This document shows, in pieces, positions 1 to 34,760 of a stretch of 34,760 nt of DNA; positions within the stretch are counted from its first letter, which is position 1; each line of letters begins with the position of its first letter. The translations under genes were made by a program, and so were the position numbers. A model generated the notes under the pieces. It ran no database searches. It saw only the letters and a list, made by a program, of their open reading frames with translations, and was not told the DNA's origin. Source of the DNA: Deltaproteobacteria bacterium (GTDB lineage: Bacteria > Desulfobacterota > Desulfarculia > Adiutricales > Adiutricaceae); contig JAISZC010000196.1 in NCBI GenBank assembly GCA_031269485.1, positions 1-34,760 of the forward strand, given 5' to 3'.

Positions 1-146
1 ATGTCGATCCAGTCGGGTTCGGTGGCGGCGATTTCCTCGGCCATCTTGCGAACCGGACCAGGGTCTTTGTCCTTGAAGGCAGCGCCGATCTTCTTGTTGA
101 TGACGTTGAGATTCTCGGCAAGCGTGTACATGTATTTTTCGGCCAT
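1..146 (-). CDS. acsE: AcsE, methyltetrahydrofolate:corrinoid/iron-sulfur protein methyltransferase (N-terminal fragment)
   Basis: Only the first 48 codons lie in the window; the rest runs off the left edge. The protein would move the methyl group of methyl-tetrahydrofolate to the cobalt of the corrinoid iron-sulfur protein (AcsCD), the link between the methyl and carbonyl branches of the Wood-Ljungdahl pathway. The start is an ATG preceded by AGGAG about 7 nt upstream. The visible peptide has the opening of the pterin-binding methyltransferase fold (an ENLNVINKKI-like strand and helix, then a KDKDPGPVRKMAEEIA helix leading to WID), which resembles AcsE proteins. It is the last visible cistron of the acs operon, 108 nt after acsC. 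The family call rests on a short stretch plus context, so other DHPS-fold methyltransferases are not excluded. Confidence 0.8.
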   Translation of the reverse strand, partial: MAEKYMYTLAENLNVINKKIGAAFKDKDPGPVRKMAEEIAATEPDWID

Positions 147-213
147 TCGGAACTCCTACTTGGGTTGGCGCTAAGTGAAACCTTGCCGGAGCGCAAGGAA
201 TCTATGGAGAGCG

Positions 214-243
214 GTCCGGCGGCCAGTGGGCAGGCCGTCGGAC
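214..243 (-). other. GC-rich hairpin after acsC
   Basis: An 11-bp inverted repeat with one mismatch (gtccggcggcc / ggccgtcggac, 8-nt loop) begins 11 nt after the acsC stop codon. A second, 6-bp stem (ccttgc/gcaagg) lies at 181-198. No T-tract follows, so this is not a standard intrinsic terminator. It probably acts in the acsC-acsE intercistronic RNA, for example in processing or protection of the upstream message (inference). Confidence 0.45.
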
Positions 244-254
244 GACGCAAGAAT

Positions 255-1595
255 TTAGGCGACCTTGAACTCTTTCAGGAACTTGGGCAGGTGCGCCGCT
301 TCGCGTGGACCGATGGCCACTTTCCAGCCGGACAGTTCCTCTTCCATGTCGCCCATGATGGCGGCGGCATAGCCTGGAATGATGACGGACTTGTGCTTGA
401 TCTTGTCGACGATGCCGCTCTTCTTGCCCACGAAGATGCCCACGTCGTCTCCGGAGAACTTGCCGGCGGCCCAAGCGGTCATGACCGACAGGCCCTCGGA
501 GTCCTTGATGAGCAGCCAGCACGGCACCCTGGAGCCCTCAACCTCGCCGGAGACGATGAAATAAGTCAAGGAGAAGTTCGTGGTGACCAGCACCGGGCTG
601 TTCTCGTCCGGGTTGCCGATGGGATAAATGCCCTCGACGACGGTCATCGGGCGCTGCGGATCGGTGAAAATGTTGAGGCGCTCCAACAGCAACGGGAAGA
701 CGGTGGCGCCGTCGAAGTCGGACAGCACCACGATGCCGGCGTATTTGGCGATGAGGCTGGCGGCCACGGCCGTCTGCAGGGCCAAATTGGCGGTGATCTC
801 GGCCGGGAAGGCGATGGTCCCGTAGCCGTAGTCGCGGTTCTGGCCGACCAGGGCGGCGCGGCGAAGGGCGATGCTGTCCTGCAGGGCCTGCTTGGGCGTG
901 CGGGCGCCGGTGTCAATGACCAGATCCTTGACGCCGGCGTCGCTCAACGCCTTGGTCAGTTCGGCCACCTCGTCCAAATTGGCGGCCTTGAGCCACACGG
1001 GAACCTTGGCGGCCACGGCGACTTCGGCCACGGCGGCGAAGTTGGCCTTCGTGGCCGGGCCGATCAGGGGATTCTTGCCGGCCAAGGCTTCGGCGGCGGC
1101 CTTCAACGCGGCGGGGTCTTCGCTGTAGAGCACCACCGACAGGTCGCTGTTGTCGACGACGGCCTTGGCCGCGGCGGCCAGGCGGGCGCCACCCTTGACC
1201 ACGACCAGCTCGGGCCTGAGATTGAGGCCCACGCGGGCGTACTGGAGCTTCTGGTAGCGCTTGACCAGAGCGGATATTTCCTCGTCGGACTTGCTGTCTT
1301 CAATCAAAGCGGCCAAGCCCGTGGGGTTGAAGAAAGTTTTTTCGTGACGGAACTGGACCGTTTCGCCGCCGACCTTGACGGCCGTGTCGCCGTAGCCCAC
1401 GACCACGGGTCTGATGGGCGGAGCGGAGGCGGCCGACAGCTTTTCGCGCGATTCCGGCTTGACGTCGGGGCAGGCGTCGAGTTCGGCCTTGCCCGAGGCC
1501 AGGTTCATGGCAAAGGCCAAGCAGGTCGGGGATCCGCATTTTTTGCAGTTTGAGCCGGGCAGCAGCTTAAAAATTTGTATACCGGTCAGAGCCAT
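255..1595 (-). CDS. acsC: AcsC, corrinoid iron-sulfur protein large (gamma) subunit
   Basis: The 446-residue large subunit of the corrinoid iron-sulfur protein carries the [4Fe-4S] cluster and the cobalamin-binding TIM barrel. It receives the methyl group from AcsE and delivers it to the A-cluster of AcsB. The N-terminal cluster-binding cysteines are visible as CKKCGSPTC (C17, C20, C25) followed by C42 in DACPDV, the usual four-Fe domain, and the rest is full length. I chose the ATG at 1595 over the longer ORF (from 1703) because AAGGAG sits 7 nt upstream and the upstream 36 residues look like noncoding DNA. It lies in the acs operon between acsB (270-nt gap with a strong hairpin) and acsE. 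The protein should be cytosolic and pair with AcsD. Confidence 0.96.
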   Translation of the reverse strand: MALTGIQIFKLLPGSNCKKCGSPTCLAFAMNLASGKAELDACPDVKPESREKLSAASAPPIRPVVVGYGDTAVKVGGETVQFRHEKTFFNPTGLAALIEDSKSDEEISALVKRYQKLQYARVGLNLRPELVVVKGGARLAAAAKAVVDNSDLSVVLYSEDPAALKAAAEALAGKNPLIGPATKANFAAVAEVAVAAKVPVWLKAANLDEVAELTKALSDAGVKDLVIDTGARTPKQALQDSIALRRAALVGQNRDYGYGTIAFPAEITANLALQTAVAASLIAKYAGIVVLSDFDGATVFPLLLERLNIFTDPQRPMTVVEGIYPIGNPDENSPVLVTTNFSLTYFIVSGEVEGSRVPCWLLIKDSEGLSVMTAWAAGKFSGDDVGIFVGKKSGIVDKIKHKSVIIPGYAAAIMGDMEEELSGWKVAIGPREAAHLPKFLKEFKVA

Positions 1596-1810
1596 TTGGC
1601 AACTCCTTGATAACGCCGGCCTGTCGGCCCGGCCTGTATTTATGGACGATCCTTGAACCGTCGCCCCTTGGCTGAAAATCTGGTCAAGGCTAAAACAGGT
1701 CAAAACTTGGTCGTCGCGCCGGTTGAGGCGATCCGTTGACCGGCCCGGCGCGGTGGGGCGCGCCGCTCTCCGCCGAGGTTGGAGCAGGCGGGGAGCTGAC
1801 GCGAAGTCTA

Positions 1811-1848
1811 GCCCGGTCCGGCCGAGCCGCAGCTCGGCCGGACCGGGC
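1811..1848 (-). other. Perfect 17-bp hairpin between acsB and acsC
   Basis: A perfect 17-bp inverted repeat with a 4-nt loop (gcccggtccggccgagc / gctcggccggaccgggc) begins 16 nt after the acsB stop. No T-run follows on the minus strand, so a classical terminator is unlikely. Its position inside the operon suggests mRNA stabilisation or a processing site, or partial attenuation before acsC. The structure is seen directly; the role is inference. Confidence 0.6.
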
Positions 1849-1864
1849 CGTCGGCCGAGTCGGC

Positions 1865-4081
1865 TCAGCCGAGGATGCCGTCCATGTCGAGAGCCGGGTG
1901 CTTCTTTTCGGTCAAGAAGGGCAGGATTTCCTCTTCGGTGAGGCCCACGGTCTCGTCGGCGATGCGGTCAACCAGATCCGGGATGCCGAGCTCCTCGCCG
2001 CGCTTGAGCAGCCTGTCTCTGAGCTCGTCCTTGAGGGCCTTGGGCATCCAGACCAGGCGCTTGAGGCCGCCGTCGCCCAACAGGAACTTCCTCTGTATGA
2101 TGTTGTACTTGGAGTGCCCGACGAAGCCAGGGGCCTGGTTGCCGCCGCCCATGGTGCCGGCCAGAGTCGAGAACTTCATCCCGCTGGGAGTCTCGCCGGT
2201 GTAGTCGCGGTTGACGGTCATCAAGCCGTTGCAGGTGGGGAGCACCGCGGCGATGCACTCGCAGCAGCCGCAGGTGGTCATCGGGTCGTTGATGAGGCTG
2301 TAGAAGCAGACGTTGGTGACCGCCTGGCGGGAGGCCTTGTTGATGAACTCGTTGGCCCCCTTGTAGATGCCCAGCGTGGGGTCAAGGGTTTCGCCCTTCT
2401 CGATGGGCTGGTTGGGGCCGGTCGGGTTGATCTCGAAGCTGGCCTTGCAGTCCATCCAGTTGTAAGCGCCGCAGAGGCCGGTGCGCTCGGGGCTGACCAC
2501 GCAGACGTGGTTGGGGGCGAAGCTTTGACACAACGTGCAGCTGTAATAGGTCTCCGTCCCCTCGTCGGTCATGTTCTCGACGCGGGCGTCCCGGACGACG
2601 TAGACGTGGCGGGCCTTTTCGCGGATCTCGCTGGCCTTTTTCTCCTCGGAGTAGAGCTTGACCTGCAGCTTGTCGAAGACTGCGCCGAAGTCCTGGTGGA
2701 GCTTGGCGTGGAGGATGACGCCGATGTGCCTGAGGGTGAAGCCCTTGGCCACGGCGTCTTTGGAGATGCGGATCATGCCGATGTCGCGCTGGCCGGTGTG
2801 CATGACGCCCTGCGCGTAGTTCAGCAGGTGGTGGATCTGGCGCTCGAGGATTGGCTCGAAGTCCTCCTGGAACTTGCGGCCGGCCACCTCGACCACGATG
2901 GCCAAGGGCAACGAGCCCCCTTCCTTGACGTCGGCCAAGTCGGGGCCGACGACCTCGACCTTGCCGTCCTCGACGTGGTCCATCTGCGCGGAGGTGACCC
3001 ACTCGACCGTGACCGTCTTGGAGCCGCCGCCCATCTCGCAGTACATGTCGTTCTTGCGGATGCGCTCGCCCTCGAAGGCCGGGCCGTAGGCGACGGGCAC
3101 GTCGACCGTCGCCACCGTGGTCTTCAAGCCGCGGACTTCCACGGACCTTTGGACCATCTCCTCGACGGGCACGTTGGCCACGACGTGCTCGTAAGTGCAC
3201 ACGCCGGTGGGCAGGATTTCGGGGATGTCGGTGTTGGCCAACGTCGGGAAGCCCCAGTTGACGCAGCCGGCGGCGTTGGCGGCCCACTCGGCGTTGACCT
3301 CGCCCAAGGCGTTGACGAAGGCGAAGATGCGCTCCTTGTTGTACAGGAGCATCTTTTTGTAGTCTCCGGGCTTGACGCCGCCGAAGGCCATGGCCGCGCG
3401 GTTGGCGAAGCCCAGGGCGAAGACGGCCGCGGAGATGTCAGGGCCGAACGAGACCAGACGAGTGTTCCAGCCGATCTCCACGCCGGCCTCGACCAGCTGC
3501 TGCGAGAAGGTGGTGCCGCCCTGGTTGGCGCACATGAACACGTAGATGGAGCGGCGTTGGTACTCCAGGGCCAGCTCCTTGGCGATCTCCGGGCTGGGCG
3601 CGGCGCCGACGATGGCCGCGAAGCCGGGGGCCGAACCGTCGACGAACTGCACGCCGCGTTTCCGGAAGACGGTGTCTTCGGCGGCGCCCAGCCAGATTTT
3701 GCCGTTCTCGACGTCGACGTCTTCGCTGACGATGTAGAAGTCGGGGTCTTCGACGTAGCGGATGGCCTCGACTATTTCCTCAGCCAAAATGGCCGCCATG
3801 CCGGCGTCCAGCAATGGACCGAGGTAGGGGAGGTAGTTGAGGCTCTTGACGTGGGGCGGCAGCAGCTGACGGGCCACTTCCAAGGGCTTCTTGGCGTCGC
3901 CGAGGGTCTTGACCGGGAAGCCCAGCAGCGAGTAGATGACCGGCAGATAATAGGCGGTGTTGGGGAACTCGAGCTTTTGATCGGGTCCGTATTTTTCCAA
4001 AGCCCTGGCGTAGATGCCTTCGGCCTTCTGCACGATGTTGTAGCCACCCTGGATGGCGGCGAATGCGACTAATTTAGACAC
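1865..4081 (-). CDS. acsB: AcsB, acetyl-CoA synthase (CODH/ACS alpha subunit)
   Basis: This 738-residue acetyl-CoA synthase condenses CO from CooS, a methyl group from AcsCD and CoA into acetyl-CoA at the Ni-Ni-[4Fe-4S] A-cluster. All A-cluster ligands are visible: CTLC (C515, C518), C527 and C537 with the family spacing of 2, 8 and 9 residues, and the distal-nickel CGC tripeptide (C604, C606). The length and the intact N-terminal third (the domain that docks on CODH) make it the bacterial type, close to the roughly 730-residue Moorella enzyme, rather than the shorter archaeal CdhC. Translation starts at GTG with GGAGGG about 8 nt upstream. It follows cooS by 78 nt in the acs operon. Confidence 0.98.
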   Translation of the reverse strand: MSKLVAFAAIQGGYNIVQKAEGIYARALEKYGPDQKLEFPNTAYYLPVIYSLLGFPVKTLGDAKKPLEVARQLLPPHVKSLNYLPYLGPLLDAGMAAILAEEIVEAIRYVEDPDFYIVSEDVDVENGKIWLGAAEDTVFRKRGVQFVDGSAPGFAAIVGAAPSPEIAKELALEYQRRSIYVFMCANQGGTTFSQQLVEAGVEIGWNTRLVSFGPDISAAVFALGFANRAAMAFGGVKPGDYKKMLLYNKERIFAFVNALGEVNAEWAANAAGCVNWGFPTLANTDIPEILPTGVCTYEHVVANVPVEEMVQRSVEVRGLKTTVATVDVPVAYGPAFEGERIRKNDMYCEMGGGSKTVTVEWVTSAQMDHVEDGKVEVVGPDLADVKEGGSLPLAIVVEVAGRKFQEDFEPILERQIHHLLNYAQGVMHTGQRDIGMIRISKDAVAKGFTLRHIGVILHAKLHQDFGAVFDKLQVKLYSEEKKASEIREKARHVYVVRDARVENMTDEGTETYYSCTLCQSFAPNHVCVVSPERTGLCGAYNWMDCKASFEINPTGPNQPIEKGETLDPTLGIYKGANEFINKASRQAVTNVCFYSLINDPMTTCGCCECIAAVLPTCNGLMTVNRDYTGETPSGMKFSTLAGTMGGGNQAPGFVGHSKYNIIQRKFLLGDGGLKRLVWMPKALKDELRDRLLKRGEELGIPDLVDRIADETVGLTEEEILPFLTEKKHPALDMDGILG

Positions 4082-4117
4082 GGAAAATCCCTCCGATACA
4101 AAAATGGTTCGTCGCGG

Positions 4118-4147
4118 CCGCGGCGGAGAACCAGGCCCCCGCCGCGG
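4118..4147 (-). other. GC-rich hairpin between cooS and acsB
   Basis: A perfect 9-bp stem (ccgcggcgg / ccgccgcgg, 12-nt loop) begins 12 nt after the cooS stop codon and ends upstream of the acsB ribosome-binding site. No T-tract follows. It matches in position the hairpins after acsD, acsB and acsC. A role in intercistronic RNA stability is inference. Confidence 0.45.
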
Positions 4148-4159
4148 GCGGAATCATCG

Positions 4160-6175
4160 TCAGGCGGCCTCGATCTTCTGGCGATCGGCCATATCCATCA
4201 GGACGCGCTCGCGGGCCTTGTCGATCCCGAGAGCTTGACGCTTCCGGTCGATGTGGGCCAGGATCTTGTGGGCGGCCTTGACGGGATCGGGCTCGTAGTC
4301 CCATTTGCCGCCGTAGAGCTCCTCCATGTCCTCTTCCAGATATTTCTTGACGATTGGCGAACCGTTGATGGGCAGCGAGACGCCCAACATGACGTAGACA
4401 CCGGAGGTGACGAAGTACTGACCGATGCCGATGGCCTTCTCGCTCATCCAGCCGGGCGCCGCGCCGGCGGCGGGCAGATCGGCCAGTTCCTTGCCGAGTC
4501 CGCCAGCCTTGATCACCTCGGTGGCGGCGGTCAGGATGCGGGAATTGTCGAGGCAGGAGCCCATGTGCAGAACCGGCGGGATGCCGACCGTCTCGCAGAC
4601 TTCGGCCAAGCCAGGACCGGCCCAGACCGGAGCGGCCTCTGGGGTCAGCAGGCCGGCTTTGCCGCAGGCCATGGCCGAGCAGCCGGTGGTCAGGACGATG
4701 ACGTCGTTCTTGATGAGTTCCTTGATGAGGGCCAGATGGACCTCGTCGTGCTCCATGCGGGCGTTGTTGCAGCCGACCACGCCCACCACGCCGCGGATGC
4801 GGCCGTTGATGATGTTGTCGTTCAGAGGCACGAACGAGCCCCTGAAGGTGCCGCCCAGATGGTACTTGATGGCCTCGGTCGAGAAGCCCACCACCATTCG
4901 GTTGGTGTCGGTGGGGATGTTGACTTCGCCGCGGTTGGGGAAGTTGTCGGCGGCGATTTTGATGATTTCCTTGGCCTTCTCGAGCGCCGCGTGCTCCTCG
5001 AAGTTCACGTGCATCGTGTTCTTGCCGGAGGCGCACTTGGCGATGGGCATGGTGGTGATGAACTTGGTGTGGAAGCACTCGGAGACGTTGGCCAGATTCT
5101 CCATGACGCACTGGACGTCCACCACCATGGCCTCGACGGCGCCGGTGATGACGGCCAGCTCCTGCTGGAGGTAGTCGCCGGCGATGGGAATGCCGTGTCG
5201 GACCAGAATTTCGTTGGCGGTGCAGCACATGCCTGCCACCAAGTAGCCGGCGGCGCCCTTGCTGCGAGCGTATTCCTGCATCTCAGGCAAATTGACCGCG
5301 CAAACGATCATCTCGGAGACCAACGGGTCGTGACCGTGGACGATGATGTTGACCTTGTCCTTGGACAGCACGCCGAGGTTGATGCGGCCAGTGTTGGGGT
5401 AGGGCGTGCCGAACATGATGTCCTGCAGGTCCGTGGCCATCATCGAGCCGCCCCAGCCGTTGCCCAGAGAGCAACGGGCGCCCTGCTTGAGCAGGTTGCG
5501 GTAGTCCTGATCGACGCCCATGTGGGTGCGGTGCATGATCTCGACGACCTCGCGGTCGATGCCGCGGGGCTTGACGCCGTGCTTGGCCCACCGATCCTGC
5601 GTGGGCTGCGGGGCGCGCTTGAGGTAGATCATTTCGCCCTGCTGCTGGCCCCACTGGCTCAAGGCCGTCTCCCCGACTTCCAAGGCGATGGCCCACTTGT
5701 CCCTGGGAACCTCGACGCCATCCTTCTCTTCGGTCACGGGGATGTCGTAGAAGCCGGCGACTTCGCGCAGCTTGATCTCGTCCTTGATGGTGTAGTCGTG
5801 GGCTTCGCGGCGAGCCATGGCGAGGAAGGTCTCGGCGACGCTGCGGCCGTGGTCGGAGTGTGAGGCGCAACCGGCGGCCATGGCGCGGATGAGGTTGCGG
5901 GCGACGATGGTTTCGGGGGTGGCGCCGCAAAGGCCGATGCGCTTGTCGGGCTCGGTGCCGTCCTTGATGCCTTTGGTCAGAGGAAGACGGCAGGGGCCCT
6001 GAGAACAGACCTTGCAGCAGATGCCCTCAGTGCCGATATTGCACTGCTTCATCTTGACGGCCCGGTCGAAGATGGTTTCAATCCCCTTCGACTGAGCCAG
6101 ATGAAGCATCTTTATGGTAGCCTTGTCAACGGTGACTTCTTCCGGCAAAGCCACTTTGGCGGTGCTTTCAGACAT
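4160..6175 (-). CDS. cooS: CooS/AcsA, Ni-Fe carbon monoxide dehydrogenase (CODH beta subunit)
   Basis: This 671-residue anaerobic CO dehydrogenase interconverts CO2 and CO and feeds CO through a tunnel to AcsB. The N-terminal B/D-cluster cysteines are present (C45, C53, C54, C57, C62 in a CNIGTEGICCKVC...GPCR block). All C-cluster ligand motifs are recognisable: HGHDP for the histidine, then the cysteines in GMCCTANE, DVQC, VVGCNN, TTGCSAMAC and MGSC. I moved the start from 6262 to the ATG at 6175 because AAGGAGTC lies just upstream and the extra 29 residues are not family-like. It lies in the acs operon, between a 41-residue small ORF and acsB. No nickel-insertion ATPase gene (cooC) is in the visible part of the operon. 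Confidence 0.97.
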   Translation of the reverse strand: MSESTAKVALPEEVTVDKATIKMLHLAQSKGIETIFDRAVKMKQCNIGTEGICCKVCSQGPCRLPLTKGIKDGTEPDKRIGLCGATPETIVARNLIRAMAAGCASHSDHGRSVAETFLAMARREAHDYTIKDEIKLREVAGFYDIPVTEEKDGVEVPRDKWAIALEVGETALSQWGQQQGEMIYLKRAPQPTQDRWAKHGVKPRGIDREVVEIMHRTHMGVDQDYRNLLKQGARCSLGNGWGGSMMATDLQDIMFGTPYPNTGRINLGVLSKDKVNIIVHGHDPLVSEMIVCAVNLPEMQEYARSKGAAGYLVAGMCCTANEILVRHGIPIAGDYLQQELAVITGAVEAMVVDVQCVMENLANVSECFHTKFITTMPIAKCASGKNTMHVNFEEHAALEKAKEIIKIAADNFPNRGEVNIPTDTNRMVVGFSTEAIKYHLGGTFRGSFVPLNDNIINGRIRGVVGVVGCNNARMEHDEVHLALIKELIKNDVIVLTTGCSAMACGKAGLLTPEAAPVWAGPGLAEVCETVGIPPVLHMGSCLDNSRILTAATEVIKAGGLGKELADLPAAGAAPGWMSEKAIGIGQYFVTSGVYVMLGVSLPINGSPIVKKYLEEDMEELYGGKWDYEPDPVKAAHKILAHIDRKRQALGIDKARERVLMDMADRQKIEAA

Positions 6176-6296
6176 TCCGGGACTCCTTCGTGGAATCCTC
6201 GCGCTTCGCTGTGCGAGGTGTATGCGGTCGTCCACGGCCGGCGGACCAGCCGCGGAGGTCAAAAACAGTCAGGTTTCGGCACGCCGTCAGTTCGGC

Positions 6297-6422
6297 TCAG
6301 TAGCGCGGCGTTCTGACGTGGACGCGATCGAGTTCGGCGATGATTTGGTTGGAGACGGCCTCTTCGGGCTTTTCCTGCTGGCTCTCGCCGGCGGCTTTCT
6401 TTTCCTCTGGTTTGGCGCTCAT
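6297..6422 (-). CDS. Small ORF in the acs operon, 41 residues, unknown function
   Basis: I do not recognise this protein. It is too short for the supplied ORF track. An ATG with AAGGAG 8 nt upstream opens a 41-codon frame ending in TGA between acsD and cooS on the same strand. The product starts MSAKPEEKKAAGESQQEKPE and ends in a predicted helix with IIAELDRVHVRTPRY. It is highly charged with a Lys/Glu/Gln-rich, probably disordered N-terminal half, and has no cysteine, signal peptide or membrane segment. Codons are G/C-ending like the neighbours, which favours real coding. Position suggests an accessory or assembly microprotein of CODH/ACS, but that is inference; it could also be a leader peptide coupling translation to cooS. 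Confidence 0.6.
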   Translation of the reverse strand: MSAKPEEKKAAGESQQEKPEEAVSNQIIAELDRVHVRTPRY

Positions 6423-6661
6423 GGCGGACGCTCCTTGGCTGACGCCTGTTATGCGTTGAAGCTCGGAACGCGTTTCCTGGCGGCCTCCGACTTCTCGACC
6501 GCTGGCAGGACTCGCGAAAGGTTATTGCGTCGCCGACGGCTTGTCGGCGGTTTGGTTGAGCACTGCCCTGCAGCGGCTTCCGGACCGCGGGCTTGACGTC
6601 GGCTGAAGGACCGGCCTTGCAGCCTGGTGAGCGGGGATCCCCTGTCGTCTCAGCCTGGGCC

Positions 6662-6692
6662 GGCCTCCTTCCCCCGGACGGCGAAGGAGGCC
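6662..6692 (-). other. GC-rich hairpin after acsD
   Basis: A perfect 10-bp inverted repeat (ggcctccttc / gaaggaggcc, 11-nt loop) begins 12 nt after the acsD stop codon. No T-run follows. One arm contains an anti-Shine-Dalgarno-like sequence (cctcctt, read on the plus strand), but no start codon is placed to use it. It is probably an intercistronic RNA structure. Confidence 0.45.
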
Positions 6693-6704
6693 GTCGGCCT
6701 CAGT

Positions 6705-7697
6705 TCAGGCGAGAGGGGTTATGGGCACGTCGGGCTGGCCTTCGGCCTTGGCCTCGCCGCCGTCGGTGACCAGGTCTATATATTCACGAACCAGTTTCAA
6801 GGAAGCGGGGTGAGCCAGAACCACCAGGCTCGAGCCGGCCGACAGCAAGGCGACGGCTTCGGTCACTTCCATGAGGACGCCGCGACAGACGCGGTCGCCC
6901 AGGGTCGGGTGCTCGGAGGTTGGCTGGCCAGCTTCCTTGCTCTTCCAAATCTCCTCGCCCACGATGTTGACGATGGGCTGCTGGAGCTTGTCGTCCTGCT
7001 GCACCAAAGCGGCCATCTGGATGCGCTCCATGACCGAGTAGCAGTACTCCATGCCGTAGCCGAGGCCGCCGGTGGAAGGGTCGATGAGGATGTTCTCGGG
7101 CTTGATGCCAAGATCCATCAGCAGGATGTTGAGCTGCTTGGCCAGGTTGACGTCGATGGGCGAGCGCGCGATGACGCTGTGCCCGTAGGCCAGGGCCTGA
7201 GCGCCGATGGCCTTGTAGTTTTTGTCGGTGACGGGACCTAGCATGAGGTGCTTGTTGGCGAAGGCCTCGGCCACGGCGGCCAGAGTGTCCTTGTCCTTGT
7301 CGACGTTGTCCACGCCGAACACGATGACCGGGACGTCGACCGCCTCAAGGACCTTGCGGGTCGTGGCCACGGCCTCGGCGGGGCCGGTGTTGTTGTCGTT
7401 GGGGTCGGAGCTTTTCAAATGCAAGGAGATGACGTCGGCCCCGTACTCGACCGCTTTCTTGGCCCAGGCGCCCGGATCGTCCAAAACGCCCGAGAAGGCC
7501 TCGGCCAGAGGGCCGTCGTAGCTTTCGCCCGGATTCATGTCCCAAACCTGCAGGGCCAGCTTGGGCTTGTGGGGCAGAGTTCCTTCAAAGTCGTGGAAAT
7601 TATAAGCGCCTTGCCCGCCGACGAGAACTTTTTTCACGCCAAGCGGCGTTTCATTGATTTTGCCGCTGTACTTGACGGTGTTAATTTGAAAGGCCAA
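6705..7697 (-). CDS. acsD: AcsD, corrinoid iron-sulfur protein small (delta) subunit
   Basis: This 330-residue small subunit forms the heterodimeric corrinoid iron-sulfur protein with AcsC. It is a TIM-barrel protein that helps bind cobalamin and docks the methyltransferase. The sequence is typical throughout (ALQVWDMNPGESYDGPLAEAF near the N-terminus; DPSTGGLGYGMEYCYSVMERIQ in the core) and the length fits the roughly 320-residue family. The ORF-track start at 7763 is unlikely. A TTG at 7697 has a near-perfect AGGAGGT 6 nt upstream and gives an N-terminus MAFQINTVKYSG. It is the first gene of the acs operon, so its rare start codon may set the level of the first product. Confidence 0.95.
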   Translation of the reverse strand: MAFQINTVKYSGKINETPLGVKKVLVGGQGAYNFHDFEGTLPHKPKLALQVWDMNPGESYDGPLAEAFSGVLDDPGAWAKKAVEYGADVISLHLKSSDPNDNNTGPAEAVATTRKVLEAVDVPVIVFGVDNVDKDKDTLAAVAEAFANKHLMLGPVTDKNYKAIGAQALAYGHSVIARSPIDVNLAKQLNILLMDLGIKPENILIDPSTGGLGYGMEYCYSVMERIQMAALVQQDDKLQQPIVNIVGEEIWKSKEAGQPTSEHPTLGDRVCRGVLMEVTEAVALLSAGSSLVVLAHPASLKLVREYIDLVTDGGEAKAEGQPDVPITPLA

Positions 7698-8157
7698 AAT
7701 CCACCTCCTGAAAATGCGGGCCGGCCTTTTATCTGGGCTTACGGCCACAACGTGAGTTTTCATGCCTCGCGGCGCTTGGTTTTTGCCCTAGACCGGGAGA
7801 CTTGGCTTTGGAATGCCGAATCCAACTGTTTTTTTTCGCCCACTCTCGCCGAAGCCATGCTGTTTTCGACGTCCGCACGCTGGTCCGGACTTGGTCCGGA
7901 GGCTCTCCGCGCGCTGGCGCCAGTCGTGACCGATCCGCCGATTCGCCGCCCCACGGAGGCAGCGTTGAAAGCCCCGCCGCCGTTCGGCGACTTTTTCGTC
8001 CGTCCGTGGAGATCGCGGCGCCCGAAGGCGAACCAGGTTTTGCCCACCCCCGCGAATCGAGCGCTTCTGCGGAGGAGGCGCCGTGAAAGGCTCGCGGCGC
8101 CTAGGCTGGAACGCCGCCCCTGAGCGCGAGCGACGTTAAGTTCGCTGAATAGGAGTC
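7698..8157 (-). promoter_or_regulatory. Long 5' leader of the acs operon (about 450 nt)
   Basis: If transcription starts at the promoter at 8158-8186, the message has a leader of about 450 nt before acsD. The frames in it (95 residues on the minus strand, 94 and 291 on the plus strand) lack family features and good ribosome-binding sites, so I treat it as noncoding. I searched for a cobalamin-riboswitch B12 box (GCCACTG on the minus strand) and for a terminator-like hairpin with a U-run, and found neither. A repeated tggtccgga at 7881-7899 may form local structure. Confidence 0.4.
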
Positions 8158-8186
8158 AGTATCGCTTAATGATCGGCATTTGTCAA
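8158..8186 (-). promoter_or_regulatory. Sigma70-type promoter for the acs operon
   Basis: On the minus strand a perfect TTGACA (8186-8181) is followed by a 17-nt spacer and GATACT (8163-8158, four of six matches to TATAAT). The expected start is near 8151. It is the best promoter match between the exporter genes and acsD. Confidence 0.65.
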
Positions 8187-8586
8187 GTCATTATTTTTGC
8201 ATTTGCCCGGCTGGTCCGCCGGGCCGACGAAGTCCAGCGTCGGCGCGCTTTCCAAGTCGGCGACGGCCCGGACCGTCTGGGCCGCAAGTCGCCCAAACAG
8301 CCCTCAAGACGCCGAGAAAGGGCGCGACAGGCTGCTTCCGGCGTCCCCCCGACCGGACTCGCGCGGGGTCGGCCTTTGATCTCTGACGATTCGGCCGCGG
8401 GCCTCGAACGCCAACTTTTCAGCCAATTTATTTAACAAAATTTTTAATTTTAATGCACTACAATTACCGCAAGCAAACATAAATAAAAATATTAATCAAA
8501 AAATGTCTTTTTTTATCTTAGGTTGTTTTTATCTTTTTTGTTGGTCTTAATCGCTTTAAACGCGGAACGCCGCGGCCTCGACGTTC
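8187..8586. other. Intergenic region with AT-rich island
   Basis: This lies between the exporter permease and the acs promoter. The part nearest the promoter is GC-rich with no convincing frame. From about 8418 to 8565 it turns sharply AT-rich, with runs such as ttaacaaaatttttaatttt and several T-tracts. On the minus strand this is directly downstream of the permease stop. I see no gene or clean hairpin terminator in it. Confidence 0.5.
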
Positions 8587-9558
8587 TTAGGCCGAACGCA
8601 CCTCCTGCCTGACGAAGGTCAGGTACGACAGGACAAAGGCGGCTGCGGAAAAGCCCAAAAGCATCAAAAAATCCGGCATGGCCATGATGAGGGATTGCGG
8701 CAACGGCAGCAGGCCCTGAAAGCGCCGCAAAAGATATTGATCGACGCGGCTCATCGCGGCCAGGCGAAAGGTTTGATCGGCCCCGCGGCGGGTGGGATCG
8801 AGCAAGGCGGCGGAAGCTTCGTCGTAGAGGGAGGCCGGCGAGACCAAGGAGGCCAGGCGATTGGCGCGGCCTAGCTTTTCAAGTTCCTCGACCTGCGGCC
8901 TGGAAGGGTCGGCGAAGGGGGCCCAGGCCGCGGCCGCGGCCTGGCCCAAGACGGGCAAAAAAAACGTCAAAAAAATCCACAAAGCGGCCGAGGCCATGGC
9001 CGAGCCGCCGGCCGAGCGGAAAACGATGGAGGCCAGCATGGCGACGCCCAGCCAGAAGCCCAAATAGACCAGGCTGACGAGCCAAAAAACGCCGAGACGC
9101 AAAACTTCCTCGACGGTGGGGACCACGCCGACGCCCATGAGCCCCAAGCCTATCAGCACCAGCGTCAAGGCGGTCAAGGTCACGGCCAGCACGGTCAGGC
9201 CGGCCAGGAACTTGGCCAGAATAAACTCGTCGCGGCGGATGGGCTGGGCCAAAATTTTGGAGAGGGTGCCTTGGCTGCGTTCGCGGTTGACGGAGTCGAA
9301 GCCCAGAACCACGCCGACCAACGGGCCGAAGAGAGCCAAAAAGACGGAGAGGGAGAAAAAGCCGCCGGGGGCGGTGAAAAGCAGCAGGAAGGTGCGGCCT
9401 TCGAGCCAGACGCCGCCGCCTTCGGCCAAAAGCGCGCGGACCCCTTGACCGGCCATGTGGGCGCTGAGAAAGCTGCACATGAAAATTAAGGACAGAGTCG
9501 CCAGAAAGCGGGACGACCCGAAGTGATCCGCCAATTCCTTTCGGAACACCGCCTTCAA
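8587..9558 (-). CDS. ABC-2 type transporter permease
   Basis: This is the membrane subunit of an ABC exporter, 323 residues from the preferred start. It has about six hydrophobic segments and the ABC-2/NosY-like cytoplasmic motif FDSVNRERSQGTLSKILAQP followed by RRDEFILAKFLAG. The ORF track begins at a TTG at 9591. I prefer the TTG at 9558 because AGGAGG lies 7 nt upstream and it overlaps the ATPase stop in a TTGA junction, a normal translational coupling. The protein then begins MKAVFRKELADHF. It works with the ATPase encoded just upstream. The substrate is unknown: this family includes drug, lipid and copper-enzyme maturation exporters, and nothing nearby narrows it. Confidence 0.88.
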   Translation of the reverse strand: MKAVFRKELADHFGSSRFLATLSLIFMCSFLSAHMAGQGVRALLAEGGGVWLEGRTFLLLFTAPGGFFSLSVFLALFGPLVGVVLGFDSVNRERSQGTLSKILAQPIRRDEFILAKFLAGLTVLAVTLTALTLVLIGLGLMGVGVVPTVEEVLRLGVFWLVSLVYLGFWLGVAMLASIVFRSAGGSAMASAALWIFLTFFLPVLGQAAAAAWAPFADPSRPQVEELEKLGRANRLASLVSPASLYDEASAALLDPTRRGADQTFRLAAMSRVDQYLLRRFQGLLPLPQSLIMAMPDFLMLLGFSAAAFVLSYLTFVRQEVRSA

Positions 9559-10301
9559 GCCGCCGCCTCCTCTCCGGCCCGTTTCAGACAACAGCGGTAG
9601 ACCTCCTCGAGGTCCGGCGCCACCCCGCGCTCCGCGGCCAGCTCCGCCACGGAGCCTTGGGCCAGCAGCCGGCCGTGATCAAGGATGGCCACCCTATGCG
9701 CCACGCGCGAGACCAAATGCAGCAGATGGGAAGAGAGCACGACCGTCAGGCCTCGCTCTCGGGGCAGACGTTCGATGAGCTCGAGCATGGCGGCGATGCC
9801 GTCGGGGTCGAGGCCCAAGGTGGGCTCGTCCAAAAAGACCAGGCCGGGCTGCTTGATCAAAACCTCGGCCAGCCCCAGGCGCTGCCGCATGCCGCGGGAA
9901 AACGCGCCGGTCAGCTTGTCGGCGGCCTCGCCGAGGCCCACCAGCTCCAGCGCCTCGGCCGCGGCCAACTCCACCCGGTCCAGGCGGTTGAGCTCCGCGA
10001 TGTACCGCAGGCTCTCGCGGGCCGTCATGTCCCGGTACACGCCCATGTTTTCCGCCAAATAGCCCGTCTTGGACTTGACCGCCAAGGGCGAGCGCAACGG
10101 ATCCAGGCCCAGCACCAGCGCCCGGCCCTCGCTGGGCTCGCTGAGCCCCAAAAGCATGAGCAGCGTCGTGGTCTTGCCGGCGCCGTTGGGCCCCAAAAAG
10201 CCGAAAATCTCTCCGGCCTCCACGGCCAAATCGAGATGATCGACCGCCGTTTCCGAGCCGTAGCGCTTGGTGAGGCCAAAAGTTTCGACCACGTGTTCCA
10301 T
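9555..10301 (-). CDS. ABC transporter ATP-binding protein (ABC-2 exporter partner)
   Basis: This 248-residue CcmA/NatA-type ATPase energises the adjacent ABC-2 permease. Walker A is GPNGAGKTT, the signature is FSRGMRQR (the usual second Ser-Gly replaced by Ser-Arg, as is common in this subfamily), Walker B is LVFLDEPTLGLDPDG, and the switch histidine is in SSHLL. The ORF extends to 10433, but family homology begins at MEHVVETFGLTKRYG, so I take the ATG at 10301, which has AAGG about 7 nt upstream. It overlaps the permease start by 4 nt. A consensus-like promoter lies about 115 nt upstream. Confidence 0.93.
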   Translation of the reverse strand: MEHVVETFGLTKRYGSETAVDHLDLAVEAGEIFGFLGPNGAGKTTTLLMLLGLSEPSEGRALVLGLDPLRSPLAVKSKTGYLAENMGVYRDMTARESLRYIAELNRLDRVELAAAEALELVGLGEAADKLTGAFSRGMRQRLGLAEVLIKQPGLVFLDEPTLGLDPDGIAAMLELIERLPRERGLTVVLSSHLLHLVSRVAHRVAILDHGRLLAQGSVAELAAERGVAPDLEEVYRCCLKRAGEEAAA

Positions 10302-10415
10302 GGGACCTTGCTGGCCGGGGAAACGCCCTGGGCCGAGGGAGAAAATTTTGATTTTTCCGTAAGTTGGGGGCGTCGGCCAAGTTGAGCTGGCGGCCGGAAA
10401 ACCCGTCCTGGGGCC

Positions 10416-10445
10416 ATTATACCTCAGCGTCAATCAATTTGTCGA
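10416..10445 (-). promoter_or_regulatory. Sigma70-type promoter for the ABC exporter operon
   Basis: On the minus strand TCGACA (10445-10440, five of six) is followed by an 18-nt spacer and a perfect TATAAT (10421-10416). It points to the ATPase gene, with an expected start near 10409 and a leader of about 108 nt. Confidence 0.6.
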
Positions 10446-10929
10446 CCACCGTCTTTGGCGGCCGCGCCTCTGGCGGACGCGGAGACGGCTTTAGGCGCCG
10501 CCTGGCGAACCGGCCGCGCGAGTCAGCCTGGCCACGCAGCCTGGCCAAAAGCTGGATTAAACAAAAAAAACCGGACTCGACGGCCCAGTTTTCAGCTTTG
10601 CATGAAGGCCGCCATGAAGGCGGTCAGAAAAAAGGCGCCCAAAATCGGCGTGCGTTTCCCTGCAATTTTCCTTCTTTTAATGTTAAACTGTTGTTTTTCG
10701 TCGTCAAACTCTCTTAAAAATTTATAGTTAATTTAAATATTGATAATATATTACTAAAAAATTGTTTCAGTAAGACAAAAATTTAATTTTTAGCTATTTT
10801 ATTGTTTATCTAAAAATTAATAGCTATTTTAAAATTTTATCGGTCATTTTTTAGCAAATACGATAATTTCTTGGTCTGCGCTCAATTTGTCGAGCCGGCC
10901 GGCCGGCGCGCGGACCGGCGGCAAAGGCG
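10446..10929. other. Divergent intergenic region with AT-rich island
   Basis: This is the gap between the divergent exporter and peptide-ATPase promoters. It has no credible gene. About 10670-10875 is strongly AT-rich and carries a repeated tagctatttta (near 10787 and 10821) among A- and T-tracts. An imperfect direct repeat, agcctggcca, occurs near 10525 and 10538. The island could be curved DNA or a binding region for a nucleoid protein (inference). Confidence 0.45.
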
Positions 10930-10959
10930 TTGAAAAGTCCAAGCCAGCCGCGATATAAT
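10930..10959 (+). promoter_or_regulatory. Sigma70-type promoter for the dppD-dppF pair
   Basis: TTGAAA (10930-10935, five of six) is followed by an 18-nt spacer and a perfect TATAAT (10954-10959). The expected start is near 10966, about 50 nt before the GTG of the first ATPase gene. Confidence 0.65.
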
Positions 10960-11015
10960 GAACCCCGAATCAACCGTCCGGCGTCCCCTGGGCCGCCGTC
11001 TTTTGGGAGCCGCTC

Positions 11016-12047
11016 GTGGAGCCTTCGTCGCCCCTGCTGGACATTCGCGACTTGACCGTCAGCTTCGGCGACGGCCGCTTCCAAGCAGTCAAAGGCGTGG
11101 ATTTCCAGCTCTTTTCCGGCGAGGTGGTCGGCCTGGTGGGCGAAAGCGGCTCGGGCAAGTCCCTGACGGCCTTCAGCCTCATGGGCCTTTTGCCCCACGG
11201 GGCCCGCCTGGACCGGGGCGCCATGATCTTCCAGGGGCAAGACCTCGTCGCCCTCGATCGGCGAACACGGCGGGAGCTGTGCGGCCGCCGCATGGGCATG
11301 GTTTTTCAGGAGCCCCTGACGGCCCTCAATCCGGTGTTGACCATAGGCGAGCAAACGGCCGAAATCTTCCGGCTGCGCGACGGCCGCTCGGCCAAGGAGG
11401 CCCGCCGGCTGGCCGTCGAACTTCTGGGCCAAGTGGGCTTGCCCAACCCCGAGCGAGCCGCCGAAAGCTACCCCCACCGCTTCTCCGGCGGCATGCGCCA
11501 AAGGGTGGTCATCGCCATGGCCCTGGCCCTCAAGCCCGCGCTGGTCATCGCCGACGAACCCACCACGGCCCTGGACCCGACCATCGCCGCCCAAATCGTC
11601 AGGCTCCTCAAGAACATGGCCGCCGAGCGCCGCGCGACCGTCCTGTTCATCACCCACAACCTCAAGCTGCTGGCGGGCCTGGCCCGGCGGGTGATGGTCA
11701 TGTACGCCGGCCGGCTGGTCGAGCAGACCGGGGCCGACTTCGCCGACCCGCTGCATCCCTACGCCCAGGGACTGCTCAAGGCTATCCCGCCCGACCCGGC
11801 CGACCGGAGCGTCACGCGCCTGGCGCCCATACCCGGCCAGCCGTCGAGCTTGGCCGACGACCGCCCCGGCTGCCCCTTCGAGCCTCGCTGCCCGGAACGG
11901 CGGGACCGGTGCGCCCGCGAACTCCCGCCCATGTTCGAGCTCCCCGACGGCAGGCTGGTTCGCTGTTTCCAGCGCGCCCCGCAAGGCGACGGCCAAGCCG
12001 CCCTCCGCCCCGCCGCTCAAGCCGACGTTCCGCCATGCTCCGGCTAA
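11016..12047 (+). CDS. dppD: Oligopeptide/dipeptide-type ABC transporter ATPase (DppD/OppD-like)
   Basis: This 343-residue ATPase of the peptide/nickel uptake family has Walker A GESGSGKS, signature FSGGMRQR, Walker B LVIADEPTTALDP and switch FITHN. The C-terminal oligopeptide-transport extension contains GCPFEPRCPERRDRC, a Cys-rich segment typical of OppD/DppD. It starts at GTG with GGGAG 6-7 nt upstream. It overlaps the dppF-like gene by 13 nt, so the two are coupled and should form the heterodimeric motor. No substrate-binding protein or permease gene is nearby, so peptide versus nickel import cannot be decided; nickel would suit CODH/ACS, but that is speculation. Confidence 0.9.
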   Translation: MEPSSPLLDIRDLTVSFGDGRFQAVKGVDFQLFSGEVVGLVGESGSGKSLTAFSLMGLLPHGARLDRGAMIFQGQDLVALDRRTRRELCGRRMGMVFQEPLTALNPVLTIGEQTAEIFRLRDGRSAKEARRLAVELLGQVGLPNPERAAESYPHRFSGGMRQRVVIAMALALKPALVIADEPTTALDPTIAAQIVRLLKNMAAERRATVLFITHNLKLLAGLARRVMVMYAGRLVEQTGADFADPLHPYAQGLLKAIPPDPADRSVTRLAPIPGQPSSLADDRPGCPFEPRCPERRDRCARELPPMFELPDGRLVRCFQRAPQGDGQAALRPAAQADVPPCSG

Positions 12048-13018
12048 TCGAAGTCGAAAAAACTTTCCGCCCGCCTTCGAGCCTGGGCCGGGAGATCCTC
12101 AGCCTCGGCCGACGCGGCCGCGCAGCCGACGTCGCGCGGTCCGTCCGAGCCGTCCGTGGCGTCAGCCTGGAGGTCAAGCCCGGAGAAATCCTCGGCCTGG
12201 TCGGCGAAAGCGGCTCCGGCAAGTCGACCCTGGGGCGCCTGATGTGCGGGCTTTTGCCGGCCGACCGCGGCCGCTGCCTCTTCGAGGGCCGGGACCTGGC
12301 CGCCTTCGATCGGTCCGAACGCCGCCGCTTCGCCCGTCGGGTCCAGTTCATGTTCCAGGACCCGGCCTCCTCGCTCGACCCCCGGCTCTCAGCCAGGGCC
12401 GCCCTGTCCGAAGGCCTCGTCATCCACAAGCTCGGCGGCCGGGCCGACCGCCGCGCCCGGGTGGACCAGCTGCTGCTGGAAACGGGACTCGACCCCGAGC
12501 TGGCCGAACGCCACCCCCACCAATTTTCCGGCGGCCAGCGCCAAAGGCTTTGCCTGGCCCGCGCCCTGTCGCTCGACCCGGATCTGCTCATCGCCGACGA
12601 GCCCGCCTCGGCCCTGGACGTCTCGATCCAAGCCCAAATCATCAACCTGCTGTTGGACCTCAAGGCCAAAAGGGGCCTGACGATGGTGCTGATCAGCCAC
12701 GATCTGGCCCTGGTGTGCCTGATGGCCGACCGGGCGGCGGTCATGTACGGCGGGCTGCTCATGGAGGTTTTCCCTCGCGGGCTTTTGGGCCAAAGGGATC
12801 ACCACCCTTACGTCAAAGCCTTGTGGGCCTCCGTCGGCTCCTCGTCGGAAGCCGGCGAGCTCATATTGGAAGGCGAGCCGCCGGATCCCCAAAATCCCCC
12901 GCCAGGCTGCCCCTTCCAACCCCGCTGCCCGGAAGCCGAGCCGGAGTGCGGCCTCGCCGTCCCGCCGCTGGTCGAAACCGAAACTGGACGCTGGTGCGCC
13001 TGCCGGCGCAGAGCCTGA
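12035..13018 (+). CDS. dppF: Oligopeptide/dipeptide-type ABC transporter ATPase (DppF/OppF-like)
   Basis: This 327-residue partner ATPase has Walker A GESGSGKST, the FQDP Q-loop, signature FSGGQRQR, Walker B LLIADEPASALDVS and switch LISHD. The C-terminal GCPFQPRCP extension is again typical of OppF/DppF. The ORF track merges it into a 686-residue frame from 10958, but the portion before 12035 is a shadow of dppD in another frame. The true start is the ATG at 12035, inside the end of dppD. The N-terminal 40 residues carry an Arg-rich insertion before the AVRGVSLEV strand. A terminator follows at 13071. Confidence 0.9.
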   Translation: MLRLIEVEKTFRPPSSLGREILSLGRRGRAADVARSVRAVRGVSLEVKPGEILGLVGESGSGKSTLGRLMCGLLPADRGRCLFEGRDLAAFDRSERRRFARRVQFMFQDPASSLDPRLSARAALSEGLVIHKLGGRADRRARVDQLLLETGLDPELAERHPHQFSGGQRQRLCLARALSLDPDLLIADEPASALDVSIQAQIINLLLDLKAKRGLTMVLISHDLALVCLMADRAAVMYGGLLMEVFPRGLLGQRDHHPYVKALWASVGSSSEAGELILEGEPPDPQNPPPGCPFQPRCPEAEPECGLAVPPLVETETGRWCACRRRA

Positions 13019-13070
13019 CGGCCGGCCGCCGCCTCTCGCCGTCTTCGCGGGCCGTTTCCGGCCTCTCCCG

Positions 13071-13096
13071 GGCGCCTTTTTTTGGGCGCCTTTTTT
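13071..13096 (+). terminator. Intrinsic terminator after dppF
   Basis: A ggcgcc / ggcgcc stem (7 bp counting an outer G-C pair is arguable) with a T-rich 8-nt loop is followed directly by six T residues. It lies 53 nt past the dppF stop, between convergent genes. Confidence 0.55.
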
Positions 13097-13163
13097 CGCC
13101 CCGCCGCCAAAAAACGCCGGACGACGACCAAGACAGGCCTCGGTCAAAGCTGGCGCCGCGCCG

Positions 13164-14069
13164 TCAGGGCGCCACCAGCCGGGTGGTCATCTGCCGGAAG
13201 GCCGGCGGATCGATCCGGGCGCCGTTGAGGTAGACGCCGTAATGCAGATGAGCTCCAGTGACCCGGCCGGTCTTGCCGACCAGGCCCAAAACGTCGCCTT
13301 TTTTGACCGAGCGCCCGTCGGCCACGTCTATCCTCGACAAATGAAAATACATGCTGATCAAGCCCTGGCCGTGATCGAGGTACACGGCTTGGCCCGAAAA
13401 AAAATGATCGCCGGTCAACGCGACCGTCCCGTCGGCCGGCGCCCTGACCTCCGTGCCTTCGGGGACCAAATAGTCCGCCCCGGCGTGCGGCCTGGGATTC
13501 ATGATCCCGTTGAGGCGCGTCCGCCGGCCGAAGGAGCTGTTGATCGGGCCGTCGACCGGCTCGATGAAGTTCCCGGTCCACAGCTTGACGGGAGTCTGCA
13601 AGGCCAAGGCGGCCTCGACGAGCTTGCGCTCCCGGGCGGCCCGGGCCTGATCCTCGGGCGAGAGATCGACCTGCTTCTGGGGCACCTTGATGTCCCTGAT
13701 CCCGTATGTCTTGTCCTTGACGGGCACCTCGACCGCGAGCTCCCCGCCGAATTCGCCGGCCGTCCAAGCGACCTTCAAGGTCTTGACGCCCGGCTCGATC
13801 ATGACGTCGGCCCCAAACAGACCCACCAGGACGTCCTCGACAGGAAAAAAGAAAACTTTCTTGCCGTCGAACTCGCCCTCGGCGGCGGCCTCCGGCGGCA
13901 AGCCGGCCAGCAGGGCCCGAGCCGGGCCGCCGCGCTCGACCTGCGCGGGCAACACGACGAGCTCGGGGACCGGAACGAAAGTCTCGGCGCCGCTCAAGGC
14001 GGCCAGACAGCCCTGAGCCAGAACGGTCAAGAGCAGGAGCGGCAAGACGAAAAAAATGCGGCTTTTCAT
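13164..14069 (-). CDS. Exported M23-family zinc metallopeptidase (murein endopeptidase)
   Basis: This 301-residue envelope peptidase should cut peptidoglycan cross-links in the periplasm. A signal peptide is clear (MKSRIFFVLPLLLLTVLAQGC). The AQGC end with Cys21 could make it a lipoprotein, though the lipobox is not canonical. A middle beta-rich domain (about 30-130) precedes a short charged linker and the C-terminal LytM domain, whose zinc ligands are visible: H195 and D199 in HAGAD, and H274/H276 in GAHLHYG. The start at 14069 fits the signal peptide and has AAGG 10 nt upstream; the track start at 14141 does not. It stands alone and is convergent with dppF. Confidence 0.88.
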   Translation of the reverse strand: MKSRIFFVLPLLLLTVLAQGCLAALSGAETFVPVPELVVLPAQVERGGPARALLAGLPPEAAAEGEFDGKKVFFFPVEDVLVGLFGADVMIEPGVKTLKVAWTAGEFGGELAVEVPVKDKTYGIRDIKVPQKQVDLSPEDQARAARERKLVEAALALQTPVKLWTGNFIEPVDGPINSSFGRRTRLNGIMNPRPHAGADYLVPEGTEVRAPADGTVALTGDHFFSGQAVYLDHGQGLISMYFHLSRIDVADGRSVKKGDVLGLVGKTGRVTGAHLHYGVYLNGARIDPPAFRQMTTRLVAP

Positions 14070-14246
14070 GGGCGCCCTTGGCCGGAGACCGCCCGCTTTC
14101 CGGGCGGCGCCCCGTCTGGATGATTTTTCAAGGCTCGGCAAAGGGCGCGGCGGCTTTTTACGAGCCCGGCCGCCGACGGAGGCCCGCGTCCTAGCCTCCC
14201 CGGGCGGCCCCCGGCTGACGGCCGTCCCTCGACGCCCGCCGAAAGA

Positions 14247-14522
14247 TCATTCTCGAGATTGAGCGGGCGAGTTTTTCAAGAAAAGGGCGTGGTATTCCTG
14301 ATCGGAAAGGTGACGCCGCAAAGTTAGAGCCAGGGTCCTGAAAAAGCCGCTTATCTCCTCGTCGGTCAAACGCGGCAAAAGAACTTCCATCAAGCCGTCG
14401 TCGGAAAATTTTTGCAAATACACCTGCAAAGTGGCCAAATCAGTCTCGCGATCGAAGCCCTCCGCCAACGGGCCGGTCCACTCTTCGACGAAGGCGTGGC
14501 TGTGCTGGGGGGACGAGTTCAC
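14247..14522 (-). CDS. Hypothetical protein, 91 residues, coupled to the upstream gene
   Basis: I do not recognise a named family. The small soluble acidic protein (HAFVEEWTGPLAEGFDRETD near the N-terminus; RLTDEEISGFFRTLALTLRRHL later) looks mostly helical and has no signal peptide or membrane segment. The GTG at 14522 overlaps the stop of the preceding gene (GTGA), implying translational coupling; a TTG at 14534 is the alternative. Codon use matches the genome, so it is likely a real lineage-conserved gene. Function unknown. Confidence 0.7.
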   Translation of the reverse strand: MNSSPQHSHAFVEEWTGPLAEGFDRETDLATLQVYLQKFSDDGLMEVLLPRLTDEEISGFFRTLALTLRRHLSDQEYHALFLKNSPAQSRE

Positions 14523-14911
14523 TTGGACCACCAACCTTCTTTCTTGCTGCCTCCCAAGACCTTGGTGGCCCCAAAGACCGTCTTGCGGGTCGCTTTGGCG
14601 GCCGCGGGCTTGGGCGCCGGCTTGGGCGGGGCCAAGATGTCGTCGAGCTTGGGCTTGAGCTGGCGATATTTTTTTTCGCCCTGCTCAACGTAGAGCCAAT
14701 TGGGGCCCGCGACCACCTCGACGGAGAATTTCTCCTTGATGCCGGTTAAACCGAAGGCGTCGTCCAGCAGCACCATCTCCAAAAACTCTTCCCCCACCCT
14801 CAACGTCGCCCAAAAATTACGGTATTCGGCCGTCCTGGCCGTGTTGCCGGTGCCGATCTGACTTTTCTTAGTTTCCAAATAAATGCCTTCCGGCAATTTT
14901 TCCTCGGCCAT
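14519..14911 (-). CDS. Hypothetical protein, 130 residues
   Basis: I do not recognise this protein. The ATG at 14911 has GGGGGAGG about 8 nt upstream, so I prefer it to the track start at 15055. The product has an N-terminal folded part of about 90 residues rich in beta-strand-like segments (EFLEMVLLDDAFGLTGIKEKF, then VVAGPNWLYVEQG) and a Lys/Pro/Ala-rich C-terminal tail (APPKPAPKPAAAKATRK), as in proteins with a flexible nucleic-acid- or protein-binding tail. There is no signal peptide. It is coupled to the 91-residue gene downstream, and the pair probably acts together. Confidence 0.72.
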   Translation of the reverse strand: MAEEKLPEGIYLETKKSQIGTGNTARTAEYRNFWATLRVGEEFLEMVLLDDAFGLTGIKEKFSVEVVAGPNWLYVEQGEKKYRQLKPKLDDILAPPKPAPKPAAAKATRKTVFGATKVLGGSKKEGWWSK

Positions 14912-15663
14912 GCCTGCAACCTCCCCCACATACTTGGAACCGACAGCCCTGACAAGGGCGTCAAAAACGACGCCGCCGAATAAAAGCGGCCTCGCGTTCG
15001 TCAAAAAGCCGGTTTTCGCCAAAAACGTTAAATTCATGACGCAGGCCCCAGCCAAAGGCCCGAGTCGGACGGCGCCCGGCGGCCAGATTCCGGCGCCGCC
15101 GGCGACCGCCCAACGTTGAAACGACTGTCGGCAATTCGCGCTGAATTACCCCTATATGCCGGCCGAACGCCAGCCTGAGGTCGGCAAGAGTCAGGCTCTT
15201 CGGCGAATTCAGACCGACTGGTTCCAGCCGTGGGTCCATTGGAACAATTGCGAACTAGCCTCGGAGCCTGGGAACAAATTACGCTTGCTTGGTCGGAACA
15301 GAAAAAATCCATCCGGCTTACGTCCAAATTGGCGGCAAATTTAGCTTGCTTCATAGGACAGAAAATGTTAAGCTAGATTCAGCTTTCGACGGCCGCCGCC
15401 GCCTTCGTCGTCGTCGTCGGGCCCGCCTCAGGCTGGGCCGACCGTTGCGCCTCGCGCCGGAGATCTCGGGGACTCGACCAGCGACGAAAGCTGGGCCGGC
15501 CCAAAGCCGCCGAACCGGAGGAGGTCCAAGCCGCTGAACCTCAAGCCGCCTGAACCTCCATTTTGAAGACCTCGCCAGCCCGAAGGGCTGTTTGACGACT
15601 TATTTTTTAACGTGTTTTTAACTTTCGCCCCTGACTCAAGTCACGACTTAATAAGGTGTCCTC
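14912..15663. other. Intergenic region between divergent genes
   Basis: There is no credible gene. The frames of 60-106 residues here overlap each other, lack ribosome-binding sites and have random composition. The region contains an imperfect direct repeat (15275-15365, listed separately) and, just before cheD, a T-rich stretch with a weak TTGACG (15592) whose -10 is poor. AAGGTG lies about 6 nt before the cheD ATG. Confidence 0.4.
15275..15365. repeat. Imperfect direct repeat, two copies 61 bp apart
   Basis: Copies at 15275-15305 and 15336-15365 share caaatt, gcttgctt and acagaaaa in the same order with 6-7 nt between the last two blocks. They lie between the divergent 130-residue gene and cheD and could be regulator-binding repeats. 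Confidence 0.45.
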
Positions 15664-16185
15664 ATGACGACGACAAACCGCGCAGTTGAAGTCTATCGTT
15701 ACCATTTGACGCCCGGCAGCCTGTTCTCCTGCGGCGAACAAGCCATGATATCGGCGGTGCTGGGCACCTGCGTGGCCGTTTGCCTCCATGACCGCCGGCT
15801 TAGAATCGGCGGCATGAACCAGTTCATGTACCCCAAAAGCGGATTGTTCGGCGCCGTGTCCAACGACTACGGCGACGTGGCCATCCCGGCCCTCATCAGC
15901 AAGCTCCAGCGCATGGGCAGTCGCCTCGAAGACCTCGAAGCCCAAATCTTCGGCGGCGGCGAGGTGCCAGGGCACAGCGCCTGGGGCTCCACAGGCGGCC
16001 GCAACGTGAAAACGGCCCGCAAGATGCTCAAAAAAAGCGGCATCACCATCGTCTCCGAGGACGTGGGCGGCTTCAAGGGCCGGCGGCTGATCTTCCACAC
16101 CGGCACCAACGAGGCCCTGGTCATGAAGACTCACCGCATCCGCCGCGGCGACTATCACCCTTACCGCCAACGTCTTGGCGCCTAA
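15664..16185 (+). CDS. cheD: CheD, chemoreceptor glutamine deamidase homologue with His-to-Gln change
   Basis: This 173-residue protein is of the CheD family, which deamidates glutamines on methyl-accepting receptors. The core is clear: VLGTCVAVCLHD around the nucleophile Cys36, GGMN 15 residues on, and the C-terminal GGRNVKTARKMLKKSGI and GRRLIFHTGTNEALV motifs. In Thermotoga CheD the catalytic set is T21, C27 and H44. The matching positions here are S30, C36 and Gln53 (GGMNQFMYP, where GGMNHFMLP is usual), so the catalytic histidine appears to be missing. It has AAGGTG before the ATG and stands alone, with no other chemotaxis gene in the window. It may be inactive, or act by binding only. 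Confidence 0.92.
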   Translation: MTTTNRAVEVYRYHLTPGSLFSCGEQAMISAVLGTCVAVCLHDRRLRIGGMNQFMYPKSGLFGAVSNDYGDVAIPALISKLQRMGSRLEDLEAQIFGGGEVPGHSAWGSTGGRNVKTARKMLKKSGITIVSEDVGGFKGRRLIFHTGTNEALVMKTHRIRRGDYHPYRQRLGA

Positions 16186-16223
16186 TTGGGCCGCGCCTTG
16201 GCCCGGCCGGCTCTGAGGGACGA

Positions 16224-16240
16224 CGCGCCGTTTAGGCGCG
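16224..16240. other. Small hairpin between convergent cheD and DUF1638 genes
   Basis: cgcgcc / ggcgcg (6 bp, 5-nt loop gttta) lies midway between the two stop codons. It has no T-tract, so it is only a weak candidate for a shared transcription end. Confidence 0.25.
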
Positions 16241-16270
16241 CAACGAAGGCTCTTAGCCTCAGCTGAACCT

Positions 16271-16948
16271 TCAAATGATGTTGTAGAACAAATCGTTGAC
16301 GATCTTGTCTCCCGTCGGCAACTCCACGAAATCGTCGCGCCCGTGCGGGCCGTCGATCAGAGCCCGAAAATAGTCCAAACTGGCCGCCACTTCCATATAT
16401 TCCTTCTTGAAAACCCGGCAGTTCTCCAAAGTTCTGGCCTTGACGCTCGCCCGATCGCCCACGCCGTTGTCCACAAAGCAGAAAGCCTTATAATTGGCCA
16501 GTTCCAGGCTCATGCCCCGCAAAGCCTTCTTTTCGCCCATCCTCGGGACGTACTTGCGCTCCACCGACGACAGCGGGTCGCCGTAGTTGCGCACCCAGCC
16601 TTCAGTCAGAAAATACGTGCCAGGATGGCGACGGAACATCTCAAAATACTGCCTCGGCGAGCCCAGCAACATGGCGATGCAGTCATGGCATCTGGGCATG
16701 ACCAGCGGACCGTCCGACTCGACGCCCACCACCCCGTTGGAGCACAGCCCGTAGCCCAAAGCCGCCCTTTCGGCCCCGTCGCTTCTCAAGGCGGCCAGGG
16801 CCTCGACGATGCGGCCGCGCATGTCCGCGGGCGTGCTGTGCAGCGAGTATTCGAGAAAACGCATCGGCACGTCGCGATCGCCCACGACCCGCTCCAGTTC
16901 CGCTCTGACAACGTCGCAGGCCACGACGCCCAAGCCTTCCACGTTCAT
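16271..16948 (-). CDS. DUF1638 family protein
   Basis: This 225-residue protein is recognised from the conserved blocks YGLCSNGVVGV, LVMPRCHDCIAMLLGS and PGTYFLTEGWVRNYGDP. DUF1638 proteins have no proven function. They occur in methanogens and acetogens, often beside corrinoid-dependent methyltransferase genes, so a link to one-carbon or methylamine metabolism is plausible here (inference). The conserved Cys and His residues in the CHDC motif suggest metal or cofactor binding. I chose the ATG at 16948 because AGGTGA lies 5 nt upstream; the track start is a GTG three codons earlier. No methyltransferase gene is adjacent in this window. Confidence 0.85.
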   Translation of the reverse strand: MNVEGLGVVACDVVRAELERVVGDRDVPMRFLEYSLHSTPADMRGRIVEALAALRSDGAERAALGYGLCSNGVVGVESDGPLVMPRCHDCIAMLLGSPRQYFEMFRRHPGTYFLTEGWVRNYGDPLSSVERKYVPRMGEKKALRGMSLELANYKAFCFVDNGVGDRASVKARTLENCRVFKKEYMEVAASLDYFRALIDGPHGRDDFVELPTGDKIVNDLFYNII

Positions 16949-17790
16949 GGCGCTCACCTGAGCTTGCCGTCAACTGGGCCTTCAGGCCGGGCGCGACGGA
17001 CGCCCAAGGCTTATTGGCGGTCCAGGCGACAAAAACGAAACTGCGCAAGAAAAACCTGGCCCATGGCGGGGCCGGACCCAGATTCAAATATGTCACAAAA
17101 TCCTGGCCCGGTCAACGCGCCGGCGGCGCCATACGCTCGGCGAAGAGTTGCCGCAGCCTGCGGCTTTTAGGCCGCGCGGCGAACCCTTCGAAAATAGACC
17201 TTTTAGCAAAACCCAGGTCAGGGCTAAAATGGCTAGCTTTGACATTTATTATCAAGGTATTATTCGGTCCGTCAAGCTGAAAAGAAATTTTTTGAAATCA
17301 AATTTATCAGGCGTCATTATTATCTTTTAGGACACTACATCCAGCAATTGGTGCATATTTAATTTTAGCAATATTGAATTTTCCTTACCTTGCTTTAAAT
17401 GACAACATGTCCTATAATAGCTTAAATAATTGTAATTTAGTTATTATTAGACTGATTTTAATTATCTTTGAAGTTAATATCTCTTATACTTTATTTTGAT
17501 TATGATAAAATCATTCGAAACAAATTATTTAAAAAAATATCTTTACTAATAATCAAACTTATTAGCTAAAGACCCTTTAGAGCCGTCAATCTGCGGTCGT
17601 CGCCCTCAAACACGTAAAGGACCGCCGCGACAAAAAAAACCGTTCGCGGGCTACGGGCGCCTCGTGGACGGCGGTCGCAAAAAAACCTGGTCCGTGTTCA
17701 GCAACTTGCCATAATCACTCATGAAACTTGTGAGTTCTTGCAAGCTCCCGGACCGGGCGCGCAACCGGGGCGCTTTCTAAATGGTCGCCG
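16949..17790. other. Noncoding region with large AT-rich island
   Basis: No gene is supported. About 17225-17580 is the longest strongly AT-rich stretch before 25400. It holds one TATAAT (17406-17411) with TTGCTT 17 nt upstream on the plus strand, but no gene follows for 2 kb. A 33-codon frame starting at 17229 (MASFDIYYQG...) is too short to support. The flanks at 16949-17220 and 17580-17790 are GC-rich and featureless. Confidence 0.4.
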
Positions 17791-18096
17791 TCAAAGGGGC
17801 TCAACCCTCGCGGGCGATGAAATTAATTTGCCGACCCATGCCCGCGAGCGGCCGGAGAAGGCGTCTCCGCAGGAGATGCAGGAAAGGCTGGAACCTAGGC
17901 CGCCGGACCGGGTTCGCCAGGCCGCAACTGGGCCTTGAGAGAAAACCTGCGGCTGTGCTCCTAGCGTCGTGGCCATCAAAACAGCAGGATCGGAGAATTT
18001 TTGTCCATTTCGATAAATTTTTTCCGCCTCAACCTTTAGATTCAAAATTTTATCGTGTATCTCGTACCTTCTTCCGTTCAAGGTTAACACCGCCAT
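17791..18096 (-). CDS. Doubtful ORF, about 100 codons, possibly decayed
   Basis: The frame starts MAVLTLNGRRYEIHDKILNL and reads like protein for about 45 residues, then becomes Arg/Gly/Ser-rich and random. Codons are unlike the neighbours (AGA, AGG, ATA, TTA, CTA). There is no good ribosome-binding site. It begins 9 nt after the end of the coiled-coil-like frame on the same strand. It may be a remnant of a transferred gene or chance. No family recognised. Confidence 0.2.
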   Translation of the reverse strand: MAVLTLNGRRYEIHDKILNLKVEAEKIYRNGQKFSDPAVLMATTLGAQPQVFSQGPVAAWRTRSGGLGSSLSCISCGDAFSGRSRAWVGKLISSPARVEPL

Positions 18097-18104
18097 GAGC
18101 AAAC

Positions 18105-18374
18105 TTATAAAAAAACGCTGAGAGCAGAGCGTAAACCGAAATAAGCCAACCTTTGACGACGACGCGTAGTTCTGACTTCGTTGATTTCCTTCGTCAATCT
18201 TGACTCGGCGCCATTGATTTCATCTTTGAATTGTAATTCGACGTCGTTGATTTTATCCTTGAGTTCATCCTTGATCACGGCCTCCGTCGCGACGAATTCG
18301 CCACGTGCAGCGACATTTTCCTGAAAAACGCCAAGGCCAACCGTCGCGCTCCCGGCGTCGGCCGCCTTCTGGGG
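18105..18374 (-). pseudogene. Coiled-coil-like frame without a start codon, probable gene remnant
   Basis: This 89-codon open frame is bounded upstream by TAG and ends in TAA. It is missed by the ORF track because it has no usable early start. Residues about 26-66 read EFVATEAVIKDELKDKIND and then a similar repeated pattern, FKDEINGAESRLTKEINEV: a regular heptad-like coiled coil with repeated (K/E)-DEIN/KDKIN units. This resembles the coiled-coil tail of DUF1640-type bacterial proteins, a weak resemblance only. The usual hydrophobic C-terminus is degenerate (LAYFGLRSALSVFL). Composition is less GC-rich than the neighbours. It is likely the decayed 3' end of a gene, though a translated GTG-start fragment is possible. 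Confidence 0.35.
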
Positions 18375-18384
18375 CTATCCCAAG

Positions 18385-19250
18385 GTTACATTGGCTCTTT
18401 GGGGCGGGGTCTCCGAACCGCCGGGCGCGGGGATTGTTGAATCAGTTCGGGCAGGCCGCAACCCTTCGGCAACTTTACAATATACGATTTGGCCCGCCAA
18501 CGCAAGGCGAAGCGGCGTCCCGACCCGAAAAACTTGAGGGGCCGCCCCGGCTTCCGTCAGGCGGACCGGACGAGCGGCCCTGCGCCCGGGCCGGGCGGAC
18601 AGCGCCCCTAAACGGCTCTGAGCCGCGGCCACGCAGGACGCCAACGCGGCGCCTGACGTTGGTCCAGTTCCGCCGCCGCCGCTTTGCCCGCGATCGCTTC
18701 AGCCGCGCCGCCTCGCAGCCGTCAGCTGCCTGTCCGCGATCTGCCGTCCCCTGACCGGCCGAGCCCGAAAGCGTCGGAGATCAGCGGACGCCAGGTTCTG
18801 GCCCCTGGCCATTGCTTTGGCCAGCCGCGGCTTCGGTCGGCGTCTTGCGGCGGCGCGACTGGGAGGCGCGACTGGGAGGCGCGACTTGGAGGCGCGACTT
18901 GGAGGCTCAAAAACGCGTCGGGCCTGTCGGGTCTGCGCGCGACGGAGGAGGAGGACCTCGAGGACACGTCGGCCCTGGGCGGCTTGAGACTCTTTGGAAG
19001 GCCAGTGGCGCGCAAGTTGAGGAGCTCGCCGACTCGTGGCGTCAGGGCCTGGCGGTCGGCCGCCTTTGCCGGCCAGCGGCCAGCGAGCCCTTTCTTAAAG
19101 GTTATTACCTGACATGGTCCATTTCGCCGCCTCCGGGCGCCGCCGGCGCGCTCCAAGACTGGCCTTGACGGGGAAGCCGTCCAGCTCGACGATGACGCCG
19201 CGCTCGGGTCAACCATCGCCGGATCGTGGCGCAATATCTTTCTTTTCAAC
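18385..19250. other. GC-rich noncoding region
   Basis: Many overlapping frames on both strands lack motifs, ribosome-binding sites and amino-acid balance (Arg/Ala/Gly-rich), so I call none. It holds a 13-bp tandem repeat (18853-18904). The rest shows nothing I can name. Confidence 0.4.
18853..18904. repeat. Four tandem 13-bp repeats (minisatellite)
   Basis: Four adjacent units: gcgcgactgggag twice, then gcgcgacttggag twice. The unit length is not a multiple of three and no real gene covers it. The 2+2 variant pattern suggests duplication after a point change. It is too short and has no spacers, so it is not CRISPR. Confidence 0.9.
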
Positions 19251-19287
19251 TTGACTAGTCAAATAAGTCCTTGACAACACTAGTCAA
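19251..19287. promoter_or_regulatory. Paired TTGAC/GTCAA inverted repeats upstream of recA
   Basis: A perfect 12-bp palindrome TTGACTAGTCAA (19251-19262) is followed by TTGAC-N7-GTCAA (19271-19287), giving four half-sites in 37 bp. They lie 50-85 nt upstream of the best recA -35 box, so they could be sites for a dimeric regulator. I cannot say which; a lineage-specific LexA is one option (inference). Confidence 0.4.
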
Positions 19288-19336
19288 AACTTGCCGGATT
19301 TGGCGCCGACCGGCCTTTTTGCGTCCTGATCCTCTC

Positions 19337-19365
19337 TTGTCATGGGGGCCGGGTAATGATATTTT
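19337..19365 (+). promoter_or_regulatory. Candidate recA promoter
   Basis: TTGTCA (19337-19342, five of six), a 17-nt spacer and TATTTT (19360-19365, four of six). The predicted start is near 19372, leaving a leader of about 170 nt before recA. Confidence 0.5.
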
Positions 19366-19544
19366 AAGGCAGCCTTGAAAAGGGGGCTGGCGCTTTCGGC
19401 TTGACCAGGCGAGGCATCGCGCCGGCCAGGGCTCCAGACCCGCGGCCCCCAGGGCTTGACGGCCCGAGGGCGGCCGCCTCAGCATGTCATTCAGCGCGCC
19501 TCCGTCTGCAGCATCAACGAACGCAGCCAGCTTAGAGGAAAAAA

Positions 19545-20705
19545 ATGGCAAAAGCCTCAGACAAGGAACCAAAAGCCAAAAAGGACAAGTCCGCCCCCCC
19601 GGAGGACCCGCGCGACAAGGCCTTGGGCCAGGCCTTGGCCCAAATCGAGAAAAATTTCGGCAAAGGCTCAATCATGAAGCTGGGCGGAGACGACCAGGAA
19701 TCAGTGCCGATCATACCCACGGGGTCCATAAGCCTCGACGCCGCCATGGGCGTCGGCGGCATCCCGCGCGGCCGCATAATTGAGATCTACGGCCCCGAGT
19801 CCAGCGGCAAGACCACGCTGGCCCTTCACATCGTCGCCGAGGCCCAAAAAATCAAAAACGCCCAAGGCCAGGCCGGCGTGGCCGCCTTCATCGACGCCGA
19901 GCACGCTCTGGACGTCAGTTACGCCCGCCGGCTGGGCGTGAACACCGACGAGCTGCTGATCAGCCAGCCCGACCACGGCGAACAGGCCCTCGACATCGCC
20001 GAAATCCTGGTCCGCAGCGGCGCGGTCGATCTCATCGTCATCGACTCCGTGGCCGCCTTGGTGCCTGAGGCCGAGCTGCTCGGCGACATGGGCGCCGTCC
20101 ACGTCGGCCTGCTGGCCCGCCTGATGAGCCAAGCCCTGCGCAAGCTGACCGGGGCCATGCATCGCTCCCGGACGGCGGTGGTGTTCATCAACCAGGTGCG
20201 CATGAAGATCGGCCCCATGACCTACGGCTCCCCGGAGGTGACCACCGGCGGCAACGCCTTGAAATTCTACGCCACCATGCGCCTGGACATCCGCCGCACG
20301 GGACACGTCAAGAACTCCGACGACACCCGCATCGGCTCGCTGGCCCGCGTCAAGGTCGTCAAGAACAAAATAGCTCCGCCCTTCAAGGAAGCCTGCTTCG
20401 ACATCATGTACGGCCGCGGGATTTCGCGGGAAGGCGAGCTCATCGATCTGGGCCTGCTCATGGAAATTGTCGATAAAAGCGGGAACTGGTACTCGTACGA
20501 AGGCGAGCGGCTCGGCAACGGCAAGGAGAACGTCCGCCGCTTCTTGCAGGAAAACCCTGAGGTGGCCGCCTCCATCGAGCAAAAGCTCAGAGGGGCCTAC
20601 GGCTTGCTGGCCGAAAAGTTCACCGAGGCCATCGCCGAGACCCATGGGCCGTCCGAGCCCGAGCCGCCCGAAGAATCTGGCGCGGCCCAGCCCGCCGCCG
20701 GCTGA
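19545..20705 (+). CDS. recA: RecA recombinase
   Basis: This 386-residue recombinase forms filaments on single-stranded DNA, drives strand exchange and triggers LexA self-cleavage. Walker A is GPESSGKT (83-90), Walker B is [10 protein letters not shown], and the L2 region is INQVRMKIG...[12 protein letters not shown]2 has one extra residue (GPMTYGSPE against GVMFGNPE), which I recall from Desulfovibrio-type RecA. L1 is unusual: GDMGAVHVG where most bacteria have GEMGDSHVG. The N-terminal 20 residues are Lys-rich and the C-terminus is an acidic/Pro tail, both normal variable regions. The start has AGAGGAAAAAA upstream. alaS follows after 215 nt; recX, often between them, is absent. Confidence 0.98.
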
Positions 20706-20920
20706 GCCGACGATTTCACGAAGTTTTCTTGACCAACTCTTCGAGGTTCGTTTTGAGGCCCTTGGCCGGCGCGCGCCGGTCGCCCTCTCCTCGCCAGCGG
20801 CCTCAAGCCGGCGTTGGACTTGAGGCGGGGCCGCCCTGCCAGGCCCTGCGGCCTGGACGCCGAAACCAGGCTTGGACCCAATTTCTCCCTCGACTCGAGG
20901 CCTTCTTTGGGTGACATTCG

Positions 20921-23587
20921 ATGAATTCCACCGCCATCAGAACCAAATTTCTCGACTACTTCGGCCAGCGCGGCCATCGTCCGACGCCTTCCAGCTCGCT
21001 GGTGCCGCACGACGATCCGACGCTGCTGTTCACCAACGCCGGCATGGTGCAGTTCAAGCGCATCTTCACCGGCGAAGAAAAACGCGATTACGTCCGGGCC
21101 GTGACCTCTCAAAAATGCGTCAGAGCCGGCGGCAAACATAATGATTTGGAAAATGTGGGTTATACCGCCCGACATCACACTTTTTTTGAAATGCTGGGCA
21201 ATTTCTCCTTCGGCGACTATTTTAAGGAGCAGGCCGTCGAATACGCCTGGGAACTCCTGACGGAGGGCTACGGCCTGCCCAAGGATCGCCTCTACGCGAC
21301 CGTGTACCAGGACGACGACGAGGCCTTCGAACTGTGGCGGCGCATCGCCGGCCTGCCGGCCGAACGCGTGATCCGCCTCGGCGAAAAGGACAACTTTTGG
21401 GCCATGGGCGACGTCGGGCCCTGCGGGCCCTGCAGCGAAATCCTCATCGACCAGGGTTCGGAGCTGGGCTGCGGGCGCCCCGACTGCGCCCCGGGCTGCG
21501 ACTGCGATCGCTTTCTGGAAATTTGGAACTTGGTTTTCATGCAGTTCGAACGGCATGCCGACGGCCGAACGACGCCCCTGCCCAAGCCGTCCATCGACAC
21601 GGGCATGGGCCTGGAACGGCTGTCGGCCGTGCTGGCCGGGGTCGTGAGCAATTTTGAGACCGACCTCTTCAAGCCCCTATTGGAGCGCGTCTCGGCCCTC
21701 AGCGGCCGGCCCTACCGCTACGGCGTCACGCTGACGCCAGGCGACGAGGGCTTTCAGGCCAACGTCTCCCTGCGCGTGGTCGCCGACCACGCCAGAGCGG
21801 TCACTTTCCTCATCGGCGACGGCGTGCGGCCGGAAAACTTGGGCCGCGGCTACGTCCTGAGGCGCATTCTGCGGCGGGCCGTCCGCCACGGCCGCAAGCT
21901 GGGCCTGGAGAAGCCCTTCATGGGCCAAATGGCCCGAGCCGTCATCGAAGGCTTGGGCCAGGCCTATCCCGACCTCGTCGATAACGCCGACTACATCGCC
22001 AAGACCGTTTCAGCCGAGGAGGAACGCTTCAGCGAAACTTTGGGCTCGGGACTGTCCATCTTAAACGAGAGCATCGAGGATCTGCTCAAGAAAGACGAAA
22101 AAGTCGTGCCGGGCGAGGTGGTGTTCAAGCTCTACGACACCTTCGGCTTTCCGGTCGATTTGGTGGCCGACGTCGCCCGCGAGCGCTCTTTGACCGTCGA
22201 CGAGGCCGGCTTCGAGGCGGCCATGGCGCGGCAGAAGGCCAAGGGCCGAGCCGCCTGGAAATCTGGGACCCTCAAGGACGACCAGACCTTGGCCGAGGTC
22301 GACAAGCTTACCGCCCAAGGCTTCAAAACCGTTTTCGTCGGCTACGACGAGCTGCGGCTCGAAGGCCAGACGCCCAGCCTGATGACGCGGGGCTCGACCG
22401 CGGCCGAGACCGCCGCGGCCGGCGACGAGATCGTGCTGGTCTTCGCCCGCACCCCGTTCTACGCCGCCTCCGGCGGCCAAGAGGGCGACGCGGGGACCAT
22501 ATTTTTTCCGGCCGGACGAGCCGCCGTCGTGGAGGTCGTCAAGGCCCCGGGCTCGGGCGTCTTTCTTCACCGCGCTCAGGTGACCGAAGGCGTCGTCGGC
22601 CTCCAGGAGCCGGCCGTCCTGTGGCCCGATCCCGACCGGCGCCGGGCCACGGCCAACAATCACACGGCCACGCACCTGCTTCACCGGGCCTTGAGGGAAA
22701 CTTTGGGCTCGCACGTGCGCCAAGCCGGCTCGCTGGTGGCCGCCGACCGGCTCCGTTTCGACTTCACTCACGACCAGGCCGCGACGGTCGAGGAGCTCGA
22801 AAACGTCGAGCGCCTGGTCAACCTCGAAATCCAGGCCGACCACCCGGTGAACACCGAAGTCATGGGCATGGACGAGGCCGTCCGCTCCGGGGCCATGGCC
22901 CTTTTCGAGGAACGCTACGGCGAGGAGGTCAGGGTGGTGACCATGGGCCCGTCGCGGGAGTTGTGCGGCGGCACCCATGCCCCCAGCACCGGCCGCCTGG
23001 GCGCTTTTCACGTCGTCTCGGAGAGCGCCGTCTCGGCCGGCGTCAGGCGCCTGGAATGCCTGACGGGTCCGGCGGCCTTGGCCGAGCACCAGAGCTTGCG
23101 GCGCAGCCTCCACGAGCTCGGCGCGGCCCTCAAGGCCAAGCCCGAGGAGCTCCTCGAACGCGTCAAAAAACTTCAAGCCCGCGTAAAGGAGCTGGACAAA
23201 GGTCCGGTCAAGTCCGTCGGCCGCGACGCGGCCGAGCTCCTCGACAAAGCCGCGACCAAAAACGGCGTGACCCTTCTGGCCGCCCAAGTCCAGGCCGCCG
23301 ACCCCAAGAGCCTGCGGGAGCTGGGCGACGCGCTGCGCGACCGGCTGGGCCCCTCCGCCGTGCTGGCTCTGGGCGCGGCCAGTCCGGAAGGCAAGGCGCT
23401 GCTGCTGGTGACGGTGGGACCGAAGCTGCTCGACCGTTTCCAGGCCGGCCGCCTGGTTTCGGCCATGGCCGAGGCCGTCGGCGGTCGCGGCGGAGGCAAG
23501 CCGGAGCTGGCCCAAGCCGGCGGCCCGGTCGTGTCGGGGCTGCCCACGGCGCTGGCGCGAATCGAATCTTTGGTTTTAGGCGGCTGA
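20921..23587 (+). CDS. alaS: Alanyl-tRNA synthetase
   Basis: This 888-residue cytosolic enzyme charges tRNA-Ala and edits mischarged Ser and Gly. The class II catalytic domain begins immediately (motif 1 region with FTNAGMVQFKRIF; motif 2 near RHHTFFEMLGNFSFGDY; motif 3 GMGLERL). The editing domain has its zinc ligands, HTATH (H581, H585) and CGGTH (C682, H686). The C-Ala domain follows to LVLGG. Length is normal. A Cys-rich stretch (CGRPDCAPGCDCDRF) sits in the catalytic domain at the position of a common insertion. The ATG at 20921 has only a weak GGGTGA upstream. It is co-directional with recA and purD. Confidence 0.98.
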   Translation: MNSTAIRTKFLDYFGQRGHRPTPSSSLVPHDDPTLLFTNAGMVQFKRIFTGEEKRDYVRAVTSQKCVRAGGKHNDLENVGYTARHHTFFEMLGNFSFGDYFKEQAVEYAWELLTEGYGLPKDRLYATVYQDDDEAFELWRRIAGLPAERVIRLGEKDNFWAMGDVGPCGPCSEILIDQGSELGCGRPDCAPGCDCDRFLEIWNLVFMQFERHADGRTTPLPKPSIDTGMGLERLSAVLAGVVSNFETDLFKPLLERVSALSGRPYRYGVTLTPGDEGFQANVSLRVVADHARAVTFLIGDGVRPENLGRGYVLRRILRRAVRHGRKLGLEKPFMGQMARAVIEGLGQAYPDLVDNADYIAKTVSAEEERFSETLGSGLSILNESIEDLLKKDEKVVPGEVVFKLYDTFGFPVDLVADVARERSLTVDEAGFEAAMARQKAKGRAAWKSGTLKDDQTLAEVDKLTAQGFKTVFVGYDELRLEGQTPSLMTRGSTAAETAAAGDEIVLVFARTPFYAASGGQEGDAGTIFFPAGRAAVVEVVKAPGSGVFLHRAQVTEGVVGLQEPAVLWPDPDRRRATANNHTATHLLHRALRETLGSHVRQAGSLVAADRLRFDFTHDQAATVEELENVERLVNLEIQADHPVNTEVMGMDEAVRSGAMALFEERYGEEVRVVTMGPSRELCGGTHAPSTGRLGAFHVVSESAVSAGVRRLECLTGPAALAEHQSLRRSLHELGAALKAKPEELLERVKKLQARVKELDKGPVKSVGRDAAELLDKAATKNGVTLLAAQVQAADPKSLRELGDALRDRLGPSAVLALGAASPEGKALLLVTVGPKLLDRFQAGRLVSAMAEAVGGRGGGKPELAQAGGPVVSGLPTALARIESLVLGG

Positions 23588-23743
23588 TTTTTCGTCTTTT
23601 GTTTTTCGCCGGGCGACGGCTTGACGGCCGGTTCGCTTGGCGGCGGTTGGCGGCAGAAAAAGGCGCGGCCGCTCCAGGGCTGTCGGGCGCGCCAGCCGCC
23701 GCTTTCGGGGCCGCGGCCCATTATCCCCCACTGTGGTGCCAAA

Positions 23744-25021
23744 ATGAAGATACTCCTCATCGGCTCCGGCGGCCGGGAGCACGCCCTAGCCTGGCGATTG
23801 AAGCAAAATCCCGCCGTCGAGCTCTTTTCCGCCCCCGGCAGCTCCGCCCTCGCCAAGCTGGGCCAAATCCGCCCCGCGGCCATCGGCGACGTCGCCGCCC
23901 TGACGGCCGTCGCCGAAGACTTGCGCCCTGACCTGACCGTCATCGGCCCGGAGCTCCCCCTTTCGCTGGGCTTGGCCGACGCGCTGCGCTCCAAAGGCCT
24001 GGCGGTCTTCGGACCCTCGGCCGCGGCCGCCGAAATCGAATGCTCCAAGATATTCGCCAAAGATTTCATGGTCCGCCACAACCTGCCGACGGCCAGCTAC
24101 GCCGTTTTCTACGATCACCAGGAAGCCCGCCAGTACCTCAAGCACTCCTCCTACCCGGCGGTCGTCAAGGCCGACGGCCTGGCCGGCGGCAAAGGCGTGA
24201 TCATCTGCGGCCAGCACCGTCAGGCTCTCGCGGCCATCGACGCGCTGGCCCCCATTCCGGCCGCCGAACGCCTCATCATCGAGGAATATCTGGCCGGCGA
24301 CGAAATTTCCTTTTTCGCCCTAGCCGACGGCCGCACAGCCATCCCCTTCGGCTCGGCCCAAGACCACAAAGCCGTCCACGACTACGACCGCGGCCCCAAC
24401 ACTGGCGGCATGGGGGCCTGCTCGCCCTCGCCACTGGTGACGCCGGCCCTGGAAAAGACCATCATGGACGAGATCATCCGGCCGGCCATCGAAGGCCTGG
24501 CCATCGAAGGCCGGCCGTACTGCGGCCTTCTGTACGCCGGCCTGGTGCGCACCCTCAACGGCCTGAAGATCCTGGAATTCAACGCCCGCTTCGGCGACCC
24601 CGAGACCCAGGCCGTCCTGCCGCGCTTCAAAGGCGATCTGGCCGAAGTCATGATGGCCGCCGCCCAGGGCCGCCTGGAGCAAGTTTCGCCGACTTGGGAT
24701 CCTCGGCCGGCCGTCTGCGTGGTCATGTCCGCCGAAGGCTATCCGGGCCCCAGCCGCCAGGGCGACGCCATCGCCGGACTCGAGCAGGCCGCCGCCCGGC
24801 CGGACGTGGAGATCTTCGAGGCCGGCGTGACGCGCGAGGTCCGGCAGGGCGCGGAAATTCCCGTCACCAGCGGCGGCCGAGTGTTGGCCGTCTCGGCCTT
24901 GGGCGACAATATGCCTGACGCGGTCCAAAAGGCTTACGAGGCCGTCTCCTTGATCTCCTTCGAAGGGGCGCACTACCGCCGCGACATCGCCGCCAAGGCC
25001 GCCAAGCAGGCCATGCGCTAG
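23744..25021 (+). CDS. purD: Phosphoribosylamine-glycine ligase
   Basis: This 425-residue ATP-grasp enzyme makes glycinamide ribonucleotide, the second step of purine synthesis. The N-terminus MKILLIGSGGREHALAW is diagnostic. The ATP-grasp core is intact (PAVVKADGLAGGKGVI, LIIEEYLAGDEISFF, DYDRGPNTGGMG) and the metal-binding FNARFGDPETQ is present. I took the ATG at 23744, since the track start at 23621 adds 41 residues with no family match. The ribosome-binding site is weak. Glycine used here links to the one-carbon pool. A strong terminator lies 320 nt downstream. Confidence 0.97.
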   Translation: MKILLIGSGGREHALAWRLKQNPAVELFSAPGSSALAKLGQIRPAAIGDVAALTAVAEDLRPDLTVIGPELPLSLGLADALRSKGLAVFGPSAAAAEIECSKIFAKDFMVRHNLPTASYAVFYDHQEARQYLKHSSYPAVVKADGLAGGKGVIICGQHRQALAAIDALAPIPAAERLIIEEYLAGDEISFFALADGRTAIPFGSAQDHKAVHDYDRGPNTGGMGACSPSPLVTPALEKTIMDEIIRPAIEGLAIEGRPYCGLLYAGLVRTLNGLKILEFNARFGDPETQAVLPRFKGDLAEVMMAAAQGRLEQVSPTWDPRPAVCVVMSAEGYPGPSRQGDAIAGLEQAAARPDVEIFEAGVTREVRQGAEIPVTSGGRVLAVSALGDNMPDAVQKAYEAVSLISFEGAHYRRDIAAKAAKQAMR

Positions 25022-25189
25022 GCCCCGGCCAAGCTGGCGCGCGGGACGAGGACGGTCAGACGGCGGCCAGGCCGAACTTGGCTCCGCTGTTTGGACGCCG
25101 GAGGTCTTTAGGGCGGAGCGGCCATCGACCGCCGCGGTTTCCGCCGCCGGCCTCGAAGGGCTCAAACCACAGAGCCTAAGCCGAGGGAG

Positions 25190-25209
25190 CCTCTGACTTT
25201 AGTCAGGGG
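25190..25209 (+). other. Hairpin downstream of purD
   Basis: cctctgac / gtcagggg, an 8-bp stem with one G-U pair and loop ttta. It is not followed by a T-run. Confidence 0.4.
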
Positions 25210-25337
25210 AGAATGTCAAGAGAAAAAAGCCTGGGACCAGCTTGACTCGCCAATTTTGCGCGCCCTTGAAATCGTCAACGGCCGGCCAGGCGGTCAAAAA
25301 TTGACGCAAGGCGTCGCGGCATTGCAATTTTAAGAAG

Positions 25338-25365
25338 CCCAGCGCAGACGCCTGCGCTGGGTTTT
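25338..25365 (+). terminator. Intrinsic terminator (purD or RNA transcript)
   Basis: A perfect 10-bp stem cccagcgcag / ctgcgctggg with loop acgc is followed by tttt. This is the clearest Rho-independent terminator in the window after that at 32496. Confidence 0.85.
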
Positions 25366-25404
25366 CGCTTCGGCGACTGTCAGGCCCGTCGCTCGCCTCG
25401 GCGA

Positions 25405-25843
25405 AAGATGAGTTAAAGTTAATAAATCTATAATCAAAAAATTAAAATATAATACACGCTATAATGATGTAGAAGAAGAAGAAGATGATGATGATGATGA
25501 TGATTTTTTAAATCATTATTGGCCAATATTAAATTTAAATACGAAAAAACTGTTATACTTATTGACGTATATGATTCTCCTTTATTATCAAATATTCAAG
25601 ATAAATAATTAGTTGAATTTAATAATGCCATTAAGATGGCAATAAATCAGATAAATAATAGGAAATATACCTCAAGTTTATTATAAATGTGGTAAAAGTT
25701 TATAACGTTGTTTTAATCATTGGCGGACGAACAATGGTTCGTGCACCCTTTGACCAACAAAAACAATATTATAACTTTATAGACTGTCAAACCTCATGAT
25801 TAACCAATTAGCCGGAACCGAGCGTGGCGTCTCGGCCCCGCGA
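25405..25843. other. AT-rich island with trinucleotide microsatellite
   Basis: About 400 nt of very AT-rich DNA lies between the purD terminator and the macrodomain gene. It contains (GAA)4(GAT)7 at 25472-25504. One 70-codon frame through the microsatellite reads Glu4-Asp7 and then Leu/Tyr/Asn-rich residues, but it has no start codon or ribosome-binding site, so I do not call it. Several TATAAT sequences occur without a good -35. Confidence 0.5.
25472..25504 (+). repeat. (GAA)4(GAT)7 microsatellite
   Basis: Eleven consecutive trinucleotides, four GAA then seven GAT, inside an AT-rich intergenic island. Such tracts can vary in length by slippage. Confidence 0.95.
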
Positions 25844-26722
25844 TCAGCCCAACAGCGGCAGCCCAAAAGCGAAAAGCGCCTCGTTGACTAAATGGACGTT
25901 AAAGCGCTTTTGCTCCAAAAACCAGCTAGTCAGCCCCCAAGAGCGATCCTCGGCTTCGATGGCCTGACCGGCCGAAGCCGCCAAATCCGCCGCCTGCCGC
26001 GGCGTCGACTCCAGAGCCGCCGCCAGAGCCAGCAGGGTTTCCTTGGACGGCGACTCGGCGCCGGCCAGCAGAGCCGCGGCCGCCGGCGGTCGCAGGTTGG
26101 CGGCCGCGGCCAAAGAACGGGCGTCGAGGGCCCTGGAGGCCATCGCCTCGCGAACCAGTTGACGCCAATCCCCCCGCGCGGTCGCCTCCGGCTGGGGAAC
26201 GTCGCGGAGGCGGCCGGCCAGCTCGGCCCGCTCGTCCGCCTCAAGGCCGAAGAGCTCGTCGCCGAAAATGACGAGCAAGGCGTCAAAATCAGGATTTTCC
26301 GTCACGAAGGCGCCGATGTTCTCGACGGCCGCATGAAGGGCCGCCGCGCGGGGATACCCGTAAATGCCGGCGGAAAGCAGCGGAAAGGCCGTTGACCGGC
26401 AGCCGCGCTCGACGGCCAACGCCAACGACCGCCGGTAGCAGGAAGCCAAAAGCTCCGGCTCGCCCGCGTCGCCGCCCTGCCAGATCGGCCCCGCCGTGTG
26501 GATCACGTATTTGGCCTTCAGCGCAAAGCCGGGAGTGACGACCGCCTGGCCGGTCTCGCAGCCGCCGATCTCCTGGCAGGCCTTCTTGAGCTCGACCGGG
26601 CCGGCGGCCCTGAAAATGGCCCCGCAAACCCCGCCGCCCATTCTGAGCTCGGTGTTGGCCGCGTTGACCACCGCGTCGACCAGCTGAGCGGTCACGTCGC
26701 CGCGCACGATCATGAAAGTCAT
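25844..26722 (-). CDS. Macrodomain (ADP-ribose-binding) protein with C-terminal HTH-like extension
   Basis: This 292-residue two-part protein begins with a MacroD-type macrodomain (residues 1-170): [24 protein letters not shown], then [22 protein letters not shown], then [12 protein letters not shown], all ADP-ribose-binding loops. Such proteins remove ADP-ribose from proteins or hydrolyse O-acetyl-ADP-ribose. Residues about 185-245 look like an XRE-type helix-turn-helix ([23 protein letters not shown]...[12 protein letters not shown]). The tail [22 protein letters not shown] is a conserved extension I have seen on gut-bacterial macrodomain proteins. The ATG at 26722 has GGGGA 5 nt upstream. 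It lies 21 nt after the nucleosidase gene, so the two are an operon. Confidence 0.88.
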
Positions 26723-26743
26723 GATTTTCCCCAAAGCCGCCGC

Positions 26744-27451
26744 TTAGAGCAGCCGGTCGAGAATGTTCAAGGCTTCGACGAGCTGGCGACCGAGAATCTC
26801 GGTCATGTCCCGCTCCATGGCAAAATAATCGTCGAGGGCGTCGTCGAGGGTGTCGGCCACCACCCGAAAATTGGCCCAGGGCCGAGGCGAAAGCTTTTCG
26901 GCCACGTAGCCGAAGGCCCCGGACTCCATGTCGCAGGCCAGGCAGCCGAAGATCCGGCCCAGCTCCAGCTTGCGCTTCTGGCCGGCCACGAAGGCGTCGG
27001 AGGTCAAAAGCCGCCCTAACCGCCACTGAGCGGACGGCAGCCGGTCAAAAAAGGCGGCCATGAGCGGATCCCGGCACTCGAGCGTCATTTTGGCCACCTG
27101 CTCGGGGGCGGGCTCGCGGTAGTCGAACCAGCCGTAAGGGCTGACCTTGACCTCGTCGCCGTCCTCCATGCGCCAATCGGAAATTAGGGCCGCACGGGAG
27201 GCGATGACCTGCCCGGCGCGCAATTCCTTGGTCAGCGAGCCGGCGGTGCCGGCCCCGATCAGAACGACGTCCTCGTCCCGGCGAGTCGACAGCTCCTCGG
27301 CCGCCTTGAAGGCGGCGTTGATTTTGCCGGGGCCGCACTCCACCACCGTGCACTTGATCTTGTCGAAGCCGGCTCGGCCTACATGGGCCTTCACCGAACG
27401 GTGCTCATTGGGCGTTGGGGTCAGAATCAAAATTTCTTTGACCGGCTTCAT
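26744..27451 (-). CDS. Nucleoside phosphorylase/nucleosidase superfamily protein (MTAN-like)
   Basis: This 235-residue protein has the PNP/MTAN fold. ECGPGKINAA and GAGTAGSL form the phosphate/ribose-binding core, CDMESGAFGYVA holds the ribose-binding Glu, and VVADTLDDA holds the catalytic Asp. It probably cleaves an N-glycosidic bond in a purine nucleoside such as methylthioadenosine, S-adenosylhomocysteine, adenosylhopane or futalosine; the sequence alone does not settle which. It is full length with GGAG 9-10 nt before the ATG. Coupling to an ADP-ribose-binding macrodomain protein suggests joint handling of a nucleotide or NAD-derived metabolite (inference). AT islands flank the pair. Confidence 0.85.
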   Translation of the reverse strand: MKPVKEILILTPTPNEHRSVKAHVGRAGFDKIKCTVVECGPGKINAAFKAAEELSTRRDEDVVLIGAGTAGSLTKELRAGQVIASRAALISDWRMEDGDEVKVSPYGWFDYREPAPEQVAKMTLECRDPLMAAFFDRLPSAQWRLGRLLTSDAFVAGQKRKLELGRIFGCLACDMESGAFGYVAEKLSPRPWANFRVVADTLDDALDDYFAMERDMTEILGRQLVEALNILDRLL

Positions 27452-27554
27452 GTCGATTCTCTCCTCAGGCGTCGAGCTGACTTTTTAATTCTGACGATCT
27501 CGCCATCAATAGTTATTGTTATTAGCTATTAATTTTTTTAATTGCATTTTATTT
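27452..27554. other. AT-rich upstream region of the nucleosidase operon
   Basis: A short AT-rich stretch (from about 27480) lies between the nucleosidase start and the left inverted repeat of the mobile element. The promoter must lie here or inside the element's end. I find no clean -35/-10 pair. Confidence 0.35.
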
Positions 27555-27572
27555 ATGATGCCAGTGCAAAAA
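27555..27572 (+). repeat. Left terminal inverted repeat
   Basis: The 18-bp left copy ATGATGCCAGTGCAAAAA of the element's inverted repeat. Confidence 0.8.
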
Positions 27573-27725
27573 GTCCCAAACTAATTCTTGTGACGATTAT
27601 GTATGCAGCATGGGCATGAAAACGCCACGTGCCTCGCATCATATTGCATTTGCGGGAAACTGCATCCAAGTACCGCGCCCCGGTCGCCGCCAGGCCCGCG
27701 GCCCGCGGCCTGCGGCGGGGCGGCC

Positions 27726-28529
27726 TCAGTTCGAGCCGAAATGGTAGAAGAAGAGGAGACCCGTCGCGAACTGGTTATGGGAGCCCCGCTCCACGATGGG
27801 GGAGTCCGCGGCGTCGCCCGCGAGGCGGGTGAAGCGCGCGAAGACGTCCACGGAGACGTTCGGGGTGAGGTAGTAGTCCACGGCGCCGCCGAAGGAGATG
27901 TCCTTGATGCCGCCGGACGGGGAGAAGACCCTGTAGCCGGACCGCGCGGACTGTTCCCCGGTCACCCCGTAATGGGTCTGGAGGTGCTGGGAGTCGGCGA
28001 AGCCCGCCTCGGCCGCGAGGCCCCAGTGGAACTTATCGTGCATGCGGTTGAGGTAGGCCAGGCGCATGTCCAGGGTGAAGCCCTCGGCGTCCGAAAGCCC
28101 CTGGAAGGCCTTGAGGCCCAGCGAGACGTCGTCCAGGCGGCAGACGATCTTCGCCCCGCCGACGAACTGGCCGTCCACGTCCCCCATGCCGCGCAGAAGC
28201 TCGCTGTCGCCCTCGTCCCGGCCCCAGCGGTAGTTGATGGCGGGGGAGAGCTCCAGGGCCCCGCCCAGCAGATCGAAGCGGATCCCCAGGCCGTTGTCCG
28301 TGGAGAGGAAGACGGGCCCGTAGCGGAGGTTGAAGACCGGCAGGGGCTTGGCCTCCGACTTGTCCGAGCCGCTGAACTCCGGAGCGTACACGGCTCCCAC
28401 GCCCACGGAGCCGGTTATCTGGGTCCCGCCACCCTCCCCGTAGTCCGCCACCTGGGCGGTCGCGGCCCGTGCCGCGAGGGCCAAAGCGGCCGAGGCGACG
28501 AACAGCCATATCCTGAGAGAAGACGGCAT
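27726..28529 (-). CDS. MipA/OmpV family outer-membrane protein
   Basis: This 267-residue beta-barrel protein has a clear signal peptide (MPSSLRIWLFVASAALALAARAATAQ) and an alternating amphipathic strand pattern ending in an aromatic FFYHF strand plus GSN. MipA-family features are GSVGVGAVYAPEFSGSDKSEAKPLPVFNLRYG near the N-terminus and LELSPAINYRWGRDEGD. MipA was first described as a murein-synthase/lytic-transglycosylase scaffold; many members are simply outer-membrane proteins of unknown role. The ATG at 28529 has AAGGAGG 7 nt upstream. Codon choice (many CTC, TCC, GGG and GAG) differs from the neighbours. With its position inside an inverted-repeat element this indicates recent transfer. 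Confidence 0.88.
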   Translation of the reverse strand: MPSSLRIWLFVASAALALAARAATAQVADYGEGGGTQITGSVGVGAVYAPEFSGSDKSEAKPLPVFNLRYGPVFLSTDNGLGIRFDLLGGALELSPAINYRWGRDEGDSELLRGMGDVDGQFVGGAKIVCRLDDVSLGLKAFQGLSDAEGFTLDMRLAYLNRMHDKFHWGLAAEAGFADSQHLQTHYGVTGEQSARSGYRVFSPSGGIKDISFGGAVDYYLTPNVSVDVFARFTRLAGDAADSPIVERGSHNQFATGLLFFYHFGSN

Positions 28530-28896
28530 TGGCAAGCCTCCTTGCGGCCGCCAGGCCTGGTCTGGGCAAGGCGGGAGGGGGTGGTTGCAAGTAAAAGATT
28601 ATAAGACGGATTCTTAGTCTGGTCAACAGTTATCTGTAAGGTTAAAGCGTAATCGTTCACCTCCTTATAATCTGTGGAAGAATGCAGGCTTAGACTATGA
28701 GTAAAGAGCTTCAATGATGAGCAGACAAGACAGATTCCCCCTTATGTCGCCACCTGACAGCCCGGGCGAACCGAACTGCCGGCTGGCAACCATTATCGTC
28801 CTTTCCTTTTTCAGCAGTGTCCGCGTGCCTCCTTGAAGGCGAATTTCCGACGGTCTGCCTCCGTTGAGCCCGTAACTGGATACGTCGGAAGGCAGA
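28530..28896. other. Region upstream of the mipA-like gene
   Basis: It contains the consensus promoter (28598-28626) and a GC-mixed stretch with no supported gene up to the transposase remnant. A second TATAAT (28672-28677, plus strand) lacks a -35. Confidence 0.4.
28598..28626 (-). promoter_or_regulatory. Consensus sigma70 promoter of the mipA-like gene
   Basis: On the minus strand TTGACC (28626-28621), a 17-nt spacer and a perfect TATAAT (28603-28598). The expected start is near 28591, about 60 nt before the ATG. It is one of the two strongest promoter matches in the window. Confidence 0.8.
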
Positions 28897-28919
28897 TTGA
28901 ATCAGGCTGCCTGATTCAA
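28897..28919. repeat. 23-bp palindrome at the 3' end of the transposase remnant
   Basis: ttgaatcaggc / gcctgattcaa, 11-bp arms around one central T, overlap the transposase stop codon. It could be an old transcription terminator of the IS. Confidence 0.75.
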
Positions 28920-29111
28920 CCTCCGTGTGTGTTTCCAGAGGGCTTTAAAGTACTTGTCAGCCCTCTTGATATTCAGTCCAAGGATCTTCAGATAGAGCGC
29001 GTCAGACACTTTGGACTTCCCCCGGACCCAGAGCCTTTTGGCGCCCAGCTCGCGCTTTGCCCGGCTGTAGGACTGCTCGATACCGCTCCGCATCCTGTAA
29101 AGCTTCCTTCG
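28902..29111 (-). pseudogene. Transposase remnant (C-terminal fragment)
   Basis: About 70 codons after a TAG read RRKLYRMRSGIEQSYSRAKR and then LWVRGKSKVSDALYLKILGLNIKR, the C-terminal region of a DDE transposase (the RSGIE...LKR...LRVRG...K..AL.LK...LNIKR pattern). The catalytic N-terminal two thirds is missing and the frame is closed by the TAG upstream. The ATG at 29093 could start a 63-residue product, but it would be inactive. It sits 43 bp inside the right inverted repeat, so an internal deletion removed the start side. Confidence 0.8.
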
Positions 29112-29153
29112 CTATGGGCTCCGTCTATACCACTACATATTGATATCGGTCAG

Positions 29154-29171
29154 TTTTTGCACTGGCATCAT
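29154..29171 (-). repeat. Right terminal inverted repeat
   Basis: The 18-bp reverse complement of the left end (tttttgcactggcatcat). Confidence 0.8.
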
Positions 29172-29282
29172 TTATTACTTTTTTATTAAACATCAAATAT
29201 CAATAATCTGTCAAACAAAATCTAAATTCCGGGCCATCGACGGCGGTCGTCTGTCTCCGGCGGCGGCGCAGGAGCAGGCGCG

Positions 29283-30629
29283 TCAGTCGGCCTCCGAGTC
29301 TTCCGGCGCTCCGTCCCTAGCCAACGGCCGGGCTCGCCGCTCCAACGCCAAAACCGTCGGGAGGGTCGGGCGATAATCCTGCAAGCGGAAGGGGCCCAAG
29401 GAATTGTAGGAAAAATGGCCGGTCGAGACGTCCACGGTCCGGGCGCCCTGAACGGCCCATTGGGCCTCCATTCCGCCGTCGAGGCCCAAGGCGGAGCGCA
29501 GGCCCAAATCTTTGGCCACCAACGCCGCGTCCGAGAGGGTCATGGCCCCGGGGGCCATGACGAGCACGAAGTCCCCGGCGCGGTCCAGTCCCAGGACCGC
29601 GCGGCTGGCCAAGTTTTCGGTGCGCCTGACCCGGACCTGACCAAGACGGTCAAGCATCATGTAGCTTTGAACCACGGTGCCGTAGTCGTCCGGGCTCAGG
29701 CCGCCGGCTTCGCTCGCGGCCTCGTCGATCAAGGCCGCGGCCGGCCGTTCCGGCCGAAGGGGGTCTTGGACCAAAAAGCCTTTCCAGACCTTGTGGCGCG
29801 AGGAGGTCAGCTGCCGGCCGTCGCGCCGCAAAAGGCCCATGGCGCTCCGATCGGGAAAATACTGCCCGCCGTTGACGACCGCCGCCGGACGGTCCAGCCG
29901 CTTGAACCAGCCCTCGACGTCGGTAGGCCGACGGCGCCATTCCGGACGCTCGTCCTCATGATAGGGCGCGAGCCTGAAAAAAACGGGGGAGGCCTTGATT
30001 AGCAGCACTTCCGCGCTCCCGAGCCGGGCGCCGTAGAGGGCCTTGGTCTTGGCCAACCGCAGCCCCGGCTCCAGCGAGCGCCATTTGGGAGGCTCGACCC
30101 GAGGCCCGGCCTCCAAGGCCTCCAAGGCCCGGGCCAGGCAGGCCTCCAAAAAATCGGCCTCCGCCCCTTCGAGATGAGGGCCGCCGAAAGGCCGCGCGTC
30201 GGCCGCGATCTGCGCGCCGCTTCGCTCGGCGTCGCCAAGCCCTCCGTTCGGGCCGTCGCTTGGCTCGCCCTTTGGCCCGCCAACGTCGTTGTCCGCCCCG
30301 AGGCAATCAAGCTTGAGGTCCGACGGCCAAGCGGACAGCGAATCGTCGAAGGTCATCGAAATCCGCAAAAGGGCGCCGCCGCGCGGATTGGGTCTGGTCG
30401 TCGACCGCTTCACCGGCCCGGCCGCCCAAGGATCGGCCGGCGGCAGCCAGCCGGCCAGCCGCCAAACCAGTTCGCGGAGGCGGGGCCGCCCGGAAAAATC
30501 TTCGGCCAAATCGCCGGGGCCGGCCGCCGCCGCCGGGCCCCAGAGGGCGCCCCAGCCGAAGACGGCCAAGATCGCCCAAGATATTAATTGGCAAACGCCG
30601 CGGAACATGCTAAGGTTGTCGAATCGCAT
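29283..30629 (-). CDS. Exported phosphodiester glycosidase-family (NAGPA-like/DUF2233) protein
   Basis: This protein of about 448 residues has an N-terminal signal or anchor (CQLISWAILAVFGWGALWGPAAAAG), a variable region to about residue 180, then a NAGPA-like domain. The family marks are AVVNGGQYF and, near the C-terminus, LDGGMEAQW, with VLGLDRAGDFVLVMAPGAMTLSDAA between them. NAGPA-type proteins hydrolyse sugar-phosphodiester bonds; bacterial members act on envelope or extracellular polymers. The start is uncertain: TTG 30638, ATG 30629 and ATG 30608 are all in frame and none has a strong ribosome-binding site. It is divergent from folD and probably unrelated to it. Confidence 0.82.
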   Translation of the reverse strand: MRFDNLSMFRGVCQLISWAILAVFGWGALWGPAAAAGPGDLAEDFSGRPRLRELVWRLAGWLPPADPWAAGPVKRSTTRPNPRGGALLRISMTFDDSLSAWPSDLKLDCLGADNDVGGPKGEPSDGPNGGLGDAERSGAQIAADARPFGGPHLEGAEADFLEACLARALEALEAGPRVEPPKWRSLEPGLRLAKTKALYGARLGSAEVLLIKASPVFFRLAPYHEDERPEWRRRPTDVEGWFKRLDRPAAVVNGGQYFPDRSAMGLLRRDGRQLTSSRHKVWKGFLVQDPLRPERPAAALIDEAASEAGGLSPDDYGTVVQSYMMLDRLGQVRVRRTENLASRAVLGLDRAGDFVLVMAPGAMTLSDAALVAKDLGLRSALGLDGGMEAQWAVQGARTVDVSTGHFSYNSLGPFRLQDYRPTLPTVLALERRARPLARDGAPEDSEAD

Positions 30630-30902
30630 CCTGAACAAACCGCCTTCGACGGCGTCAAGCGAGCCACGGCTTTCGCCGCGTGTTTAGGCTTCGTCGGGAG
30701 AATTAGGCGGCTCGACGCCCGATGGTCTCAAAAAAACTCCGCCCGACGCCTTAATCTTAACACACCGGGGCGAACTCGACCACTTGAGGGCTGACCGCGG
30801 CCCGACGGCCGACGCCTTGGAACGCACCCGGTCCTCATGCTCCCGCCCTTCCGGCGGGCGAGATCAACAAGCATCATCAACAAGCATCATCAAGGAGCTG
30901 AA
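30630..30902. other. Divergent region upstream of folD
   Basis: No gene and no clear promoter. It contains a cccgcc / ggcggg hairpin (30842-30858) and a 13-bp tandem repeat immediately before the folD ribosome-binding site. Confidence 0.4.
30863..30893 (+). repeat. 13-bp tandem repeat abutting the folD ribosome-binding site
   Basis: The unit atcaacaagcatc occurs twice (30863-30875, 30876-30888), followed by a partial third copy atcaa that runs into AAGGAG (30892-30897). Copy-number change would alter the leader just before the Shine-Dalgarno. Confidence 0.9.
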
Positions 30903-31760
30903 ATGACGGCGCAAATCATCAAGGGACTGCCCGTGGCCAACGCCATCCGCGAAGAAATAATCCCGAAGGTCAAAGAGCTCGTCGCCAAGGGCGTCCAGCC
31001 CAAGCTGGCCGTGGTTCTGGCCGGCGGCGACGACGCTTCCAGGGTCTACGCCCAATCCAAGGAAAAGGTCGGCGACAAGCTGGGCATCAAGGTGGAGATC
31101 CACACCCGCCCGGACGACGTGCCGGAGGCCGATCTGCTCAAGCTCATCGACGACCTCAACGCCGACCCCAAGGTCCACGGCATCCTCGTCGAGCTGCCGC
31201 TGCCCAAGCACATAAAAAAAGAGCTGGTCATGAACCGCCTCGACCCCAAAAAGGACGTCGACGGCGTGCATCCTGTCAACCGAGGCTACCTGCTGGGCGG
31301 ACAGGAGCACCTGGCTCTGGTGCCGGCCACGCCCTTGTCGTGCATCGAGCTCATCCAGCGCAGCGGCGTCGAGCTCAAGGGCCGCCGAGTGGCCCTGGTC
31401 GGCCGAGGCGACACCGTCGGCCGGCCCTTGGCTAGCCTGCTGATCAAGCGCGACGCCACCATCACCGTCTGCCACACCAAGACGGTCGACATAGGCTCCA
31501 TCACCAAGGCCGCCGAAATCGTGGTGGCCGCGGCCGGCTCCCCCGGCTTGGTCAAGGCCTCCATGCTGTCCCCCGGCCAAATCGTCATCGACGCCGGCAT
31601 CAACCAGCTGCCCGACAACTCCATCACCGGCGACGTCGAGCCCGCGGCGGCCGAGGTCGTGGCCTTCCTGACGCCGGTGCCCGGCGGCGTGGGCTCGCTG
31701 ACCACCAGCATCATCATGTCCAATCTGCTCAAGGCCGTCCAGCTGCAGGGCCTGGCCTGA
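30903..31760 (+). CDS. folD: FolD, methylenetetrahydrofolate dehydrogenase / methenyltetrahydrofolate cyclohydrolase
   Basis: This 285-residue bifunctional enzyme interconverts formyl-, methenyl- and methylene-tetrahydrofolate in the methyl branch of the Wood-Ljungdahl pathway and in biosynthesis. The catalytic YxxxK is Y49-K53 (VYAQSK), the substrate region is ILVELPLPKHI, KDVDGVHPVN is present, and the Rossmann domain has VGRGDTVGRPLASLL. The end PVPGGVGSLTTSIIMSN is diagnostic. I chose the ATG at 30903, which has AAGGAG 5 nt upstream; the track start adds 22 residues of repeat translation. fchA follows after 75 nt and the pair is closed by a terminator. Confidence 0.97.
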   Translation: MTAQIIKGLPVANAIREEIIPKVKELVAKGVQPKLAVVLAGGDDASRVYAQSKEKVGDKLGIKVEIHTRPDDVPEADLLKLIDDLNADPKVHGILVELPLPKHIKKELVMNRLDPKKDVDGVHPVNRGYLLGGQEHLALVPATPLSCIELIQRSGVELKGRRVALVGRGDTVGRPLASLLIKRDATITVCHTKTVDIGSITKAAEIVVAAAGSPGLVKASMLSPGQIVIDAGINQLPDNSITGDVEPAAAEVVAFLTPVPGGVGSLTTSIIMSNLLKAVQLQGLA

Positions 31761-31835
31761 CCTTTTTCCGGCCGCCCCGCCGTCCCGCCGGCGGCGGAGC
31801 GGCCCGGCGCCGGCCGGCGCCCGAAAGGCTCCAAA

Positions 31836-32474
31836 ATGTCATCACACACCGTCTCCTACGACATGAGCATCAACGATTTCCTCAAGGTGGCCGCCTCCAG
31901 CGCCCACGTCCCCGGCGGCGGCAACGTCTCGGCCGTGGTCGCCGCCTTGGGCGCCTCCATGGGCGCCATGGTGGCCAGCCTGACCAAGGGCAAGAAAGGC
32001 TACGAGGAGCATCAGGAGGCCAACGAGGCCATCTTGGCGGCCTTCATGGCGGGCATTGAGGATCTCAAGGCCATGACCATCGCCGACATCGAGGCCTTCG
32101 ACGCCTACATGGCCACCTTCAAGCTGCCCAAGGACACCGACGACCAGAAAAAGGCCCGGGGCGAGGCCATCCAGGCCGCCGGCCAGAAGGCCACCTTGGC
32201 CCCGCTCAACGTCTGCCGCAAGTGCCTGGACCTGATGAAGCAAGCCGCCAAGCTGGCCCCCTTCGGCAACAAGGGCGCCATCAGCGACTGCGGCGTGTCG
32301 GCCATCATCCTGGAGGCGGCCCTCAGGGCGGCCATGCTCTCGGTCGACATCAACCTCCCCAGCCTCAAGGATCAAGCCTTCGTGGAGAAGGTCAAGGCCG
32401 AAAGAGCCCTTTTGTTCACCGAGGCCGAGGAGCTCAAAGTCGGCATCCTGCACCACATGAGGGCCCGCTGGTAG
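31836..32474 (+). CDS. fchA: FchA, cyclodeaminase/cyclohydrolase family protein (methenyltetrahydrofolate cyclohydrolase)
   Basis: This 212-residue helical protein of the FTCD-C family is known as formiminotetrahydrofolate cyclodeaminase or, in acetogens and anaerobes, methenyl-THF cyclohydrolase. Typical features are SSAHVPGGGNVSAVVAALGASMGAMVASLT at the N-terminus and NKGAISDCGVSAIILEAALRAAMLSVDINL near the end. Beside folD its likely role is one-carbon THF chemistry; FolD already carries a cyclohydrolase activity, so FchA may add capacity or use formimino-THF. GAAAGG precedes the ATG. Confidence 0.92.
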   Translation: MSSHTVSYDMSINDFLKVAASSAHVPGGGNVSAVVAALGASMGAMVASLTKGKKGYEEHQEANEAILAAFMAGIEDLKAMTIADIEAFDAYMATFKLPKDTDDQKKARGEAIQAAGQKATLAPLNVCRKCLDLMKQAAKLAPFGNKGAISDCGVSAIILEAALRAAMLSVDINLPSLKDQAFVEKVKAERALLFTEAEELKVGILHHMRARW

Positions 32475-32495
32475 GGCGTCCCGCCGCCGCCCCGC

Positions 32496-32535
32496 AAGCC
32501 CCGGCCCGTTGGGCCCGGGGCTTTTGCCGTTTTTT
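32496..32535 (+). terminator. Intrinsic terminator of folD-fchA
   Basis: aagccccgg / ccggggctt (9 bp, 10-nt loop) is followed by tttt and, after four bases, another six Ts. It is 22 nt past the fchA stop. Confidence 0.85.
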
Positions 32536-32620
32536 CGGCGGCGCTTTCCGACGCCCTTTTCGGCCGGCGGCGCGACAGTCTCCCCCCGTCTGCCCCGACC
32601 CCGGGCTTGAAAACCGCCTA

Positions 32621-32649
32621 TTGACAAAATTTCCGCGACATGATTAAAT
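32621..32649 (+). promoter_or_regulatory. Candidate rpmE promoter
   Basis: A perfect TTGACA (32621-32626), a 17-nt spacer and TTAAAT (32644-32649, four of six). The expected start is near 32656, leaving a leader of about 190 nt before rpmE. Confidence 0.65.
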
Positions 32650-32707
32650 GATAGATTGCCCCGTTGGCCGACAGGGATTTTTGACGCTCATTTTCGGCCG
32701 GCCGCCG

Positions 32708-32734
32708 CGGGGCGGCGAACGCCCCGAAGTTTTT
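32708..32734 (+). promoter_or_regulatory. Terminator-like hairpin in the rpmE leader (candidate L31 attenuator)
   Basis: cggggcg / cgccccg (7 bp, loop gcgaa) is followed by aag and five Ts, about 55 nt after the predicted start and 115 nt before rpmE. Farther on, a strong AAGGAGGAG (32785-32793) lies 45 nt from the rpmE ATG, too far to serve it directly. Leaders of rpmE are known sites of L31 autoregulation in other phyla; this one would be new to me (inference). Confidence 0.4.
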
Positions 32735-32849
32735 ACAGACCTGTTTCCGGCGCGTTTCCGACACGTTGGGGACGCGTCCACGTCAAGGAGGAGATCCTTG
32801 CCGGCCTGCGGCCTTCGTCGGCCCTTCTTCGGCAAAGATGGCAAAAAGC

Positions 32850-33077
32850 ATGAAAAAGGACATCCATCCCAAATACAAGCTAATCACCGCCACGTGCGCC
32901 TGCGGCAGCGAGTTCACGACCGGCTCGGTCATGGACTCCATCAAGGTGGAAATTTGCTCGGCCTGCCATCCTTTCTTCACCGGCAAGCAAAAACTGGTCG
33001 ACACGGCCGGCCGCGTGGAGCGCTTCCAGCGCAAGTACGCCAACATGCCCAAGCCCGCCGCCAAGAAAAAGTCATAA
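32850..33077 (+). CDS. rpmE: Ribosomal protein L31
   Basis: This 75-residue L31 of the zinc-binding (C+) type has MKKDIHPKY at the start, CAC and CSAC holding the four cysteines, CHPFFTGKQ, and [11 protein letters not shown]. The C-terminus has a short Lys/Ala extension. The upstream ATG at 32838 (MAKSMKKD) is possible, but the usual L31 start is MKKDIHP. No standard ribosome-binding site precedes either ATG, and the nearest strong one is 45 nt away, which suggests controlled translation. It is followed by the DUF1385 gene and prfA, a gene order I know from Desulfobacterota. Confidence 0.96.
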
Positions 33078-33187
33078 CGACCGTGGACCGACGTTTGCGC
33101 GGCTCGGACCATGCGGCGGACCGCAGGCGCCCCGCCGGCCAGCCGCCCGCCTTGAGCCCTTCGCTTCCTTTGAGCCTCAGGGCCCTA

Positions 33188-34249
33188 ATGCTCGCCTCGG
33201 GGGCCGAACCTCTCCGCGTTGGCGGCCAAGCGGTGATCGAAGGCGTCATGATGCGCGGGCCGGATCGCTGGGCGGTGACCGTCAGAACGCCCGACGGCGA
33301 CCTCAAAAGCCTCACGACCGTCCACCGGTCCTGGCTCAGGAGAGCCAAGCCGTTGGCTTGGCCTTTCGTCCGCGGGACGGTGACGCTTTTCGAATCGCTG
33401 GTATTGGGCCTCAAGGCCCTGAATTTTTCCGCGGACGCGGCCTTGGCCGCAGAGCCGGCCGACCAGGCCGGCCAAGCCGGACAAATCGCCGCCGCCGACG
33501 TCACGAAAGCCGTTCAGCCGCCATCCGACCGGCCGGCCCCCGACGACGCCCGGCCGGCCAAAAGACAGCCAGGCTTCGGCCCCTGGCAAACGGCCCTCAC
33601 CCTCGTCTTGGGCTTGGGCCTGGCCATCGTGTTGTTTGTGGTCCTGCCCCACGCCGCCTCCATTTATTTGGGCGCGGTCGCCGGATTCGACGAAAGCGAT
33701 CTTAGCTTCCACCTGGTCGACGGGCTGATCAAGTTCGGCGTCTTTTTGGCCTACGTCTGGGGCATCGGCCTGATTCCAGACATCCGCCGGGTCTACGCCT
33801 ATCACGGCGCCGAGCACAAGGCCATACACGTCTTCGAGGCCCAGCTGCCGCGCACTCCCGAGCAGGCTCGACCCTTTCCAACTTGGCACCCCCGCTGCGG
33901 CACGGCCTTCATTTTTCTGACCTTGGCCGTGAGCATCGTTTTCTTCGCCGCCGCCTTTCCCCTTCTTTTCAGCTTCGAGGGCTGGGGCCGCGTGGCGCGG
34001 GCCCTGCTGGGAGCTGGCCTCAAGACGTTGCTGATGATGCCTCTCTCGGCCGCGGCTTACGAAATCGTCAGGGCGGCCGGCCGTCCCAAGGCCGGGCTGA
34101 TCTGGCGGATCATGGTCTGGCCCGGACTGGCGCTCCAGCGTCTGACCACGCGCCAGCCCGACGACTCGCAGCTGGAGGTGGCCTTCGCGGCTCTGGAGGC
34201 CGTCTTGGCCCGCTCCGGCGAGCCGGTCGAGACCTTCAAGGCCGCCTGA
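33188..34249 (+). CDS. DUF1385 (YqhQ-like) integral membrane protein
   Basis: This 353-residue inner-membrane protein of unknown function is recognised from GGQAVIEGVMMRGP at the N-terminus, YAYHGAEHKAIH in the middle and WHPRCGTAF. There are about four membrane segments (near 140-165, 180-200, 240-260, 275-295). A Pro/Ala/Asp-rich insertion of about 50 residues lies before the first. The 533-residue track ORF overruns rpmE in another frame, so the ATG at 33188 is preferred. The family is usually beside rpmE and prfA, as here. Confidence 0.93.
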   Translation: MLASGAEPLRVGGQAVIEGVMMRGPDRWAVTVRTPDGDLKSLTTVHRSWLRRAKPLAWPFVRGTVTLFESLVLGLKALNFSADAALAAEPADQAGQAGQIAAADVTKAVQPPSDRPAPDDARPAKRQPGFGPWQTALTLVLGLGLAIVLFVVLPHAASIYLGAVAGFDESDLSFHLVDGLIKFGVFLAYVWGIGLIPDIRRVYAYHGAEHKAIHVFEAQLPRTPEQARPFPTWHPRCGTAFIFLTLAVSIVFFAAAFPLLFSFEGWGRVARALLGAGLKTLLMMPLSAAAYEIVRAAGRPKAGLIWRIMVWPGLALQRLTTRQPDDSQLEVAFAALEAVLARSGEPVETFKAA

Positions 34250-34389
34250 GGACGTTTGACGCCAGCGCGAATCGCCGCGGCCGACCGCCGAAACCCTGGC
34301 GCCCGGCCGCGTCCGTCAGGCCCGGCGTCGCTCCTTCATCTCGCCGAGGCGCGCAGCTCGCCGTCCGGCCCAGCTCTAAGCGGTTGTCC

Positions 34390-34760
34390 ATGCCTTTCGA
34401 TCCCGTGGAATACGCCGAGCTTGAACGCAGCTGTCTGGCTCTGGAACGCGAGCTGCAAGACCCCGAGTTGGCCCGTGACCCCAAGGTCTTTTCGGCCTCG
34501 GCTCGGCGTCTGTCGGAGTTGGCTCGTCTGTTGGCGGTGCAGCGGCGGCTCAAGAAGATCCTCGAGGACCTCCGGCAGGCCAAAGTCCTTCTGGCCGACC
34601 AGGATCCAGGCATCCGCGCCATGGCCCAAAGCGAGATCGACGAGCTGGCGGCTTCCGAGGCGTCCTTGGAGGAGGAGCTAAGGGCGCTCAAAGAAAAAAC
34701 CGATCCCAACGACGCCAAAAACACCATCGTGGAAATCCGGGCCGGCGCCGGCGGCAACGA
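34390..34760 (+). CDS. prfA: Peptide chain release factor 1 (N-terminal part)
   Basis: The window ends inside this gene; about 123 codons are visible. The N-terminal helical domain (VEYAELERSCLALERELQDPELARDP) leads to DPNDAKNTIVEIRAGAGGNE. That is the start of the domain preceding the GGQ loop and is typical of RF1. It is missed by the ORF track because it runs off the edge. The ATG at 34390 has no strong ribosome-binding site. It follows the DUF1385 gene by 140 nt. Confidence 0.93.
   Translation, partial: MPFDPVEYAELERSCLALERELQDPELARDPKVFSASARRLSELARLLAVQRRLKKILEDLRQAKVLLADQDPGIRAMAQSEIDELAASEASLEEELRALKEKTDPNDAKNTIVEIRAGAGGN

Follow-up and report, generated by a model that had tools for sequence, protein, structure and literature searches.

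A small gene between acsD and cooS in Adiutricaceae encodes a free-standing variant of the AcsD C-terminal tip

The encounter of CFeSP with ACS for methyl transfer is structurally unseen. The methanogenic ACS has a flexible C-terminal extension of ~75 aa, of unknown function, that is thought to be important when ACS shuttles between CODH and CFeSP, and no ACS-CFeSP structure existed at the date of that report (PMC11474084). The proteins considered here likewise have a flexible extension on a component of CODH/ACS, but on AcsD, the CFeSP small subunit, rather than on ACS. The CFeSP small-subunit structures 4djd, 2h9a, 4c1n, and 9fzy have the AcsD core fold in common, as judged by sequence match; the solved chains, of 309 to 323 aa, match residues 1-312 of the 524-aa AcsD of locus L118, and the arm and tip of that protein are absent from them. 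The family models stop short of the tip as well: the Pfam match on AcsD covers the core only, and NCBIfam NF003377 (PRK04452.1-3, acetyl-CoA decarbonylase/synthase subunit delta, 432 positions) spans residues 1-429 of the L118 protein, which takes in the core and some of the arm. The arm, the tip, and the small gene described below all went unmentioned in the papers that we found, in a literature search conducted largely outside the subscription journals.

Genome contigs were scanned for AcsD with an alignment of the AcsD core (A2). In Desulfobacterales and their relatives, AcsD has a C-terminal arm of ~200 aa in which an A/P-rich stretch is followed by a charged, helix-like stretch, and the tip of the arm ends in "...LDKxxxxLDRIHRRx." The fused motif was detected by HMM in 52 of the 62 loci of this set (L102-L163). 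Armed AcsD proteins of this kind, with a long low-complexity arm and a terminal motif of ~20 residues, are also present in some Adiutricaceae.

The window, by which we mean the whole 34,760-nt stretch analyzed (contig JAISZC010000196.1), contains a CODH/ACS operon that lies entirely on the minus strand. Gene identities were assigned by Pfam and NCBIfam, and the order is acsD (7763-6705; PF03599, NF003377), a small ORF (6422-6297), cooS/acsA, encoding the CODH catalytic subunit (~6175-4160; TIGR01702), acsB, encoding acetyl-CoA synthase (4081-1865; NF040764), and acsC, encoding the CFeSP large subunit (1703-255 as listed; NF003195). The true start of acsC is probably downstream of the listed one, and that of acsD may also be downstream of the listed ATG, homologues beginning near residue 23. 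The PF03599/NF003377 match of this acsD is limited to 1-321 of 432, and its product has no C-terminal arm; it is the single acsD found in the genome, which is incomplete. The end of acsD and the small ORF are separated by 282 nt, and the two share a reading frame, but the DNA between them has no linker-like reading. The window thus resembles the loci of armed Desulfobacterota AcsD in the position of the tip relative to cooS, and it differs in that the tip, covalently attached there, is here a separate gene beside an armless AcsD. About 23 kb from acsD, on the plus strand at 30837-32474, a folD-like gene is followed by a cyclodeaminase-like gene (both assigned by eye), which would belong to the methyl branch of the same pathway.

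The small ORF encodes a protein of 41 aa, MSAKPEEKKAAGESQQEKPEEAVSNQIIAELDRVHVRTPRY, followed by a TGA stop. The first-pass annotation had described it as a clean ATG frame in operon orientation between acsD and cooS, with AAGGAG 8 nt upstream, and this description is correct; the Shine-Dalgarno (SD) sequence lies at 6436-6431 on the minus strand and is conserved in relatives. The protein is, as also described there, highly charged, with 15 of its 41 residues charged by our count by eye. Residues 1-20 (6422-6363) form a variable, K/E/A/P-rich segment, which differs in both length and sequence among homologues and has Met1 as its sole invariant residue in the family alignment (A1). Residues 21-41 (6362-6300), EAVSNQIIAELDRVHVRTPRY, form the conserved C-terminal motif, given for the family as VxNxIIxELDRVHVRxPRY; it is predicted to be an amphipathic helix, a helix being modeled by AlphaFold2 (AF2) in homologues, and is, by A1 and hhalign comparisons, the part common to AcsD tails. 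R33, V34, H35, and R37 are invariant in A1, and the near-invariant residues of the tip can be written L-x-R-[VI]-H-x-R. Searches of the ORF against Pfam and NCBIfam gave no match, and neither the protein nor its tip has detectable similarity to PDB sequences.

A homologue of the small gene is present, at the same position and in the same frame, in 29 of the 37 genomes of the Adiutricaceae, a family that the record titles place, on our reading of the names, among termite-gut Deltaproteobacteria and Candidatus Adiutrix. The eight genomes that lack it are of two kinds: in G014, G017, G028, and G033 acsD is undetectable, and in G002, G029, G035, and G036 it is cut by the end of a contig (the locus of G035 is probably L089). 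The search with A1 also reached relatives from two further families within the order, and a search of the nearest 60 genomes found a match in 30. The matches inspected sit between acsD and cooS; the small gene adjoins cooS and is nearly always flanked by acsD on its other side. Over 395 genomes of the phylum, matches to the family HMM were confined to the family itself, and a broader motif alignment reached 37.

The first-pass annotation had named two outcomes that would speak against a real gene, namely, no conserved frame in relatives or a dN/dS near 1. We find instead a conserved frame under purifying selection, with a dN/dS of 0.04-0.15 over the last 22 codons, calculated within four genera; the two shifted frames gave 1.1 and 2.4 over all pairs, and dS is saturated between genera. 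Furthermore, an SD match of at least 4 nt precedes all 21 of the stand-alone starts checked, against a background of 9%. The small ORF is therefore a real, conserved coding gene, as had been proposed. That it is a chance ORF or a decaying remnant of an AcsD arm, as its sharing a frame with acsD might suggest, is scarcely credible given the dN/dS, the conserved SD, its retention throughout the family, and the intervening DNA, which does not read as a linker.

In eight relatives the motif is found at the extreme C terminus of AcsD, to which it is joined by a low-complexity linker of 125-275 aa. Fusion at the acs locus is seen in seven of the 29 family genomes (loci L004, L007, L009, L011, L012, L021, and L023); in these the linker is repetitive and A/P/K/E-rich, and the frame stops at the motif. 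Nearly all of the relatives are metagenome-assembled genomes, in which repetitive linkers are liable to misassembly. One genome (G021) has in addition an orphan acsD with the same fused tail (L096); neither cooS nor acsB lies in the 13 kb examined there. As judged from sequence, the identity of the stand-alone motif with the AcsD-fused motif inside the family is beyond doubt. On the CooS tree, a quick tree with many weakly supported forks, at least seven changes between the fused and stand-alone states are required within the family. Both forms, fused and free, also occur together in other genomes of the same taxonomic class, namely, G040 and the Desulfarculus-like genomes (L062, L064, and L067), in the latter of which the tip is divergent and reads RLRGDG.

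Several loci show further variation in the number of AcsD copies and tips. Tandem acsD genes are found in five Adiutricaceae loci (L086, L087, L089, L090, and L101), typically with one bare copy and one long-armed copy, and L101 (G015) has two AcsDs and two linkers within a single 955-codon frame. In a Desulfarculaceae-like genome (G055; L074:1501-3972), the AcsD tail is ~500 aa long and has two copies of an RWSLR-type tip; such an AcsD would be multivalent.

Five of the fused genes have kept a start codon and an SD at the position of the stand-alone start: L004 (aggagg), L007 (gagg), and L009, L011, and L012 (aaggag in each). In L004 and L009 no other in-frame start has an SD of at least 5 nt; L011 and L012 each have three such SDs, the internal one included; and in L007 the internal SD is only 4 nt. 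Because start codon and SD are retained, these sequences suggest that the free peptide may also be produced from fused genes by internal initiation. The carboxysome scaffold CcmM provides a precedent, in which dual products are made from one gene by internal initiation. A fused acsD would be like it in giving, from one gene, a full-length linker protein and a short C-terminal form, the latter predicted here; no sequence relation between CcmM and the AcsD tip is claimed.

The small protein has at its extreme C terminus the tip motif hhxxhL[DN]R[IV]H[RKV]R. When the window family was compared with Desulfobacterales AcsD tails by hhalign, the score was 95.5-96% over residues 21-41, and the controls scored 1.4% (reversed) and at most 0.3% (column shuffled). 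An HMM built from Desulfobacterales tails alone placed the window ORF at E=2 among 760 window ORFs, which is not significant by itself. Over the family, the same HMM ranked motif ORFs as 15 of its top 20 among 2349 ORFs, and the reversed HMM gave 0; since the ORFs so ranked are related, their p-values cannot be treated as independent. The Desulfobacterales tails were not retrieved with the family HMM. Homology to these tails is well supported because of the profile comparison together with position and the intermediates in f2 and f3 genomes, and not by single-sequence scores. The Desulfobacterales-type locus L157 has a separate 42-aa tip gene beside a fused one, suggesting that free tips originated on more than one occasion.

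The identity of the small protein as the AcsD tip is well supported, and we regard the small gene as a new free-standing variant of that tip: the window protein consists of the motif and a short charged lead, encoded by its own gene beside cooS. What the tip does is less firmly grounded. We infer that it is a docking tip that binds the CODH/ACS core, a reading that we consider somewhat more probable than not. The motif would insert as an amphipathic helix into a site on the core. In the fused state it would keep the corrinoid protein tethered close to the A-cluster. The free peptide, expressed from its own gene or, probably, initiated inside a fused one, would fill that site but tether nothing, serving there as a small subunit that is structural or sets occupancy. 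Since the only acsD found in the window genome is armless, the conserved job there would lie in the motif itself and not in a tether, and since a free peptide cannot tether, its function requires the idea of occupancy. The first-pass annotation had suggested a structural or assembly role in CODH/ACS; a structural role is indeed the most likely one, but the identity of the protein with the AcsD tip had been missed.

The distribution of the motif agrees with a role of this kind. In the loci read, acsD or cooS is adjacent to the motif, and across 12 genomes the matches that clearly exceed chance are without exception copies at acs loci; because of this, the motif is, as far as such searches can tell, private to the CODH/ACS complex. 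A general sorting, metabolon, or compartment tag was also considered and is ruled out by the same observation. Fusion links the motif with acsD, and its position links it with cooS-acsB. In genome G026, a second copy of the small gene is the first gene of a cooS-acsB unit (L077), and the 6 kb upstream contain no acsD. Upstream of that unit (5886-10423 of L077, comprising tip gene, cooS, and acsB) lies a LysR-like gene, recognized by eye, on the opposite strand. Docking was modeled by AF2 through natural in-frame read-through, with CooS and AcsB as the partners: the L091 read-through of small protein and CooS gave a helix with a pLDDT of ~40 and no confident docking, and the L123 read-through of AcsD tail and AcsB gave a model that was poor overall (pTM 0.46).

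A tip conserved on a long AcsD arm across Desulfobacterales, and also encoded as a peptide in its own right, suggests that bacterial CODH/ACS has a system for tethering or docking. Such a system would help to explain how CFeSP is retained near the enzyme in sulfate reducers and gut acetogens, other acetogens having been described with a standalone CFeSP, and in Desulfobacterota the counterpart could be an AcsD with an arm. More tentatively, and as a possibility that we hold to be rather doubtful as a whole, an arm and a complex-private docking tip may hold the corrinoid protein on CODH/ACS in Desulfobacterota, with occupancy tuned by free tip from its own gene or an internal acsD start, and Adiutricaceae may have switched repeatedly among tethered, mixed, and untethered CFeSP. 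The tip is a short peptide with few near-invariant residues and is amenable to test.

The motif might instead bind CFeSP itself, on its AcsD or its AcsC subunit, where it could form a lid or stabilizing helix, with the free peptide doing likewise in trans and neither form contacting CODH/ACS. This is in keeping with the motif being most often a covalent part of AcsD and with the fused tail of the orphan acsD in G021, but a linker of 125-275 aa far exceeds what binding in cis would need, and the small gene that heads the acsD-less cooS-acsB unit of G026 also argues against it; we consider it unlikely. Less likely still is a small protein that helps CODH/ACS to mature or assemble, acting in metal insertion or subunit assembly and fused to AcsD only incidentally in some lineages. 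The CODH/ACS maturation factors CooC, CooT, CooJ, and AcsF are P-loop ATPases or Cys/His-rich nickel-binding proteins. The 41-aa protein is small, adjoins cooS, and has a His and two Arg residues that are invariant, but the window protein has no Cys, none is conserved in the family, and there is almost none in the aligned rows of A1. The one conserved His and the lack of a match to any maturation family agree with the earlier statement that it is not a known CODH maturation factor, and its permanent fusion to AcsD in many genomes better fits a structural part than such a factor.

The first-pass annotation had also offered translational coupling to cooS. An ORF directly upstream of cooS in the same operon, with no promoter-like site found between the two, could in principle be a leader peptide or coupling ORF that controls cooS. 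Coupling is unsupported, however, because the gap to cooS is variable (97-747 nt in stand-alone loci), overlap is absent, and what is conserved is the amino acid sequence rather than length or spacing. The small ORF thus lacks the fixed short spacing or overlap, and the attenuator, of such elements: the sole terminator-like match lies on the other strand, at shuffle level, i.e., the number expected by chance. With the fusion to AcsD in relatives, this makes a leader or coupling function very improbable.

Locus L159 is on a contig titled Woesearchaeota that carries a Desulfobacterota-type acs locus with an arm, and the contig is probably mis-binned. The AcsD arm is shortened in L129 (1000-1188) and L138, and in L129 a tip-like remnant, QASKMLGRLNRMQKRK, follows just after; the short arms could reflect loss or an assembly collapse of the repetitive linker. 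In five other loci (L120, L130, L144, L151, and L162), the arm ends in a degenerate basic tip (KxKKIRR, KLKRGRR) rather than LDRIHRR, perhaps the sign of a lineage in which the dock has changed.
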